A stretch of 64,000 nt of DNA. Source: Sphingobacterium lactis (GTDB taxonomy: Bacteria > Bacteroidota > Bacteroidia > Sphingobacteriales > Sphingobacteriaceae). The position numbers and the translations under genes were made by a program. The DNA lies in contig NZ_CP049246.1 of the NCBI RefSeq assembly GCF_011046555.1, positions 1,054,001 to 1,118,000 of the forward strand, read 5' to 3'. Shown in pieces: positions 1 to 64,000 of this stretch. The notes beneath the pieces are model-generated. The model was given only the letters and a program-made list of their open reading frames with translations. It did not search any database and was not told the DNA's origin. The stretch's first letter is position 1; every line of letters begins with the position of its first letter.

Positions 1-2194
1 CCTGCAGGATATCTGCATGGGAAATCTGTGGCTTGTTGAGTTCACGTCCGTTCAGGCTTGCCGATTGAATGTACTTATTGGTATCGGATGCCCCTTTGGC
101 AATTACGGTGAAGGTTTTGCCATTAGAAAGTGAGATGGTCGATTTTTCAAAGAACGGGGAACCAATGCTATATACTGGTGAACCCGGTGTGACAGGATAA
201 AAACCCAATTGGGAAAATACAACGAATGAGGAAAGGCCTCCGCCGTCTTCATCGCCCGGTACACCCATCAGGTCGTTGCGGAACCATTGTTTGATCAATG
301 TTTTGATGCGTTTCTGGGTCATCCACGGTTGACCTGCGTAATTGTACAGGTAAGGGATATGCAGAGATGGTTCATTGGCCATCGAGAACTGACCGACATT
401 TCCGGTATGGTCTGGCAACTGCTGGTAGAAGTCAAATTTCGATTTTCCCAAAGGTTGGATGAACATCTCATCCAAGTAATGGACAAATTGCTCGTCTCCT
501 CCCATCAAGTTGATCAGATCAGGGATGTTGTGTTGCACGTCCCAACGATAGATCCAGGCATTGTTTTCCCCATAATATTCACGCGCACCCTGTCCTCCAG
601 AAAAGACATAATCGAATGGTTCGATGAATTTGCCAGCTTCATCCTTTGGATGGAAGAATTTCGTCTGCTCATTGAATACATTTCTATAGTTGAAAGATTG
701 CTTCATGAATTTATCGTAGTCGTCCATTTTGCCTAAATGTTTGGCTAATTGGGCCAAACACCACAGGTCATACGAGGTTCCTAGGGTAACGGCAATGGGT
801 TGTCGTTTTTCGAAGTGATGGACCTCTGGGTAGATTTCTTTTTCACCAGGATATAATGCTGGGATATAGCCCTTTTCCTTGAAAAATTGGTCCATTTTGC
901 CGGCAGCTTTGCCCGACCATGGTGCCAACGTTTTTTCCGTAATACCTCCTTTGGCAGCACGGTAGGCTTCCTCGATGTCAAAATTCCGAACTCCCTTTTC
1001 GTAGGCATCCAGAATTGCCGCAACACCGTGGTTGGAGTTCATCCGGCGGCTATCGCCATTGATCTCCGGAAAGGTAGGCAGCCAGAAATTATCCATCTGT
1101 TCGGACATGCGGACAAAGGACTGTAAGATATTACCTTCCTTTTCCGTGTCGATCAGCACATTGAGCGGGTGATGCGCACGGTAGGAGTCCCAAATCCAAT
1201 CATCCGTGAAGAATGGCTTGCCGCCATCGTTATGGACCTTCCCGTCAAATGCGGAGAAATACCGCCCCCCTTCAGAGATGTTCACCGGTCTTTCAAAGGT
1301 GCGGTATAGGGACGTATAGAAGATGTGTTTGTCCGTTTCATTGGTGCCTTCCACCTTCAGCTTGCCCAATGCTGCATTCCAGATGGATTTCCCTTCTGAT
1401 TTTACTTTCGCAATATCATAATGTTTTATTTCACGCTGTAAATTGGCTTTGGCCTGTTTTGCGTCAATAAAGGAAATGCCATAGCGTACCTTGAGATCCT
1501 TTGCATCTCCTGCGAAAGAAAGTACAAGATTGGCCTGATCGCCAGAAACAGCTTTGCTCTTCGTCAATTTTCCGTCCTTAACCTGATCGATGGATTGGGG
1601 CTGCTTATCAAATTCCGCATAAAGGTAAACTTTGGTGTTGTTGCCAATATCCTGGCTTCCCGACAGTCCTTTGCCATCCCAGGTCAGATCGCCCTTTTTG
1701 GTATTGAAAATCAATTGTGGGTTGCCGGGCTTTTCAAAGCGAAGCGCATAGATTGCCGCTTGGTGAGAAACAGCGTAGTCTACCTGGATCTCATCGCGAT
1801 CCAAATATACCGAGTAGGTGTAGGGTTTAATTTGCTCCTGATCATAGCTGTATTGCAGGACGGGCGCTAATTCGCGACTTCCGGCGCTGATCGGACTCAG
1901 ATTGAATGCCGAACTACCGCGGTGGCTCGTAACGATCAATGGAAGACCCTTTAATTGATCCGAGGTATAATCAGCCCTTTCGGGATATACCCTCAACAAT
2001 GAATTGGGCAGGTGAACCGTAGGGTAGGTGGGTACCAATAGGTGGGAAATATTACCCATATACGGGTTCACATAATCTACCTCGGTCTGTTGGGCCGTAA
2101 CCGCTTGGCCAGAGATGCAGAATAAGACAACGGGCAATGCCATTTTCCCCCGACGCCAGGCAGAACGTAGTCTCGAAAGATTGCTCTTGAACAT
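1..2194 (-). CDS. GH92 family alpha-1,2-mannosidase, C-terminus cut by window edge
   Basis: Secreted or periplasmic glycoside hydrolase that would trim alpha-mannose from glycans in a calcium-dependent reaction. I translated the reverse strand from the ATG at 2192-2194: about 731 residues are present and the frame is still open at base 1, so only a short tail is probably missing from a usual length near 750. An N-terminal hydrophobic stretch ending near GQAVTAQ looks like a signal peptide. Mature sequence starts DYVNPYMGN, a typical GH92 opening. Diagnostic late motifs are NEPSLHIPYLYNYAG and GVPGDEDGGGLSSFVVFSQL; the acidic DED cluster belongs to the catalytic/calcium region of the family. 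It has its own leader and is not tightly coupled to the next upstream gene. Family assignment is firm; exact linkage specificity is inference. Confidence 0.93.
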   Translation of the reverse strand, partial: MFKSNLSRLRSAWRRGKMALPVVLFCISGQAVTAQQTEVDYVNPYMGNISHLLVPTYPTVHLPNSLLRVYPERADYTSDQLKGLPLIVTSHRGSSAFNLSPISAGSRELAPVLQYSYDQEQIKPYTYSVYLDRDEIQVDYAVSHQAAIYALRFEKPGNPQLIFNTKKGDLTWDGKGLSGSQDIGNNTKVYLYAEFDKQPQSIDQVKDGKLTKSKAVSGDQANLVLSFAGDAKDLKVRYGISFIDAKQAKANLQREIKHYDIAKVKSEGKSIWNAALGKLKVEGTNETDKHIFYTSLYRTFERPVNISEGGRYFSAFDGKVHNDGGKPFFTDDWIWDSYRAHHPLNVLIDTEKEGNILQSFVRMSEQMDNFWLPTFPEINGDSRRMNSNHGVAAILDAYEKGVRNFDIEEAYRAAKGGITEKTLAPWSGKAAGKMDQFFKEKGYIPALYPGEKEIYPEVHHFEKRQPIAVTLGTSYDLWCLAQLAKHLGKMDDYDKFMKQSFNYRNVFNEQTKFFHPKDEAGKFIEPFDYVFSGGQGAREYYGENNAWIYRWDVQHNIPDLINLMGGDEQFVHYLDEMFIQPLGKSKFDFYQQLPDHTGNVGQFSMANEPSLHIPYLYNYAGQPWMTQKRIKTLIKQWFRNDLMGVPGDEDGGGLSSFVVFSQLGFYPVTPGSPVYSIGSPFFEKSTISLSNGKTFTVIAKGASDTNKYIQSASLNGRELNKPQISHADILQ

Positions 2195-2295
2195 ATTTTC
2201 AGTGATAAGTTTAGTTTATAATTTAGTGTTTACCCATACCCAACTAGAAATGGTCATGAAATATGCTTCTTTTTAGGTTGAAATGTAGGTTAAAC

Positions 2296-2303
2296 CAAAT
2301 GTA
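2296..2303 (-). promoter_or_regulatory. possible -7 promoter box for the GH92 gene
   Basis: The reverse strand reads TACATTTG here, an exact fit to the Bacteroidota -7 consensus TAnnTTTG, about 100 nt upstream of the GH92 start. No clear TTG -33 element is visible at the expected distance, so this is tentative. Confidence 0.3.
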
Positions 2304-2379
2304 ATAAAAAAGGATTAAAAATTGGTTAAGGAAATAGAAAAAGGTTTTAGCTAAAGTTTTAGTAATCGGTTGAAACTAA

Positions 2380-2406
2380 AAAAACGACCGTTTTGAGGTC
2401 GTTTTT
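2380..2406 (-). terminator. rho-independent terminator after the GDPD gene
   Basis: A 10-bp perfect stem AAAAACGACC / GGTCGTTTTT closes a 7-nt loop, with the T-tract on the reverse strand. It lies 24 nt past the stop of the reverse-strand phosphodiesterase gene. Confidence 0.8.
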
Positions 2407-2429
2407 CTGCTTTATTCGATGGCATTAGA

Positions 2430-3299
2430 TTAGGGAAGATCGGCATAAGGGTAATCGGTGCAGTATTCCTTGACACCCAATTTCAATACCCGATCAATTT
2501 CTGCTTTATTATTGGTATTTCCGCACAACAGTTTAATGCCTTTCTCGGCGCATTGCTGAACCAATGCTGCATCGATCAACGCCGGTATTGGTGCGTAGTA
2601 ATCCAATTTAAACGTTAATCTCGCCAAATTTTCCTCCAAGGTACCTTTACTGACGTTCAGCATGGTTTTTACTTTGGGGAATTTGCTATGGACTATTTCC
2701 AAGGTCCGCTCGTCAAAAGATTGGATGATCACGCGATCACCAATTCCTTTGGAAATGACGACGTCCATGAGAATGCGGACAAATTCCTCCGGTGCAGGAG
2801 TCACTTTATGATCCCGTTTTGGTGAAGTCTTTGTCTCGATGCTGTACCAGGGTTTCGGGAGTCCTTTTTCCTGCACATAGTGCTCAACGGAATCGATTAG
2901 GTCGGCCAACCGAGGAATGTAAGTTGGAAAGTTCTGCTGCTTAGGGAAGTCGGGATGCTGTTTGGATCCGACATCAAAGCTTTTTATTTCCGCATATGTA
3001 TAATCTTGTATCGGTTTGTCCTTGGTATTTGTTATGGCGCTGCCTTGGGCATCCAATGTGATCAAAGGGTCCAACCACGGATCATGGGATATCACCGCTT
3101 GTTTATCCTTGGTGATCGCAATGTCCATTTCCAGGATATCGGCGCCATGGTGCAATGCATTTTTCATGGCGGGGATGCTGTTTTCGGGCATCAATCCCCG
3201 GAACCCCCGATGGGCATAGATTACGGTGTCTTGCGCATAACTGTGCATGTGTAGTGAAACGCTGCTAATCAGCAACAGGATGATTTTTACGATTTTCAT
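2430..3299 (-). CDS. secreted glycerophosphodiester phosphodiesterase (GDPD family)
   Basis: Hydrolyses glycerophosphodiesters to glycerol-3-phosphate plus an alcohol, recycling phospholipid head groups outside the cytoplasm. The 289-residue protein begins with a signal peptide ending about MHSYAQ. The GDPD catalytic signature is complete: HRG at residues 30-32, PEN at 38-40, E57 and D59 in EMDIAITKD, and His72 in VISHDPW. Later conserved segments include YSIETKT and VIIQSFDERTLEIV, typical of the TIM-barrel fold. The gene stands alone between a GNAT gene and a terminator on the same strand. No truncation is seen. Substrate range cannot be told from sequence. Confidence 0.92.
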   Translation of the reverse strand: MKIVKIILLLISSVSLHMHSYAQDTVIYAHRGFRGLMPENSIPAMKNALHHGADILEMDIAITKDKQAVISHDPWLDPLITLDAQGSAITNTKDKPIQDYTYAEIKSFDVGSKQHPDFPKQQNFPTYIPRLADLIDSVEHYVQEKGLPKPWYSIETKTSPKRDHKVTPAPEEFVRILMDVVISKGIGDRVIIQSFDERTLEIVHSKFPKVKTMLNVSKGTLEENLARLTFKLDYYAPIPALIDAALVQQCAEKGIKLLCGNTNNKAEIDRVLKLGVKEYCTDYPYADLP

Positions 3300-3374
3300 A
3301 GGTCGATTTTTGAAAGGGTAAAATTAATAAGAAATCAATCCCTCACTTATCCAAAAAGACCTTTTAACAAAAAC

Positions 3375-3938
3375 TTAATCTGCAGGACTGCGTTGCAGAT
3401 GTTCCAGATGTTTGCCCATCAACCATTTTTCACCAACTACTTTGAAACCCAGTCGTTCGTAAAGTCGCTTGGCATTTGGATTGTCGTCGTCCACCAAAAG
3501 CCCTAAAGTTGCACCTCTTTTTTCCACATACTCATCGATCAAGTGGTGCAATATCTTGGAACCTATTCCTTTTCCCTGCTGATCAGGACTTACACCGATA
3601 CAGTCTATATAATACTCCCCGCCCTGGGTCTCATCTTCGGGATTGAAATCCTTGCCATAAGCGTCTTGAACCAAGGCAGCAACAGGCTTGCGCAATTCGT
3701 GGAGTTGAGATCCGTCGTAAACCAACGCGGTTGCTACCACGTGTCCATTTTCCTCAACAACCCAATTGTTATCGTAGGAATATTGGTTGCCCTGTTGAGC
3801 GACGAGTGTTTCTAAAAAACGTAAGGCCAGGGATTTATCTTCGGCACCAATGAACAGGTAAGCAATATCTTCCATGGCCAATAAGAGATGGGCAGCAATG
3901 GCTCCAGCTTCATCCTGTTTTCCTTGTCTAATAATCAT
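3375..3938 (-). CDS. GNAT family N-acetyltransferase
   Basis: Predicted cytoplasmic acetyl-CoA-dependent N-acyltransferase of 187 residues. The acetyl-CoA pyrophosphate loop is present as DQQGKGIGSKIL, preceded by the beta-4 strand segment YIDCIGVSP and followed by a helix; LYERLGFKVVGEKW near the C-terminus is the usual GNAT ending. The N-terminus (IIRQGKQDEAGAIAAHLLLAMEDIAY) matches the opening of many GNATs. The substrate (amine, peptide or antibiotic) cannot be inferred. The ATG at 3938 is the only sensible start. It lies 75 nt upstream of the GDPD gene on the same strand, so the two could be cotranscribed, though with no functional link that I can name. Confidence 0.85.
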   Translation of the reverse strand: MIIRQGKQDEAGAIAAHLLLAMEDIAYLFIGAEDKSLALRFLETLVAQQGNQYSYDNNWVVEENGHVVATALVYDGSQLHELRKPVAALVQDAYGKDFNPEDETQGGEYYIDCIGVSPDQQGKGIGSKILHHLIDEYVEKRGATLGLLVDDDNPNAKRLYERLGFKVVGEKWLMGKHLEHLQRSPAD

Positions 3939-4003
3939 GATACTGTTTTAGTCTATCCTGACTAAAGGTAGTGAACTTAATGCTGAGAAGGGTTGTTGGG
4001 GTG

Positions 4004-5098
4004 TCACTTTTTGCTGAAAGTAACCATGTGCAATTTGTAGCCCTGTGCGGTACGTAGAAATTCGGCAGACTGTTGCTGTGGGTCTCCACCTTCCTCAGGC
4101 CCGAAATAGACGATCATTGTTGGGTAGCGGAAATCATTGGTTTGTCCACAGTTATCCAGGTATTGATGGTATGCGGGGGAGTCAAAAATAAAGTTGTTGA
4201 AACCGCCCTGGGAAATCATCGTTTGTGTAGATAACGATTGTCCGTCCCGAATTTTCTGGAATAGGTTTTCTAATTTCGTCATATGCTGATCCAGAAATTG
4301 TGAGCTAGCCGTAAAGATCCATTCCTGTTTATCCTCGTTCCAAGAAACGATGCTATCGGCACAATGCGAAGCCATTGTTTGTTTATTTATGCCTTGCTGA
4401 AGCAAGTCGTTCAGGAGATGCTTGAATTCCTTTTCGTAGTGGATAAAATTATAATACTTACCGTTCTCCCCTTTCAAGCTGACCCATTCCGGACCGACAT
4501 GAGGAGCTTCCGATATGTCCATGGCATAATAGTTTACCTCTCCCAGATAGGGGAAATCATTTATTAGCACTTCATTGTTTGCACTCACTAACATTTGTTT
4601 GCCACCGGACCAAGAATAATGTTCCTTATCATCCCCATCATATTGTTTTTTTGCACCTTTTAACGCGACGAACATGCCATTATGCATCGGGGTGACTGCA
4701 CTGTACATCGCCGGAACCTGCTCGCTACCAGCTGCATTGAAAAAACCGACCAAGTCCGTATTTCGGTCATGAAACCTGATAAACCCCTCCTGTTCGCAGT
4801 CAGGAGTGTTGTCGAAGAAATGCAGACTGTCGCGCCCAAATTTTCTGCCCTGTGCATTCATGAAATAACTATCGCTTGCTTCGGAATCCATATCGATTAC
4901 GGACACCAAGTCCGTGAACTTTTCCGGCATCCCAAAATTGGCATTGATCGTGGCCGGAATGACAATTTTCCCGTGCATATCTTTGTAGCCGATCCTGCTG
5001 CTATCCGCATTGTAAAATGCGCGCAAGGGGTTTTGACCTTGGCCCATGGCCAACACAACATAGGAACAGCTCAAAAAAAACAACAGGAATCTTTTCAT
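4004..5098 (-). CDS. secreted protein with WG-repeat-like segments, function unknown
   Basis: A 364-residue protein with a clear signal peptide (residues 1-20, ending VVLAMGQ). The N-terminal half contains short units such as GYKDMHGKIVIPATINANFG and LVGFFNAAGSEQVPAMYSAV. These resemble WG (KWG) repeats, in which G-[FY]-x-[ND]-x-x-G-x-x-V-x-P forms small beta units. The C-terminal half (about 190-364) has no recognisable domain and ends in a lysine pair. It probably acts in the periplasm or at the cell surface. It follows a HTH regulator gene by 14 nt on the same strand, so the two are likely cotranscribed. Function is unknown; another WG-repeat protein occurs at 21.2-22.6 kb. Confidence 0.7.
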   Translation of the reverse strand: MKRFLLFFLSCSYVVLAMGQGQNPLRAFYNADSSRIGYKDMHGKIVIPATINANFGMPEKFTDLVSVIDMDSEASDSYFMNAQGRKFGRDSLHFFDNTPDCEQEGFIRFHDRNTDLVGFFNAAGSEQVPAMYSAVTPMHNGMFVALKGAKKQYDGDDKEHYSWSGGKQMLVSANNEVLINDFPYLGEVNYYAMDISEAPHVGPEWVSLKGENGKYYNFIHYEKEFKHLLNDLLQQGINKQTMASHCADSIVSWNEDKQEWIFTASSQFLDQHMTKLENLFQKIRDGQSLSTQTMISQGGFNNFIFDSPAYHQYLDNCGQTNDFRYPTMIVYFGPEEGGDPQQQSAEFLRTAQGYKLHMVTFSKK

Positions 5099-5112
5099 AA
5101 CTTGTGGTGCAA

Positions 5113-5532
5113 TTAACGCTTTTTCTTCTTACTTTTTTTCTTCTCCAAGAGGTCTATGCGATCCGTTAGGGCAGAAATGGTGATCTCTTGGGATTGGATG
5201 GTTGCTTGTTGCGCATTGATCACTTTTTCAAGTGCCGTATAAATGGTTCTACTTTCCACATGGGAGTCAATTTTGGAAGGTAGGGTAATGGCGACACCAT
5301 CAAATTCACCATGTTCGGATTTAAACATCTCACCGATACCGATGACCAACCACTCGGGGTTTACATCTGGATAGTTGGATAAAATAGTAGCTATTGCGTC
5401 CGAGCCCAGAGCCGAATTCTTCTGAACACCCTTGAAATTGGCATAGGAAAGTTCTAATCCTTTAAAAAAGTCTACCTTTTGAATTCCTTTAGCCTCTGCA
5501 ATTAATAATACGCGCTCTTTAATATTGGTCAT
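5113..5532 (-). CDS. HTH (XRE/phage-repressor-like) protein with charged coiled-coil tail
   Basis: A 139-residue likely DNA-binding regulator. Residues 1-65 (NIKERVLLIAEAKGIQKVDF ... NPEWLVIGIGEM) fit the N-terminal helix-turn-helix of Bacteroidota phage-repressor-like proteins, including the frequent NPEWLxxGxGEM closing motif. The rest (about 95-139) is a glutamine- and leucine-rich helix, likely a coiled coil, ending in a strongly basic lysine run. It sits 14 nt upstream of the WG-repeat-like gene and 127 nt downstream of the unknown 339-residue gene, all on the reverse strand. A short AT-rich palindrome lies 40-60 nt upstream. What it controls is unknown. Confidence 0.72.
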   Translation of the reverse strand: MTNIKERVLLIAEAKGIQKVDFFKGLELSYANFKGVQKNSALGSDAIATILSNYPDVNPEWLVIGIGEMFKSEHGEFDGVAITLPSKIDSHVESRTIYTALEKVINAQQATIQSQEITISALTDRIDLLEKKKSKKKKR

Positions 5533-5659
5533 TTTTTGTTACTTTTTACTTGTTGTGGATAAAATATAATCTAAAATATTAAATATTTTAAGAATAACAA
5601 CTGTTTAACAAAAACATAACATTAAGGTGCTATATCAGGACTGCGAGAATTGCTGTTTA

Positions 5660-6679
5660 CTATTTGTTTATAAAAACTATTTTAAGAGTATGCTGGGTCT
5701 GATTGGCCTGCTCGTTCACCTTTGGCTTTTGTGTGCCCCATTGATTCAAGGTTAAGACATTTTTATGGAAGAATCCAATTTGGAAGTTTTTTTCCATTGC
5801 CTGGGCTAAGTTAATTGTTCGTGCCTCTGCCAGTTTTCTGGATTTGGGGTCCAACTCTCCATTTTTGTCGAGGCAAAGATCTTCACTTATATTCCGCAGG
5901 GGCTCATAGAATTCAGGAATCAAATAGGCTTGCTTAGTGGTCCAACCGTCACGGATTGTAAACTCCAGGTGCATGGCGAACTCCTGATTGTTCATGGGCA
6001 CGCTGTGACCCAATAATTGATGCTTCATGTATTCCTCCCTTCGGATTTCCCTGTCCATAAACTCCGGGATCTGTTTACCCTTCATCATTTCGTAACTGAT
6101 ATAGGTCCTGAAAAGCATTACCGATTCGGACTTCATGATACCTAAGGCTACTCCTTCTTCACTTGTTGCAAATATCCTCCGCCCTGAAATTGATTCGCCA
6201 TGCTCCTCTGCAAATTGATTGTCCCTATATAGGTTGTAATTCTTGATGAAGTATTGGCCGATAAGATCAATCCCCGTCTTCGGTACATCGAAACGTTGTT
6301 TATAACGACGGAAAAAATGAGGCGCAAAAATTGATATGCCAGATTCCTTCCGTTGACCATCTCGGTCATACACATCGCTTCGCATAAATGCATACATTCC
6401 CTTAGTAAACTGACCTACACAGATAAAGGTAGTCTCTTGTTCGATTTTATAATTTTTATCTCGCTTTTTGTAAGCCCTGTAGATGACAATCCAGGTGTTG
6501 CGTCGGGAAGTGCGAATCGTAATGGGGGCAGAACTCATCGGGAATTTTCCACCCTTAATAATTTGCCGACGGAATTTATTGATCACTTCGGATTTTCGTG
6601 AAGCTTTATAGATGACTTCGGGATAATCATATGCCAGTTGCATGGCAATCTCGCTATCCGACATGGTCTCCACTATCAT
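5660..6679 (-). CDS. hypothetical protein, 339 residues, with HFFRRYKQRF motif
   Basis: I do not recognise this family with confidence. The protein is soluble and rich in basic and aromatic residues, with no signal peptide or membrane segment. A striking central motif is IFAPHFFRRYKQRFDVPKTG (about residues 125-144), followed by ATSEEGVALGIMKSESVMLF. Histidine and basic residues in that segment could be functional. The first ATG (6679) is used; a second at 6664 (MSDSEIAMQ) is equally possible. It faces the glycolipid-binding gene across a 288-nt divergent intergenic region and precedes the XRE-like regulator on the same strand, so it may belong to that regulator's unit. Confidence 0.6.
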   Translation of the reverse strand: MIVETMSDSEIAMQLAYDYPEVIYKASRKSEVINKFRRQIIKGGKFPMSSAPITIRTSRRNTWIVIYRAYKKRDKNYKIEQETTFICVGQFTKGMYAFMRSDVYDRDGQRKESGISIFAPHFFRRYKQRFDVPKTGIDLIGQYFIKNYNLYRDNQFAEEHGESISGRRIFATSEEGVALGIMKSESVMLFRTYISYEMMKGKQIPEFMDREIRREEYMKHQLLGHSVPMNNQEFAMHLEFTIRDGWTTKQAYLIPEFYEPLRNISEDLCLDKNGELDPKSRKLAEARTINLAQAMEKNFQIGFFHKNVLTLNQWGTQKPKVNEQANQTQHTLKIVFINK

Positions 6680-6967
6680 GGCAATCAGGTTATTTGTTAC
6701 AACTCTTTACTAATTACAGAAGATAAAAGATTCCTTACCGCTCCTTAAAGTAATCCCCGGAAAACAGTAATCGGTATTCTATAAGATTTAACCACTGTCT
6801 CAGATCAAGATACATCGCTTTAGGAATTTGAATAAATATAAAGCTATGATTGTTAATTATTTATTAAGTTTTTATCTTGTTTTTGTGAGCAAAGGATCTG
6901 CTGTTTAACTCCTGACAGACGCTGTCATGAGGAGCTCCTATCTTCCGTATTGAAAAGCACATAAACT

Positions 6968-7513
6968 ATGAAAACAATCATTTGGAAAAGCACCTATTAC
7001 GAATCACTCGAATATATGCAGTGGAAAAAGGAAGCCGAGCTGAATATCTTCCAATCCACCGTTATTGGACTGAAAGACGATAACCACTGGCTTTTGCAAT
7101 ACCAGGTCATAACAGATTTGCAGTGGAATTTGAGATCCTTTCAATTGCATGCGATGGTGAATGCCGTTGATTGGGTGGTCGAAGGTCAGTTTATCCATGG
7201 CAAATGGAGCATCAATGGTCAGGAAAGATCGGAATTCGAAAACCTGAAATTTATCGATATTTCCTTAACACCCTTTACCAATAGCCTACCTATTCAGCAA
7301 TTGAATCTCCAATTGGGGGAAGAAGAGCCCATCGAAGTAATGTATATCGATGTAGTCCATAAGGAACTATCACGCGTTCAACAAAGCTATGTTAAGCTGG
7401 ACAAAGAAACTGTTCGATATGCTAATGTGCCAAAAGATTTTCAGGCGCATATCACAATTGATGAGGAAGGGCTGGTGGTGGACTATCCGGGATTATTTGT
7501 TCGCGAATGGTAG
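6968..7513 (+). CDS. putative glycolipid-binding domain protein (PF06475-type)
   Basis: A 181-residue cytoplasmic protein covering a whole putative glycolipid-binding domain. Hallmarks are KWSINGQ, then DISLTPFTNSLPIQQLNLQL (family consensus D-[IV]-x-x-TPFTNTLPIRRL), the strand VMYIDVVHKELSRVQQSYVKL, and the terminal segment VDYPGLFVREW, which is almost invariant in this family. Members are small beta-rich proteins of unresolved physiology; the name derives from structural similarity rather than proven ligand. It is a single-gene unit read divergently from the 339-residue gene. A short inverted repeat GACAG-ACG-CTGTC lies about 40 nt upstream of the start. Confidence 0.8.
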   Translation: MKTIIWKSTYYESLEYMQWKKEAELNIFQSTVIGLKDDNHWLLQYQVITDLQWNLRSFQLHAMVNAVDWVVEGQFIHGKWSINGQERSEFENLKFIDISLTPFTNSLPIQQLNLQLGEEEPIEVMYIDVVHKELSRVQQSYVKLDKETVRYANVPKDFQAHITIDEEGLVVDYPGLFVREW

Positions 7514-7683
7514 TAAGGGGGAATAATTAAGTCAATTTTTGGAAAGGGAATTTATTATGTGAAATGAAAACTCTTGCGCCAGTATATTTTTCCAATACTC
7601 AAACCCAAAATGCCTAATCACCTCGCCGGCACAAGGTAGTATGAACAAATACAAATAAATTCGTCTATTTTTTTTAACTTTAT

Positions 7684-7885
7684 CTAAGTTGAGGAAACAG
7701 GGATCGGTTCACCGGTTCGGTTTACCTTGTGTAGTGCCGATTTATCAATCGGCACACTTTTTTTACCAACAATATCCCCGTTCTCCACTCTCTTCCTTTT
7801 CTGGCCTATCCATACATGTTCCTCGTCGAAGTCCACACCGGTCTTCCAGAGCGCCATATAGCGTGGTCAAGAGTTTTTTCTGCAT
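7684..7885 (-). pseudogene. decayed small ORF in a GC-rich patch at the island's left edge
   Basis: Reading the reverse strand, a protein-like frame starts MQKKLLTTLYGALED and then continues, only after a one-base frame change near 7838, as VDFDEEHVWIGQKRKRVENG and on through SVPIDKSALHKVNRTGEPIP to a stop at 7684-7686. The combined 202 nt is one base out of a whole number of codons, consistent with a frameshift. The charged, protein-like composition of both halves argues for a real ancestral gene. I do not recognise the family. It borders the AT-rich island and may be a scar of integration. Confidence 0.4.
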
Positions 7886-8070
7886 CGCCACGTTGTGGTT
7901 GATTTAAAAGAGGGAGGCAGAAGGCTCAAGAGATCCACCGCACAGATCCAGCCGCACAACGCTGGCGCAGGTCTTTTGTAGTGGCCTGCGATGTGGCGGA
8001 CCTGTCCCTAATACATGCCATAGGCACAAGGGATTGGCCAAGCCGCCTAAACGTGATTCATCCAAATTAG
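7886..8070. other. GC-rich, inverted-repeat-bearing patch, non-coding or relic
   Basis: This stretch is visibly richer in GC than both neighbours. It contains a strong potential hairpin GCAGG ... CCTGC around 7968-7990 and several shorter complementary blocks (GATGTGGCGG, ccaCCGCACA). Frames on the reverse strand stay open for 40-60 codons but look cysteine/proline-rich and unlike a normal protein. It may be a structured RNA, a recombination scar or a repeat. I cannot assign it. Confidence 0.3.
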
Positions 8071-8436
8071 TCTTCTTAATAATCTATAATTTTATCATTT
8101 ACCAAGCTAACAAGCTTAGCCGTTTGTAAATCACTTTTGGTTATTTTTGATTATCTAATAAATTTGATGTCTATAAATTTTTATCAATCCATCTACTAAA
8201 TAGCCTTACCTTTGCCAAACAAAAACTGAGCGGGCACCGAGAATACGCAATTGCATTAAAAATCAGCCAGTTGTAGTTTTAAAGTAACAAATAGAAAACA
8301 TAGAAGTTTCTAAGTATTTTGACAATAGGATTATAAATTCTTAGGAAAAGTTTGAAAAGAATCCCACTACGTGACTACACGACTACGCTTTATAAATATT
8401 TTGATATATTAACACTATTAACAATTAGAGCAAATT
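8071..8436 (+). other. AT-rich intergenic region with an 8-nt-period repeat
   Basis: No gene seen. Two things stand out. TACCTTTG at 8207-8214 fits the -7 consensus. At 8366-8389 three tandem 8-mers ACTACGTG, ACTACACG and ACTACGCT precede the 188-residue gene. TTTTGACAATA near 8320 matches 11 nt of the palindrome at 13037-13091. This is the leader of the gene that starts at 8437. Confidence 0.35.
8207..8214 (+). promoter_or_regulatory. possible -7 promoter box for the 188-residue gene
   Basis: TACCTTTG fits TAnnTTTG exactly. It would give a leader of about 215 nt before the ATG at 8437, long for this organism, so a closer promoter in the AT-rich leader is also possible. Confidence 0.3.
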
Positions 8437-9003
8437 ATGACACTATTAGAATTTATTACAAAAGGGTTTAAAAACAATAATATTATAATTGATATTGAGG
8501 AATTATTACTGTTTCTGAAATCATATAAAATTGACTCACAAAAAAGTACAGAAGATTTATCTGAAAGCGATTTTGTTAAAGTTGGGAGAGTTTTAACTGA
8601 GTTTTTTAATAAGAAAAACATTATTTCTGATTTAGATAGAGCTAACTTTACAATTGAGACAATTGAAGATAGTAATCTAAAAATTACTTTAGAACAAAGA
8701 ACTCCTCAGGAAAATGATCCGTTCGCATTTGCTTTAATATATGATCTAATCAGAGAAAATTATTTTGAAAATGAGGATGAAATTCTTAACAAGATTTTCA
8801 ACGATTACCTTATTAAGAGTCACAACAAATATAATTTTAAATTAAAACCTAACATAAACAATATTAACAAGGATAATATTCGACAATCAGAATATTTATT
8901 AGTTATTTATCAATTAGAGAACTACCCAAACAAAATTTATTATTATACAACAAATGAGAAAACTCCCTCGTATGATCAGATTTCAAAATTTTTAAATAAA
9001 TAA
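8437..9003 (+). CDS. hypothetical protein, 188 residues, island cargo
   Basis: I do not recognise this family. The product is soluble, very rich in Asn, Ile, Lys and Glu, with no signal peptide or membrane segment. The N-terminal 60 residues (TLLEFITKGFKNNNIIIDIE) look helical, and the middle (about 60-110) is acidic. The C-terminal third carries a strand-like segment YLLVIYQLENYPNKIYYYTT. Its base composition is much more AT-rich than the chromosomal genes on either side of the island, which suggests acquisition by transfer. It converges with the 317-residue gene across a shared terminator. A role with the neighbouring ATPase or the 60/317 pair is only guilt by association. Confidence 0.65.
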   Translation: MTLLEFITKGFKNNNIIIDIEELLLFLKSYKIDSQKSTEDLSESDFVKVGRVLTEFFNKKNIISDLDRANFTIETIEDSNLKITLEQRTPQENDPFAFALIYDLIRENYFENEDEILNKIFNDYLIKSHNKYNFKLKPNINNINKDNIRQSEYLLVIYQLENYPNKIYYYTTNEKTPSYDQISKFLNK

Positions 9004-9025
9004 GGGGAGCCTAAAACTCCCCTTA
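9001..9025. terminator. bidirectional hairpin terminator between convergent island genes
   Basis: TAAGGGGAG / CTCCCCTTA forms a 9-bp stem with a 7-nt loop and overlaps the stop codon of the 188-residue gene. It is followed by a T-rich run on the forward strand and lies just past the stop of the 317-residue gene on the other strand. Confidence 0.7.
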
Positions 9026-9030
9026 TCATT

Positions 9031-9984
9031 TTATGAAACTTGTAATGCCTCATCACTATCATCCTTCTTTTTCAAATAAGTTAACAAAACTGTCCTCCAA
9101 TTTTCGAGATTGTGATGAATAATTCTAGCTAAAAAAGCTGGATGCCTTTTTGCATTCGTTTTATCTAATGCGAAATTTTTATCATACTTCTTCAAGTCGA
9201 AGATATATGTCGCATTTCCACTTCTAAGATTCTCAAGAATGACTATATTGTCATTTGAAAATTCAAAATGAAAATACTCATTAAAGCCTCCTTCTCCATT
9301 ATAAATGTCAGTTACATTAAATTCTTGAAGTACTGAGAATCTATAACTGTTACCAGTATTATCTGATTTAATTCCATTTCCAAAAAATTCCTTTTTCAGA
9401 TCCTCAAGCTTACTTTGAACATTCCCCGTCCCCTTTGATAAGATTTTTCTATTCAGAGTAGCAGTTATTTTCATAATTGGTTCTAATTTGTCGTCGTAAA
9501 TTTGAAAATATCCGCCCAAAATTATACAAATGTTCATCGCTGACTTAGCTTTGTATAAAAGCGTATTATCATTAGAATCAAACACCATTTCATCAAAGTA
9601 AAGAATAACTTCTTCTTGTGGTGAAGTTCCTCGTTTTAATTTAAGCCCAAATTTATGAAGCAGCTCTTTTTCCCAGACCTCAAAGTCACGATCGTACTGA
9701 ATAAATACACCATCTTTTCTAGTATACTCAATATGTTTATTGATTACTTTTTTGTTTTCAGGTTGTTTCCTTACAAACTTTCCATGAATATTCTCTCTTA
9801 AAGGCCCCTTTTTTCCTCTAACTAATAATTCATTAATATTTCCTTTTATTAATTCATTTAGATCTCTGTAATGAATACCTTCAGTTGATAAGGATTTGAC
9901 ACCGAATCCGACTTTAAATTTATCTCCATTTCTTAATACCCCTTCCAAATGAGGTAATGAGTTTATTATTCTACCCATTATCAT
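9031..9984 (-). CDS. hypothetical protein, 317 residues, coupled to a 60-residue partner
   Basis: Family not recognised. A soluble protein with no export signal. N-terminal 35 residues (GRIINSLPHLEGVLRNGDKF) are followed by a basic segment, then an alternating strand/helix region with KAKSAMNICIILGGYFQIYD (about 142-161) and a C-terminal block with FSNDNIVILENLRSGNATYI and HPAFLARIIHHNLENW. Its start overlaps the stop of the upstream 60-residue gene by 14 nt (ATG ATA ATG at 9984-9976), so translation is probably coupled. A second ATG at 9978 is an alternative start. AT-rich composition matches the rest of the island. The tight pairing suggests a two-protein module of unknown job. Confidence 0.7.
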   Translation of the reverse strand: MIMGRIINSLPHLEGVLRNGDKFKVGFGVKSLSTEGIHYRDLNELIKGNINELLVRGKKGPLRENIHGKFVRKQPENKKVINKHIEYTRKDGVFIQYDRDFEVWEKELLHKFGLKLKRGTSPQEEVILYFDEMVFDSNDNTLLYKAKSAMNICIILGGYFQIYDDKLEPIMKITATLNRKILSKGTGNVQSKLEDLKKEFFGNGIKSDNTGNSYRFSVLQEFNVTDIYNGEGGFNEYFHFEFSNDNIVILENLRSGNATYIFDLKKYDKNFALDKTNAKRHPAFLARIIHHNLENWRTVLLTYLKKKDDSDEALQVS

Positions 9985-10153
9985 CTTCCTTTCTTATACC
10001 TTTAAATTTCCCTCCAGATGTTTTTACATCCATAAATTGACCAGTTTGCGTATCACGCTTAGTCCATAATCCAGTTTTAGGATTATGAGATTGACTACGT
10101 CCTCCGACGTATCCATGACGACGATTGTCGCCTGTTTTTCCGTTACCTGCCAT
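9971..10153 (-). CDS. small basic protein, 60 residues (KTGDNRRHG ... FKGIRKE type)
   Basis: A short glycine- and lysine-rich protein starting MAGNGKTGDNRRHGYVGGRS, continuing PKTGLWTKRDTQTGQFMDVK and ending near GGKFKGIRKED. From memory, small proteins of this shape occur in many bacteria, often annotated hypothetical; I know no function. I use the ATG at 10153 because the conserved-looking sequence begins there. Two upstream in-frame starts (10213 and 10186) would add a non-conserved leader. The composition suggests nucleic-acid binding (inference). Its last 14 nt overlap the start of the 317-residue gene. Upstream lies a 285-nt gap with no gene. Confidence 0.65.
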   Translation of the reverse strand: MAGNGKTGDNRRHGYVGGRSQSHNPKTGLWTKRDTQTGQFMDVKTSGGKFKGIRKEDDNG

Positions 10154-10376
10154 TTCTATTTTTTTTTGCAGATTAGTATTACCCATATGTATATATAGGC
10201 TATTAATTAACACTGAACGCTATTGGCTTAAAGGAAACAGGCTAGGTCAAGCCTATCTAAAGATATATGAAAGAAAAAATTAACATTAAATATTGCTATA
10301 TAATCCCAATCTTACGTATGTTTGTTTCGTCAAAAACATTTTTACTTTATTCAGATACATCTTTCAATGAAGTTTG

Positions 10377-10409
10377 CGAGTGTTAATTGTTTAAGTCTTT
10401 TAACACTCG
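10377..10409 (-). other. hairpin downstream of the ATPase gene
   Basis: CGAGTGTTAA / TTAACACTCG is a 10-bp perfect stem with a 13-nt loop, 30 nt past the ATPase stop. There is no T-tract on the reverse strand, so it may be a 3'-end-protecting structure or a weak terminator. Confidence 0.45.
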
Positions 10410-10438
10410 TATTTATCATTTCCTCTTTTTAATCATTT

Positions 10439-13015
10439 TTACTTATTCATATTATACACTTCTTTTAAGTTTGTTACATCTTCTATTATTTCCTCGACTG
10501 GAATACGCAATTCATCTCCCATTTTAATTATTTCATCAGGATATGTATTGTTTAATAATTTCATTAATGCATAATAAATTGGCTTAAACCGTTCCTTAAG
10601 GATTGCTGAATTTTGATTAAAAATCTCATATAGAAATTCATATTCCGACTTCGCTAATAAATTAATCATTAAAGTATTGATATTCTCTATATCATCATCA
10701 TCAATTCTCCATAGAGTTAAAACGTCCATAATTAACTCTTTATCTAGAATATTATTAACTAACAATACTATTGCCTTCATTACTAAAAAGGGATAAAAGT
10801 TTTGATCTGATTTTCCCTCAATTCGCTGAATAAGATTGAGACCTTTTGAATAATCCCCTAATAAATCAACATAATGAGATAAAAGTAACGATGCACAAAG
10901 CATAAAATTTTTGCTTTGAATTTTTTTTCCTTTGTTTTCTTTTAAAAACAGATCTATAGATTGTTCTAACTTACTTACATCTTGGCTATTATCTTCTCCA
11001 TGATTAGTATTATTATCATCATCAGTAATCCCTATATCAAGTAAGTACAAATACAGATAATATTCTCCATTCTTTGGTGACAAAATCAAATATTCTTTCA
11101 GTTTATCACTATCTTTAGCATAGAATGCATAGAAATTTAGTAACTCAGAAATATCAACAATGCTCATGTTGAAACCAGTTAATAATAATCCCTCCATTTT
11201 TTTAAAATCTCTAAGATTAAATAAAGAAGAGATCATTTTTCCATAGGCATCAACATTTCCGAGTTTATATGCTATTTCAAAATGGTTGTAAGCATTATTA
11301 TAAATTTGCTGATCATAATATGCCTCCCCAATAACATATTCAACATTTGATTTAATGAGTGAATCTTTACTTCTATTCAATACTTCAAAAAACAGGTCAA
11401 ATTTATCAAAGTAGAAACAGATCTTTTCAAAAAAAATAAGATCTATATCAGTAATATATATTATGTGATTGAGGAGTTCTATTGCTAAATTATCTTTGCC
11501 AGTTTCTATATAAATCTGAGATAATATAAGAAGCTTACTAGTATCGTTTTCTTTGATGCTATTCAAAATATTAATAGCTTCATCAAACTTATTTTGTTGA
11601 TACCTTGTTATTGCAGCCGTGATTTTTCTTGAATTTACTAAGTCTGATAAATGCTTTACCTCATTATCGTTGAAAAGTTTTGTCGTATGCCTTAAAATAT
11701 CATCCAGTTTCAAAGGATTAAATTTTTCTGAATTTGCCAAAGCTTCAAAAACAAGAAGTGCCGATGATGGAATATAGTTACCAGAACTAATTGCATTTAT
11801 ATGCTTCTTTATAAAAATTTCTTGACTATCTTCATCATCATACCAAATTTCTAAGAATTTAGTTAGCCAAACTACTCTTTTTTTATCTCTTCGATCCCCG
11901 TTTCTCATAAGGTACCAGATATTAAAAAATCTCTCTTTTATTTGATATAAGTTATTCTTGTTTGAAGTTGATTTTTTTTCAATAACATTATTTTTCTCCA
12001 ATTGATTCAATTGAGCTGAAACAATTTTTGTAGAGATTCTTTTGCCATCTTCTCTTATTTCATTTGCAATTTCTTTAGCACTAGTAGCATCCCATTTTCT
12101 AGCAATTACATCAACAATTTTTCTTTGCTGAATCGGTAAATCTTCTATTCTATGTTTGTACAAAGGAGTTACCTTGTCAAGAATTTTTTCTAGGTCATCT
12201 AATGCTTTTCCGTAAGGATCATCTAACAAAACTTGATATAACATCATTATCGTTCTGATTACCCCCCCAGTCAGAATAGAAAGAGTTTCAATTTTTGCTT
12301 TGCTTTTATTCAGATTAATTTTTGAGTCTGCGGAACAATTCTCTTGCAACTTTTTTATGAGTTCCAATGTTTCATTTGCATTTAAACCTTTTAAGAAGAA
12401 AATATTAAATAAATCGAAAAATCTCTCACCGTTTATTTTGAAATTATCCAAAACGACAGCAGAAGAGCCTATGACTTGAATTAAAGGGCAGTTTAACAAA
12501 ATTGAATATAGTCTCTCTTTATCTTTCTGTTTAAGAATATCAAGAAAAAGTTCTCCAAAATTATCAAAGAATAATACTATTTTTTTGTTTTTGGACCTTA
12601 TAACATTTATTAAATAATTAAAACATAGTTCCTCATAATTCTCATTATCAACAAAGTCCTCAGTGCTATTGTAGTAAAGACCATCTGTATTATAATATTC
12701 ATCTAAATATTTTAATAACTTCTCCCATAAAGTTGCCAAGCTATTAACATCATATGATTCTTCACTAAAATATACAGGCAAAATGCTTTTCCTTAATTTA
12801 TTATCTCGCTCGATTTCATATTTTAATCGAAGTAGTAATGTTGTTTTTCCTAAACCTCTTTGCCCTTGAATAAGTATATGAGATTTATTGTTAGTCGATT
12901 CTGTGTTACTAATTATTTCAAATATATCTTTGAACAATTCAGTTCTGACAATAAAGCCCTCTATAAGGGTGTCTTCACTCAATGATGCAGGATTATATAA
13001 TGTCAATTCGTTCAT
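10439..13015 (-). CDS. AAA/STAND-like P-loop ATPase with winged-helix and TPR-like region
   Basis: An 858-residue cytoplasmic protein. Walker A is GQRGLGKTT (51-59) and a Walker-B-like strand is KKIVLFFDNFGEL (144-156), with Asp-Asn instead of Asp-Glu. A sensor-like strand LIQVIGSSAVV follows, then TGGVIRTIMMLY (249-260), as in archaeal-type ATPases and STAND NTPases. A winged helix occupies about 296-365 (QQRKIVDVIA ... KEIANEI ... LNQLEKNNVIEKK), followed by ERFFNIWYLMR, a segment typical of this ATPase class. Residues 400-858 are helical repeats resembling TPRs. NTPase plus wHTH plus repeats is the plan of signal-sensing ATPases including some anti-phage proteins, but no effector domain (nuclease, TIR, protease) is visible. 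It lies behind a 55-bp palindrome. Confidence 0.78.
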   Translation of the reverse strand: MNELTLYNPASLSEDTLIEGFIVRTELFKDIFEIISNTESTNNKSHILIQGQRGLGKTTLLLRLKYEIERDNKLRKSILPVYFSEESYDVNSLATLWEKLLKYLDEYYNTDGLYYNSTEDFVDNENYEELCFNYLINVIRSKNKKIVLFFDNFGELFLDILKQKDKERLYSILLNCPLIQVIGSSAVVLDNFKINGERFFDLFNIFFLKGLNANETLELIKKLQENCSADSKINLNKSKAKIETLSILTGGVIRTIMMLYQVLLDDPYGKALDDLEKILDKVTPLYKHRIEDLPIQQRKIVDVIARKWDATSAKEIANEIREDGKRISTKIVSAQLNQLEKNNVIEKKSTSNKNNLYQIKERFFNIWYLMRNGDRRDKKRVVWLTKFLEIWYDDEDSQEIFIKKHINAISSGNYIPSSALLVFEALANSEKFNPLKLDDILRHTTKLFNDNEVKHLSDLVNSRKITAAITRYQQNKFDEAINILNSIKENDTSKLLILSQIYIETGKDNLAIELLNHIIYITDIDLIFFEKICFYFDKFDLFFEVLNRSKDSLIKSNVEYVIGEAYYDQQIYNNAYNHFEIAYKLGNVDAYGKMISSLFNLRDFKKMEGLLLTGFNMSIVDISELLNFYAFYAKDSDKLKEYLILSPKNGEYYLYLYLLDIGITDDDNNTNHGEDNSQDVSKLEQSIDLFLKENKGKKIQSKNFMLCASLLLSHYVDLLGDYSKGLNLIQRIEGKSDQNFYPFLVMKAIVLLVNNILDKELIMDVLTLWRIDDDDIENINTLMINLLAKSEYEFLYEIFNQNSAILKERFKPIYYALMKLLNNTYPDEIIKMGDELRIPVEEIIEDVTNLKEVYNMNK

Positions 13016-13036
13016 TTAATAAATATTTAAACAAAT

Positions 13037-13091
13037 ATAGTGACAAAAAATTTATTGTCAAAATTTTTGACAATAAATTTTTTGTCACTAT
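13037..13091. repeat. perfect 55-bp palindrome, four alternating TGACAA/TTGTCA boxes
   Basis: Arms 13037-13063 and 13065-13091 are exact reverse complements around one central T at 13064. Inside, TGACAA (13041), TTGTCA (13055), TGACAA (13068) and TTGTCA (13082) occur at 13-14 bp steps. It fills most of the gap between the coiled-coil gene and the ATPase start, 22 nt before the ATPase ATG. It could be a multi-site operator, an extruding cruciform, a terminator/attenuator or a small mobile repeat. Confidence 0.9.
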
Positions 13092-13107
13092 GAATTGCTT
13101 TTTTTAT

Positions 13108-13455
13108 TTATTCAAATGATAGCCAACACATAAAACAAGATGTCAAAAACAGCAATCCAAAAAACAGCAACAAATACTTATTCAGAAAAAAACCTTTCAG
13201 AGCCTTATTTAGTTGATTTGATGCATCAGCTGAAGTTTTACTAATTACAGCATTATACATCTTCAACTCCGAACAGTCAACAGCTAGTTTTGAGTTAGTT
13301 ATTGAATTATTTATACGCTTTTCAAGCTCATATATACTCTGAAGAATTTTCTTTTGTTCTTGTAACGTTTGTTTTTGATTCTTTTCAAAGTTTTCCATTA
13401 GAGATGCTAACGCAATGCCTAATTGATGATTGGTAAGTGATTTTTGATTTGACAT
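13108..13455 (-). CDS. small coiled-coil protein with C-terminal membrane anchor
   Basis: A 115-residue protein starting MSNQKSLTNHQLGIALASLM. A long helix rich in Gln, Lys and Glu (about 20-60, NFEKNQKQTLQEQKKILQSI) is a probable coiled coil. A hydrophobic stretch KYLLLFFGLLFLTSCFMCWL near the C-terminus is a single membrane segment. I start at the ATG at 13455, five nt beyond the stop of the relaxase remnant, because that is the natural operon spacing; an upstream ATG at 13491 would overlap the relaxase frame. Its position behind a relaxase suggests it belonged to the mobilisation module (inference). No family is recognised. Confidence 0.6.
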   Translation of the reverse strand: MSNQKSLTNHQLGIALASLMENFEKNQKQTLQEQKKILQSIYELEKRINNSITNSKLAVDCSELKMYNAVISKTSADASNQLNKALKGFFLNKYLLLFFGLLFLTSCFMCWLSFE

Positions 13456-13459
13456 AATA

Positions 13460-13990
13460 CTATCTTCTAAACTTATAACCTCTGTTAACATTTTGCTTTT
13501 CTTCTTTCAAGTTTGGTCCAGAATTCTGCAATAGTGAATCTATTCTGCCAACAGTCAATTTTCGATCTATGTCCGATGCTTTGTGACCTTTGATGCTATA
13601 GCCGCTCAACTTTCCTGTAACCTTGCTATAAACTTTCCTTGGTTCAAGTCCTTTTTTATCAAGAAATTCTTAAAATCGCTCAAAAGAGGAACTCTATTTT
13701 CACTTCATTCCTTATGTCTGTGTCCGTTTTTCAGCCGTGTGATAATTTGATCTTCTCTGCTCACTCTTGAGTCTTCTTGATATCCAGATATCATAATAAG
13801 CCTTCTTATTTCATTTTCAGTTGATTATCGCAAGTTTATAAACCTTACCTGTCGAATTATGAATGGTAGAAATATACTGATGATTTTTCATACCTAAGTG
13901 TTCTAACTATTTATGTTGTATTTCTCTCAATTGTCCGTTTGTCAAATTCTTGCCAACATAAGTATATTGACTAATTAAATAACACATTAT
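13460..13990 (-). pseudogene. degenerate relaxase (plasmid/ICE mobilisation nuclease) remnant
   Basis: Translating the reverse strand gives relaxase-like pieces broken by stops and frame changes. The first is YVGKNLTNGQLREIQHK, then after a stop LEHLGMKNHQYISTIHNSTG and KVYKLAIIN. After more stops come AYYDIWISRRLKSEQRRSN and, in another frame, EFLDKKGLEPRKVYSKVTG, SGYSIKGHKASDIDRKLTVG and a tail ending NRGYKFRR, stop at 13460-13462. The NHQYIS and the G-x-S-x-K-G-x-K-x-S-x-I-x-R segments are typical of Bacteroidota relaxases. The catalytic HxH part is missing and no start is present, so the gene is dead. It shows that the island was once mobilisable. Confidence 0.68.
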
Positions 13991-14041
13991 TAGATGGTTA
14001 ACTTAATGTAGCGTTAATTTCTATCATAATTTATCTATACT

Positions 14042-14049
14042 TATATTTG
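14042..14049 (+). promoter_or_regulatory. -7 promoter box of hemW, almost abutting the start codon
   Basis: TATATTTG fits the TAnnTTTG consensus exactly and ends 5 nt before the ATG at 14055. Transcription would start at or within a few nt of the start codon, giving a leaderless or nearly leaderless mRNA. Confidence 0.6.
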
Positions 14050-14054
14050 CACCC

Positions 14055-15179
14055 ATGATCTATTTCCACATTCCATTCTGCAAGCAGGCATGTCATTATT
14101 GTGACTTCCACTTCAGCACTTCCTTAAAATACAGGGAGGACCTCTTGGCAGCAATGCACTTGGAGATTGAAAAGCGTGCGGCGTACCTTAGCGAAGACGT
14201 GCATTCCATCTATTTCGGCGGAGGTACCCCCTCAATCTTGGAAGCTGACGAAATACAGGGTTTAGTCGATAAGGTTTCTCAGCATTTTCATATCAGCACC
14301 GATGCGGAAATTACCTTGGAAGCTAACCCCGATGATCTTCACAAAAAGAAAGTCCAGGCTTTGCGCGGTACAGCCATTAATCGATTCAGTATTGGTATTC
14401 AGTCATTCTTTGAGGAGGATTTACGGTGGATGAATCGGGCGCACAATGCCGAAGAAGCCACATCCTCCATTATGCGGGTGCAGGATGCGGGGTTTGAAAA
14501 TATAACCTGTGATCTGATCTATGGCTATCCTTTGCTGACCAATGCGAAATGGAAAAGCAATATGCAGCAGCTGATCGATCTGCAGGTCCCTCATATTTCT
14601 TCCTACTCCATGACCGTGGAGAAGAAGACAGCACTTGACCATATGATCAATAAGGGAAAAACCCCAGCCTTGAATGAGGCGCAGAGTGCCGATCAGATGC
14701 TGCTCCTGATTGATACGCTGACCAACGCTGGCTATGAGCAATATGAAATCTCTAATTTTGCTTATCCGGGCCGACATGCCAAGCACAACAGCAACTACTG
14801 GATGGGCAAACCCTATCTTGGCATCGGTCCATCCGCTCATTCCTTCAATGGAGATTCCCGATCGTGGAATGTGGCGAACAATGCGTTGTACATCAAAGGT
14901 ATACTGGCCAATGAGCTTCAATTGGAAACCGAACAACTCACCAAGAATGATCGCTATAATGAGTATATCATGACCGCTTTACGGACGAAATGGGGCGTGG
15001 ATAAGCACTTTGTAGAAAAGGAATTCGGATCCGATTATACCAACGAATTGCTACATGGACTTGCAGCATATATCCATAACGGCGAGGTACAGGAAGCATC
15101 TTCCGGTATCATTACACTCACGGCAAGTGGGAAGTTGTTGGCCGACCAGATTGCTTCGGAACTGTTCATTGTCGAATAA
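14055..15179 (+). CDS. hemW: HemW-like radical SAM protein (coproporphyrinogen III oxidase homologue)
   Basis: A cytoplasmic radical-SAM protein of 374 residues, thought to deliver heme rather than oxidise coproporphyrinogen. The 4Fe-4S motif is C9-x3-C13-x2-C16 in the opening MIYFHIPFCKQACHYCDFHF. SAM-binding segments follow: SIYFGGGTPSIL, TLEANPDD and FSIGIQSF. The HemW family's C-terminal block is present with YEISNFAYPGRHAKHNSNYW and YLGIGPSAHSFNG. Length matches HemW and is shorter than true HemN. It starts immediately outside the AT-rich island and has its own -7 box, so the element probably inserted just upstream without disrupting it. Confidence 0.93.
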   Translation: MIYFHIPFCKQACHYCDFHFSTSLKYREDLLAAMHLEIEKRAAYLSEDVHSIYFGGGTPSILEADEIQGLVDKVSQHFHISTDAEITLEANPDDLHKKKVQALRGTAINRFSIGIQSFFEEDLRWMNRAHNAEEATSSIMRVQDAGFENITCDLIYGYPLLTNAKWKSNMQQLIDLQVPHISSYSMTVEKKTALDHMINKGKTPALNEAQSADQMLLLIDTLTNAGYEQYEISNFAYPGRHAKHNSNYWMGKPYLGIGPSAHSFNGDSRSWNVANNALYIKGILANELQLETEQLTKNDRYNEYIMTALRTKWGVDKHFVEKEFGSDYTNELLHGLAAYIHNGEVQEASSGIITLTASGKLLADQIASELFIVE

Positions 15180-15644
15180 AAGAATAAAGGGACTGATTGT
15201 GGCAGCCCCTTCTCCAAATTAACCTAATATATAACCTGAATCTTAACGTTGATTCCGTTTTCAATAACCTAACCATATATAATTACCAATGCATGTGCCA
15301 AAGCAGTAATCCAGGCAATTCGCAGCCATGGTAACCAAAAATAAGACGCTCTCTGTGAAATTGATAGGTTTAGAACGTAAGTTAGATTAATCTAATATAA
15401 TAACTAATTGGCAAGAAACCATAAGCTGCATTGAAAAATTTCTGTTTTTAAGGAAGCGTTCGAATCATTCCACCTGGATTCCTCCATTTTCAGTGCAAAA
15501 AGCGTTTAGCAAATGAATAATATATGTTTGAATAATTCATAATTAGCTTGGTGTATTTTTGACAATATCTAAAAACAACTACATTTATAAGGATGTTTTT
15601 TGCGTTTTTCTTAAAATAAGGGGTTCGGAGAATTATAATTTAGC
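15180..15644 (+). other. intergenic region upstream of GAPDH
   Basis: No gene. A weak hairpin AAGGG ... CCCTT follows the hemW stop near 15187-15212. Two extra TAnnTTTG matches, TATGTTTG at 15523-15530 and TATTTTTG at 15554-15561, precede the box next to the GAPDH start, so several promoters may feed that gene. Confidence 0.35.
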
Positions 15645-15652
15645 TATGTTTG
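15645..15652 (+). promoter_or_regulatory. -7 promoter box of the GAPDH gene
   Basis: TATGTTTG fits TAnnTTTG exactly and lies 24 nt before the ATG at 15677. It also argues against the upstream TTG at 15650, which falls inside the box. Confidence 0.55.
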
Positions 15653-15676
15653 CATCAAAATTCTATTATAAACAAT

Positions 15677-17125
15677 ATGACACAAGATTCTACTTTTGAG
15701 GGGCAGATCAAAAGTTACAAAACAAATCAAAATGCCTGTGTAAAGCTTATTCAAATCGTAAGCGATCTATGGTACAATCAATCCGTTGAACTGGTACTCT
15801 TCAGGAACCAATTGATAGACAGAAGAGTGAGTTTTATCCTCAACCTCCATCAGCAATCGAAAGATTATTTGGGTACCGAGCTCAGTATCTTGGAGACCCT
15901 TAAAGCCGCGGAAGCTATCCAGGAATTGGGCATCAATCCTTCCCGTATCGATATCGGAAAACTAGCGCTAAACATCCGGAAGGAAGGAGTTGCAGATGAT
16001 GATGTTCTCGCTTTTGTGAAAAAGGAACTTGAGCCTGCAGCGGCTCACCAGGGTTTCAAACCGAAGGATGTAGTGCTTTATGGTTTTGGTCGTATCGGCC
16101 GCCTGTTGGCTCGTGAGCTGATAAGCAAAGCAGGGGCAGGTAGACAATTACGCCTTCGCGCCATCGTGACGCGCGATCAGGTAGATGAGAAAACTTTGGA
16201 AAAGCGTGCCAGCCTATTGCGCCAAGATTCTATTCATGGCAATTTTGATGGAGAAGTCAGTGTTGATGTGGAAAAAGGGGCATTGATCATGAACGGCATC
16301 CCAGTATATATCATCTCGGCAAAGAATCCTGAAGAAATTGATTATACCCAGTACGATATCAATGATGCATTGGTTATCGATAATACCGGTGCATTCCGTG
16401 ATGATAAGGAGTTGGCGAGACACCTGCAATCCAAAGGAGCGGGAATGGCCCTATTGACCGCGCCGGGCAAAGGTGTGCCTAATATTGTATATGGGGTGAA
16501 TGAGAATGATGTAGATACGAAGAAGGATAACATTTTCTCTGCTGCATCTTGTACGACCAATGCAATTTCCCCAGTGCTTGCTGTGCTAGAGGCGGAATTG
16601 GGTATTGAAAAAGGACACATAGAAACGATCCACTCGTATACGAATGACCAGAATCTGGTGGATAACATGCACAAGAAATCCCGTCGGGGTCGTGCCGCGG
16701 CTTTGAATATGGTGATTACGGAAACCGGGGCAGGTTCAGCTGTTGCTAAGGTACTTCCACAATTGGCAGGGAAATTAACCTCCAATGCCATCCGTGTTCC
16801 GGTTCCAAATGGCTCCCTAGCTATCCTCAACCTGGAATTGAAAAAGGGAACCTCAGTAGAATCATTGAACGAAATCTTACGGAAAGCTGCTTTGGAAGGG
16901 GACCTAGTGGAACAGATCAGCTACATGAACAATTCCGAGTTGGTTTCTTCCGATATCGTGGGGACATCCGCTGCCTCAGTTGTTGACGCGCCTGCAACAA
17001 TTGTCTCTGATGACGGGAAAACCGCGATTATCTATGTTTGGTATGATAATGAATATGGCTATTCCCATCAGGTGATGCGATTGGCCAGACATATTGCTGG
17101 AGTAAGACGTTATACCTATTATTAA
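15677..17125 (+). CDS. gap: glyceraldehyde-3-phosphate dehydrogenase, long N-terminally extended form
   Basis: Oxidises glyceraldehyde-3-phosphate to 1,3-bisphosphoglycerate with NAD(P) in glycolysis. The ATG at 15677 gives 482 residues, well above the usual 330-340. The extra part is an N-terminal extension of about 125 residues, mostly helical, before the Rossmann motif VVLYGFGRIGR. The active-site block SAASCTTNAIS places the catalytic cysteine at residue 292, with the partner histidine in IHSYTND about residue 319. The C-terminal WYDNEYGYSHQVMRL is standard. Extended GAPDHs of this sort are found in Bacteroidota. The gene is monocistronic, with a -7 box 24 nt upstream and a hairpin terminator. 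Confidence 0.93.
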   Translation: MTQDSTFEGQIKSYKTNQNACVKLIQIVSDLWYNQSVELVLFRNQLIDRRVSFILNLHQQSKDYLGTELSILETLKAAEAIQELGINPSRIDIGKLALNIRKEGVADDDVLAFVKKELEPAAAHQGFKPKDVVLYGFGRIGRLLARELISKAGAGRQLRLRAIVTRDQVDEKTLEKRASLLRQDSIHGNFDGEVSVDVEKGALIMNGIPVYIISAKNPEEIDYTQYDINDALVIDNTGAFRDDKELARHLQSKGAGMALLTAPGKGVPNIVYGVNENDVDTKKDNIFSAASCTTNAISPVLAVLEAELGIEKGHIETIHSYTNDQNLVDNMHKKSRRGRAAALNMVITETGAGSAVAKVLPQLAGKLTSNAIRVPVPNGSLAILNLELKKGTSVESLNEILRKAALEGDLVEQISYMNNSELVSSDIVGTSAASVVDAPATIVSDDGKTAIIYVWYDNEYGYSHQVMRLARHIAGVRRYTYY

Positions 17126-17170
17126 CAGCACGCTAAATACAGTGCAATCAGTCTTTTAAAATAAGTTTAA

Positions 17171-17203
17171 GCCATAACGCTTTTGTGTTATGGCTTTTCT
17201 TTT
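17171..17203 (+). terminator. rho-independent terminator after GAPDH
   Basis: GCCATAAC / GTTATGGC forms an 8-bp stem with an 8-nt loop and is followed by a T-rich run TTTTCTTTTC. Confidence 0.8.
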
Positions 17204-17299
17204 CTGACAGTAGGGTATTGTTCGCCATGTGCGTGCTGTCCAAATTTGGCATAGACAGGATAATGTCTTATCTTGTCTATTCACTCAACCTTACTGTTT

Positions 17300-18823
17300 A
17301 TGCGATTTTCAGGCTTTTCTACATTCAGGGCTTTTCTTAGCTTATGCTGTTTTATTCCATTTTTATCGGTCGGCCAAGAGAAGCCGAATGTGCTGATGAT
17401 CTATGTGGATGATCTGGGCTATGGAGATGTGGGCGCCTATGGTGCAACAAAAATACATACCCCACATATCGATAACCTCGCCGCGGAAGGTATCCGATTT
17501 ACCAATGGGCATGCTGTTGCCGCGACCTGTACCCCTTCGCGTTATGCGTTGATGACCGGGCAATACCCCTTTCGGAAATCCGGAACGGGCGTGCTCCCTG
17601 GCGACGCAGCACTCATCATCGATACTGCACAATTCACTCTTCCCGATCTCTTCCAGGATCAGGGATATGCGACAGCGATCATTGGTAAGTGGCACCTCGG
17701 TTTGGGTGATCAGGTAGAGAAGAATTGGAACGCAGCTATTACTCCGGGACCAAATGAGGTTGGCTATGGTCGGTCCTATATTTTTCCCGCAACCGCGGAT
17801 CGTGTGCCGACGGTGTTTATGGACAACCATTGGGTTGTCGGATTGGATCAGGATGATCCAATCACCGTTTCTTATGTAGAGAAGGTCGGGAATGACCCCA
17901 CAGGAGCAGAAAACCCCGAGTTGCTGAAAATGAAAGCGACACCCGATCATGGACACAATCAAACGATCGTCAATGGAATTGGCCGTATCGGATGGATGAC
18001 TGGAGGGACGCGTGCGCGCTGGGTGGATGAGGAAGTGACCCTGACCTTTGTCGACAAGGCCAAAGCATTTATACGCGAACAGCAAGGCAATCCTTTTTTC
18101 CTAAGTTATCATGCAACCGAACCGCATGTGCCACGTATGCCGTCCACCATGTTCAAGGGGAAAAGTGGCTTAGGCTATCGTGGGGATGCGATTCTGCAAC
18201 TGGACCATACTGTTGGCGAACTGGTGAAGGAACTTAAGCATCAAGGTGTGTATGACAATACCATCATTATCTTCACGAGCGACAATGGCCCTGTCCTGGA
18301 TGACGGTTATGAAGATGATGCTGTTACGGAATTAAATGGACACGACCCCTTTGGTGGATTGCGCGGCGGTAAGTACTCCGCGTTCGAAGCTGGTACCCGA
18401 GTGCCTTTTATTATCAGTTGGCCGAAGGGAATTGAAAAGGGAAAGGTATCGGATGCCCTCGTCAGTCAAGTTGATTTTTTGGCAAGCTTTGCCCATTACT
18501 TTCAGGTGGCATTGCCTGCCACGCAGAACATGGACAGTCAGAACATCTGGGATGCCTTTGCAGGAAAAAAGAGGGTAGGCCGTGGGGAATTGGTGAAATC
18601 ATCGGGAACTTTCTCCCTCACCTCTGGACCCTTTAAATACATCAAACCCAACAAGGGGCAAGCCGTGGCAAAGTTGACCAATATAGAACTTGGAAACAGC
18701 CCAAAGGATCAGCTCTATAACCTCGCCGACGACCGAGGGGAAACGCGGAATCTGGCCGAAGACCAAGTTCAAAAAACAGAGGAAATGAAAAATCGGTTGG
18801 AGGAAATCCTGAAGAACAAATAA
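17300..18823 (+). CDS. secreted sulfatase (arylsulfatase family)
   Basis: Removes sulfate esters, probably from polysaccharides or sulfated small molecules in the periplasm. I start at the ATG at 17300, which opens a signal peptide (MRFSGFSTFRAFLSLCCFIP ... SVGQ); the TTG at 17273 only lengthens it. The formylglycine motif is C77-T-P-S-R81 within CTPSRYALMTGQYP, matching the C-x-P-x-R-x3-TG signature. Metal ligands are in VLMIYVDDLGYGDVG (D37, D38), and FTSDNGPVLDDG carries the second DN pair. IIGKWHLGLG is the conserved lysine/histidine segment. Length (507) is normal. No sulfatase-maturase gene is in the window. It converges with the M1 peptidase gene across a strong terminator. Confidence 0.92.
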   Translation: MRFSGFSTFRAFLSLCCFIPFLSVGQEKPNVLMIYVDDLGYGDVGAYGATKIHTPHIDNLAAEGIRFTNGHAVAATCTPSRYALMTGQYPFRKSGTGVLPGDAALIIDTAQFTLPDLFQDQGYATAIIGKWHLGLGDQVEKNWNAAITPGPNEVGYGRSYIFPATADRVPTVFMDNHWVVGLDQDDPITVSYVEKVGNDPTGAENPELLKMKATPDHGHNQTIVNGIGRIGWMTGGTRARWVDEEVTLTFVDKAKAFIREQQGNPFFLSYHATEPHVPRMPSTMFKGKSGLGYRGDAILQLDHTVGELVKELKHQGVYDNTIIIFTSDNGPVLDDGYEDDAVTELNGHDPFGGLRGGKYSAFEAGTRVPFIISWPKGIEKGKVSDALVSQVDFLASFAHYFQVALPATQNMDSQNIWDAFAGKKRVGRGELVKSSGTFSLTSGPFKYIKPNKGQAVAKLTNIELGNSPKDQLYNLADDRGETRNLAEDQVQKTEEMKNRLEEILKNK

Positions 18824-18840
18824 TCTATTCAATTGGCCAT

Positions 18841-18878
18841 AAAAAAATGGGATACTCGACCGAGTATCCCATTTTTTT
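18841..18878. terminator. bidirectional terminator between sulfatase and M1 peptidase
   Basis: An 18-bp perfect stem, starting AAAAAAATGGGATACTCG, closes a 2-nt core and has A- and T-tracts at both ends, so it can stop transcription from either convergent gene. Confidence 0.9.
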
Positions 18879-18893
18879 ATCGCTTCATTCGGT

Positions 18894-20762
18894 TTATTGA
18901 CCGTATGCGTTATCTTCGTAGTTGATGTCTGCAAGACGCTGAGTCGGGTCAATCCAAGCTTTTTTTACCTGTTTGCTGACCGGAATGGTATAGCTAGGCT
19001 TTGTCCAGAACCAGTCCGGAAGTACCGTACGTTTCACGCCCTGATAAATGTCAAACTGTTCAGCTGGTTTTTCACCCCGCATCTCACGCAAAGGGATGTA
19101 GAACAGCTCCCGGCTACCATCCTGATACTCCACCAGTAAGTCGATCGGCATCGCTAAGTTGGACTTGTTCTTGATCTCGATCTGCTGATCGGAAACTTCG
19201 CCAATAGCGTAATCGATCGTCCGCGTGGTGTTGATGAACAGGTTGAAGTACCATTTCAGGTTGATGTCCGCAGTCTGTTCGGCTACGCGTTTAAAATCAT
19301 TCGGAGTGGGGTGCTTGAATTTCCATTGGTCGTAAAACGTCAGGAATGTTTTCTGCAGGTTTTCCTTGCCGATAATGTATCCTAATTGTTCGGCCAGTAC
19401 AGCGCCTTTATTGTACGCTTCATTACTGTATGCGAAATTCGTGTTGTAATAATCTGCAAGCAGACTCATAGGCTCCTCTTTTCCTGATTTTGCCAAACGG
19501 TAATAACCGTTATAGGCCATGCCTATTGGATTGAGTTCGCGAACTTTGGGCTTCAGGAAAATTTCCTGATAGGCTAGTTCTTCGATATAACTGGTAAAAC
19601 CTTCGTCCATCCATTCATCAACGGTTTCATTGATGCCGAAAAGGTGCTGGTACCAAGAGTGTGCAGCTTCATGGAAAATGACGCCTACCAATCCCTTTAG
19701 ATTACGGCCGCCGGTGATCAGCGTTGCGGTTCCATATTCCATCCCACCGTCTCCACCCTGAACGATCGTATAAGTTGACCAAGGGTATTGACCAAAATGC
19801 TTACCTGTAAAGTCGAAGAATTCAGTCGCCATACCCAGCGCAGTTTTCCAATTTCCGATCACTTCCTGGTCAGTTGGCAGGTATACCGTGTAAATGGTGG
19901 TGCCCGTTTGAGTTTTCGCAGAGTCAACCACTAACTTTGGATCTGCAGCCCAAGCAAAGTCATGAATATTCTCTGCTTTATAGTGCCATGTAGCCTTGTT
20001 ATTTTTTGCTTTGATCTTTGCATTATTAAAATAACCCTTCACTTCGGTAGGATTCTGTAGTTTTCCCGAAGATCCGATGACATAATCCTTATTGATATGG
20101 ATCTTAACATCGAAGTTTCCGAAAGGGGCTATAAATTCACGGCCGATGTATTCATCCAAGTGCCATCCGAATTCATCGAATTGTGCCATCTTAGGATACC
20201 ATTGTGTCATGGAAAAAGCGATGCCTTCTTTGGAGTTTCTTCCGCTTCGGCGGATCTGTTCCGGCACCTGTGCTTCCCAGGTCAAGTCAAACTCTACAGT
20301 TGATGCATCTTTGATGGCTGTCGGTAGGTTAACCTCTAGGATGGTCCCGTCTTCTTTAAAAGGAACATCCACGCCATTGTATTTCACGGTTTTGATTTTC
20401 TGATAGCCGACCTGTTGTGGGCTAAGGGTAGCGATCCGGCTGGTAACAACAGGTTTTTCCTTTGTTCCAGACCGAGTAACCATACGGGCATCAGGGTCAA
20501 CGATGTTCTTTAATCGCTCATCCATCATGCTGCCCGGTTGGAAAGCGTTGAAGTAGAGGTGAAAATAGACTTTATTCAATTCCTGACCGGAATTGTTGCT
20601 GTATTTCAGTTTCATTTTGCCATCGTACTGGAACGTTTTTTCGTTCACATCGATTTCCATGGCATAATCCACCTTTTGATCCCAGTAGGTTTTGCGCTGC
20701 GCAAAACCCATGACGGACGTCACAGTCAATAAGAGTAAGGTAATGCTGGTTTTTAAGTTCAT
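18894..20762 (-). CDS. secreted M1 family zinc metallopeptidase
   Basis: An exported aminopeptidase-type zinc enzyme of 622 residues. The start is the ATG at 20762, which opens a signal peptide (MNLKTSITLLLLTVTSVMGF, then AQ); an in-frame ORF reaches back to 20948 but its extra 62 residues are not protein-like. The zinc site is HEAAH followed after 18 residues by the glutamate of MDEGFTSYIEE. The upstream exopeptidase-type loop reads GGDGGMEYGTATLI, a Bacteroidota-style variant of the GxMEN motif, and retains the glutamate. It ends in a beta-rich tail. A TATATTTG box on the reverse strand lies only 6 nt upstream of the ATG. The upstream 143-residue gene ends 43 nt before it, so cotranscription is also possible. 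Confidence 0.9.
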   Translation of the reverse strand: MNLKTSITLLLLTVTSVMGFAQRKTYWDQKVDYAMEIDVNEKTFQYDGKMKLKYSNNSGQELNKVYFHLYFNAFQPGSMMDERLKNIVDPDARMVTRSGTKEKPVVTSRIATLSPQQVGYQKIKTVKYNGVDVPFKEDGTILEVNLPTAIKDASTVEFDLTWEAQVPEQIRRSGRNSKEGIAFSMTQWYPKMAQFDEFGWHLDEYIGREFIAPFGNFDVKIHINKDYVIGSSGKLQNPTEVKGYFNNAKIKAKNNKATWHYKAENIHDFAWAADPKLVVDSAKTQTGTTIYTVYLPTDQEVIGNWKTALGMATEFFDFTGKHFGQYPWSTYTIVQGGDGGMEYGTATLITGGRNLKGLVGVIFHEAAHSWYQHLFGINETVDEWMDEGFTSYIEELAYQEIFLKPKVRELNPIGMAYNGYYRLAKSGKEEPMSLLADYYNTNFAYSNEAYNKGAVLAEQLGYIIGKENLQKTFLTFYDQWKFKHPTPNDFKRVAEQTADINLKWYFNLFINTTRTIDYAIGEVSDQQIEIKNKSNLAMPIDLLVEYQDGSRELFYIPLREMRGEKPAEQFDIYQGVKRTVLPDWFWTKPSYTIPVSKQVKKAWIDPTQRLADINYEDNAYGQ

Positions 20763-20805
20763 AATGCCAAATATATAAAATTTAGCATTGTCATCCATCA
20801 GGTGC

Positions 20806-21237
20806 TTAGCCCAACACGATTTCGATCTGCAGCTCCCGGAACTTGGGGATGAGTTTGTCGAAATCGTCATCTGCCATGAAAAGTTTGTTGCGCCAAAACC
20901 GGAAAGGCCCTGATTTACTATGTCTATGGAGAACAATGAGGTTTCCACCGGAACGCATGTGGTTCTTCACGTAGGCGATATCGGCAACCGGAATTTCAGT
21001 CGTCTTATTTTCTTTGGTAATGCGAATGTTACTCGATTTGATTTCCCAAACGGATGAGGAGCGGTTTAACCGAACGGCAAGCCACATCAGGACGGGTATG
21101 CAGAACAATAGCGTCAGAATTTTGGTTAGCTCAGAAAGTGGGAATTGGGCAAGCACAAAGCCAACCAGAAACAGCCCCCCTAAAAGAACCCAGATAAAAC
21201 GCCCCCTGTTGAGTGTATTGATATTAAATTGTGTCAT
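20806..21237 (-). CDS. small membrane protein, two transmembrane segments, unknown function
   Basis: A 143-residue inner-membrane protein. Two adjacent hydrophobic helices, FIWVLLGGLFLVGFVLAQF and ILTLLFCIPVLMWLAVRL, are followed by a cytoplasmic or periplasmic beta-rich domain of about 85 residues resembling a small PH-like fold (WEIKSSNIRITKENKTTEIP and YVKNHMRSGGNLIVLHRHS). The ATG at 21237 is preferred over one at 21288 because it gives a 14-nt overlap with the stop of the preceding GLPGLI/WG gene, a pattern of translational coupling. The pair probably works together; what they do is unknown. Confidence 0.7.
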   Translation of the reverse strand: MTQFNINTLNRGRFIWVLLGGLFLVGFVLAQFPLSELTKILTLLFCIPVLMWLAVRLNRSSSVWEIKSSNIRITKENKTTEIPVADIAYVKNHMRSGGNLIVLHRHSKSGPFRFWRNKLFMADDDFDKLIPKFRELQIEIVLG

Positions 21238-22645
21238 CTTCCAGAATTTGTTCCCCTTTGGTATTGATGTAATACTCATCTTCGGCATTGTTTTTCATTA
21301 CTGATGCCCTACCGTTAGAAAAGGGAGTGATATAGCTGTATTCCATCGGGAGGATAAGTTCACCATTTTTGTTGGCCAATCCAAAACTGTCGGCATCTTT
21401 GGATACCACGAACAGATCCTTTTCTCCGGTCAATAAGATGATGTCATACCCTTCAAATACCAACTTCTCATCCACAATGGTATATACCTTTGGCCCATTT
21501 CCCGTGTCGGAGATGTAATGGTACTGATCGCATTGGTCGATACCTCGTGGAGCCAACGGCACAACTGAATTGCCGTTGTGATCGATGATCCCCATCTGCT
21601 CACCTTCCATAACGATAGCATATTTCTGCCCCGAACTTTCTACCTGATCATAGGCATGCGGCCAAATCTGCTTTCCTTGCTTGTCCATCAGACTTGTCTT
21701 TCCGTTTTTTGAAAAAAGGTAAGCATCCCTGTGCAGAAAAAAATCAATGTAATCGTAACGTTCTCCACCGATAATCTGTCCGTTCAGATCGATCAAAACT
21801 GCAGCATCCTCCGGTAGGGTAGCGATGGCCACATCATCATGATATGGTGTGATCGTCACGAATTGTGGTTTCGCCAATACTTCATTTTTCTCATTTTTTA
21901 TGCCGTATAATGTATTGCCGGATTCCATAAATGCTATCCTATCCTCGCCCAGGTCCATATCTTCAGCATGCGGATCAAGCAGCAGGGTTAAAGCCTCCAC
22001 GTCGGTTTCTTTGTAATTATGGGGAATGGAGAAAATTTCTGGGTTGATGTTTTCTTTCTTTACACGAATGGCTTCATAGGTATATCCGTCCACCGCTAAT
22101 CGGAGAACTGCGCCAGGAACTTCTGCCAAAAACTGGTAATCTTTCCAGTATACTTTTGGGAGGTTTTCGGTATACCAGACCTTATAGGTCATATTGCCGG
22201 TGTTCATTTCATCGTTCGATGCCTCCAAAATAGCCGCCTTGCAGTTTATGCCAGCTATTTCGGCAGTTTCCTTGAGGACAGTCGTTTTAAGCACTGAAGT
22301 TTGAACGTCCTCTGGCAACCCAGCATAACGTTGGGAAACGGAATCCAATAGATATACTTTATTGTTCTTTTTATCGACCAGTTGGGTTGATTTACCAACG
22401 GGATGGAATTTGCTTAGCACCATCTCAGAGGTTACCCACGTACGAATGGATGCCTTGCCTTCCATGTCCAGATAATCCGAAAGTCTTTTTCGTGTGTGCT
22501 GATCCATCTCCTCTTGGGAGGTGTCGCGAATAAAATCCTTGAGTTTCTGGTCCAATCGGATAGTGTATTCAATGCGATAGCTTTCTTGGGCAACACCGGA
22601 GAAAGTGATAAATGTCAGGAGGATAATGCTAAACAGCGATTTCAT
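21224..22645 (-). CDS. GLPGLI-family N-terminal domain fused to WG-like repeats, secreted
   Basis: A 473-residue exported protein. The ATG at 22645 opens a signal peptide (MKSLFSIILLTFITFSGVAQ). Residues 20-200 match the Bacteroidota GLPGLI family plan: YRIEYTIRLDQ, a central LLETAEIAGINCKAA-like strand (here VLKETAEIAGINCKAA) and VWYTENLPKVYW. In place of the usual G-L-P-G-L-I signature it has AEVPGAVLRL. Residues about 240-473 carry WG-type repeats (TLYGIKNEKNEVLAKPQFVT, GKTSLMDKQGKQIWP, MGIIDHNGNSVVPLAP, FGLANKNGELILPMEYSYIT). It overlaps the next gene by 14 nt. The fusion is unusual. A surface or periplasmic binding role is plausible, not shown. Confidence 0.78.
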   Translation of the reverse strand: MKSLFSIILLTFITFSGVAQESYRIEYTIRLDQKLKDFIRDTSQEEMDQHTRKRLSDYLDMEGKASIRTWVTSEMVLSKFHPVGKSTQLVDKKNNKVYLLDSVSQRYAGLPEDVQTSVLKTTVLKETAEIAGINCKAAILEASNDEMNTGNMTYKVWYTENLPKVYWKDYQFLAEVPGAVLRLAVDGYTYEAIRVKKENINPEIFSIPHNYKETDVEALTLLLDPHAEDMDLGEDRIAFMESGNTLYGIKNEKNEVLAKPQFVTITPYHDDVAIATLPEDAAVLIDLNGQIIGGERYDYIDFFLHRDAYLFSKNGKTSLMDKQGKQIWPHAYDQVESSGQKYAIVMEGEQMGIIDHNGNSVVPLAPRGIDQCDQYHYISDTGNGPKVYTIVDEKLVFEGYDIILLTGEKDLFVVSKDADSFGLANKNGELILPMEYSYITPFSNGRASVMKNNAEDEYYINTKGEQILEDDTI

Positions 22646-22813
22646 TTGTCTGGAAGTATAAGCGCAAACTTCATCTTTTTTGTTGATTCTACAAAAGGAA
22701 ATGCTATCTTTTTGATGGATGTCAGTAGAGGGCACAGAGCATGTGGGTGTGGATGCAATTGGAGACATTCAATAAACCCTTTTTAGGTGAACAAATTCCA
22801 TTGGAAAAATATC

Positions 22814-23887
22814 ATGAGAAACGGAAAAAGGAGAACCTTTCAATATAATATCATCGCTATAATTTGTATTTTACTATTGCTGCATACCGGAGCTGTTGCA
22901 CAAGTTCGAGATTCTTTGTACGCTCGTTTTGAACAGGACAAGAAGACTTTTTCAGTCTTTGAAAAGGAACACCGTAAATTTGTTAAGGGCAAACATCACA
23001 AACTTGCTTATCTGCATTGGGGTGAACCTTCCGAAAAGGTATTTGTATGGCTTCCGGGAAGTTTCCTTTCGGCATACGATTTCCAGCCGTTTGCTGAATC
23101 GTTGACTGCCATGGGCTACTACGTTATTGCGGTTGATCATTATGGACATGGTCTAACTGCTGTCCCGAAAAGCGATCTTGATTTTTGGGATTTTGCAGAT
23201 GACCTTAATGTTTTATTGGATAAGGAGCGGATCGGGAAAGTAGTGCTGGGTGGTTTTTCACGCGGGGGTTATCTGGCTACAGCCTTTTATGACCGATATC
23301 CCGATCGTATTTCCGCCTTGGTGTTGGAGGATGGTGGATCCGTACGATTCCAGGCTCTGTTCAACGAGATGACTGAGCAGGAGCGCGAGACATTCTTTCA
23401 GGGGGTAGAAACGCCAGAGTATGTTAAGGAAAAGCTGTTTTCCCAGTCAGGCTCAGCCTTTGATCTGTATAAGAATATGCTGGACTTCAGCAAGCCAGAT
23501 CAGGGATATCAACTGTTTGGCTTCATGAAAAAGGTAAAAGGGAAGTGGGTCGGTTATTATGGACTGGATGAATACATGCATATGCAAGATGGGAACCATT
23601 ATAGACAGGTGCTTTATAATTCAGATTCCGTAAGTCGATATGCGTCCTCGATGGTGCGCATTGATCCACTTAATACCTTTAGATACCTGAAGGTGCCTCT
23701 GTTAATTCTCGATGCGACAGGTCAACCCGATGTTTTTAAGTCCGGAAAGGGGAACCAACAATTGCAAGAACTCCATCCCCATTTCGTCACACACCACACC
23801 TTCGATTGTGCTGAACACAACATCCATTTTGAATGTCCAGAAGAATTTCTGCAGGAACTGTTGGGATTTTTGGATAGCTTAGAGTAG
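22814..23887 (+). CDS. exported alpha/beta hydrolase
   Basis: An alpha/beta-fold serine hydrolase of 357 residues from the ATG at 22814; a GTG at 22787 would add nine residues before it. An N-terminal hydrophobic helix (IIAIICILLLLHTGAVAQ) is a signal peptide or anchor. The oxyanion region is VFVWLPGSFLSAYDF, the nucleophile elbow is GGFSRGGYLA (Ser in G-F-S-R-G), an acid follows in LILDATGQPDVF, and the last histidine is in FDCAEHNIHFECPEEF. It is divergently placed from the GLPGLI gene. Substrate is not predictable: esterase, lipase or peptidase activities are all possible. Confidence 0.85.
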   Translation: MRNGKRRTFQYNIIAIICILLLLHTGAVAQVRDSLYARFEQDKKTFSVFEKEHRKFVKGKHHKLAYLHWGEPSEKVFVWLPGSFLSAYDFQPFAESLTAMGYYVIAVDHYGHGLTAVPKSDLDFWDFADDLNVLLDKERIGKVVLGGFSRGGYLATAFYDRYPDRISALVLEDGGSVRFQALFNEMTEQERETFFQGVETPEYVKEKLFSQSGSAFDLYKNMLDFSKPDQGYQLFGFMKKVKGKWVGYYGLDEYMHMQDGNHYRQVLYNSDSVSRYASSMVRIDPLNTFRYLKVPLLILDATGQPDVFKSGKGNQQLQELHPHFVTHHTFDCAEHNIHFECPEEFLQELLGFLDSLE

Positions 23888-23954
23888 AATATGCAAGTTC
23901 GACCAGCTACCCATCATAGGTCTTAATACTTAATTCTAACTACTATACACTAAC

Positions 23955-23989
23955 AAAAATGCCTTCGAATTTATTTCGAAGGCATTTTT
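23955..23989. terminator. bidirectional terminator between hydrolase and M23 peptidase
   Basis: AAAAATGCCTTCGAA / TTCGAAGGCATTTTT is a 15-bp perfect stem with a 5-nt loop, with A- and T-tracts serving both convergent genes. Confidence 0.9.
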
Positions 23990-23990
23990 G

Positions 23991-24848
23991 TTAAAAAATT
24001 AATGTCTTTTCGGGGTTGATCTTGGTCCCATGACTAAGCAATTCATAATGCAAGTGTGGTCCAGTGGATCTTCCTGTACTTCCCAATTTGCCAACCTGCT
24101 GTCCGGCGTCTACTTTCTGTCCTACGCGAACATTGGTGCTGGACAGGTGCGCATAACGGGTTTCCCAACCGTTGGTATGTTGAACGATAACAACCTTTCC
24201 ATATTGACCTTTGTATCCTGCATGCACCACCTTGCCGGCAGCTGTTGCACGGATTGCTTCTCCTGTTCTCCCTTTGATGTCGATTCCCGAATGCATTTCA
24301 ATGCCGCGGTTGGTGAAAGGATTTCTTCTGTAGCCAAATCTGGACGTTATGCCGCCATTGTGTGGTCTTCCCAAGGGAATACCCTCTAAGTTTTTGTCTA
24401 ATTTTTTAAGCTTTGCTTCGTAATATTTGCTTAATTCATTCAAATTAACCTCATCTTCTACGGGTCCACCCGCATTTTTCAGCTTCGGTGCGAATTCTTT
24501 TAATCCTCTTTTGCGCATTTTGGCATTAATTTGGTTTAATGCACTATCAATAGATTCAAAGGATTTTTGAATTTGCACGGCACTTAACTGATTTGTCGCT
24601 TCTTCCAAGGCTAAGTTCTGCTTCGCCTCCTCAAGTGCTTCAATCTGTTTCGTCAGCTCTTGTTCGTAATGATCACTCGTAGATTTTGTAACTGCGAATA
24701 CGATTAATCCGAATATTAAGCAAATGGTGAAGATTCCTCCTGCAAGGCAGTACTTCCAATTTTTTAGAATAACAGTTGGAATTTGAATCTTCAAATTCGA
24801 ATCGCCGTTGGAGTCTAAAATTTCCACGGCAGTCTTCTTTTTTGTCAT
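23991..24848 (-). CDS. M23 (LytM/gametolysin-type) zinc peptidase, membrane-anchored
   Basis: A predicted peptidoglycan endopeptidase, or activator of one, of 285 residues. A short cytoplasmic N-terminus is followed by one membrane helix (about 31-54, KYCLAGGIFTICLIFGLIVF). Then comes a charged coiled-coil region (55-140) and a C-terminal LytM domain (about 160-285). Zinc-binding motifs are intact: HSGIDIKG (H-x3-D) and PHLHYELL (H-x-H), with ITSRFGYRRNPF at the start of the domain and GKVVIVQHTNGWETRYAHLS between them. The architecture is that of division or elongation M23 factors. It ends against the shared terminator. Confidence 0.92.
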   Translation of the reverse strand: MTKKKTAVEILDSNGDSNLKIQIPTVILKNWKYCLAGGIFTICLIFGLIVFAVTKSTSDHYEQELTKQIEALEEAKQNLALEEATNQLSAVQIQKSFESIDSALNQINAKMRKRGLKEFAPKLKNAGGPVEDEVNLNELSKYYEAKLKKLDKNLEGIPLGRPHNGGITSRFGYRRNPFTNRGIEMHSGIDIKGRTGEAIRATAAGKVVHAGYKGQYGKVVIVQHTNGWETRYAHLSSTNVRVGQKVDAGQQVGKLGSTGRSTGPHLHYELLSHGTKINPEKTLIF

Positions 24849-24962
24849 ATTTTTAACTCTCCCAATTTTGTTAGCCGGGCGTAAAAATAGAGTATGTTAA
24901 AATATTAACAAGATTTTTTAACATTTTATAACTATTTGATGTTATAAGAAGGCTAATTTTAT

Positions 24963-24970
24963 CATCTTTG
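24963..24970 (+). promoter_or_regulatory. -7-like box just before mutY
   Basis: CATCTTTG differs from TAnnTTTG only at the first base and ends 4 nt before the ATG at 24975. A TTTG lies 24-27 nt upstream of the box. Confidence 0.4.
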
Positions 24971-24974
24971 CATT

Positions 24975-26018
24975 ATGTCTTTTTCGGAACGCATTCTAAC
25001 CTGGTATGCTGCGCATAAAAGAGCGCTGCCATGGCGAGAAACCAAGAATCCCTATGTCATCTGGTTATCAGAAATCATCCTTCAACAGACCCGTGTGGAA
25101 CAGGGAATGCCTTACTTTCTGCGTTTTTTCGAAACATTCCCAAATGTAACAAAATTCGCGGCCGCTGAGGAGTCCGAGATCCTACGTTTATGGCAAGGCT
25201 TGGGCTATTATTCGCGTGCGAGAAATATGCATAGGGCTAGTAAACAGGTGGTTGAATTGCATGCGGGGGATTTCCCTACGGCATATCAAGCGTTGTTGGA
25301 GCTCCCCGGAGTTGGTGAATATACAGCAGCAGCGATCGCTGCATTCTCGAAAAATAGCCCTCATGCCGTCCTCGATGGCAATGTTTTCCGCGTTTTATCC
25401 CGGTATTTCGGGATCCATGAGCCCATCAATAGCACGGCTGGAAAGAAGCTGTTTTCCAAACTGGCGCAGGAAATGCTAGATCGGGATCATCCTGGAGATT
25501 ATAACCAGGCAATCATGGATTTTGGTGCCCTACAGTGCAAACCAAAAAATCCTGACTGTAGCACCTGTGTCCTGCAGATTGACTGTGTAGCTTATCAGGG
25601 CTCCCTGGTGGATCAACTGCCCGTAAAGCTGAAGGGTAAGAAAAGTAGGGACCGCTTCTTTCATTATTTTGTGATCGAAAAAGAAGGGGAGGTCATGATG
25701 TCCCAAAGAGGAGAGGGCGATGTCTGGGCGAATCTTTTTGAGTTCCCAATGCTGGAAACCACTGAGCGCTTGGCTGTTGATCAATTGATGGAGAACGAAG
25801 CCTATCAGCAACTTTTCGGGGATGCAGTGCCGGCGGTGTTAGGTGCGGAAGTCAAGCATTTGCTCAGTCACCAAAATATCTATGCGAGGTTCTACAAATT
25901 GCCTGCTGAATCGTTACAGATTACCAAAAAAAGGGAGTGGAATTATTATTTGTTAGAAAATTTAGATAAATTAGCTAAACATAAACTGATTAGTTCCTTT
26001 GTGGAACAAAATTTTTAG
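24975..26018 (+). CDS. mutY: A/G-specific adenine DNA glycosylase MutY
   Basis: Base-excision repair enzyme that removes adenine mispaired with 8-oxoguanine. The 347-residue protein has the full plan. The catalytic glutamate is in IILQQTRVEQGMPYF. The helix-hairpin-helix is ELPGVGEYTAAAIAAF, and the catalytic aspartate is in AVLDGNVFRVLSRYFG. A 4Fe-4S cluster is ligated by C-x6-C-x2-C-x5-C in CKPKNPDCSTCVLQIDC. The C-terminal NUDIX-like domain that reads the 8-oxoG follows (about 225-345, FFHYFVIEKEGEVMMSQRGE). The ssb gene follows by 25 nt, a common Bacteroidota pairing. Confidence 0.95.
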   Translation: MSFSERILTWYAAHKRALPWRETKNPYVIWLSEIILQQTRVEQGMPYFLRFFETFPNVTKFAAAEESEILRLWQGLGYYSRARNMHRASKQVVELHAGDFPTAYQALLELPGVGEYTAAAIAAFSKNSPHAVLDGNVFRVLSRYFGIHEPINSTAGKKLFSKLAQEMLDRDHPGDYNQAIMDFGALQCKPKNPDCSTCVLQIDCVAYQGSLVDQLPVKLKGKKSRDRFFHYFVIEKEGEVMMSQRGEGDVWANLFEFPMLETTERLAVDQLMENEAYQQLFGDAVPAVLGAEVKHLLSHQNIYARFYKLPAESLQITKKREWNYYLLENLDKLAKHKLISSFVEQNF

Positions 26019-26043
26019 TGCTCACTAAATCCTAAATTATCAT

Positions 26044-26496
26044 ATGTCAGGAGTAAATAGAGTTATTTTAGTAGGTCACCTCGGGAAAGACCCCGAGATC
26101 CGGTATTTGGAAGGAAACGTCAGTGTTGCGAGTTTTCCCTTGGCAACATCGGAGACATTTAACAAGGATGGACGTCGAGTAGAACAAACCGAATGGCACA
26201 ATATCGTCCTATGGCGCGGATTAGCAGATGTTGCGGTAAAGTATCTGAGCAAAGGCAAGCTGGTTTATATCGAAGGCAAACTTCGAACGCGGTCATATGA
26301 AGACAAAGAGGGGGTACGACGTTATACCACGGAAATTGTAGCCGAGAGCTTCAATTTATTGGGGCGCAAGTCTGACTTCGAACCTCAGCAAAACCAAGGA
26401 GGGAATACGACTTCGCCTTCCACTGGTAACGATACTAAAGAAGATCAGGTCGATTTCACCGAGAATGACGGTGATAACGACGGGCTACCATTTTAA
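26044..26496 (+). CDS. ssb: single-stranded DNA-binding protein
   Basis: Coats single-stranded DNA during replication, recombination and repair. The 150-residue protein has an OB fold in residues 1-110, opening MSGVNRVILVGHLGKDPEIR and including WHNIVLWRGLADVAVKYLSK and LVYIEGKLRTRSYEDKEG. A disordered Asn/Thr-rich linker leads to the acidic tip DNDGLPF, which matches the partner-binding tail (D-x-x-PF). It follows mutY by 25 nt on the same strand and probably shares its transcript. Nothing is unusual about it. Confidence 0.95.
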   Translation: MSGVNRVILVGHLGKDPEIRYLEGNVSVASFPLATSETFNKDGRRVEQTEWHNIVLWRGLADVAVKYLSKGKLVYIEGKLRTRSYEDKEGVRRYTTEIVAESFNLLGRKSDFEPQQNQGGNTTSPSTGNDTKEDQVDFTENDGDNDGLPF

Positions 26497-26546
26497 TCTA
26501 CCTAATTAATTACCGTAGCATTTCCCTATTTTTTTAAAAATTGCCG

Positions 26547-26554
26547 TATCTTTG
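26547..26554 (+). promoter_or_regulatory. -7 promoter box of pheS, abutting the start codon
   Basis: TATCTTTG fits TAnnTTTG exactly and ends 4 nt before the ATG at 26559. A leaderless transcript is predicted. Confidence 0.6.
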
Positions 26555-26558
26555 GCGC

Positions 26559-27599
26559 ATGTTGCAAGATAAGATAACGCAGTATACCGAAGAAATTGAG
26601 GCTTTTGCCCCAGCTTCGGCACAGGATGTAGAAGCATTCCGATTGAAGTTTTTGGTGTCCAAGGGCATCGTTAAAAACCTATTCGAAGAATTCAAGACCG
26701 TATCCAGCGAGGAGAAACGAGTTTTGGGTAAGGTATTGAATGAGTTTAAGCAGTTGGCGGAGACAAAATTCAAGGAAGCATCGGAACAATTTGCAGGCCA
26801 AGGAGATTCGCAGTCTTCCCGCAAGGAAGGTGATCTGACCTTGCCAGGTCCTGGTTATACGCTTGGCTCACGCCATCCGTTATCTTTGGTGCGTAAAGAA
26901 ATCGTTGAGATTTTCAAGAAATTGGGTTTTGTCGTTGCGGAAGCCAATGAGATCGAAGACGATTGGCATAACTTCTCTGCGTTGAACTTCGCACCGGAGC
27001 ATCCGGCTAGGGATATGCAGGATACGTTCTTTATCAAGAAACAGGAGGGCAATGACCTGGTGTTGCGTACGCATACTTCCTCTGTGCAGGTGCGCCTGAT
27101 GGAAGCTGGGAAACCACCTTTCCGCGCGATTATGCCAGGACGTGTGTACCGAAATGAAGCGATTTCAGCGCGTGCGCATTGCTTTTTCCACCAGATAGAA
27201 GGCTTGTACATCGATGAGGACGTGTCATTTGCCGATTTGAAACAGACACTTTACCACTTCGTGAAGGAACTGTATGGTGAAGATACGAAAGTGCGATTCC
27301 GCCCTTCTTACTTCCCATTCACGGAGCCTTCCGCAGAAATGGATATTTCCTGTACCATTTGTAAAGGAGCAGGTTGCCAGATGTGTAAGTATTCCGGATG
27401 GGTAGAGATCCTTGGTTGTGGTATGGTCGATCCGAATGTTCTTGAAAACTGTGGAATCGATAGCAAGAAATATGCTGGCTACGCCTTTGGTATGGGAATC
27501 GAGCGGATTACCAACTTGAAATATGAAATTCGGGATTTGCGTCTTTTCTCTGAAAATGATGCCCGCTTCTTGTCCCAATTCGAAACAGAAATTATTTAA
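26559..27599 (+). CDS. pheS: phenylalanine--tRNA ligase alpha subunit
   Basis: Catalytic subunit of the alpha2-beta2 class II synthetase charging tRNA-Phe. The ATG at 26559 gives 346 residues; the apparent earlier TTG at 26541 overlaps the promoter box. N-terminal coiled coil about 1-90, then class II motifs: motif 2 region FRAIMPGRVYRNEAISARAH and CFFHQIEGLYIDED, and motif 3 YAFGMGIERITNLKY. The segment CTICKGAGCQMCKYSGWVEI carries four cysteines spaced C-x2-C-x4-C-x2-C, a zinc-knuckle-like insertion seen in some bacterial PheS. pheT is not adjacent in this window. Confidence 0.95.
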   Translation: MLQDKITQYTEEIEAFAPASAQDVEAFRLKFLVSKGIVKNLFEEFKTVSSEEKRVLGKVLNEFKQLAETKFKEASEQFAGQGDSQSSRKEGDLTLPGPGYTLGSRHPLSLVRKEIVEIFKKLGFVVAEANEIEDDWHNFSALNFAPEHPARDMQDTFFIKKQEGNDLVLRTHTSSVQVRLMEAGKPPFRAIMPGRVYRNEAISARAHCFFHQIEGLYIDEDVSFADLKQTLYHFVKELYGEDTKVRFRPSYFPFTEPSAEMDISCTICKGAGCQMCKYSGWVEILGCGMVDPNVLENCGIDSKKYAGYAFGMGIERITNLKYEIRDLRLFSENDARFLSQFETEII

Positions 27600-27617
27600 T
27601 CGATCTTCGGATCCCAA

Positions 27618-27660
27618 AAGCCCACCCGGGTTATAGGAATACAGATTTATCGGGTGGCTT
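27618..27660 (+). terminator. weak hairpin after pheS
   Basis: AAGCC(C)ACCCG pairs with CGGGTGGCTT with one bulged C and a 22-nt loop. The T-tract is short, so efficiency is doubtful. Confidence 0.35.
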
Positions 27661-27693
27661 TGTGCAGCGCGCTGCTTTAGAACAGAATCATTC

Positions 27694-28278
27694 ATGGAAG
27701 ATAAAATAGTCATAGCCATAAAGAAATCCGCAAGGGATCTATTTAGGAAATATGGTTATTATAAAACTAGCGTCAATGAGCTAGCCAAGAATGCCTGCAT
27801 TGCCAAAGCCACCTTCTACAAACATTTTGCCAGCAAGGAACTTATTCTGCATGCCGTACTGATGGATTATATCCAAGATAATGTGTATGATATTCTGAAT
27901 AAGCATGTGAAGGAAAATGATCTTGCACTCTTTCTCGCCAATACCATCCTGCGGGTCAGCCGCGTCACGTATACTGTCTGTAATGAATTTGTCGGTTGGG
28001 AATTTATCCGGGAATCTGCAAATGCGCAAGAATACCTGAAAATCCTTTCGGAGGACCTCGAATTCCTCCTCCTGCGTTCGTTTATGCAAAATGAAACCAT
28101 TGGCAGCGTGATCCCTGAAGAACGCTTGAACTTCCTGATAAAATCCAGTAAGAACATCGTTTTTTCGTTTGCTTTTACAGCCGTATCAGAAGCCGATGTC
28201 CGGAAGAACTTTATTTCCTTCCAAAAGGAAATGCTCCCCTATTTGGTTCAGGCCACACTCATGGACGATAGAGGGTAG
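27694..28278 (+). CDS. TetR/AcrR family transcriptional regulator
   Basis: A 194-residue repressor-type regulator. The N-terminal DNA-binding domain spans about residues 5-55: IKKSARDLFRKYGYYKTSVN, ELAKNACIAKATFYKHFASK, ELILHAV, the standard TetR helix-turn-helix with the Y-K-H-F-x-S-K-E motif. The rest is a helical ligand-binding and dimer domain with no recognisable ligand clue. It is a single-gene unit between pheS and rlmD. The target is unknown; no efflux or other obvious partner gene lies next to it. Confidence 0.9.
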   Translation: MEDKIVIAIKKSARDLFRKYGYYKTSVNELAKNACIAKATFYKHFASKELILHAVLMDYIQDNVYDILNKHVKENDLALFLANTILRVSRVTYTVCNEFVGWEFIRESANAQEYLKILSEDLEFLLLRSFMQNETIGSVIPEERLNFLIKSSKNIVFSFAFTAVSEADVRKNFISFQKEMLPYLVQATLMDDRG

Positions 28279-28369
28279 CCTGCATCTATTTTTCCTTTTC
28301 TGAGCAAACCCTGATTCACATCCCTTTTAAGTCTATACTGTTATGGCTAAATTTTTCAAATATTAAGCG

Positions 28370-28377
28370 TATTTTTG
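28370..28377 (+). promoter_or_regulatory. -7 promoter box of rlmD
   Basis: TATTTTTG fits TAnnTTTG and ends 8 nt before the ATG at 28386, predicting a very short leader. Confidence 0.5.
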
Positions 28378-28385
28378 CACCCACT

Positions 28386-29795
28386 ATGGGAAGAAGAATA
28401 CCTCAAGAGAAGAAAATGGTTTCGGATGTCGCGATCGTGGATATTGCGGAAGAAGGAAAAGGTGTTGCCAAGCACGATAATTTGGTATTATTTATTGAGC
28501 GCGCCGTACCGGGGGATGTGTTGGATGTGGAGCTGTTCCGCAAGAAGAAGAATTTTGCCGAAGGCAAGATCGTGGAGATCAAGCAGCCATCAGCACATCG
28601 TGTCGATCCATTCTGTTCGCATTTTGGGGTTTGTGGCGGTTGTAAATGGCAGCAGATGACCTATGAGGCACAGCTGCAGTTCAAGGAACAATACGTCGGA
28701 AATGCACTATCTCGCATTGGGAAAGTTGATGTTTCTGGCATGGAGCCAATCCTGCCGTCAAAAGAGACGACATATTATCGGAATAAATTGGAATTTACCT
28801 TCTCCAACAAGCGTTGGCTGACAGACCTCGATGAGGTTGTGCCTGGAGATTCCATGGATGCCCTGGGTTTCCACGTTCCGGGTAGGTTCGACAAGATCTT
28901 GACAGTGGACCATTGCTATCTACAACAGGATCCTTCCAATGACCTGCGAAATTCCATATTTGAGTTTGCTAAGGCCAATGAAATATCGTTCTATGACCTT
29001 CGCGAACATGCAGGAGCATTGAGAAACCTGATTATTCGGACTTCATCCACTGGTGAGGTTATGGTTATTGTGGTTTTCGCCTATCCAGAAGAAGGACAGG
29101 TGGAACTATTAATGTCCTTTATCCAGGAGAAGTTCCCGAATCTAGCATCATTGCTGTACATTATTAACCAAAAACGAAACGATACGATCTTTGACCAGGA
29201 TATCCATATCTATGCAGGTCGTGATTTTATCTACGAGGAAATGGAAGGCCTGAAGTTTAAGGTTGGTCCGAAATCCTTCTACCAGACGAATTCCCTACAG
29301 GCCTATGAACTGTATAAGGTGACCCGCGAATTTGCGGATTTAAAAGGGGACGAGTTGGTATACGATTTATATACAGGTGCCGGAACGATTGCAAATTTCG
29401 TTGCCAGATCAGCGCGTGAGGTTGTTGGCGTGGAATATGTGCCCACGGCAATAGAAGATGCGAAGATCAATTCAGAAATCAATGGCATTAAGAACACGAA
29501 ATTCTATGCCGGTGATATGAAGGATGTACTCACCGCGGATTTTGTTGCTGCCCATGGCAAGCCAGATGTGATCATCACGGATCCTCCGCGTGCGGGCATG
29601 CATGCTGATGTGGTGAACAGAATTTTGGAAATGGAAAGTGAGAAGGTGGTGTATGTGAGCTGTAATGCCGCAACACAGGCACGGGATTTGGAGATGTTAG
29701 CTGCCAAGTACGATGTGACGCGAATTATGCCGGTGGATATGTTCCCGCATACGCAGCACGTGGAAAATGTGGTGTTGTTAAAGTTGAGGAAATAA
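28386..29795 (+). CDS. rlmD: RlmD-type 23S rRNA (uracil-5-)-methyltransferase
   Basis: SAM-dependent enzyme of the TrmA/RlmC/RlmD family that makes 5-methyluridine in 23S rRNA. The 469-residue protein has an N-terminal TRAM domain (about 12-75), then a 4Fe-4S site beginning CSHFGVCGGCKWQ. The Rossmann methyltransferase core shows VYDLYTGAGTIANFVARSA and VVGVEYVPTAIEDAKINSE, then ITDPPRAGMH. The nucleophile region is VVYVSCNAATQARDL, and the tail contains DMFPHTQHVENVVLL. Exact target position (U1939 versus U747) follows from family, not from this sequence. It overlaps the next gene by one base (TAATG). Confidence 0.93.
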   Translation: MGRRIPQEKKMVSDVAIVDIAEEGKGVAKHDNLVLFIERAVPGDVLDVELFRKKKNFAEGKIVEIKQPSAHRVDPFCSHFGVCGGCKWQQMTYEAQLQFKEQYVGNALSRIGKVDVSGMEPILPSKETTYYRNKLEFTFSNKRWLTDLDEVVPGDSMDALGFHVPGRFDKILTVDHCYLQQDPSNDLRNSIFEFAKANEISFYDLREHAGALRNLIIRTSSTGEVMVIVVFAYPEEGQVELLMSFIQEKFPNLASLLYIINQKRNDTIFDQDIHIYAGRDFIYEEMEGLKFKVGPKSFYQTNSLQAYELYKVTREFADLKGDELVYDLYTGAGTIANFVARSAREVVGVEYVPTAIEDAKINSEINGIKNTKFYAGDMKDVLTADFVAAHGKPDVIITDPPRAGMHADVVNRILEMESEKVVYVSCNAATQARDLEMLAAKYDVTRIMPVDMFPHTQHVENVVLLKLRK

Positions 29796-30190
29796 TGGAT
29801 TTACAGGATTTATTGAATCAAGGGCCAGAAGGCGAAGGAAAGAAAAAGACCGATAGCCCTTTATTGAGTTTAAAGACGGATTTGGATTTCTATAAGGAAT
29901 CCATTCAGGAAGTTTCTGCCGAAATGATGGCAGAAGGATATACGCTATACCCAATTTTTGTTGCCCATCAGCATCAAGTGGATCTTGGCGAAATGATTTT
30001 GGATCGCGGGGAGCTCAACACCCAGTGGAGCATTCAAGCGAGTTCCTTGGAAGAGTTTGTGGATAGGGGTATCATCAAGGAAGACCGAAAGGCGTACTTC
30101 GAAAAGCAATTCAAACCGGCCAATGATTTCATGTGCCTGTTTGTCGTAGTTCCCGAGGGAGCGAACTTTGTTTTCTATCCGTATGCGTAA
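29795..30190 (+). CDS. hypothetical protein coupled to rlmD, 131 residues
   Basis: Not a family I can name. The product is acidic and soluble, with no signal peptide. It opens MDLQDLLNQGPEGEGKKKTD and continues with a helix around SIQEVSAEMMAEGYTLYPIF. Strand-like segments follow (VDLGEMILDRGELNTQWSIQ and DFMCLFVVVPEGANFVFYPY). The start codon overlaps the rlmD stop as TAATG, so it is translationally coupled to it; ribosome-related function is possible. Length and context look like a genuine conserved gene rather than noise. Confidence 0.78.
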   Translation: MDLQDLLNQGPEGEGKKKTDSPLLSLKTDLDFYKESIQEVSAEMMAEGYTLYPIFVAHQHQVDLGEMILDRGELNTQWSIQASSLEEFVDRGIIKEDRKAYFEKQFKPANDFMCLFVVVPEGANFVFYPYA

Positions 30191-30249
30191 ATCGCATTTA
30201 AAACTTTTTAACACTTTCTAGTCTAAAGTATTATTACCTTTAAAATCGG

Positions 30250-31008
30250 ATGTATAATAAAGTAAGATATATTACCCTTTTTTGTTTTCTTTTTGTTTTG
30301 GCAATCGCTGCAAACGGCCAAGCACAGGATAACATGGTTTCAGGCTTAGTTCTGGAAAAGGGCGCGAGCACTAGAATAAGTGACGCCAATGTCGTCAATT
30401 CACGGACGAAGGTCAATGTGCGGACGAATAGTTATGGTGTATTCACCATCGAAGTGAATGTCGGTGATACGCTGACAGTTTCAAAAATGGGTTATGGACC
30501 TATCAAAACCCGTATCAATACCCTAGAGGATATACTTTTGGACATGGTGCCTGGTGTGAACCAGATCGAGACGGTTGTTGTGACCCGCAGTACGAAAGAA
30601 GCGGAGTTACGGAATACGCTAAGAGATTACCAGGGCAAAGGGGTATATAATAACGGGCACAATAAATTCGGGACGTATATTGCCAGTCCGGCCACCGCGC
30701 TGTACAACCTATTCGGTAAGGAAGCAAAAAACGCTAGGCGTTTTGAGCAATATATGAGCCAGGAGTTGGAAGCAACAAAAGTAGACCGTATATTTAACCG
30801 CAGTATTGTTCAGCGATTGACCAAGCTGGAAGGTGAAGAGCTAGGTGCGTTCATGGATTTGTACCGTCCATCGCCTTCGACTGTGGAACGGTGGGGTGAA
30901 TACGACCTGATGAACTATATTAACAACTCATTTAAGACATGGAACAATCAAGGTAGGCCAAAACCACAACGGTTGCCGAAGCTAGATGTTCATATCAATG
31001 AAAAATAA
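30250..31008 (+). CDS. secreted CarboxypepD_reg-like domain protein
   Basis: A 252-residue exported protein. A signal peptide (YITLFCFLFVLAIAANGQAQ) precedes a small beta-sandwich of the carboxypeptidase-D regulatory-like type (about 28-98): VSGLVLEKGASTRISDANVV, NSYGVFTIEVNVGDTLTVSK and MGYGPIKTRINTLEDILL. This is the same fold that starts SusC receptors, but here it is not followed by a plug or barrel. The remainder is helical (about 120-252) with no known domain. It probably sits in the periplasm or outer membrane. The upstream gene ends 59 nt before it. Confidence 0.8.
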   Translation: MYNKVRYITLFCFLFVLAIAANGQAQDNMVSGLVLEKGASTRISDANVVNSRTKVNVRTNSYGVFTIEVNVGDTLTVSKMGYGPIKTRINTLEDILLDMVPGVNQIETVVVTRSTKEAELRNTLRDYQGKGVYNNGHNKFGTYIASPATALYNLFGKEAKNARRFEQYMSQELEATKVDRIFNRSIVQRLTKLEGEELGAFMDLYRPSPSTVERWGEYDLMNYINNSFKTWNNQGRPKPQRLPKLDVHINEK

Positions 31009-31131
31009 CATATTGAAAACCAGAGAATTAACTTTGGTTTTTTTGTTTAAAAAAGCTTTTGGCATTGGCTTTGCAAATGGAATGCTTATTAGTATAAAAG
31101 TATTTTAGTAAAAAAGATAAATTATTTGATT

Positions 31132-31821
31132 ATGAAAATGAATAAAAGATTTGCGGTATACGGTTTGACAGTTGCGACTTCAGCTATGTTATTTGCAAGC
31201 TGTTCAACTATTCAAAATACAAGTAGCACAACAAAAGGTGCTGTTGTAGGTACAGCTGCTGGTGGTGCGTTAGGTGCATTGATCGGTGGTAAAGCAGGTA
31301 ATACTGCAGTAGGTGCAATTGCAGGTGCAGTTATCGGTGGTGCAGCAGGTACCCTGATCGGTAAGAAAATGGATAAACAAGCGAAAGAAATCGAGAATAC
31401 AGTTGCTGGTGCTGAAGTTGAGCAAGTTGGTGAAGGTATCTTGGTGAAATTCGATTCAGGTATCCTTTTTGATTTCAACAGTACAGCATTGAAATCTACT
31501 GCAAAAGAAAATATTGCGAAATTGGTGGAGACATTGAACAAAGAACCGGATACTGAAATCTTAGTGTTGGGTCACACTGATAACGTAGGTACATTGAGCG
31601 CAAACCAGAAGGTTTCTGAAGGTCGTGCAGCATCCGTAAAATCTTACGCTGTTTCTCAAGGTTTAGCTGGTGGTCGTATCAAGACTGAAGGTAAAAACTT
31701 TGCAGAGCCAATCGCTTCTAACGATACTGACGCAGGACGTGCTGAAAACCGTCGTGTAGAAATCGTAATCGTTGCAAGTAAGAAAATGCAAGAGCAAGCA
31801 AAACAAGAAGCAGGTCAATAA
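31132..31821 (+). CDS. OmpA-family lipoprotein with glycine-zipper region
   Basis: A 229-residue outer-membrane lipoprotein that binds peptidoglycan. The ATG at 31132 is used; the TTG at 31126 is an unlikely start. A lipobox lies in SAMLFASC, followed by a Gly/Ala-rich zipper (about 38-80, TKGAVVGTAAGGALGALIGG and AGNTAVGAIAGAVIGGAAGT) that may insert in or stack on a membrane. The OmpA C-terminal domain (about 105-215) shows the motif LVLGHTDNVGTLSANQKVSE and ends with GRAENRRVEIVI. The gene has strikingly repetitive, codon-biased sequence in the Gly/Ala region. A strong hairpin terminator follows. Confidence 0.92.
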   Translation: MKMNKRFAVYGLTVATSAMLFASCSTIQNTSSTTKGAVVGTAAGGALGALIGGKAGNTAVGAIAGAVIGGAAGTLIGKKMDKQAKEIENTVAGAEVEQVGEGILVKFDSGILFDFNSTALKSTAKENIAKLVETLNKEPDTEILVLGHTDNVGTLSANQKVSEGRAASVKSYAVSQGLAGGRIKTEGKNFAEPIASNDTDAGRAENRRVEIVIVASKKMQEQAKQEAGQ

Positions 31822-31845
31822 GATCTCGTTTCCTAACAGATAAAT

Positions 31846-31875
31846 AAGGCGTCAATGCAAATTGACGCCTTTTTA
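31846..31875 (+). terminator. rho-independent terminator after the OmpA lipoprotein
   Basis: AAGGCGTCAAT / ATTGACGCCTT is an 11-bp stem closed by GCAA and followed by TTTTT. Confidence 0.92.
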
Positions 31876-31911
31876 TTTGTTAAATTTTGGTCAACTGCTG
31901 ACAAACTGTCA

Positions 31912-31939
31912 TTTGTTTAAGAGATAATTGCTAACTTTG
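31912..31939 (+). promoter_or_regulatory. promoter of miaB (-33 TTTG, -7 TAACTTTG)
   Basis: TTTG at 31912-31915 and TAACTTTG at 31932-31939 are 16 nt apart, close to the Bacteroidota -33/-7 arrangement. The ATG at 31959 lies about 20 nt past the -7 box. Confidence 0.6.
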
Positions 31940-31958
31940 TAGTCTTTGAAAATTGACT

Positions 31959-33392
31959 ATGTTAGAGTTAGCACATACAACAAAAACACACGATGAATCA
32001 CGTCAAGGTGAGGCATTGGATATGATTCCTACCGGGCAGTCTACCGGCCGTAAGCTTTATATCGAGAGCTACGGTTGCCAGATGAATTTCTCGGATAGTG
32101 AGATCGTGGCTTCCATCCTGATGGAAAATGGATTTGAGACGACGAAGGATTATCGCGATGCGGACGTTGTATTCATCAATACCTGTTCGATCCGGGAGAA
32201 CGCTGAGCAACGCGTTCGTAATAGACTGAAGGAATTCGAGGCAGCAAAAACCAAGAATCCGGGAATGGTCGTTGGCGTTTTGGGCTGTATGGCTGAGCGC
32301 TTGAAGGCTAAATTTCTGGAAGAAGAGAAATTGGTGGATGTTGTGGTCGGCCCGGATGCTTACCGTGATTTGCCGAACTTGATCGGCAAGGTAGATGAGG
32401 GTGGCCGTGCGGTAAACGTCCTTTTATCTCGCGAGGAAACCTATGCGGATATCAGTCCGGTTCGTTTGAACTCCAATGGTATTTCTGCATTTATCTCCAT
32501 TATGCGTGGTTGCGACAATATGTGTTCCTTCTGTGTTGTTCCTTTTACACGCGGTAGAGAGCGTAGTCGTGATGCGGCTTCCATCGTAAAAGAGGCGCAA
32601 GACCTATTTGATGCGGGTTATAAAGAAGTGACTTTACTGGGGCAGAATGTTGACTCCTATAAATATACAGCTCCTGTGGCAGAGGGAGAGGCGCCAGGGG
32701 CGACCATAAACTTTGCGCAGTTGCTTGCCTTGGTTGCGGAGGTAAGTCCTGAATTGCGAATCAGGTTCTCTACTTCTCATCCGAAAGATATTACCGATGA
32801 GGTATTGTACACAATGGCAAAGTACGAAAACATCTGTAAATATATCCACCTACCGGTGCAATCCGGTAATTCCCGTGTTCTGGAACTGATGAACAGAACC
32901 TATGATCGGGAATGGTACATGGAGCGTGTGGATGCCATCCGTCGCATTATTCCGGAATGTGGAATTTCCACAGACGTAATCACCGGATTCTGTACGGAAA
33001 CAGAAGAAGAGCATCAAGAGACACTATCCATGATGGATTATGTGAAATACGATTATGCCTATATGTTTGCCTATTCGGAACGCCCAGGTACATTGGCAGC
33101 AAAACGCTATACGGATGATATTCCAGAAGAGGTGAAGAAACGCCGCCTAACGGAAGTTGTCGACCTGCAGCGCGAACATAGCCTGTACCGTATTCAGAAT
33201 TTTGTCGGCAAAGTGCAGAAGGTTTTGATCGAGGGTTTCTCGAAACGCTCAGATCAGGATTTCTGTGGTCGAAACGATCAGAATACCATGGTAGTATTCC
33301 CGGTTGACCCTAGGTATAAAGTTGGAGATTACGTAAATGTATTGGGCGAGACCTGTACATCCGCAACGTTAATCGGAAAAATTGTAGACTAA
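31959..33392 (+). CDS. miaB: MiaB tRNA (i6A37) methylthiotransferase
   Basis: Radical-SAM enzyme that adds a methylthio group to i6A37 in tRNA. The ATG at 31959 gives 477 residues; the TTG at 31953 is discarded. The N-terminal methylthiotransferase domain has its first cysteine in [19 protein letters not shown], others in [17 protein letters not shown] and [13 protein letters not shown]. The radical-SAM site is [20 protein letters not shown] (C-x3-C-x2-C). [19 protein letters not shown] and a C-terminal TRAM domain (about 410-475) complete the plan. It heads a tight co-directional run with a sigma-54-type activator 22 nt downstream. Confidence 0.95.
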
Positions 33393-33414
33393 AGATCAAC
33401 ACTAAAAACTAATA

Positions 33415-34686
33415 ATGGATCATCAAGATATTAAAAGCAGGTTTGGTATCATCGGGAATTCCCCGTTGTTAAACCGAGCCATAGATATTGCTCGCCAAGT
33501 AGCGCCTACTGATATATCCGTTTTGATTCAGGGAGAAAGTGGTTCGGGTAAGGAAGTTTTTTCGCACATCATCCACCAATTGAGTGGCCGTAAGCATGGT
33601 CCTTTCATTGCGGTGAACTGTGGTGCGATTCCCGAGGGTACCATCGACTCCGAGTTATTCGGACACGAGAAAGGTTCCTTTACTGGCGCTCATGAGGCCC
33701 GGAAGGGATACTTTGAAGTTGTCGATGGCGGGACCATTTTCCTGGATGAGGTTGGGGAACTTCCGTTAGGGACCCAAGCGCGTTTATTGCGTGTCCTGGA
33801 ATCGGGTGAATATATCCGCGTAGGTTCTTCCAAAGTACAGAAAACCAATGTCCGCGTAGTGGCGGCAACAAACGTCGATGTGTTTGAGGCCGTAAAAAAG
33901 GGAAAATTCAGAGAGGATCTGTATTACCGTTTGAATACGGTGCCCTTGCGGATCCCACCTTTACGCGAGCGTAAAGAAGATATTGTACTCCTATTTCGCA
34001 AATTCGTAGTAGATTTTGCTGATAAATACCGTTCCCCGGGCATACAATTGACCGAGGATGCGCAGGAGATGCTCAAGAATTATTCATGGCCGGGCAATGT
34101 GCGTCAATTGAAGAATATTGCCGAACAGATTGCTGTCCTTGAAAAAGAACGATTGGTCAATGCGCAGATCCTAAGCAATTACCTGCCTGCAGAACAGCAG
34201 AGCAGCTTACCTGTTCCGCTACGTGACCAATCCAAAGAGAATTTCTCAGAACGCGATTTACTCTACAAGGTTCTTTTTGACATGAAAAAGGATATGGTCG
34301 ATCTGAAGAAACTTGTTGTGGAATTGATCCAAAAAGGATTCAATCCAGGCACGATTGAGCAGAATTCTCCTTATATTAATCAACTATATCAAGAGATCCG
34401 TCCGAACTCGCCAGCATTGGGCTCGGAAGAATATGGTGCTAATCCGAATCCAACGATTACCATCCATAATCCGGGACAGGCGAACGGCAACAATGATGAC
34501 TATTTGACCTATGATACGCAAGATGTAGAAGAGGTGGAGGAGTCCTTATCGCTATTGGACAAGGAGTCTGATTTGATCAAGAAAGCCCTACGGAAGCACA
34601 AAGGCAAGCGTAAGGCGGCTGCCCAGGAATTAGGGATTTCCGAACGGACGCTTTATAGGAAGATTAAAGATTTAAATCTAGATTAA
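33415..34686 (+). CDS. sigma-54-interacting AAA+ transcriptional activator without receiver domain
   Basis: A 423-residue enhancer-binding protein that would activate sigma-54 RNA polymerase. The AAA+ domain starts at the N-terminus (about 8-235). Walker A is GESGSGKE; the sigma-54 loop is GSFTGA in GHEKGSFTGAHEARKGYFEV, a variant of GAFTGA. Walker B lies in GGTIFLDEVGELPLGTQARL, followed by VRVVAATN and the arginine-finger region FREDLYYRLNTVPLRIPPLR. A Fis-type HTH closes the protein (GKRKAAAQELGISERTLYRK). No receiver, PAS or GAF domain precedes the ATPase, so the input signal is unclear; a middle segment of about 240-370 is Asn/Gln-rich and low in conservation. It sits 22 nt after miaB and 9 nt before lptE. 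Confidence 0.9.
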   Translation: MDHQDIKSRFGIIGNSPLLNRAIDIARQVAPTDISVLIQGESGSGKEVFSHIIHQLSGRKHGPFIAVNCGAIPEGTIDSELFGHEKGSFTGAHEARKGYFEVVDGGTIFLDEVGELPLGTQARLLRVLESGEYIRVGSSKVQKTNVRVVAATNVDVFEAVKKGKFREDLYYRLNTVPLRIPPLRERKEDIVLLFRKFVVDFADKYRSPGIQLTEDAQEMLKNYSWPGNVRQLKNIAEQIAVLEKERLVNAQILSNYLPAEQQSSLPVPLRDQSKENFSERDLLYKVLFDMKKDMVDLKKLVVELIQKGFNPGTIEQNSPYINQLYQEIRPNSPALGSEEYGANPNPTITIHNPGQANGNNDDYLTYDTQDVEEVEESLSLLDKESDLIKKALRKHKGKRKAAAQELGISERTLYRKIKDLNLD

Positions 34687-34695
34687 GCACATAAG

Positions 34696-35214
34696 ATGAA
34701 AGGAACTTTTGTCGGTTATATTCTTTTGGCAGCGCTCATGGTCTTCACCATTCAAGGCTGTGGCGTAAAATATAGCCTTAGCGGTGGTTCGATTCCCGAA
34801 GGGATGAACACCTATTCCGTAGAGATTTTCGAAAATATTTCCCCCTTTGTTTCGGCAACATTGAGCCAGCAGTTTACGGAAGGTTTGAAGGAGCGCATCC
34901 GTACACAGTCCAAATTGAGCCAGGTGAACCAGGATGGCGATGCCATGTTCTCGGGTGTGATCACAAATTATGCGATTACGCCTGCAGCGGTAGAAGCTGG
35001 AGTCGACCGGGCAGCATTGAATAGGCTTTCCATCACCGTAAAAGTGAAGTATGTCAACCGAAAAGATGAATCCGGGGAAAGCGATTTTGAAGAATCCTTT
35101 ACCCAGTTCAAAGAGTTTAGGGGAGAGGTGAGTACACAGGAAAGTTCGCTGAACAGCGAAATCGTTAAGATGTTGACAGAGGATGTCTTCAATAAAGCCT
35201 TCAATAATTGGTAA
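34696..35214 (+). CDS. lptE: LptE-like lipoprotein of the LPS transport system
   Basis: A 172-residue outer-membrane lipoprotein. A hydrophobic leader is followed by the lipobox TIQGC, then VKYSLSGGSIPEGMNTYSVE and FENISPFVSATLSQQFTEGL, the opening typical of Bacteroidota LptE. LptE plugs the LptD barrel that inserts lipopolysaccharide into the outer membrane. The C-terminal half alternates strands and helices and ends in a helix (EIVKMLTEDVFNKAFNNW). The start is 9 nt after the activator gene's stop, so the two are one transcript. Assignment rests on family resemblance and context. Confidence 0.82.
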   Translation: MKGTFVGYILLAALMVFTIQGCGVKYSLSGGSIPEGMNTYSVEIFENISPFVSATLSQQFTEGLKERIRTQSKLSQVNQDGDAMFSGVITNYAITPAAVEAGVDRAALNRLSITVKVKYVNRKDESGESDFEESFTQFKEFRGEVSTQESSLNSEIVKMLTEDVFNKAFNNW

Positions 35215-35234
35215 TATAAGCGTTGTTGTTAAGC

Positions 35235-36356
35235 ATGGATCAAAGAACTGTATTTAGGAAAGCCCTTGAGAATCCCTTGGATGTATCTGTTGCCGAATTC
35301 GAGCAACTTGTTCGCCGATATCCCTATGCGCAACCTATTGTATTTGCCTTTGAACGGAAAAAATTCCTGGAAGGGCTACCGGTAGATAAACAGCGAACAC
35401 TCATTTACGCAAGCAATCCCTATTGGTTGAAAGATTACTTGCAGAAGCCTGTGCCGGAAGTTCCTGAATTGGAAGTGGATACTACAGATGACTATATCGC
35501 ATACGAAGAACTCGAGGACGAAGAAGTGGTAACGACAGATTCGGATGAAGAGCTGTATGTTGAAGATGTAGCAATTGCTGAGGATGAGGAGCAGGAAGAG
35601 ATTTCCATGGAGGGAGAGGCAATTAGTGAATCGACAGTTGAAACTGTTGTCTCGGAGGAAACGGAAGAAAAGGAGGGAATCGATGAAGAACCTGCCATAG
35701 AGCCGTTAGCATTCGATCCACCTTCGACCTACAATATCGAGAAAGAGTACGCAGAGGAAGCTTACGAGACCGAAGTGGAAAAACCAACGGAAGCGCTGGA
35801 AGTCCAAAACGAACGAACCGCAGAGGAAAACATCAGTCTGTACAATGATGAACTGATGCCTTATAGTTTCCGTTGGTGGTTGTATAAAACCAGGCTGGAG
35901 CATGCGGACACCTATCAACCGTTTTCTACGCCAAGTTTTCCGAAAGCACAGAAGGGTCAATTTGATCCACGGAAGCTGGATGAAGCCATTCTGGATCAGC
36001 AGATCCGCGAGAACATCTTCCATCTGCAGAATCCGGAGGATAAGCTGAGTGCAGAAAACCAGAAAAAAACGGTGGAGTTTAAATCCTCTGAGAAGATGGA
36101 TGAGGTCATCGATAAGTTTATCCGGGAAGAGCCTCAAATCCAGCCGCCAAAAGCTGAATCCATCAATAATGAAAACAAGGCACGTCGCAGCTCAGAAGAT
36201 CAGCTGAATGTTGTAACAGAGACGCTAGCCAACATATACGAGTCCCAGGGCATGTATGAAAAAGCAGTCATGGTATTTAGAAAATTAATTTCGGAGAATC
36301 CAGAAAAAAAATCGTACTTTGCGACCCGAATTAAAGAGATTGAACAAAAGTTATAA
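35235..36356 (+). CDS. acidic TPR-containing protein, function unknown
   Basis: A 373-residue cytoplasmic protein. I use the ATG at 35235 (MDQRTVFRKALENPLDVSVA); a TTG twelve nt upstream is rejected. Residues 1-70 are helical (ELVRRYPYAQPIVFAFERKK), 80-180 are extremely acidic and probably disordered, and the C-terminus carries one or two TPR-like units (VVTETLANIYESQGMYEKAV, FRKLISENPEKKSYFATRIK). It follows lptE by 20 nt and precedes secG by 14 nt, so it is part of the same run. Role unknown; linkage to secG and lptE suggests envelope assembly. Confidence 0.75.
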   Translation: MDQRTVFRKALENPLDVSVAEFEQLVRRYPYAQPIVFAFERKKFLEGLPVDKQRTLIYASNPYWLKDYLQKPVPEVPELEVDTTDDYIAYEELEDEEVVTTDSDEELYVEDVAIAEDEEQEEISMEGEAISESTVETVVSEETEEKEGIDEEPAIEPLAFDPPSTYNIEKEYAEEAYETEVEKPTEALEVQNERTAEENISLYNDELMPYSFRWWLYKTRLEHADTYQPFSTPSFPKAQKGQFDPRKLDEAILDQQIRENIFHLQNPEDKLSAENQKKTVEFKSSEKMDEVIDKFIREEPQIQPPKAESINNENKARRSSEDQLNVVTETLANIYESQGMYEKAVMVFRKLISENPEKKSYFATRIKEIEQKL

Positions 36357-36370
36357 TACAAATATAGAAA

Positions 36371-36751
36371 ATGGACATTTTATTTATTATCCTGATTATC
36401 ATTGTTAGTTTATTATTAGCATTTTTCGTATTGATCCAGAACCCAAAAGGGGGCGGTCTTTCAGCAGGATTCTCAGGTGGAGCAAATTTAATTGGTGTAC
36501 AGCGTACAGGTGATATCTTAGAAAAAGGTACATGGATTTTTGCAATTGGGTTGATGATTTTCTGTATTGCGATCAACATCATGGGGCCATCGGCATCCAA
36601 TGCTGGCGGTTTAGGTGATCAGATCGAAGCACCAGTGCCAACAAACAACTTGAACTTAACTCCGAATGCTACACCGAACCAAGGTACACCAGCACCAGGA
36701 ACTACTGCACCTGCAACAGCAGCACCTGCAGCAACGGATACCACCAAATAA
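36371..36751 (+). CDS. secG: SecG subunit of the protein translocase
   Basis: Small membrane component of SecYEG that assists protein export. The 126-residue protein has two membrane helices (residues 2-22, LFIILIIIVSLLLAFFVLIQ; and about 58-76, WIFAIGLMIFCIAINIMGPS) flanking the SecG hallmark NPKGGGLSAGFSGGANLIGV. A low-complexity Ala/Thr/Pro tail (about 90-126) follows, typical of Bacteroidota SecG and longer than the E. coli form. It ends the miaB-to-secG run, with a strong terminator downstream. Confidence 0.92.
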   Translation: MDILFIILIIIVSLLLAFFVLIQNPKGGGLSAGFSGGANLIGVQRTGDILEKGTWIFAIGLMIFCIAINIMGPSASNAGGLGDQIEAPVPTNNLNLTPNATPNQGTPAPGTTAPATAAPAATDTTK

Positions 36752-36774
36752 GGCGTATCTGCATAAAGAAATCG

Positions 36775-36810
36775 AAACCCCGTCTATTTTTAGATGGGGT
36801 TTTTGTTTTT
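36775..36810 (+). terminator. rho-independent terminator after secG
   Basis: AAACCCCGTCTA / TAGATGGGGTTT is a 12-bp stem with one G-T pair and a TTTT loop, followed by a long T-tract. Confidence 0.92.
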
Positions 36811-36973
36811 ACTATCATTTTGGTGTCATGATGGCATTACCGAACAAATGACTGACAATAAAAAATGACAGTTAATGCAAAAATGGCAAAAAAAAATCCC
36901 TATTTTCAATTGGCATAGTTCGTGATGCCCTAGGAATAGAGTTAACGCAAAAAATAAAAATTGATATACAATT

Positions 36974-37249
36974 ATGGCATTAAGTATTAAACCTATCGGA
37001 GACAGAGTGGTTGTTGAACCAGCTCCAGCAGAAGAAAAGACAGCATCTGGAATCTACATTCCCGACACAGCAAAAGAAAAACCATCCCAAGGAACAATCG
37101 TAGCTGTAGGTGCTGGAAAACCGGAAGAACCTCTTACTGTGCAGGTCGGCGATAAAATCTTATACGGTAAATACGCTGGAACAGAGATTACCTATGAAGG
37201 TAAAGAGTATTTAATCATGCGTGAGTCTGATATCTACGCTGTTTTATAA
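36974..37249 (+). CDS. groS: GroES co-chaperonin
   Basis: Lid of the GroEL folding chamber. The 91-residue protein has the full Cpn10 fold: [20 protein letters not shown], the mobile loop around [46 protein letters not shown] and the closing [13 protein letters not shown]. It is 80 nt upstream of groEL on the same strand. No CIRCE inverted repeat (TTAGCACTC-N9-GAGTGCTAA) is present in the 170 nt before it, so heat-shock control is probably not by HrcA. Confidence 0.97.
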
Positions 37250-37329
37250 TCAAAAATCACTAAACTTTATTCAATAAGACTTGCATTTCCGTTGGAGAGC
37301 AAGCATAGAATTTTCAATTTCATATAACA

Positions 37330-38967
37330 ATGGCAAAACAAGTAAAATATAATGTTGAAGCGCGTGACGCACTGAAAAGAGGTGTGGACACATTAGCTAA
37401 TGCGGTTAAAGTTACCTTAGGTCCCAAAGGACGTAATGTTATTATCGAGAAGAAATTTGGTTCACCAGCAATCACTAAGGATGGTGTTTCTGTGGCTAAA
37501 GAAATCGAATTGAAAGAGCCCCTAGAGAACATGGGCGCGCAGATGGTGAAAGAAGTAGCATCCAAAACTGCTGATCAAGCAGGTGATGGTACGACTACCG
37601 CTACGGTATTGGCGCAAGCAATCGTTGCTCCAGGTATCAAATCCGTTGCTGCAGGTGCAAATCCAATGGATTTGAAACGTGGTATCGATAAAGCTGTAGC
37701 TGCTGTCGTTGAGAACCTTAAAACACAGTCGCAAGTAGTAGGTGCTGACAACAATAAAATCAAACAAGTAGCATCTATTTCCGCTAACAATGACGAAGTG
37801 ATCGGTTCATTGATCGCTGAAGCTATGGAAAAAGTTGGAAACGACGGTGTAATCACTGTTGAGGAAGCAAAAGGTACAGAAACTGAAGTAAAAACTGTTG
37901 AAGGTATGCAGTTTGATCGTGGTTACCTTTCTCCATATTTCGTAACGAACTCTGACAAGATGGAAGCGGAATTAGAAACGCCTTACATCTTGATCTACGA
38001 CAAGAAAATCAGCAACATGAAAGAATTGTTGCCGATCTTGGAAAAACAAGTACAGACTGGTAAACCGTTGTTGATTATTGCTGAAGACCTTGATGGCGAA
38101 GCGTTGGCAACATTGGTTGTAAATAAAATCCGTGGTTCCCTGAAAGTTGCTGCTGTTAAAGCGCCAGGTTTCGGTGACCGTCGTAAAGCCATGTTAGAGG
38201 ATATCGCTATCTTAACTGGTGGAACAGTGATCTCTGAAGAAAGAGGTTTCAAATTGGAAAATGCTGAACTATCTTATTTAGGTCAAGCTGAGAAAGTCGT
38301 TATCGACAAAGATAACACAACGATTATCAATGGTTCTGGTAATGCTGAAGATATCAAAGCACGCGTTGCACAGATCCGTTCACAAATCGAGACAACAACT
38401 TCTGACTACGATCGCGAGAAATTGCAAGAGCGTTTAGCGAAGTTATCCGGCGGTGTTGCTGTTCTTTACGTAGGTGCTGCGTCTGAGGTAGAAATGAAAG
38501 AGAAAAAAGACCGCGTTGATGATGCGCTTCACGCAACTCGCGCTGCGGTTGAAGAGGGTATCGTTGCTGGTGGTGGTGTTGCTTTCATCCGTTCTACAGA
38601 AGCTTTGTTGAACCTAAAAGGTGAAAACGAAGATGAGCAAATCGGTATTGATATCATCAAACGTGCAATTGAAGAGCCATTGCGTCAAATCTGTGCCAAT
38701 GCAGGTATCGAAGGTGCTGTAATCGTTCAGAAAGTAAAAGAAGGATCTGCAGATTTCGGTTACAACGCACGTACAGATAAATTCGAAAATTTGATTTCAG
38801 CAGGTGTTATCGACCCTACAAAGGTTTCACGTGTAGCATTAGAAAATGCAGCTTCAGTTGCAGCAATGTTATTGACTACAGAGTGTGTCCTTGCAGACGA
38901 ACCTGAAGAAAATCCAGTAGGTGCAGGTGCTCCTCCAATGGGCGGTGGCATGGGTGGCATGATGTAA
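37330..38967 (+). CDS. groL: GroEL 60-kDa chaperonin
   Basis: ATP-driven folding chamber. The 545-residue protein has the standard features: [20 protein letters not shown] and the ATPase motif [28 protein letters not shown], apical-domain [20 protein letters not shown], and the intermediate block [20 protein letters not shown]. The C-terminus is the Gly/Met-rich tail GGGMGGMM. Codon use is strongly biased, as expected for a highly expressed gene. It follows groES by 80 nt and is ended by a strong terminator. Nothing is missing. Confidence 0.98.
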
Positions 38968-38992
38968 TCTGCCCCAATTCCTATAAGTATAT

Positions 38993-39025
38993 AAAAGTGC
39001 TGGCCCTTTGGCCAGCACTTTTTTT
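38993..39025 (+). terminator. rho-independent terminator after groEL
   Basis: AAAAGTGCTGGCC / GGCCAGCACTTTT is a 13-bp perfect stem with loop CTTT and a following T-tract. Confidence 0.95.
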
Positions 39026-39096
39026 GTGGATATAAAGTATACCTTCCGCCCCTCAGATTTTGTATATTCGTGTAGGTCGTTTAATGCTGTTGCTTT

Positions 39097-39906
39097 ATGG
39101 AAATGTATAATATTATTGTGCTGATCGTTCTTTTCGTTGCGGGATGTGGATTGATCTATTATGTTCTGAAAAATGTAGGGAATAAAAAAGTAGTCAATGC
39201 CGTCATTCCGGACATCGATACAATTCGGGAGGTGCTGCATGCAAAGGTCGATTTTTTCAATAAACTCAAACAAGGGCAGCAGGAGGACTTTATTCAACGT
39301 GTGTCCTATTTCCTCCATACCACCAAAATCTCACCGGAGAAAGGAGCAGTGATTACCGATGAACATCGGATATTAATAGCGGCCAGTGCAACCATTCCGC
39401 TCTTTCATTTCAATACCTGGTCCTATGAAAATTTAGATGAAGTCCTGGTTTATCCCGGAACCTTTGATGAACGCTATGGTACAGAGGATGCTGACCGCAA
39501 TATCCTGGGAATGGTCGGGGATGGTGCCATGCACCGTAAGATGATCATTTCCCTTCAAGCACTCATGGGTGGATTCAGTCAGCATGCAAACAGCAATACC
39601 GCCATACATGAATTCGTGCATCTGATCGATAAAGCAGATGGAGATGTGGACGGCGTGCCGGAATATCTGATTCCAAAGGAACTCATCAAGCCTTGGATCG
39701 ATGAGATGCATGCTACTATTTCTGCAATTCGACGGGACCGGTCTGATATCCGAGACTATGCCGCTACCAACCCGGCTGAATTTCTGGCCGTGGTGTCAGA
39801 GTATTTCTTTCAGAAACCGCAAATGCTCAAATCCGATCATCCCGAACTGTATGAATTGCTTGATGAGATTTATGTCGGTAAGAAGACGATCAAGGAACCG
39901 ATTTAA
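39097..39906 (+). CDS. mtfA: MtfA-like zinc peptidase (M90 family), membrane-anchored
   Basis: A 269-residue zinc-dependent peptidase. An N-terminal membrane helix (YNIIVLIVLFVAGCGLIYYV) is followed by the MtfA domain. The zinc motif is HEFVH in NTAIHEFVHLIDKADGDVDG, and the family segment HRILIAASATIPLFHFNTWS lies upstream. ATNPAEFLAVVSEYFFQKPQ carries the third zinc ligand region (Glu in PAEF). In Escherichia coli, MtfA binds the Mlc repressor; in Bacteroidota such a role is not established. It is a single-gene unit. Confidence 0.85.
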   Translation: MEMYNIIVLIVLFVAGCGLIYYVLKNVGNKKVVNAVIPDIDTIREVLHAKVDFFNKLKQGQQEDFIQRVSYFLHTTKISPEKGAVITDEHRILIAASATIPLFHFNTWSYENLDEVLVYPGTFDERYGTEDADRNILGMVGDGAMHRKMIISLQALMGGFSQHANSNTAIHEFVHLIDKADGDVDGVPEYLIPKELIKPWIDEMHATISAIRRDRSDIRDYAATNPAEFLAVVSEYFFQKPQMLKSDHPELYELLDEIYVGKKTIKEPI

Positions 39907-40009
39907 GCAAGGTGCTGAAGGGAAGCTGAATTTTTAGCGAACAAAAGGTTCCAACTGGGGTTTTCAAATTGGGAAAACATATAGACATATAAACGAAAAC
40001 TAAAGAGAT

Positions 40010-40993
40010 ATGGAATATAGAAATTTAGGCGATAGCGAGATCAATGCTTCAGTGATTGCTTTTGGCGCATGGGCGGCAGGCGGTTGGATGTGGGGCTCGA
40101 CCGATCGGAAGGATGCTGTGGAAGCCATTATAGCCAGTTTTGAGCATGGCGTCACGAGTATTGATACAGCGCCGATCTACGGACAGGGAACCAGTGAAGA
40201 GATTGTCGGCGAAGCATTAAAGAATATCCCCAGAGATCAGACGCAAATCTTGACCAAGTTTGGGATGCGTTGGGATTTGGCAAAAGGAGACTTTGCCTTT
40301 CATAGCAAAATGAACAATGGCGACGATATCGAGATCTATAAATATGCAGGTAAGGAAAGTGTTATCCATGAGTGTGAGCAGAGTCTCAAACGATTGGGAA
40401 CAGATTACATCGATCTGTATCAAATCCATTGGCCTGATTCAACAACACCATTGGATGAGACATTTGAAGCTGTGGTCCAACTGATCGAACAGGGGAAGGT
40501 ACGCTACGCCGGCGTCTGTAATTATACCAGTCAGTTGATGGCAGAAGCCGAAATGACTGTTCCATTGGTATCCAATCAGATTCCTTTCAGCATGGTCAAC
40601 CGCGCGGTTGAGGAAGATGCCGTACCTTATTGCATCAAGCACAATAAAGCGGTGTTGGCCTATAGCCCAATGGAAAGGGGCTTGTTGACCGGGAAGATCC
40701 ATCCGGGTTATGAATTCAAGGAAGGCGATCATCGTGCGAAATTACCACACTTCCAACCTGATTTTATAAACCGCACAAATATACTCTTGGAACGAATCAA
40801 GCCATTGGCAGATGATAAAGGGGTTACCTTGGGCCAATTGGTACTGCGTTGGACGGTGGATAGACCTGGGATTACCGTGGCCTTAGCAGGCGCAAGAAAC
40901 GCCAAGCAATCTGTCGAAAATGCGAAAGCAATGGATATCCTCCTTACGGATGAAGAGTTTGATTTTATCAGCGCGGTCGTTGACGCGTTCTAA
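40010..40993 (+). CDS. aldo/keto reductase
   Basis: A 327-residue TIM-barrel NADPH-dependent oxidoreductase. The tetrad is recognisable: Asp and Tyr in SIDTAPIYGQGTSEEIVGEA, Lys in QILTKFGMRWD and His in YIDLYQIHWPDSTTPLDE. The NADPH-binding C-terminal block is ITVALAGARNAKQSVENAKA. GLLTGKIHPG and YSPMERG are typical of the AKR subfamily that includes YajO and Gcy-like proteins. A two-base-loop terminator follows the stop. Substrate unknown. Confidence 0.93.
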   Translation: MEYRNLGDSEINASVIAFGAWAAGGWMWGSTDRKDAVEAIIASFEHGVTSIDTAPIYGQGTSEEIVGEALKNIPRDQTQILTKFGMRWDLAKGDFAFHSKMNNGDDIEIYKYAGKESVIHECEQSLKRLGTDYIDLYQIHWPDSTTPLDETFEAVVQLIEQGKVRYAGVCNYTSQLMAEAEMTVPLVSNQIPFSMVNRAVEEDAVPYCIKHNKAVLAYSPMERGLLTGKIHPGYEFKEGDHRAKLPHFQPDFINRTNILLERIKPLADDKGVTLGQLVLRWTVDRPGITVALAGARNAKQSVENAKAMDILLTDEEFDFISAVVDAF

Positions 40994-40998
40994 TTCTT

Positions 40999-41036
40999 AA
41001 AGATCAAAGGCCTCGATTTCGAGGCCTTTGATCTTT
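40999..41036. terminator. bidirectional terminator between aldo/keto reductase and SnoaL-like gene
   Basis: An 18-bp perfect stem, starting AAAGATCAAAGGCCTCGA, closes a 2-nt loop. The T-tract is present in both directions and the stem reaches the stop codon of the reverse-strand gene. Confidence 0.9.
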
Positions 41037-41442
41037 AACTAATATCCCGAATGACGGAAATCTTGCCGTCCTCATTGAATTCGAAGATAGATCTGCCCTG
41101 CAGTTTGATCTGGTCACCTTGCTTATGTTCCTCGGAAAGGTCCATCGCTAGCGTAGCTACATAGTCAATATCTACTTCAATGTAATTCTCGAAATAGCGA
41201 ATACCTGTAATGGTCTGCTTCCGCTGCGAAAAGAAATCTTTCGCCGAATTCGCTTGTTCCCAAAAGGCATCCCGACCTTCCAATGAATCCGTTACTACTC
41301 CTGCCTGGATGTTCTCGAAGATCATGTTGTCGGCCAGGTTCTCGGTCATACGGACCAAGTCATAGGCGTTATACCCTGCTATGTAATTTCTGATGATGCC
41401 TTCCCTAGGATCGGCACCATGGTTTACGTCCTGATTTGCCAT
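41035..41442 (-). CDS. SnoaL/NTF2-like protein
   Basis: A 135-residue soluble protein with the alpha+beta cone fold: helices IIRNYIAGYNAYDLVRMTEN and DAFWEQANSAKDFFSQ, and strands MIFENIQAG, ITGIRYFENYIEVDIDYVAT and RSIFEFNEDGKISVIRDIS. The start is the ATG at 41442 (MANQDVNHG); an ATG eight residues upstream at 41466 is also in frame but less natural. Such proteins bind small molecules or catalyse isomerase/hydratase reactions; the particular role is unknown. It lies 34 nt downstream of the azoreductase gene and is probably cotranscribed. Confidence 0.82.
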   Translation of the reverse strand: MANQDVNHGADPREGIIRNYIAGYNAYDLVRMTENLADNMIFENIQAGVVTDSLEGRDAFWEQANSAKDFFSQRKQTITGIRYFENYIEVDIDYVATLAMDLSEEHKQGDQIKLQGRSIFEFNEDGKISVIRDIS

Positions 41443-41476
41443 TCCTAAAAATAGCAAATATCTCAAGATGAAGGAA

Positions 41477-42103
41477 TTATTTTATTGCTTTAATCATCGC
41501 GGTAATCCTTTCTTTGCCTTTTTGGAACAATTCACCACCATATTCTTCACTATCCAAGGAAATGGTTTCAATTTCGCCAATACCAATAATCCGAAAGATG
41601 GTCTCCACATATTTTGATTGAAAGTTCATGTGTTCGTTCCGTTCGCCACATCCATAACCATTATCGCCCCGAGCCGATAGGATATAGGCCTTTTTTCCGG
41701 ACAACAGTCCCACATAGTTGCCATCGGGTTCCCCAGATTCGAATTTCCACGTTTCATTGATGCGCATGATCTGATCCATATAGGACTTCACCCCACTTGG
41801 GACACCCCAGTTATACATTGGCAGGCCGAATACAATGATATCTGCTTCCTTAAGTTCACGGACCAGTTTATTGCTGAGTGCCAATGGTGCTTGGTTTTCT
41901 GCATTCCGATCGGATACTTTGGTAAAGGATGCCTTAATCCAAGCATCATCTATATGAGGTATGGGGTTTATGCCAAGATCACGAAAGATAAAATGATCGG
42001 TAGGATATAGTCGCTGCCAATTTTCCTGAAATAAGGCTGTCATCGCACGGCTCTGCGAATTGGTGATCCGGGCACTGGAATTAATAATTAAAACTTTTTT
42101 CAT
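41477..42103 (-). CDS. azoR: FMN-dependent NADH-azoreductase / quinone reductase (AzoR type)
   Basis: A 208-residue flavodoxin-fold enzyme that reduces quinones or azo compounds with NADH. The ATG at 42103 (MKKVLIINSSARITNSQSRA) is used; an upstream TTG at 42118 is rejected. ADIIVFGLPMYNWGVPSGVK is the FMN-binding loop, and ILSARGDNGYG is the second FMN contact. It is probably the first gene of a two-gene unit with the SnoaL-like protein and lies directly downstream of a Crp/Fnr-type regulator. A perfect palindrome in the 62-nt gap may be its operator. Confidence 0.9.
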   Translation of the reverse strand: MKKVLIINSSARITNSQSRAMTALFQENWQRLYPTDHFIFRDLGINPIPHIDDAWIKASFTKVSDRNAENQAPLALSNKLVRELKEADIIVFGLPMYNWGVPSGVKSYMDQIMRINETWKFESGEPDGNYVGLLSGKKAYILSARGDNGYGCGERNEHMNFQSKYVETIFRIIGIGEIETISLDSEEYGGELFQKGKERITAMIKAIK

Positions 42104-42142
42104 GTTATTTTTTTTCAAAAATATCCGAACCTTATGTTTTAA

Positions 42143-42162
42143 TTCTTAATCTAGATTAAGAA
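42143..42162. promoter_or_regulatory. perfect 20-bp palindrome, candidate operator of azoR
   Basis: TTCTTAATCTAGATTAAGAA is fully self-complementary with no loop, which favours a dimer-binding DNA site over an RNA hairpin. It lies 3 nt past the regulator stop (42166) and 40 nt before the azoR start. Confidence 0.6.
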
Positions 42163-42165
42163 ATC

Positions 42166-42741
42166 CTAGCGGTTTTGGCTTCTTAGTTTGCTGAAGAATT
42201 CCGGTGTCACGCCGAGGTAGGAGGCGATTAAATATTGTGGTACCCGCTTTGTTAAAACTGGATAACGTTGGTAAAAATCAATATATCGTTCTTCTGCAGA
42301 ATACGATAGATTGCGAACGATGCGGTGCTGGAGGGAGGCTGTATACTGCTGTAGAATAATGCGGAAATAGCGCTCCAATTTTGGGATTTCCCCTAACATT
42401 TCTTCAAATTGGCGTGAGTTGATCTGGAGGAGTGTAGTGGTTTCCAGAGCTTGAATAGCATATAGCGAGGGTTGCTGGTTTGCGAAACTTGCCAAGTCCG
42501 TAGCCCACCAATCTTCTGCGGCAAAGAAAAGAATTTCCTCTCTTCCCGATTCTTGGTTTATATAGAAGGCCTTCAGGAGACCTGATGCCACATAGCTGTC
42601 GTGTGTGCAGATTTCGCCCATCCTGAACAGGTAGTTGTCCTTAGGAAGTGTCTTCGTCGTCCAAAAAGTGCGCAGCCGCTCTTGCTCAGGAAGCGTTAGG
42701 GAGACAATACGGGATATGTTTTCTAGCAATCGCTCTATCAT
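42166..42741 (-). CDS. Crp/Fnr-family transcriptional regulator (cyclic-nucleotide-binding fold)
   Basis: A 191-residue regulator. The beta-roll effector domain spans about 15-120 (NYLFRMGEICTHDSYVASGL, EEILFFAAEDWWATDLASFA, LLQINSRQFEEML). The C-terminal part carries a helix-turn-helix (VPQYLIASYLGVTPEFFSKL) as in Bacteroidota Crp/Fnr proteins. The phosphate-binding cassette that contacts cAMP is not obvious, so the ligand may differ. It precedes azoR on the same strand, and the palindrome between them fits regulation of azoR. Confidence 0.88.
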   Translation of the reverse strand: MIERLLENISRIVSLTLPEQERLRTFWTTKTLPKDNYLFRMGEICTHDSYVASGLLKAFYINQESGREEILFFAAEDWWATDLASFANQQPSLYAIQALETTTLLQINSRQFEEMLGEIPKLERYFRIILQQYTASLQHRIVRNLSYSAEERYIDFYQRYPVLTKRVPQYLIASYLGVTPEFFSKLRSQNR

Positions 42742-42928
42742 TACCCATAAATCTAAAGAAAATCTGGAAAATCAGCCATCTTGACCCTAACGAAAAATGT
42801 GAATTGCACAACAAAATCCCTGAAAAACAGGAGTTGAAATAGTCGTTAAAATTTGTAATTTGCTTAACCATTAATCTATGAATAAGGATGGCCATACATA
42901 TTGATAATCAGCTATTATTTATTTCTTA

Positions 42929-45238
42929 ATGAATTACGACGACTTAGAACAATTATTTTATTCTGGAGAATTGGCGGCCTGCATCGATGGCTGTGTTCAC
43001 TATTTAATCGACCATCCCGGGGATGTTGAAGTTATTTTCTTGTTGGCTGTAGCGAAGCATGACCTGGCTTACCCAAATGGGCATGAAGCGGTTTATGAGA
43101 CCCTGCAAGCAGAGGTAATCCCCCTGTTGCGTTCCATGATCCCCTTAGAGCCTGAAAATCCACGGGCACGATTCAATATACTCAATTATATTTTGGGCAA
43201 TGAATATGACCTCTTTCAAATCGCACGACCGAAAAAGCATGTGACCGCCGAGAATAAGGATGAATTTATTGGGTATGCCAAAGATCTAATTGCAGTAAAA
43301 GAACATGCCGTATATGGCTATGATTTTCTGATTCGTATCCATGAGTCTTTAGGAGATGATGAAGAACTACTGCTTGCATTAGATCAGGCAATCGCCTTTT
43401 TTGACGTGTTCTTCAAGCATGAACGGGACATAAAAGATAGAAATATATCCATTACTTGGATGAAGAAGATCTATCTCCTGGATCGAAACAAAGATTTGGC
43501 TATGGAGAGCAACATCTTGGAAATTATTGAAACGGGTTTACCGCGTTTCGTTTCAGGACATGCCGGACAGTACTTTGATCTGGCGGAGATTGCGCAGGAA
43601 CATAATAATTTTGATCTCGCGCTTAAAATCTTGCTCAAGGTTGTCAGGGGTGATGATGAGAACGACCAGATTCAGGAAGGCCTCGTCAAATGGCATCAGC
43701 GGTTTTCTGATCTGATCGATAAAGGGTTCCATCCGACCGATGTGCTTTATTTTCAACTCTTGGTGGAGCGTGCCTATCCTGAACGCTTACAGATAGCAGA
43801 GGATTATTATTATCAACATGCCTTGGAAATCATACAGCGCTATCCCAATACCTACGGGGCCTTCCATTTTGCCGGAACCTATCTGTATGAACAGGGGGAT
43901 TTTGACCAAGCTGTATCCTACTTTCGAAATGCATTGGCCATCCAGCAGCAAGTGACCACCTGGAGAAGGATGGTCGAGTCCCGATTCCTGGCCAATGGTA
44001 CGCTTGAGGAACAGGTTCCTCAATTTAAGGATATTCCGAGAGATCTGTATAACGAAGGCGTGAACTTGGATGCCTTCCTGAAGAATATGGAAGAGAGTGC
44101 CGTGAAGGAAGCCTTGCGGAATCTGGATGTGATGATTTACCAGCAATCATTTGAAGCATTCCGAAAATATTTTGAAGAGGACAAATATGAAAGCGACCTG
44201 TTCGGGGATGAGCATTGCTGGGCAATGTGCTGCAATAACTTGGCTATAGCCTATACAGCACAGGGAAATTACCATGATGCCGTAGAAGTTGCTCAGGAAG
44301 GCTTGAAACATGCCGAATTCCAGGAACTTCATTACAGCTTAGTGGAGGCAGCCATAGAGTCCAATGATTACCTGACTGCCCAAGAAGCCCTACAAACCTA
44401 TTTTGATCAGTATAACCAGGAAACGGCTTCCTATTATAAATATCTGCAGATGCAAGCGAATTTGGTGATCGTAAATCATCAGTTGGGGGATGAGGAAACA
44501 GAGCTTAACCATGCAAAAGACCTCCTGTTTGCGATCTACGATCATTATCAAGAGAACCCAGATATTTCCGATTATGATTTTCGGGATTTTGAAGCTGCAA
44601 AGAATACGATTGAGACCCTGCTGTACCAGGAATACGAGCATAAACCAGCAGCGGTTAGACAACAGTACTATGAGGAGATTGCCGCAAAATATCCAGATGA
44701 GGCAAATCCGCAGTACAACCTGATGCAGATTTACAATGAACAGGAGGATTACCAACAGGTGAATAGAGCCGCACGCTTATATATGGAAAACAAGCAGGCC
44801 TTTCTGATCAATGACTTCGATAAGGCAAAAACACTCTACATGATCGTAAAAAGTCATTTTCTGATTGGCCAATACCGGGAAGGCGCTGCCCTGTTCTCGG
44901 AATACGATAGTTTTGTGGAACAATCCCTCGAATCCACAGAGTATGTAATATGGCTAAGTTATGGAGTGAAGTTGTTGAGTAAATCCGGAGATTTGGAGGG
45001 TATGGAATCATTGGTGAGTCATTTCCAATCGATTTACAATCAGGAGAATTGGTCTTACGATAGCGATTCTGAAGGTGTTTATCTCGCCCAGGCTACAGCA
45101 TTGTACCAACATGGGAACTTGAAAGAAGCGCATAAGGTTTTGGATTATGTGCTGTCATTTGATGACCACGATAAAATAGCCGACCATTATAAACAGACCT
45201 GGAAGAAACCTGGATTTCTGTCCAAGTTTGGGTTTTAA
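42929..45238 (+). CDS. large TPR-repeat protein, 769 residues
   Basis: A soluble protein made almost wholly of helical repeats; no signal peptide or membrane segment. TPR-like units are visible, e.g. YGAFHFAGTYLYEQGDFDQA, CCNNLAIAYTAQGNYHDAVE, PQYNLMQIYNEQEDYQQVNR and AQATALYQHGNLKEAHKVLD. The first 40 residues are MNYDDLEQLFYSGELAACID and look like a half-unit. The protein is acidic overall. It is a single-gene unit, divergent from the regulator, with a strong terminator 30 nt after the stop. Function unknown; scaffolding is the usual guess. Confidence 0.85.
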   Translation: MNYDDLEQLFYSGELAACIDGCVHYLIDHPGDVEVIFLLAVAKHDLAYPNGHEAVYETLQAEVIPLLRSMIPLEPENPRARFNILNYILGNEYDLFQIARPKKHVTAENKDEFIGYAKDLIAVKEHAVYGYDFLIRIHESLGDDEELLLALDQAIAFFDVFFKHERDIKDRNISITWMKKIYLLDRNKDLAMESNILEIIETGLPRFVSGHAGQYFDLAEIAQEHNNFDLALKILLKVVRGDDENDQIQEGLVKWHQRFSDLIDKGFHPTDVLYFQLLVERAYPERLQIAEDYYYQHALEIIQRYPNTYGAFHFAGTYLYEQGDFDQAVSYFRNALAIQQQVTTWRRMVESRFLANGTLEEQVPQFKDIPRDLYNEGVNLDAFLKNMEESAVKEALRNLDVMIYQQSFEAFRKYFEEDKYESDLFGDEHCWAMCCNNLAIAYTAQGNYHDAVEVAQEGLKHAEFQELHYSLVEAAIESNDYLTAQEALQTYFDQYNQETASYYKYLQMQANLVIVNHQLGDEETELNHAKDLLFAIYDHYQENPDISDYDFRDFEAAKNTIETLLYQEYEHKPAAVRQQYYEEIAAKYPDEANPQYNLMQIYNEQEDYQQVNRAARLYMENKQAFLINDFDKAKTLYMIVKSHFLIGQYREGAALFSEYDSFVEQSLESTEYVIWLSYGVKLLSKSGDLEGMESLVSHFQSIYNQENWSYDSDSEGVYLAQATALYQHGNLKEAHKVLDYVLSFDDHDKIADHYKQTWKKPGFLSKFGF

Positions 45239-45266
45239 AGGCTAATTTCATTCATGTGATGTGTGC

Positions 45267-45307
45267 AACCGTATACCCCCTTTTGAAAAGGGGATATACG
45301 GTTTTTA
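45267..45307 (+). terminator. rho-independent terminator after the TPR gene
   Basis: AACCGTATACCCCCTTTT pairs with AAAAGGGGATATACGGTT with one mismatch and a one-base loop, followed by TTTTT. Confidence 0.9.
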
Positions 45308-45451
45308 TTTGGTTAAAAATTACGCTAAAAGCCGGTCAGTGACGGTTGTATTTTACATGGTTGGTGTTAGGTGTTGTGCCATGTATATCAATTTATTGCT
45401 ACAAGGATTTAACCAATATGAAGAAAAAGCCATGGTAAAAGTTTTTAATCC

Positions 45452-45459
45452 TACCTTTG
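45452..45459 (+). promoter_or_regulatory. -7 promoter box of the acyltransferase gene
   Basis: TACCTTTG fits TAnnTTTG, giving a leader of about 45-50 nt before the ATG at 45511. Confidence 0.5.
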
Positions 45460-45510
45460 CATTTGGAATAGAAACTGTCTGGCGATACAGTTCTGTTCCC
45501 AAAAAACAAA

Positions 45511-46644
45511 ATGCAACCTATGAACGAAAAGTTGTCGAGGGTAATAGATTCCATGCGCATGCCACTAATTTTTTTGGTGGTCATTGCCCATCTTGTACCC
45601 TTTACTCTTCCCGAAATAAATTTCAGCAGGAACCCTGATGATATCTATACCCTGATTTCGGAAATGTTTTCGCACAATATTGCCAAGTTATCTGTTCGGT
45701 GTTATTTTTTGATCTCCGGCTTTTATTTCTTTAATAAGTTTAAGGATGACATTGTCACCTTTTACAGGACGCAGTTGTTTAAAAAGGTCAAATCGCTATT
45801 GGTACCATTTATCGTATGGAATGTGATGTTGATATTGGCCGTTTTCATCAAGCATCATGTTTTCATGAAGGTAGGTTTGGGGCCGGATGAAAGTTATGAT
45901 TTTATTTTGGGGTCAAGTTTTTATGATCTCTTCTGGGGTTTGCCGATCAATTTCCCGCTCTGGTATGTGCGCGACTTGCTCTGTATGATGATCCTGTCAC
46001 CCCTTATTTATTTGCTCATCCGCTATACGAAATACTTTGGCGTGATCGGTTTGGCTGCGCTGTATTTTCTGCAGGTGGAATCGCAGGTTCCCGGTCTCAG
46101 CACAACGGCGATCTTCTTCTTTACCCTAGGTGCTTATTTCGCCGTGGAGAAGATTGATGTCCTTGCCCTTTTTGACAAGTTTAAATATCCAGCCTACATC
46201 CTAACGCTAGTCTTCCTGGTGCTATCCCTTAAGCACAACGGACTGCCTGATCAGGAGTACTATCTGCGACCGTTTATCTTTTTTGGTGTCTTTTCCATTA
46301 TCAACCTGTTTAACCTCCTCTATGACACCAAGCCAGCTTGGAGTAAAAAGCTAATGGGCTATAGTTCCCTTTCCTTTTTTATCTATGCCGCCCATGAGAT
46401 CTATATCATCAACTGGCTAAAGGGTGGGTTCTTCGGTCTATCCTTTTTCAGTGCAGGCTGGGGCAAGTTGATTGCCTATTTTATCATTCCTGTCCTGTGT
46501 ATGGTGATTTGCACGGTGATCTATAAAATCCTGATGAAGATAATCCCGAGGTGGTTCGCTTTTTCTCTTGGCGGTAGGCTCCCCAATTATTACGGCCCTG
46601 TCACTCCCGTTGCAGAAAGCAAATCGGATAAGGTGGAGGCGTAA
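45511..46644 (+). CDS. acyltransferase family 3 membrane protein
   Basis: A 377-residue integral membrane protein with about ten hydrophobic helices. It opens NEKLSRVIDSMRMPLIFLVV, continuing IAHLVPF with the conserved catalytic-type histidine of the acyltransferase-3 family, and shows FWGLPINFPLWYVRDLLCMM in the second loop. LSFFIYAAHEIYIINWLKGG fits the C-terminal conserved region. Such proteins O-acylate sugars or lipids of the envelope. ATG at 45511 and 45520 are both usable. A -7 box lies 52 nt upstream. Acceptor unknown. Confidence 0.85.
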   Translation: MQPMNEKLSRVIDSMRMPLIFLVVIAHLVPFTLPEINFSRNPDDIYTLISEMFSHNIAKLSVRCYFLISGFYFFNKFKDDIVTFYRTQLFKKVKSLLVPFIVWNVMLILAVFIKHHVFMKVGLGPDESYDFILGSSFYDLFWGLPINFPLWYVRDLLCMMILSPLIYLLIRYTKYFGVIGLAALYFLQVESQVPGLSTTAIFFFTLGAYFAVEKIDVLALFDKFKYPAYILTLVFLVLSLKHNGLPDQEYYLRPFIFFGVFSIINLFNLLYDTKPAWSKKLMGYSSLSFFIYAAHEIYIINWLKGGFFGLSFFSAGWGKLIAYFIIPVLCMVICTVIYKILMKIIPRWFAFSLGGRLPNYYGPVTPVAESKSDKVEA

Positions 46645-46785
46645 GGGGAATCGGAAAGTATATCTAAATATTGTTGGCCCTTGCGCTTAACATGCAATTC
46701 AGCATGTTTCGGATTTTCTAAAACCCTAACTTTTCCAACTTTTACGTGTTGGATAATAAGATCCATTCACCTAAAACACACGGAA

Positions 46786-47499
46786 ATGAAAGCTATTGCC
46801 GACAGAATCAAGGAGATAAATTGGGATAATTTTACTGAGCAGATGCATGCCAATGGGTATGCGGTATTACCTAAACTCATTACGCCAACTGAATGTGAAG
46901 TTTTGAAAGAAACGTATGCAGATCCAAATAATTTTCGGAAAACGGTGGTGATGGAGAGGTATCGTTTCGGTTTGGGTGCGTATAAATATTTTAGATATCC
47001 ACTTCCCCAGATTATCCAGGACCTCAGGAAGGAGATCTATCCAGCGCTTGCGGGAATTGCGAATGAATGGTTCCAGCAATTGGGATTGAAGACAGTTTTT
47101 CCGTCGGCTCATGAGGAGCTTCTTGCTCAATGCCACCAAGCGGGACAGGAGCAGGCGACGGTGTTGATCCTGCGGTATGGTAAAGGTGGATTCAATACGT
47201 TGCATCAGGATCTTTACGGAGAGATTTTCTTTCCCATGCAGTTGGTGGTCATGCTGAGCGAGCTGGAGGAAGATTATTCAGGAGGAGAATTTGTCCTGAC
47301 CCAGCAGGTTCCGAGGGCGCAATCGAAAGCCATTGTTTTGCAGCCTTCCAAGGGGGATGTGCTGGTCTTTACCACGAACTTCAAGCCGCAGAAGGGAGCT
47401 CGGGGTTTTTACCGGGTGAACATGAAACATGGTGTCAGTGAGGTTCATTCAGGCGAGCGTTATACGCTGGGTGTTATTTTTCATGATGCCATTTCCTGA
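46786..47499 (+). CDS. 2-oxoglutarate/Fe(II)-dependent oxygenase
   Basis: A 237-residue dioxygenase with the double-stranded beta-helix fold. The iron ligands are H and D of TLHQDLYGEIFFP, with the distal histidine in the strand NMKHGVSEVHSGERYTLGVI and the arginine of ERYTLG for 2-oxoglutarate. LVVMLSELEEDYSGGEFVLT is the core region. The start is the ATG at 46786 (MKAIADRIKEINWD); sequence upstream to 46681 is in frame but not protein-like. It lies 2 nt upstream of an Ada-type zinc-domain gene, so the two form one unit and may act in repair or tolerance of alkylated nucleic acid (inference). Confidence 0.85.
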   Translation: MKAIADRIKEINWDNFTEQMHANGYAVLPKLITPTECEVLKETYADPNNFRKTVVMERYRFGLGAYKYFRYPLPQIIQDLRKEIYPALAGIANEWFQQLGLKTVFPSAHEELLAQCHQAGQEQATVLILRYGKGGFNTLHQDLYGEIFFPMQLVVMLSELEEDYSGGEFVLTQQVPRAQSKAIVLQPSKGDVLVFTTNFKPQKGARGFYRVNMKHGVSEVHSGERYTLGVIFHDAIS

Positions 47500-47501
47500 T
47501 C

Positions 47502-47744
47502 ATGATTTGGCATGCAGCAATACAGGATGATGAATTACGAGTCGCGATTCGGCAAGGTAAAGTCAATTTCGGTGGTAATCGAAAGCTCAAAATATATGGA
47601 AAACTGTCCTGCACTTCCGGAAAACGCATGAAGCGTGAAAATAGGGTGTTCTTCGTCTCTATAGGGGAAGCAATCGAAGCTGGGTACCGGCCCTGTGGCC
47701 ATTGCATGCGCGAGGAATATCTGAAATGGATGGCCAAAAATTAA
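47502..47744 (+). CDS. stand-alone Ada-type metal-binding domain protein
   Basis: An 80-residue protein resembling the N-terminal zinc domain of Ada: GKLSCTSGKRMKRENRVFFV and EAIEAGYRPCGHCMREEYLK. In full Ada, four cysteines bind zinc and one accepts methyl groups. Here Cys37, Cys65 and Cys68 are visible, while the position for the second cysteine (residue 41) is Lys, so methyl-acceptor chemistry is doubtful and metal binding may use another ligand. No methyltransferase or HTH domain follows. It sits 2 nt after the oxygenase stop. Confidence 0.8.
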   Translation: MIWHAAIQDDELRVAIRQGKVNFGGNRKLKIYGKLSCTSGKRMKRENRVFFVSIGEAIEAGYRPCGHCMREEYLKWMAKN

Positions 47745-48297
47745 AATACAGTTGAATTATCAAAATTTTATTCCTTGACCATGATGCCTTGCTGATGATA
47801 GGTTGAAATTCTTTTATCGATACATGTTGCAATTAAGAAGAGGGTAATGTCTATTTAAATTTTTATCTTTAAATACTATTCCATTTATAAGCTTTTGAAG
47901 CTATTTTTCAGGATTACATTTTGCAGTTTCAGACAAGGTAACGCATACGGTATGCCGTATTATTATCCTTAACACGCTCTCGGCCCGCCAATTTTATAAA
48001 GAATACCTGTAAACTCTGCCATTTTCACATTTGAATAGATCGCACAAAATGGTCGTAAGCAATAGCTAGACGTTGTCTAAGGTCCGTCCGTAGTGCGAGC
48101 GTGGTTTAACCGGGGTGCAGACGTGCTATAGACACGCTCTCACCACGCTCTGACCACGCTCTCACCTCAGACAAGGTCCCAAGGAATTTTTACCAAAATG
48201 CCAAGGGATTTAGGTTATTTATTGTCGTAAGTAAATGAAATACAGTGTTTTAATGGTGTTTTGAATTGTTTTGTGTTTTTTTTGCTAATTGGACGGT
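47745..48297. other. intergenic region with short repeats, no gene seen
   Basis: No coding frame is convincing. TCAGACAAGGT occurs at 47929 and again at 48167. CACGCTCTC occurs singly at 47973 and as a tandem array at 48133-48165. A small inverted repeat ATACGG-TATG-CCGTAT lies at 47945-47960. The GC content rises clearly around 48070-48180. Confidence 0.5.
48133..48165 (+). repeat. three tandem 11-bp direct repeats
   Basis: CACGCTCTCAC, CACGCTCTGAC and CACGCTCTCAC follow each other without a gap, differing at one base. Could be a protein-binding array or an unstable microsatellite-like tract. Confidence 0.85.
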
Positions 48298-48642
48298 TTA
48301 TATATACCAAGCTGCGACAATTTTATAGTCGAACCGTTGCATGGTCGGACCTGGAATTGGGCAGCCAAGATACTCCTGCTGTTGGGGGTAGATGGTGTAC
48401 ACCCGGCTTTCAGTGCGCTGTTGATTCATGTATATCCATTTAATTTCCACGGTGATGCCAATAGGTCGTGTGGTGCCGGTGTTTCTGGCATATAGCATTC
48501 GGGAGCCGTGTGGACCACAGACGCTACCTTCGATCATCTTGGCGTCGCGCATTGCATTCTCCTCTGTGTCACGAGCATCTAAGACATCGGATACATTTTC
48601 GTTTTCTACAAATTCGGGAAATTCCCGTTCTAAATTTTCCAT
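48298..48642 (-). CDS. hypothetical protein, 114 residues
   Basis: Not recognised. The frame opens at an ATG at 48642 (MENLEREFPEFVENENVSDV) with an acidic helical N-terminus. It continues as a beta-type region with MLYARNTGTTRPIGITVEIK, WIYMNQQRTESRVYTIYPQQ and LGCPIPGPTMQRFDYKIVAA. Composition looks like a real protein, and no other frame fits better. It lies between repeats and the AraC regulator gene, isolated from any operon. Start and identity are uncertain. Confidence 0.5.
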   Translation of the reverse strand: MENLEREFPEFVENENVSDVLDARDTEENAMRDAKMIEGSVCGPHGSRMLYARNTGTTRPIGITVEIKWIYMNQQRTESRVYTIYPQQQEYLGCPIPGPTMQRFDYKIVAAWYI

Positions 48643-48739
48643 GTGTTTGTAATTGGGTTAATAATATAGCTTAAAAATAACCAGCGAAAAGAGAAGGTCA
48701 AATACCTAGCTGTTGGTATTTTCTAATCTGGACAATGCC

Positions 48740-49609
48740 TTAGTGCTCAGTATTTTGTTTGAATGTTTTGGGGGTAACGCCGGCAATTTTTTTGAACAGG
48801 CGCGTAAAATGGGCTGGATTTTTAAAATGGAAAAGGTAGGCGATTTCGGCAATCGTAAAATTGGAATTTATAAGGTATTCCTTTGTTTCCTCAATAAGTA
48901 GCTCATGGATGATCTGCAATGCGTTTTTATGTTCCACCTGATGGCAGATCCTATTCAGGTGCACATGGCTGATGTCCATTCTGGAAGCATAGTCCTGGAC
49001 GCGGGAAACGTTCTTGATGGTTGATCGGACAAGCCGCTTAAAATGCTGGACTTGGCTTGTGTACTGATCCAGGTTTTCGCTGGTTTTGTTGGTACTTTCC
49101 GTAGACCGGTATAGCTGCAGCAAGATCAGGAAGAGTAGAGCGGTTAGCGCCTGTTGATTTTTGTTGATATCGGAAAGCTCAGTCTGGATACGGGAGTTTA
49201 GAAAATGAATTTCCTGCCAGTGCGGCGAATCCTGAAATTCAATATGCCTTAAGTTTTTCAGAATGTGGTCATTCAGCGGAGGTTGAGCAAGTTCTTTTTC
49301 AAAGAAGGAGGCGTTTATGGAGTACAGATCTCCGTCGGAATCCTCTTTGAACCTGAAGCCGTGCAGGGTATTGGTCGGTATGAAAACAATAAAGGGGGCA
49401 TGCAGTTCTTTTCGTCCATTTGTCGTTGTCAATATCCCCGAGCCAGACCAGATGACAAATAATTGAACGATATCCTTGTGCGTGTGATTCTGGACATCCC
49501 AGCTGTAGAATTTGCTTCGGCGTGCTAAGTTCTCGGCATGCACAAAATCTTTCTGCTGCAATCCAAATCGGTCTCTGTGTAATTCTTTGTAATTCGAAAA
49601 TTTCCCCAT
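48740..49609 (-). CDS. AraC-family transcriptional regulator with cupin-like sensor
   Basis: A 289-residue regulator. The N-terminal half (about 20-120) is cupin-like: HTHKDIVQLFVIWSGSGILT and ELHAPFIVFIPTNTLHGFRF. The C-terminal AraC DNA-binding domain has two helix-turn-helices: DYASRMDISHVHLNRICHQV and INSNFTIAEIAYLFHFKNPA, HFTRLFKKIAGVTPKTFKQN. The ATG at 49609 gives the complete protein. It is divergent from the SusC/SusD pair at 50.2 kb across 580 nt of AT-rich DNA and is the natural candidate to regulate it (inference from position). Confidence 0.9.
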   Translation of the reverse strand: MGKFSNYKELHRDRFGLQQKDFVHAENLARRSKFYSWDVQNHTHKDIVQLFVIWSGSGILTTTNGRKELHAPFIVFIPTNTLHGFRFKEDSDGDLYSINASFFEKELAQPPLNDHILKNLRHIEFQDSPHWQEIHFLNSRIQTELSDINKNQQALTALLFLILLQLYRSTESTNKTSENLDQYTSQVQHFKRLVRSTIKNVSRVQDYASRMDISHVHLNRICHQVEHKNALQIIHELLIEETKEYLINSNFTIAEIAYLFHFKNPAHFTRLFKKIAGVTPKTFKQNTEH

Positions 49610-50094
49610 GTGTGTAGACAGCCCCGTAAGTTATCGATATTAATTGGTTGTTAATTTGTTTTAAAATATACAATTATAATTTCTTTTTGCATAATCATGC
49701 GATCGTTTTGTGTAATAATTCATAATGCAGTCATTTGGAACTATGGTGCATAGTCATCTATAATTTTAAATTGTTTTGACTCTTAATGCTTCCTAATATT
49801 TAATAAATATTTATTCACACAGCTAAAATATGAATGCAACCTAACGATTTTAATTTCAAAAGCTAAATAAAATTCTTGCTATTATCTTGAAAGTATATAA
49901 TATTTTATTAATGTTAATATTTAATTGTATTGAATATTATTTATAAAAATAAAAAAATAAAATATTTGAAATACTCTGTTTACAATACTTCATTAAAGTT
50001 TTGATTTTGTTGTTATTATAAAATATATGTATTATTTACAACTATTTAATTTAAAATATTTCTCAATAAATGTTAAAAAGCTTAAAACTGTTGT
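49610..50094. other. AT-rich divergent intergenic region, regulator and SusC promoters
   Basis: No gene. The stretch is extremely AT-rich, especially 49790-50060, with many runs of A and T. I see no strong hairpin or repeat. It must hold the promoter and regulator sites for the outer-membrane pair. Confidence 0.5.
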
Positions 50095-50102
50095 TATATT
50101 TG
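50095..50102 (+). promoter_or_regulatory. -7 promoter box of the first SusC gene
   Basis: TATATTTG fits TAnnTTTG and predicts a leader of about 80 nt before the ATG at 50189. No clear -33 TTG at the ideal spacing. Confidence 0.45.
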
Positions 50103-50188
50103 TAAAGAAATTAATCTAATTATGGTGATAGGATTTGACCGGTCCTTAAAATCATTAACAAACAATTATTAAAAATTTAAGTAAAGTT

Positions 50189-53149
50189 ATGCAGCAAAAA
50201 CTATTCAGTTTTCTCTTTACATGTTTGCTTCTTATTTCCGTCTCCTATGGGCAGGACTTTCAGGTTTCTGGAAGGGTAACTTCTCAAGCGGATGGAAATC
50301 CTATTGCAAATGTCACTGTAAGAGTTCAGGGTAAAAATTTAAGTTCACAAACGGATGCTGATGGAAGTTACACCATCCGTGCGGCAGAGGGTAATGTCAT
50401 CGTATTTAGATCCCTTGGGTATAAAGAAAGATCCATCACAGTAGAGAAGATGAGTACGATAAATATCCAATTGGAAGCCGAGGAGGGTTCAATTGATGAG
50501 GTCCTTGTCGTGGGATATGGTTCCGGTAATAATATCGGTTCTGTTGTTGGGTCGCAAGTGACCGTTAGGGCAAAGGATATCGCAGGGAAACCTGCGCCAA
50601 ATGCTATTGAGGCCTTGCAGGGTAAGGTTCCTGGGTTATCCGTAATGACCAGCAACGGTGAACCTTCGACAACGCAGTCCATACGCCTGCACGGATCAGG
50701 GTCCTTGGGAGCAAGTTCGACCCCTTTGTTCGTCATCGATGGAATTCCTGTGGGATCAGGATCTATTTTGTCAACCAATCCTGATGACTGGGAAAGTATT
50801 ACAGTGTTAAAGGATGCTTCTGCTACTTCCATCTATGGTTCCCGGGCAGCAAATGGGGTGATTTATTTCAAATCCAAGAAAGGAAAGGCTTCGGAGCGGG
50901 CAACGATCACTGCAAGCGCTATGAAAGGGTATAACAACCTAGCCACGAAGAATATGATGGATCAAATGATGAACAGTAAAGAATTGCAGGCTTACTGGTT
51001 GGAAACAGGTTTTCGGACGCAAGCGCAAATCGATGAAATAAACCAGACCTTTGGACATAATGAGACCGTTTGGGGAGATTATTATTACAAGAAAAATACC
51101 GGGTTGGATCAGTATAACTTGAATATTTCAGGCGGTTCCGAAAAAATGCAATATTACATCAGTTCGGCCTACTATGATCAGGAAGGGATTATGTACCGTT
51201 CGAATTTCGATCGGGTTACCTTGCGCAGTAATCTAAGCGCGACGTTGAATGACTGGATAAAAGCTGGTTTAAATCTTTCTGGTGGATATGATAAGCGGAT
51301 GTCCAATCCGTATGGTGGAAATAGTCTTAACGGTGCATTGTCTTTAATGGCTTTGCCTTGGTACTCACCGTTCGATGAAAACGGAAATGAATATTACGAA
51401 GAGCGGATACCAGGTTTGGATGCATATTCGCCGAAATACCTTGCCGATAAAAACTTGAACGAAGGCGTGAACAAACAGTTCAACCCGACGATTTTCCTAC
51501 AGGTGCAGCCGTACAAGGGCCTGACTTTGAAATCAACAGCAGGTATGGACTATTTTGATTATCGAATTAGTGCATTGCGTTTGCCTTCCTATTTGGGCAA
51601 CCTAAACAATGGTTCGGCAAGTGAAGAGTACCAAACAGGAATCTTAAAAACAATTACCAACACGATCGATTATCGGACGTTGATCCATAATGTGCACGAC
51701 ATATCCATGATGATCGGTCAGGAAGCGACGGATTACGATGAATCCTCTTTCAGCGCATCCGGATCTGGATTGACAGATGACCGCTTGACGTTATTGGGAC
51801 AAACCATTGCGAATGGTCGTGGTGTCGGAAGTTCGAAATCCGAATATGCATACAATTCCTATTTTGGACGCTTAGGTTATTCCTATAATGCCAAATATCT
51901 ATTGGATTTAAGTTTGCGAACTGATGCCTCTTCACGCTTTGGTAAAAACAACAGAAAAGCAACATTCTGGGCTGCCGGTGTCTCGTGGAAAGCCAAGTCG
52001 GAGAAATTCCTTCAGGATGTTTCCTGGTTGACGGATTTGACAATTAAGGCAAGCATTGGTACGCAAGGTAATTCGGCAATCGGTAATTACCAGTCTTTAG
52101 CTACGGTTGGATCTATTAATTATGATGGTGCTCCAGGATGGGGTGTTTCATCTCCAGGGAATCCAAATCTTGCCTGGGAACAACAGACAAAAACGACCTT
52201 GGGGGTTCGGGCATCCTTCCTCAATCAAATCAATCTGGACGTGGAAGTGTATAAGCGGGTAACCGACAATATGCTGGTATCTGTGCCTTATCCATATACT
52301 TCTGGCTTTTCAAGCATCACGAGCAATGTGGGGTCTTTGGAAAACAAAGGAATTGATGTGCAGTTTTCGGCAAATGCTTTCCGTAGTGAAAAATTCTACT
52401 TTACACCTTATGTAAACTTCAATTATAATCAGCAAAAGATTACGGAACTCTTCCAGGATAAGGAATATTGGATTGTGCCGAATACGGGCTTAAGCTGGGC
52501 TGTGGGAAAGCCGGTAGAGTTTTTCTTCCCCGTTCAAGCGGGTGTTAACCCAGACAATGGATTGATGCAATGGTATGTCCCTGGAGAGAACATAAGTGAT
52601 TCTAACTTTGATCCGAATAATGTGACCACAACTTTTAATGCGGTAGATCTCCAGCAAAGTACGGGTTTACGCCGAGATGCGCCATTTACGGGTGGTTTTG
52701 GATTCACATCAGGCTACAATGGCTTTTATCTGGATATGGATTTTGCTTTTGTAAAGGGGAAATATATGATCAATAACGATTTGTATTTCTTTAGTAATCC
52801 ATATCAATTCAGGGGCTACAATCAGATTAGAGGGGTTAGGGACTATTGGAAAGAACCTGGAGATCAAACAAGATATCCGAAATTCGGACAGGTGCATCAA
52901 TTTGATACGGGTTTACTCGAAGATGCTTCCTTCTTACGGTTAAAGGGCTTGCGTTTTGGGTATAATATTCCAAAGAAGCTGTTGAGCGGTCAAAAATTCT
53001 TTAAGAGCGCCTCTGTGTATTATGTTGGCAGAAACCTATGGACGAAAACTAAATACCTGGGCCCAGATCCGGAAGTGGATTCCAACTTGGCGCTCGGGGT
53101 AAATCCAAATACAAAACAATCCTCATTAGGTATTCAGTTGCAGTTTTAA
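50189..53149 (+). CDS. SusC/RagA-family TonB-linked outer-membrane transporter
   Basis: Outer-membrane TonB-dependent importer, 986 residues, that with SusD binds and takes up a glycan or similar substrate. Signal peptide (about 1-21, LFSFLFTCLLLISVSYGQ), carboxypeptidase-D-like domain (about 26-100, FQVSGRVTSQADGNPIANVT), TonB-box-like region DEVLVVGYGSG, plug domain with IRLHGSGSLGASSTPLFVID and WESITVLKDASATSIYGSRA, then the 22-strand barrel ending in LGIQLQF. No N-terminal STN domain, so it is not coupled to an anti-sigma factor. SusD follows by 17 nt. Substrate unknown; no glycoside hydrolase is in this unit. Confidence 0.95.
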   Translation: MQQKLFSFLFTCLLLISVSYGQDFQVSGRVTSQADGNPIANVTVRVQGKNLSSQTDADGSYTIRAAEGNVIVFRSLGYKERSITVEKMSTINIQLEAEEGSIDEVLVVGYGSGNNIGSVVGSQVTVRAKDIAGKPAPNAIEALQGKVPGLSVMTSNGEPSTTQSIRLHGSGSLGASSTPLFVIDGIPVGSGSILSTNPDDWESITVLKDASATSIYGSRAANGVIYFKSKKGKASERATITASAMKGYNNLATKNMMDQMMNSKELQAYWLETGFRTQAQIDEINQTFGHNETVWGDYYYKKNTGLDQYNLNISGGSEKMQYYISSAYYDQEGIMYRSNFDRVTLRSNLSATLNDWIKAGLNLSGGYDKRMSNPYGGNSLNGALSLMALPWYSPFDENGNEYYEERIPGLDAYSPKYLADKNLNEGVNKQFNPTIFLQVQPYKGLTLKSTAGMDYFDYRISALRLPSYLGNLNNGSASEEYQTGILKTITNTIDYRTLIHNVHDISMMIGQEATDYDESSFSASGSGLTDDRLTLLGQTIANGRGVGSSKSEYAYNSYFGRLGYSYNAKYLLDLSLRTDASSRFGKNNRKATFWAAGVSWKAKSEKFLQDVSWLTDLTIKASIGTQGNSAIGNYQSLATVGSINYDGAPGWGVSSPGNPNLAWEQQTKTTLGVRASFLNQINLDVEVYKRVTDNMLVSVPYPYTSGFSSITSNVGSLENKGIDVQFSANAFRSEKFYFTPYVNFNYNQQKITELFQDKEYWIVPNTGLSWAVGKPVEFFFPVQAGVNPDNGLMQWYVPGENISDSNFDPNNVTTTFNAVDLQQSTGLRRDAPFTGGFGFTSGYNGFYLDMDFAFVKGKYMINNDLYFFSNPYQFRGYNQIRGVRDYWKEPGDQTRYPKFGQVHQFDTGLLEDASFLRLKGLRFGYNIPKKLLSGQKFFKSASVYYVGRNLWTKTKYLGPDPEVDSNLALGVNPNTKQSSLGIQLQF

Positions 53150-53166
53150 TACGTAATTCTATTTTT

Positions 53167-54651
53167 ATGAAACTAAAAAATATATTCATACTAGGCTTGG
53201 TTTCCATTGGGTTTATCACTTCCTGTAACCTTGACCTGACACCCTATAATGTTATTGATACGGAACTGTCATTTACGTCGGTTTCCGATGCGCAAAAATG
53301 GGATACACGTTTCTATGCCGACCTTCGCGGAAGGATCTACGGTCATTATATCATGTCCCCAGATGTTCAGGCCGATCAGTTAAATGCGGTAATAGATTAT
53401 GGTAACAATTATGGAGCCGTACATCGTTGGAATGATTTTCTGGCAGACAGTTATGAAATTAGTAATGTGTGGGCCGGCTATTACGGCGCATTGAGCAATG
53501 TGAATACCGCGATTCAGGGTTTTGAAAAAATCACCCCTAAAAATGCGGAAGAAACCGAAAAGTTCAAGGCATATAAGGGCGATGCTCATTTGGCCCGCGC
53601 ATATTATTACTTTATGTTGGTCAACAGATTTGCAAAGACCTATAACGCAACCACTGCCAATACCGATTTGGGAGTGCCATTGATATTAGCGCCCGATATA
53701 AATGCCATGCCGAAGCGGAATTCAGTGAAGGAAACTTTTGATCAAATTCTTGCGGATATAGCCATTGCCAAAACAAATCTATCCGCAATTCCGGGAAAGC
53801 CAAATGCGAATCGATTTACCATAGACGTGGTACATGCTTTGGAAGCCCGGGTAAAATTAGCGATGGGTGACTGGAATGGAGCGAAAGCTGCAGCAGAAAC
53901 AGTGCTGAAAAAAGGGAACTATACCTTGTATAAAACAGAAGCAGATCTTAAGAAAATGTGGCACAATGATGCCGGCAATGAAGTGATTTTTGCATCATTC
54001 ACATCCTTTGATGAAGGAGCAAATGCCAATTCAATTTATCTGGGCTATATGCCAAAAGAAAATAAATACCGCCCAGCTTACATCCCTTCCCAATGGGTGT
54101 ATGATGCGTATGAAGATGGTGACTTCCGTAAAGGGATCTATTTTCTGAAAGATGTCGTTATGCCATACAACGGTCGAGATTATAAGGTAACCGTAGTGAA
54201 TAAATATCCCGGAAACCCGGAATTTTACCAAGGAACCACCAACTACAGGCATACACCAAAGATTTTCCGTGTCGCGGAACTGTACCTGATTGCTGCAGAA
54301 GCTGCCTATAAAGGTTCACCGTCGTCAGCGGACGCCCTGACGCACCTCAATACCCTACGGACGGCCAGAGGATTGAAAGCACTAAGTTCGATTTCTGGAA
54401 ATGCCCTTTGGCAAGAAATAAAAGCAGAGCGTTTCAGGGAATTGGCTTTTGAAGGATTTAGACTGGACGACCTGAAGCGTTGGGGCGAAGGTTTTACGAG
54501 AAGAAATCCACAACAGCCCTCGGATCTGATCCAGGTCGGACCTGAATTTGACTCCAAAACGGTGCCTGCTAACCATGATAAATTCGTGTGGGGCATACCG
54601 GATCGCGATGATGTGGCCAACCCGAATATAGAACAGAATAAAGGCTGGTAA
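53167..54651 (+). CDS. SusD/RagB-family surface lipoprotein
   Basis: A 494-residue outer-membrane lipoprotein that captures substrate for the adjacent SusC. The signal peptide ends at a lipobox with Cys20 (GFITSC). TPR-type helices and SusD hallmarks are present: GDAHLARAYYYFMLVNRFAK, VPLILAPDINAMPKRNSVKE, and the C-terminal LYLIAAEAAYKGSPSSADAL and KAERFRELAFEGFRLDDLKR. The family's WRxG-like end reads LKRWGEGF. The gene follows SusC by 17 nt and a strong terminator comes 50 nt after it. Ligand unknown. Confidence 0.95.
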   Translation: MKLKNIFILGLVSIGFITSCNLDLTPYNVIDTELSFTSVSDAQKWDTRFYADLRGRIYGHYIMSPDVQADQLNAVIDYGNNYGAVHRWNDFLADSYEISNVWAGYYGALSNVNTAIQGFEKITPKNAEETEKFKAYKGDAHLARAYYYFMLVNRFAKTYNATTANTDLGVPLILAPDINAMPKRNSVKETFDQILADIAIAKTNLSAIPGKPNANRFTIDVVHALEARVKLAMGDWNGAKAAAETVLKKGNYTLYKTEADLKKMWHNDAGNEVIFASFTSFDEGANANSIYLGYMPKENKYRPAYIPSQWVYDAYEDGDFRKGIYFLKDVVMPYNGRDYKVTVVNKYPGNPEFYQGTTNYRHTPKIFRVAELYLIAAEAAYKGSPSSADALTHLNTLRTARGLKALSSISGNALWQEIKAERFRELAFEGFRLDDLKRWGEGFTRRNPQQPSDLIQVGPEFDSKTVPANHDKFVWGIPDRDDVANPNIEQNKGW

Positions 54652-54700
54652 TATAAAGCGATGTAGTGGGTTCATGCCATTACGATGTTTAATTAGATGG

Positions 54701-54735
54701 ACCCCACCGATGCATTTCGGTGGGGTTCTTTTTTT
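54701..54735 (+). terminator. rho-independent terminator after the first SusD
   Basis: ACCCCACCG / CGGTGGGGT is a 9-bp perfect stem with an 8-nt loop and a following T-tract of seven. Confidence 0.9.
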
Positions 54736-54918
54736 AGGTTTTGGGTAGGGTAACAATGACGGAAGAACCTATGATTTAACCTTTTTAAATTTAATTATAT
54801 TCCCTATTTCCGAATTTTCATTAAAGATTTGTTAATTCCATGGTAATTATTATTTAACTTTAGAAACCTAACATTGTAATCAATTATAATAAAGTCGTCC
54901 TAATAAAGGATTCGCCTT

Positions 54919-55464
54919 ATGAAACTGAGACCTGAACAAGAGCTGTTGTTGTTGCGTAGAATTGCTGATGGTGATCATGGTGCTTTTAATACTTTGTACC
55001 GTCATTATCAACCGATCTTGTTGCAGTATTGCCGCCCATTCATTACGATGGAGGTCAGTGAGGAGGAAATTGTCCAGGAGGTTTTTGTTGAATTCTGGGA
55101 GCGCCGTGAGCGAGCCGTGAATATACGCAATGTAAAGAGCTACCTGCTTCAAACGGCAAAAAATAAACTGCTGAATATTCACCGACACGTCTTGGTGGTG
55201 GAACGCATGAAACAGGAATTCCAGACCCTTCCCAAACAAGAGACAGCCGAGGACAAACTGATTTTTAAAGAACATTATGCACTGTTCCAAAATCAGATGA
55301 TGGCCATTAGTCCAACAAAGCGGCAAATTTTTGAAGGCCGTATCTTTGATGACAAGTCCAATAAGCAAATCGCCACGGAAACGAAGCTTTCCGAATCCAT
55401 GGTGAAGAAGCATTTCAAGCACGTAAAATCCCTTTTCGAAATTTTCGTAAAAAAATACCAATAG
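54919..55464 (+). CDS. ECF-type RNA polymerase sigma factor
   Basis: An extracytoplasmic-function sigma-70 factor of 181 residues, with region 2 (about 10-95, GDHGAFNTLYRHYQPILLQY; IVQEVFVEFWERRERAVNIR; NVKSYLLQTAKNKLLNIHRH) and region 4 (about 130-175, AISPTKRQIFEGRIFDDKSN; KQIATETKLSESMVKKHFKH). The gene precedes a FecR-type anti-sigma by 39 nt and a SusC with an STN domain, the classical trans-envelope arrangement. An imperfect -7 box TAACTTTA lies at 54855-54862. Confidence 0.93.
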   Translation: MKLRPEQELLLLRRIADGDHGAFNTLYRHYQPILLQYCRPFITMEVSEEEIVQEVFVEFWERRERAVNIRNVKSYLLQTAKNKLLNIHRHVLVVERMKQEFQTLPKQETAEDKLIFKEHYALFQNQMMAISPTKRQIFEGRIFDDKSNKQIATETKLSESMVKKHFKHVKSLFEIFVKKYQ

Positions 55465-55503
55465 GAGGTGTCCTTTTTGTGGCGGTTGGTGTCTCTTCTA
55501 TAG

Positions 55504-56613
55504 ATGAGCGATACTATCCAACACCTTTTTGCCAAGATCCAGCGCAACGCGGCTACTGATGCCGATATCGATTGCTTTCGGGAACTGCTGAAAACGCTTC
55601 CTGAGGAGGAATATGCATACTGGCTTGACAAATGGACGGCCCACATGGAGGAGCAGGAAGTGGAAAGACCCGTTTCGATGCCGAGACGTATCTTCGTGGC
55701 TACGGCTGCCCTCGCCGCCCTATTTATCGGTGCATTCTTCCTCATTCCCAAATTTTCAAACCAGGAAATCGCAGAAGAGCATATTGCCCAAATGGACTCC
55801 ATAATTGCTGCGCCCGCGGGTAATCGCGCCGTGCTCAAATTGGCATCTGGGGAGGAATTCAACCTGAATCAGGATGGTGACTTCCTAAAGATCGACCAGT
55901 CCTCCGTACGCCTGGGGGAACGGACGTTGTTCGATAAACTGTCTGCAGAAGAAAGCAATGCAGCTATTCAGTATCATGTATTGACCACGCCCAAGGGTGG
56001 AACCATGAAAGTGGAACTTCCGGACGGCAGTAAAGTGCAGATGAATGCCAATTCCACCTTGCGATTCCGGGCCGATTTTGCCCTCCATAGGGAACTGCAG
56101 ATGAGCGGGGAGCTGTTCTTCGATGTCAAAAGAGATGAAAAACACCCTTTTATCGTTCATACGCCGAATCAGCGGGTGAAGGTGCTTGGCACGAGTTTCA
56201 ATATCAATACCTATGATGCAGATGGGCGGGAGGAAACATCCGTGGCATCTGGGCTTGTGGAAGTCTCTGCTGCCAAGCAGGTGGTGTATTTGGCAAAGAA
56301 CCAACAGGCCGTTAGCAACAAGGCCGGCCTTAGCGTGCATGATGCAGACATGTCCCTGATCTTGGATTGGCTTTCCAATGAATTTATTTTCAAGAACGCA
56401 ACGGCCATAGAGGTACTCCGGGAATTTGAACGCTGGTATGCTATTGAAATCGAGGTCGTTGATCCACATCTATTAGCAAAAACAAGACTTTGGGGGAATG
56501 TTCAACGCTCGCTCAATGCCTATAAAGCGCTTGCGCAGTTAAATTATTTTGATATCCAATATGAAGTTATTTCGGAAGGAGGTAAGAAGAAAATAAAAGT
56601 TTTTAAGAAATAA
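55504..56613 (+). CDS. FecR-family anti-sigma factor
   Basis: A 369-residue inner-membrane regulator. A cytoplasmic helical N-terminus (1-58, FRELLKTLPEEEYAYWLDKW) is followed by one membrane helix (about 62-82, RIFVATAALAALFIGAFFLI). The periplasmic FecR domain follows (about 155-250, TPKGGTMKVELPDGSKVQMN and GELFFDVKRDEKHPFIVHTP; VLGTSFNINTY). The C-terminal DUF4974-like domain (about 285-365) reads FIFKNATAIEVLREFERWYA. It would hold the ECF sigma until the STN-bearing receptor signals. It lies between the sigma gene and SusC. Confidence 0.93.
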   Translation: MSDTIQHLFAKIQRNAATDADIDCFRELLKTLPEEEYAYWLDKWTAHMEEQEVERPVSMPRRIFVATAALAALFIGAFFLIPKFSNQEIAEEHIAQMDSIIAAPAGNRAVLKLASGEEFNLNQDGDFLKIDQSSVRLGERTLFDKLSAEESNAAIQYHVLTTPKGGTMKVELPDGSKVQMNANSTLRFRADFALHRELQMSGELFFDVKRDEKHPFIVHTPNQRVKVLGTSFNINTYDADGREETSVASGLVEVSAAKQVVYLAKNQQAVSNKAGLSVHDADMSLILDWLSNEFIFKNATAIEVLREFERWYAIEIEVVDPHLLAKTRLWGNVQRSLNAYKALAQLNYFDIQYEVISEGGKKKIKVFKK

Positions 56614-56624
56614 AAGCATAAGGC

Positions 56625-56646
56625 CTCCCAGCTTGGACCCTGGGAG
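56625..56646 (+). other. hairpin between fecR and the second SusC
   Basis: CTCCCAG / CTGGGAG forms a 7-bp stem with an 8-nt loop and has no T-tract. It may reduce read-through or protect the transcript end; not a standard terminator. Confidence 0.4.
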
Positions 56647-56705
56647 ACTCTTCATGCAATAAATGAAATACTGGAACATAAATCATATATCAACTCTCAA
56701 AATTA

Positions 56706-59700
56706 ATGAAATTTAACAGCTTTACTTCAGCAGTAAGGGTTTGTGCGGCTCGATTTTTTTCTAAAAGAAGCGTTCGACTGACAAGCACCTTCATTTTGGT
56801 ATGCTGTGCCCTACACCCACATCTCAGTTTGGCACAGTATATTAACCTTAACCGAAACACCATAACGATCGGCGAGGCCCTGCAGGAATTCAGAAAGCAG
56901 GCCAAGGTATCCATCCTATATAACGATGCCAGTCTCGATCGTGTACAAGTTTCAAATATCAATATCAAAAACGCCAGCATCCAGCAGGCAATGGACAATC
57001 TGCTAAAGGGGACCGCTTTCGAGTATCGGGTGACTCCAGAAAAGAGTATCCTGATCAAGCGTAAAGCCGTGCAGCAAACTGCCTCGCGACGGGAGCAGCA
57101 GCAAACCCTTAGCGGGCGGGTTATCGATGACCAAGGCAAACCACTTGAAAATGTTACGGTGTCCATTGAAAATGGAAGACTAAGTACCATGACCAATACA
57201 TCTGGAGAATTCAGTATCGTTTCTACTAAGGACGATGTTCTTCAAGTGAGCTTCATAGGTTACGGGAAAAAGGTGGTACACGCCAAATTGGGTCAAGCCG
57301 TTACGATCCAATTGCAACCCTTGGAGAACCTGGTGGATGAAGTCGTGGTCATTGGCTACGGTGAGGTGAAGAAAAAAGACCTGACCGGTTCGGTGTCCAT
57401 TGTCAATGTGGAAGACCTACAGAACATTCCTGTTCCACGTGTGGATCAGATGCTCCAGGGGCGGATTGCAGGTGCTGAGATTGTCTCCTCATCAGGTGAA
57501 CCGGGAGCTGGAACATCCATCCGGATACGGGGTACTCGCTCCATCTCTGCAACGAACGAACCACTTTATGTCGTAGATGGCGTCATGGATGCGATAACTT
57601 CCCTGAATGACTTGAACCCCGATGATGTCGCTTCAATCCAAGTGTTGAAGGACGCCTCCTCAACAGCAATATATGGCTCCAGGGGTAGTAACGGGGTGAT
57701 CCTGATCACCACCAAGAAAGGTACTGCCGGAAAGAACGATGTTGCCTTGCGTGCCGATTTCGGATTCTCGGAAATACCACGGTTTCTGGACCTCATGAAT
57801 GCACAGGAGTTCGCAGAATTGCAGAACGACCGCTATTACCTAGCGAATGTGGCCAACCAGACCAAACCTATCGAAAACTATCCGTATCCTAATCCCGAAG
57901 CACTCGGTGAAGGAACAAATTGGACCGAAGCCATCACCAGACGTGCGCCCTATCAGAACTATACGGTGACCGCGGCCGGTGGATCCGACAAAACGCGCTA
58001 CTATTTTTCGGGGAATTTCAATGATAACCAAGGGATCATCAAGGCTAGTGGCCTCAAGCGTTATCAGGCGCGATTGAACCTTGACCATACGTTCAGCGAT
58101 AAATTCAAGGGGGGCTTCCGATTTAACTACTCATATTTGGATCATGAATTAAATAAAGCCGATATCGGTACACAGACCCTATGGTACCGATCAACAATTT
58201 TCTTAGCGCCTACCATTCCGGTGTATAAGGAAGATGGTTCGCTCAACGATTGGAATTCGCAATGGTACACCGGTACGCTCTTCGACTCGCCAATGGCCAA
58301 CGTCATGATGAAGCGTATGGATCAGGTGAAGAAAACAACCTCCCCGATGATGTACCTGGAGTACGAACCGATCAAAGGATTGAAATTCAAATCGCAGTTG
58401 TCATTCTATGATTACAACCGTTTTGATGACAATTTCTATCCATCGACCCTACCTACCCGAATGAACAACAAGAGTGGCGCCTATGCGTATAAGCGAGCTT
58501 ATACCGCAAACAATTACCTGAATGAAAATACCGTTGCGTGGTTGGGTAAGACCAAGAAGCATTCCTATGATGCACTTTATGGCTTTACCATACAGAAGAA
58601 CTGGTATACCAATCTTTCTGCCTCTGGCGATGGCTATTTCATCGACGAAATCAGCACGAACGACTTGAGTGCGGTCCCTTCAAAGGAAATGCTGAATGTA
58701 GCATCAAATTTTGAAAACAGGACCCGCGTGTCTCATTTGGGTCGCCTAAATTACAATTACAATTCGACCTATTACCTGACCTTGACCGGGCGTGCAGATG
58801 CAGGTTCGAATTTTGCCGCGAATAGGAAGTGGGCATTTTTCCCATCCGCAGCTTTTAAATGGAACATGAAAAACGAGACATGGATGAAGGATGCCAATTG
58901 GATCAATGAACTTGGATTGCGCCTAAGTGCGGGAACTTCCGGAAATGATGCCATCAGCACGTACCAATCCTTGGATCAAGTCGCGTCGACCATGAGTGGC
59001 TACATCTTTGATGGCGCTATTCCTGTGGCCTATTTCCCGAATCGTATCAAGAATGAAGATCTGACCTGGGAGAAAACAGTATCCTATAATGCGGGAATCG
59101 ATTTTGCGATCCTGAACAGGAAACTCACCTTCACGATGGAAGCCTACATGTCCAAAACCTCCGACCTGTTGCTGACCGTACAATTGCCGCACCATGGCGG
59201 ATTCCCAACACGCTTGATGAATCTCGGTAAAACAGAGAATAAAGGACTGGAATTAACCGTAGAATCGCAGAATATCAACCGGAAGAATTTCTCCTGGAAT
59301 TCAACCTTTACGATTGCCCACAACTCGCAGAAAGTGGTGGATATCGGAACTTTCGATCGCGTGCCTACCTATGTGAACCCCTACGGAAGTCAGTATATGA
59401 TGTATGGCTATATTCCGGGAAAACCCCTGAATGCATTGTGGGGAATGGAATATGCTGGGGTTTGGAAGAACCTTCAGGAAGTAGAAGATAATAAAGTGAC
59501 CAAGCAATATGCTTCAGCTTCGACAGCCTATTACACGCCAGGAAGACAACGGTACATCGACCAAAATAACGACGGTATTCTGGATAATAATGATTTGGTA
59601 TACCTGGGTAATGCAGATCCCATCGTTTATGGTGGTTTGCAGAATAGTTTCCGATACAAGAAATTATATGTGAATGTGTTCTTCAATTACAATTTGGGAG

Positions 59701-60110
59701 GTAAAATCTATAACCCTACGGAATTGTTCATGGGAACAGGTACCTATCTATCCAACCAGTACCGCTATATGGTGAATGCGTGGCACCCCGTACGGAATCC
59801 GGATTCCGACTATCCACGTGCTGACTCCAAAGACGATATTCCGAATGATCGCTTTATCTATGATGCCACTTTCCTGCGCTTGAAAAACGTGACGGTAAGT
59901 TATGTTTTCGATGTCAAGAAACTGACGAAGAACAAGCTTTCCTCCGTTACAGCTAGTTTGAGTGGAAACAACCTGTACCTATGGAAGAAATACAATGGAT
60001 ATGACCCGGAAGTATCGACTGAGAGTGGTGGATCGACGATCCGGAGAATGGATAATGGTGCCTATCCGAACAGTAGAACGGTTACCGCAAGTCTCAACAT
60101 TAAATTCTAA
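56706..60110 (+). CDS. SusC/RagA TonB-linked receptor with N-terminal STN signalling domain
   Basis: A 1134-residue outer-membrane transporter and signal transducer. The signal region is unusually long (about 1-44). The STN domain (about 52-118) shows TITIGEALQEFRKQAKVSIL and FEYRVTPEKSILIKRK and would contact FecR. The carboxypeptidase-D-like domain follows (about 133-205, LSGRVIDDQGKPLENVTVSI), then DEVVVIGYGEVKKKDLTGSV. The plug shows IRIRGTRSISATNEPLYVVD and SIQVLKDASSTAIYGSRGSN. The barrel ends in TVTASLNIKF. Context gives the full sigma-regulated uptake unit. Confidence 0.95.
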   Translation: MKFNSFTSAVRVCAARFFSKRSVRLTSTFILVCCALHPHLSLAQYINLNRNTITIGEALQEFRKQAKVSILYNDASLDRVQVSNINIKNASIQQAMDNLLKGTAFEYRVTPEKSILIKRKAVQQTASRREQQQTLSGRVIDDQGKPLENVTVSIENGRLSTMTNTSGEFSIVSTKDDVLQVSFIGYGKKVVHAKLGQAVTIQLQPLENLVDEVVVIGYGEVKKKDLTGSVSIVNVEDLQNIPVPRVDQMLQGRIAGAEIVSSSGEPGAGTSIRIRGTRSISATNEPLYVVDGVMDAITSLNDLNPDDVASIQVLKDASSTAIYGSRGSNGVILITTKKGTAGKNDVALRADFGFSEIPRFLDLMNAQEFAELQNDRYYLANVANQTKPIENYPYPNPEALGEGTNWTEAITRRAPYQNYTVTAAGGSDKTRYYFSGNFNDNQGIIKASGLKRYQARLNLDHTFSDKFKGGFRFNYSYLDHELNKADIGTQTLWYRSTIFLAPTIPVYKEDGSLNDWNSQWYTGTLFDSPMANVMMKRMDQVKKTTSPMMYLEYEPIKGLKFKSQLSFYDYNRFDDNFYPSTLPTRMNNKSGAYAYKRAYTANNYLNENTVAWLGKTKKHSYDALYGFTIQKNWYTNLSASGDGYFIDEISTNDLSAVPSKEMLNVASNFENRTRVSHLGRLNYNYNSTYYLTLTGRADAGSNFAANRKWAFFPSAAFKWNMKNETWMKDANWINELGLRLSAGTSGNDAISTYQSLDQVASTMSGYIFDGAIPVAYFPNRIKNEDLTWEKTVSYNAGIDFAILNRKLTFTMEAYMSKTSDLLLTVQLPHHGGFPTRLMNLGKTENKGLELTVESQNINRKNFSWNSTFTIAHNSQKVVDIGTFDRVPTYVNPYGSQYMMYGYIPGKPLNALWGMEYAGVWKNLQEVEDNKVTKQYASASTAYYTPGRQRYIDQNNDGILDNNDLVYLGNADPIVYGGLQNSFRYKKLYVNVFFNYNLGGKIYNPTELFMGTGTYLSNQYRYMVNAWHPVRNPDSDYPRADSKDDIPNDRFIYDATFLRLKNVTVSYVFDVKKLTKNKLSSVTASLSGNNLYLWKKYNGYDPEVSTESGGSTIRRMDNGAYPNSRTVTASLNIKF

Positions 60111-60114
60111 AATC

Positions 60115-61632
60115 ATGAAATTCAAAGCAATATTTAGCATATTAACCTGTTTGGTGCTCTTTTCGGGATGTTCGAAATTCCTGGAGGAGAAGCCAGCAAG
60201 CTTCGTGGGTTCAGATGGATTCTTCAAGACACCTGAGCAACTTCAGGCGTCCGTAAATGGTGTATATATCCCATTGACCAGCATTGTCAACCAGAACCTA
60301 ATGATTGCCGTGGAAGGGGTTACAGATTTGGCCTTCCTGAATTCATCCAGTGTGGATGCGAAGATGGAAATATCACCTGCAAACCCTGGAATGGGCGACG
60401 ACCTTTGGCGCAATGCCTACCGTGGTGTGCTGTATGCCAATGCATCCATTGCTGGTATTAAAGCCTCACCGGTTGAGGAAAGTTTGAAAGGACCTTACCT
60501 GGCGGAAGCAGCTACTTTACGCGCTTTCTATTATTACTACCTGACTTCAGTCTTCAATGGCGTGCCCTTTATCACGGTGAATGTGAATTCCGTGGAGGTA
60601 TTGGACCAAGTCAACCAATTTGGCCGTACCGATGCCAAGATCATTCGGGACTCCCTGATCATGGATCTGCAGCAGCATGTTGAGCATCTGCCACAGCAAC
60701 GCCCATCGGATGTCAAAGGCAATCGTGTATCTGCACCGCTGGCCTATATGTTGATCGCCAAGATGGCCATGTGGAATAAGGAGTATGCGGTAGCCAAGGA
60801 TGCCCTTTTGAAGATTAAAGAAATCTATGGCGATTTATCGCAATATCCATTGGAGGATACCTATTTCCGGAACAAGAACAAACCGGAATCCATATTCGAG
60901 GTGCAATATGCTTGGTCAACAACCGGAATCAAGAAAACTACCCAGGTTGCCTGTTTCTTTACACCAGCGAAAAAAGCAGGGACTTCTACCTATGATGGGA
61001 TTGAGATCTTGGAATTGGGCGCACAGGCCAACCCTTTCAACTCCATTACACCGTCGGACAATTTCATCGCTATGTACGATGTATATGATCCGAGGAGGGA
61101 AATTATTTTAGCCTATACCTACGACGGAAAAAACTTCAGCCGACCAATGGCCAATAATGGAACGGGTAAGCCCTGGATGGGGCCTAAGTTTTGGTGTCCG
61201 GGGATGCAGAACCTTTCCGACGGCAATAACCAAAAGGTTTTCCGCTATGCGGATGCATTGTTGATGTTGGCAGAAGTAGCCAATGAACTAGGGGATGCTG
61301 ACCTGGCCATGAGCAGCATCAATGCCGTGAAGAAGCGCGCGGAGGAACATGCTATCATCACCCGTGAGTTTCAGCTAAAGAGCTATCCCGGCAAGGCTGC
61401 CTTCTTTAAAGAGGTACAGGATGAACGTGGGCGTGAGCTGATGGGTGAATACCATAGAAAATTTGATTTGGTTCGCTGGGGAAACTATGCTGACCTAATT
61501 CAAAGTACCATTGCCGAGGAATTCGCAGATCTGAAAACCAATTTCAGACCTTACCACCGCTATTACCCAATCCCGGATATCGAGGTGGTGAAGTCCGAGG
61601 GTAGATTGTCCAATCCAGAATATAACCAATAA
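60115..61632 (+). CDS. SusD/RagB-family lipoprotein, partner of the STN receptor
   Basis: A 505-residue surface lipoprotein. The ATG at 60115 opens MKFKAIFSILTCLVLFSGCS with lipobox Cys19, 4 nt after the SusC stop, so translation is probably coupled; an open frame reaching back to 59962 is inside SusC. Features include KFLEEKPASFVGSDGFFKTP, AEAATLRAFYYYYLTSVFNG and the C-terminal block YADALLMLAEVANELGDADL, DERGRELMGEYHRKFDLVRW and YYPIPDIEV. It would bind the substrate of the adjacent receptor. Confidence 0.95.
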   Translation: MKFKAIFSILTCLVLFSGCSKFLEEKPASFVGSDGFFKTPEQLQASVNGVYIPLTSIVNQNLMIAVEGVTDLAFLNSSSVDAKMEISPANPGMGDDLWRNAYRGVLYANASIAGIKASPVEESLKGPYLAEAATLRAFYYYYLTSVFNGVPFITVNVNSVEVLDQVNQFGRTDAKIIRDSLIMDLQQHVEHLPQQRPSDVKGNRVSAPLAYMLIAKMAMWNKEYAVAKDALLKIKEIYGDLSQYPLEDTYFRNKNKPESIFEVQYAWSTTGIKKTTQVACFFTPAKKAGTSTYDGIEILELGAQANPFNSITPSDNFIAMYDVYDPRREIILAYTYDGKNFSRPMANNGTGKPWMGPKFWCPGMQNLSDGNNQKVFRYADALLMLAEVANELGDADLAMSSINAVKKRAEEHAIITREFQLKSYPGKAAFFKEVQDERGRELMGEYHRKFDLVRWGNYADLIQSTIAEEFADLKTNFRPYHRYYPIPDIEVVKSEGRLSNPEYNQ

Positions 61633-61641
61633 CAACCGACC

Positions 61642-62493
61642 ATGAAAAGATTAGTTTTTTACATATGCTTACTGCAATTTGCCATTGCTTTTCCTGCTAT
61701 GGCGCAGAAAGAAGTGAAGATTTTGTGCTACAACATTCTGGAAGGAATGACCAAGGATAGCACACCTGATAAGCAGGAATTTGTGAAATGGGTAAAGAAT
61801 CAAAAACCAACCATATTTGCGATCCAAGAAGCCAATAAATTCACTAAGGAGAGCTTGGCCAAGATGGCAAAAGGATGGGGACACCCGTATTCCGTGCTGC
61901 TTAAAGAACAGGGGTATCCAGTAGCTCTGACCTCAAAGTACCCTATTGAGGACGTGAAGATTGTCTTGGAGAATTTTCACCACGGATACATCCAAGCCAA
62001 AACGAATGGCATCAATTTTATCGTTCTGCATTTGTCACCACACCGATGGGATAAGCGACGCTGGGAAATGGCCACGATATTGGAGAGCTTAAAACTGCAA
62101 GGGATTGAGCAGAATAGCGTTCTGCTAGGTGACTTCAACGCCTTCAGCCCCTTGGATTCTACCAGCTACCGCGATGGAAAGGATGTAGCGCGTTTTCAGG
62201 AACTGCTCAAGAAATACCCTAAGAACAATTACCTGATCAACAATAAAGATATTGATTTCCAGACCATCCAATATGTGCTGGATGCCGATTACGTTGATGC
62301 ATTGAAGGCATTGGCAACAGCATCACCAGCTCAGGCGAAGACCATTCTTCCAAGCCCAAGACGCATTGACTTTATCTATATCTCCAATGATATGCTCGGA
62401 CGGTTGAAGGGGGGACAGTTTATCGTGGATGACTTTACCAAAGTCTACTCGGATCACAAACCATTATTTATCACATTAAAACCTAAGTCATGA
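61642..62493 (+). CDS. secreted endonuclease/exonuclease/phosphatase family protein
   Basis: A 283-residue exported enzyme of the EEP fold, which includes DNase I, sphingomyelinases and inositol phosphatases. Signal peptide 1-22 (LLQFAIAFPAMAQ). Metal-site motifs are intact: CYNILEG (Asn31), FAIQEANKF (Glu63), VLLGDFNAFSPLD (the GDFN signature), and the terminal YSDHKPLFIT (Asp-His). It follows SusD by 9 nt and overlaps the next gene by 4 nt (ATGA), so it belongs to the sigma-regulated unit and probably cleaves a phosphodiester in the imported substrate. Exact substrate unknown. Confidence 0.9.
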   Translation: MKRLVFYICLLQFAIAFPAMAQKEVKILCYNILEGMTKDSTPDKQEFVKWVKNQKPTIFAIQEANKFTKESLAKMAKGWGHPYSVLLKEQGYPVALTSKYPIEDVKIVLENFHHGYIQAKTNGINFIVLHLSPHRWDKRRWEMATILESLKLQGIEQNSVLLGDFNAFSPLDSTSYRDGKDVARFQELLKKYPKNNYLINNKDIDFQTIQYVLDADYVDALKALATASPAQAKTILPSPRRIDFIYISNDMLGRLKGGQFIVDDFTKVYSDHKPLFITLKPKS

Positions 62494-64000
62494 TCAAGGT
62501 AAATTCAAATCCTATATACCTCCTTTTCCTGACATTCTTGTCGACTGTATTGTTCTTCGGATGCCAGAAGGATGAGCTTCGCCAGTTCACGACCGACTTG
62601 GCCATTAACCAACGGATTGTGCAGCTCGCGGACTCTGCTGCTAGCACGAAGATCCAGATTTATGCAGAGGACAATTGGACCATTGAAACCCAAGCAAAGG
62701 ATTCTGTTTGGTTGACCGTTCCGGTGAATTCCGGTTCGGGCAAAAAATTGATCGATATTTCCGTGACCTCCAATGCAGGTAATTTACCGCGTGCGCAGAC
62801 CTTGTTTATCAAGAGCGGCAATATAACAGACTCGGTCTCGATTCAACAGAAGGGGTTAGTTCCTACCTTGGCGATCGTCGATGAAGAGCTAAAGGCCATC
62901 GCTGGAGGGGGTACCATGCGTACAGCCATCAATACCAATATTCCATTTGAATTGATGAAGGTAGAGAAAACAACCTTAGCCGGCGGTGATCTGGATTGGG
63001 TAACCGACCTGAACATTGAAGAAGGATACCTTTATTTGAAGGTGGCAGCTTCTACCCAGCCGTCCATCCGTCAAGGGAAGCTGATGTTCAGCTACCTGGA
63101 TGCATTGAATGTACTCGTGAAGGACAGCATCATGATTTCCCAACAAGTGAAGGGGGCTTATGAAAATGCCAAGCCTGTATCCTTCGATGAGGTTCGCATG
63201 AAGGGCGAGGGTGAAATCATGGAGGATATCTATATCGAAGGGATTATTATCAACGATAAAGGTGGAAATAATGTCGCATTGAATAGAAATGCAGCCGCCA
63301 ATAAACATACTATCGACCGTACACCGACAAGTGTTACGGCCTATATCCAATCGTTGGATGGGCGACAGGCCTTCAAGATTGAAACGGCAACGGCCGGTGA
63401 CAATATCTTCGATCGCAACCAGAAGGTTAAGCTCTGGTTAAAGGGCAGTAAACTGAACAAGCACAGTGCTCCTGAATTCATCACGATTTCCGGAGTGCAA
63501 TCGGTCCAGGTGATGGAACAGAATGCTTTGGCTACACAGTTGCAGCCAAGAGAACGCTTCATGTCCGAGCTGACCGATCGGGATCTGTTTACCTATGTGA
63601 AATTGAAAGATGTTGAAATTTCAGTGCCATCGGGCGCATATTCCAACATCAATGAAGGCTATGTGAATAGAGCCAGTGTATATCCGCTGAACCTGCGCGA
63701 TATCCGTGGGAACAGTTTGTATGCCCTATTTAATGTGGATGTGCCTTATCGCCGGGATGGCAGAAGAGTTCCACAGGGATCCGGAAATTTTGCGGGTATT
63801 CTCGTTTATGAAGAAATAGAACGTTACGGAACCCAAATTGGCCGATATGCCATTCGTCCGCAACATGAAACAGATATAACCCTGCAAGAGAATCGGGAAA
63901 GTGGGTTTTCCAAAGTCCACCTGGAATGGTCTCGTTTCAAGGATGAACATGAATCCAGCCCTACAGCAGCTCAGAACCCATTGACACCAGATATCGGAAC
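62490..64000 (+). CDS. BACON/DUF5689 domain lipoprotein, C-terminus cut by window edge
   Basis: The frame from the ATG at 62490 remains open to the last base, about 503 residues. It starts with a lipoprotein signal (TFLSTVLFFGCQKDE, Cys25). Residues about 35-115 have the BACON style of beta-sandwich (DNWTIETQAK, VWLTVPVNSGSGKKL, LPRAQTLFIKSGN). The central part (about 220-400) matches a DUF5689 plan (MKGEGEIMEDIYIEGIIIND, FTYVKLKDVEISVPSGAY). Such lipoproteins sit at the cell surface and often accompany secreted nucleases or phosphatases. It overlaps the phosphatase gene by 4 nt and continues beyond the window. Confidence 0.85.
   Translation, partial: MIKVNSNPIYLLFLTFLSTVLFFGCQKDELRQFTTDLAINQRIVQLADSAASTKIQIYAEDNWTIETQAKDSVWLTVPVNSGSGKKLIDISVTSNAGNLPRAQTLFIKSGNITDSVSIQQKGLVPTLAIVDEELKAIAGGGTMRTAINTNIPFELMKVEKTTLAGGDLDWVTDLNIEEGYLYLKVAASTQPSIRQGKLMFSYLDALNVLVKDSIMISQQVKGAYENAKPVSFDEVRMKGEGEIMEDIYIEGIIINDKGGNNVALNRNAAANKHTIDRTPTSVTAYIQSLDGRQAFKIETATAGDNIFDRNQKVKLWLKGSKLNKHSAPEFITISGVQSVQVMEQNALATQLQPRERFMSELTDRDLFTYVKLKDVEISVPSGAYSNINEGYVNRASVYPLNLRDIRGNSLYALFNVDVPYRRDGRRVPQGSGNFAGILVYEEIERYGTQIGRYAIRPQHETDITLQENRESGFSKVHLEWSRFKDEHESSPTAAQNPLTPDIG

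Follow-up and report, generated by a model that had tools for sequence, protein, structure and literature searches.

A perfect 55-bp palindrome ahead of a STAND/ORC-like ATPase gene of Sphingobacterium lactis as a putative local variant of a widespread promoter-operator array

The locus, the palindrome and the predicted promoter

The window analysed here is a stretch of 64,000 nucleotides from Sphingobacterium lactis (contig NZ_CP049246.1, positions 1,054,001 to 1,118,000 of the forward strand); all coordinates refer to it. The features of interest are given below, the large ATPase being termed B. Loci of other genomes carry L numbers.

8437–9003, plus strand: gene of 188 aa, no Pfam or PADLOC family
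9031–9984, minus strand: gene of 317 aa, no confident family, possible operon partner; in L073 and L081 a homologue with 52% identity follows B
9971–10213, minus strand: gene of 80 aa, PADLOC candidate family PDC-S38 (2.1e-29), possible operon partner; in L033 a homologue follows B
10439–13015, minus strand: ATPase B, 858 aa, STAND/ORC-like AAA+ protein with winged helix and TPR repeats, proposed binder of the sites
13016–13034, minus strand: stretch where homologous loci have their third site (O3), aligned by eye with the latter; here TTGTTTAAATATTTATTAA, 19 nt instead of 22, no recognisable site left
13032–13039, minus strand: predicted −7 box TATATTTG (TAnnTTTG), separated by 19 nt from the −33 TTG and overlapping the end of the palindrome with its first three bases
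13037–13091, no strand: O1 and O2 together, operator-like sites (from sequence), exact reverse complements of each other
13040–13061, minus strand: O2, 22 bp, minus-strand reading TTGACAATAAATTTTTTGTCAC, 27 bp downstream of O1
13059–13061, minus strand: predicted −33 TTG, bases 1–3 of O2; in a sigma-70-like reading of the sequence TTGACA-16-TATATT, 11/12
13067–13088, minus strand: O1, the upstream site, 22 bp, minus-strand reading GTGACAAAAAATTTATTGTCAA
13108–13491, minus strand: gene of 127 aa upstream of the palindrome, hydrophobic C-terminal stretch by eye

The palindrome sits in the 92-bp gap between two minus-strand genes, that of the 127-aa protein and that of ATPase B, and is separated from the start codon of the latter by 21 bp. 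An earlier note on this DNA had described it as a perfect palindrome of 55 bp with four TGACAA boxes in alternating orientation, and this description holds. The arms (13037–13063 and 13065–13091, 27 nt each) are 100% complementary around a centre of 1 nt, and the hexamers TGACAA/TTGTCA at 13041, 13055, 13068 and 13082 follow each other in steps of 14, 13 and 14 with alternating orientation. The palindrome consists of two imperfect palindromes of 22 bp, of the type TTGACAA-N8-TTGTCAA and 27 bp apart.

A whole-genome search found the palindrome as a single copy in the 4.03-Mb genome. The genome is one contig of 4,030,188 bases, in which TGACAA-N8-TTGTCA with zero mismatches occurs only at the palindrome. 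Allowing up to one mismatch, the pattern is found at 7 places of the forward strand (2 of them in the palindrome) compared with 13 for the reversed control pattern. Scatter at unrelated loci, named beforehand as an outcome that would speak against a regulatory site, was not seen, and an interspersed repeat element was rejected since the genome holds no further copies of the palindrome. The note had further suggested that the 11-mer TTTTGACAATA, shared with the region upstream of the 188-aa gene, could link both transcripts. It does recur at 8317–8327 but has 15 genome copies on both strands (two inside the palindrome; 4 copies for the reversed control). The copy at 8317–8327 is a lone half site without partner, one of 13 outside the palindrome, and the proposed transcript link is unsupported. 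Apart from its own end, no homologue of the 188-aa gene was found in the loci fetched by then, and the 127-aa gene has neither a confident family (Pfam, PADLOC) nor a homologue in the other fetched loci.

B contains the P-loop QRGLGKTT, with G54, G56, K57 and T58 invariant across 36 sequences. Pfam matches to the ATPase core are weak: AAA_22, AAA_16 and nSTAND_NTPase5 stay below the cut-off and Bac_DnaA lies just above, while the winged-helix families FUR and HTH_12 match above the cut-off. In the AlphaFold2 model (mean pLDDT 85, pTM 0.59) a winged helix at about 295–359 directly follows the ATPase core, built of helices 295–306, 313–319 and 329–341, the last being the recognition helix, and of strands 345–348 and 356–359. 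Residues 1–383 of the model match the structures 2qen (Z 18.0, rmsd 4.2, 321 aligned) and 2fna (Z 17.1, rmsd 4.2, 320 aligned) as well as CED-4, NLRs and ORC. A fold shared with STAND, NLR and ORC proteins in a model does not show function. Compared with defence families, B gave a single match (mad8, 2.4e-4 over 46 residues).

Sigma-A promoters of Bacteroidota carry a −33 TTG about 19 nt upstream of the −7 box. TAnnTTTG is given as the −7 consensus of flavobacterial sigma-A in the accessible part of PMC9723704. Ahead of B the pattern TTG-N19-TAnnTTTG can be read as TTG-N19-TATATTTG, with 16 nt between the predicted −7 box and the start codon, and a plain sigma-70 scan scores the same place 11/12. 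As the TTG of O2 is followed by the −7 box 19 nt further on, O2 occupies the predicted promoter, with O1 immediately upstream.

Site arrays at homologous loci

With the own genome counted, searches for relatives of B were positive in 12 of 250 genomes at the level of the order, in 18 of 399 at family level and in 35 of 395 at phylum level; an initial scan of genome contigs with a single protein query had confirmed no relative. In named genomes 131 relatives were confirmed, from which 79 distinct loci were kept. Of these 73 were assessable, since L083, L114, L136, L138 and L143 lie near a contig end and L119 is masked. An array of two to four sites is carried by 66 of the 73 (Bacteroidota, Campylobacterota, Gammaproteobacteria and Clostridium). 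Many homologous loci have a second ATPase, A, of about 380–410 aa directly before B, and the arrays stand either before B or before A. Absence of the sites from homologous loci had been the other outcome named as refuting; the sites are there, mostly as three imperfect tandem palindromes instead of one perfect palindrome of 55 bp.

Three dyads are the commonest form (52 of 75 array loci, i.e. the 66 named and 9 further ones). In 50 of the 66 named array loci the last dyad ends −3 to 14 bp from the start codon used. When the spacing was left free between 20 and 40 bp, the best pair was 27 bp apart in 55 of the 66 and 25, 26 or 28 bp apart in the other 11. The score that assigns loci to the array class allowed spacings of 26–28 alone, and its spacing counts (27: 93, 28: 13, 26: 7, and 54: 1 as an artefact from two identical sites) depend on that limit.

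A three-site score of at least 35 was reached by 71 of 111 regions upstream of B versus 3 of 111 equal control stretches within or behind B, and a score of at least 38 by 57 versus none. Among the 111 regions are that of the window itself and some loci that entered from both of two collections and are counted twice. L091, counted in the 71 and in the 57, scores at a chance place; its true two-site array is elsewhere. Near-duplicates among the named loci, such as L073/L081 and L105/L110/L111, are retained in these control comparisons. When only the 110 bp ahead of the cassette are scored, 51 of 77 loci reach at least 35. For other genes in these loci the figure is 3 of 392, and a closer look showed two of the three hits, those in L085 and L103, to be the cassette's array facing a divergent gene. 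For the two-site score that defines an array the threshold was first set to 36 (26 of 87 loci) and lowered to 29.5 after a gap in the values (28.5 to 30) had been viewed; 3 of 77 control stretches (L131, L138, L143) pass 29.5. L097, in which the eye finds one site, was taken out of the array class by hand, and the array of L133 falls just short of the threshold; both are counted as loci without array. Against 25 shuffles each, 68 of 104 regions beat all shuffles with three sites, 71 with two and 75 with either. These dyad-symmetry and spacing scores replaced a k-mer-count test, which had little power in the A+T-rich regions (19 of 104 above all 40 shuffles). The own locus is weak in this respect, with a three-site score of 35 and z values of 2.1 (three sites) and 3.5 (two sites), because its third site is gone.

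The promoter motifs were compared between array loci of Bacteroidota and of other hosts, the phylum of each being assigned by hand. Anchored at a site start, TTG-N19-TAnnTTTG is found in 24 of 40 Bacteroidota versus 0 of 26 other array loci, and TTGA..-N17-TAnnnT in 6 of 40 versus 21 of 26; neither motif is found in 11 and 5 loci, respectively. Without anchoring the hosts separate less cleanly (TTG-N17-20-TAnnTTTG in 32 of 40 versus 5 of 26, TTGACW-N16-18-TAWDNT in 12 of 40 versus 18 of 26). TTGACA-N17-TATAAT occurs in the Campylobacterota loci L100, L106, L112 and L117, the −10 box ending on the first bases of the next site. As far as promoters can be predicted, promoter and operator are fused, the promoter type following the host and the sites keeping their register. 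Putative cognate sites are hence found at the predicted promoter of the ATPase's own gene in a conserved register, and the exact 55-bp palindrome is a local variant of a widespread promoter-operator array of paired sites. With O3 lost, the operator of the own locus may be partly decayed.

Long perfect palindromes were also seen in two other cassettes, at L020:194–249 (26-nt arms, 4 nt apart) and L115:4730–4782 (24-nt arms, 5 nt apart). L115 is a Clostridium locus with two sites and the same kind of large perfect palindrome. Seemingly two-site arrays tend towards perfect symmetry, as in L020 and L115. L076 shows four dyads at 27-bp steps and two promoter-like matches shifted by 27 bp.

The model of 22-bp dyads at 27 bp misfits the distant cassettes L020–L022, L038 and L045–L068, which were left out of the co-variation counts. 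Many distant cassettes show other inverted repeats before the cassette by eye, among them L045–L068 from the phylum search (GAATAAATTC, GCCAAC/GTTGGC before the first gene). No obvious repeats were seen by eye before the start used in L044, L048, L049, L054, L057 and L059–L064. L057 and L059–L064 are B-only copies behind a ClpB-like gene.

Half sites and the recognition helix of B

The half sites vary between loci and do so symmetrically (GACAA, GACGA, GACTA, TGCAA, GCCAA). For 59 loci that share less than 85% identity in the ATPase domain, the distance between sites correlates with that between helices (r 0.48) and, less strongly, with that between ATPase domains (r 0.37). In partial Mantel tests on these loci, the helix given the ATPase domain retains r 0.36 (p 0.0005) and the ATPase domain given the helix 0.13. 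The pairings are as follows.

Helix [ST]Kx[IV]S[AS][QHN]L: half site (G/A)(A/G)CAA, in most loci of this helix type
Helix SKN[IV]S[SKT]I: half site GACGA or AACGA, 11 loci, 9 of them named
Helix SKHISS[IV]L: half site (A/G)CAA
Helix SKTVSAQL[VI]KLQQQ: half site GACTA or AACTA, Psychrobacter, 5 loci
Helix [ST]NQISAQLK: half site TGCAA, 3 loci
Helix NSGVSAQL: half site GCCAA, 1 locus

This pairing is not a clean code. SKNISAQL of Pseudoalteromonas pairs with GACAA, hence the N alone does not set the site type. SKTVSAQL of Psychrobacter fits the GACAA helix pattern in its core, yet pairs with GACTA; it differs in the residues after the core. The motif [ST][KN]x[IVT]S, chosen post hoc, is present in all 66 named array loci versus 2 of the 7 without scored array (Fisher p 1.4e-6). 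It is absent from L104, L125, L144, L145 and L147, and the two that have it are L097 with its one site and L133 with its sub-threshold array. The array locus L019, outside the named 66, has NSGVS in its place.

Two Moraxella osloensis plasmids, added after these pairings had been tabulated, encode a Psychrobacter-like helix (SKTVSAQLVELQK) and carry three (A/G)ACTA dyads about 27 bp apart. Their upstream stretches are identical and so count as one case, and as Moraxella is related to Psychrobacter they represent a modest test of the pairing. Two homologues on alphaproteobacterial plasmids show VN(T/I)ASAMLGRL helices with repeats of the GCCAGC/GTTGGC type, which by eye resemble those of L055–L068, likewise with VN-type helices. 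In one genome (G216) there are two cassettes that differ in their helices and, by eye, in their repeats.

Putative autoregulation, alternative binders and known systems

We consider it likely, with a probability of roughly 0.7, that the palindrome is the operator region of the B promoter and that B most likely binds it to shut off its own operon. The earlier note had proposed two stacked dimer sites and autoregulation through the winged helix of the ATPase. Arrays, register and helix co-variation lend this proposal comparative support, though not proof. An ancestral array of three 22-bp dyads at 27-bp spacing would have been reduced to two survivors, O1 and O2, which perfected each other. O2 would lie between the −33 and −7 elements, with the −33 TTG as its outer half site, and O1 just upstream. 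B would bind the sites through its winged helix as a dimer or higher oligomer and thereby shut off an operon of B, the 80-aa PDC-S38 protein and the 317-aa protein, so that a potentially toxic, immune-receptor-like ATPase might be kept scarce until its sensor part, the TPR repeats, is engaged. We infer B as binder, the repression, its relief by a signal, the three-gene operon and the role in defence. As an operator between −33 and −7 most simply represses, autorepression relieved upon engagement of B is proposed; an operator can also activate. The modelled winged helix and its likeness to SSO1545/PAB2304 and to DNA-bound Orc1/Cdc6 speak in favour of DNA binding by B. Against B as binder counts that in STAND proteins a winged helix may act solely as a switch inside the ATPase core.

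A minor yet real chance is left to the partner ATPase A, or a complex of A and B, as the binder, the helix of B co-varying with the sites only through joint inheritance of A and B. A was detected in 52 of the 66 named array loci, and a winged-helix family is matched weakly, below the cut-off, by one A protein (WHD_MCM8, 0.003). Among the 48 distinct loci with A, the sites follow A (r 0.38) as well as the helix of B (r 0.37), and either informs beyond the other (partial r 0.24 for A with p 0.0005, and 0.22 for the helix with p 0.01). In A-bearing loci the co-variation alone hence does not single out B, and an A-B complex is possible in loci other than the own one. The own genome, however, lacks A, the best match of the A profile being a 73-position, 22.8-bit piece of another ORF, and no A was detected in 14 of the 66 array loci, including all nine named loci of the GACGA class. 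For L085, one of the 14, an undetected A is likely, as its array lies 1.3–1.4 kb before B. The stretch between array and B of L085 showed no intact reading frame for A, which may be broken in this locus.

Binding of the sites by a regulator of the host, whether global or encoded elsewhere in the genome, is compatible with their overlap with the predicted promoter, and so is a second ligand. We consider such a regulator unlikely, as the site pair is unique in the own genome, and in 11 other genomes the exact-site pattern, which would miss divergent sites, gave only scattered singles and no second tandem pair outside the cassette. Moreover the site type follows B and not the host: G216 has two repeat types for its two cassettes, and plasmid-borne cassettes carry their own. 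An RNA hairpin, either as intrinsic terminator of the upstream 127-aa gene or as leader structure of the ATPase mRNA, appears about as improbable. The hairpin would be very stable, the 92-nt intergenic stretch as a single RNA strand folding with −34.7 kcal/mol versus −8.8 ± 2.3 in 200 dinucleotide shuffles (z −11.3), and a terminator scan finds a minus-strand stem with the T-rich tail CTATATTTGT. Of the 20 stem pairs scored, however, only 3–4 are G-C pairs, and homologous loci keep separate 22-bp dyads in promoter register. Since the predicted start point is downstream of the palindrome (near 13027 on the minus strand, taking −12 to −5 as the extent of the −7 box), transcripts of the predicted promoter would lack it. 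Transcription running on from the 127-aa gene could still yield the hairpin as a by-product. Hardly any weight is given to a repeat element, a transposon end or a replication or partition site of an ORC-like protein. The ORC/Cdc6-like fold and the tandem order of the sites, reminiscent of origin boxes or iterons, would fit such an element, but the palindrome is not repeated in the genome, occupies a single chromosomal place, and in homologues the sites lie on promoter motifs near the start codon of the cassette.

Returning to autoregulation by B, we see an even chance for a more general view. B would belong to a family of immune ATPases of the NLR/ORC-like kind that moves horizontally and uses the winged helix of its core as a sequence-specific autorepressor, with lineage-specific arrays of up to four dyads at 27 bp that are re-fitted to the sigma factor of the host while the pairing of helix and half site evolves. 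If true, sensor, effector switch and repressor of the family would be one protein, and receptor activation and operon induction could be one event. The wider question is how potentially lethal bacterial immune receptors stay quiet before infection. Here a control region can be read across several phyla, and the list of helices and half sites offers direct and cheap tests. If right, a STAND-type ATPase would be its own repressor, which ties the NLR-like/ORC-like fold to sequence-specific DNA binding in bacteria, and dyads spaced by 27 bp and fused to a promoter would be a sequence handle for finding such operons. In the literature searched, judged by titles and abstract openings within the terms used, no description of these arrays was found. 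What deserves interest is the cross-phylum promoter-operator array and the way in which its half sites appear to pair with recognition helices.

Structurally, the ATPase core of B together with its winged helix is matched best by the archaeal STAND-type AAA+ proteins SSO1545/PAB2304; the matched chains have 350–352 residues, B has 858 including its TPR part. To our knowledge, no operator array is known for these proteins. Archaeal Orc1/Cdc6 proteins resemble B in that the AAA+ domain is followed by a winged helix, and DNA-bound 2qby and 2v1u are among the top matches. Orc1/Cdc6 binds origins, whereas the sites of B lie on the predicted promoter of its own gene. BrxR/WYL regulators are separate regulator proteins; the regulator proposed here is the immune-like ATPase itself. 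Like the regulator proposed here, they are transcriptional regulators accompanying defence genes, and the accessible text mentions inverted repeats 17 times (PMC9122601). Control of some defence genes by other regulators is described in the accessible parts of PMC9122601 and PMC12255303.

The mycobacterial regulator IniR is a STAND-like ATPase that binds a promoter, has a MalT-like sensor domain and an AAA+ part compared with SSO1545 (PMC5760070, accessible part). The same text describes IniR as an inducer of the iniBAC operon and places its predicted DNA-binding part in a LuxR-like domain at the C terminus. B differs from IniR by its winged helix right after the ATPase core and by the array of sites at its own promoter. 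The plant NLR Rx1, a STAND ATPase with a Cdc6/Orc1-like core, is reported to bind and bend DNA after pathogen recognition; unlike at the B locus, the accessible part of that report gives no autoregulatory operator array (PMC4599002).

The putative defensive role is suggested by no more than two points, the PADLOC candidate family and the fold. For PDC-S38 no description was found in the literature searched. Behind many named B genes there is no same-strand gene within 250 bp. In L031 an MBL-like gene follows B, and in L034 a B-only cassette of the GACGA class is followed by two ThsB-like TIR genes (4153–5302).
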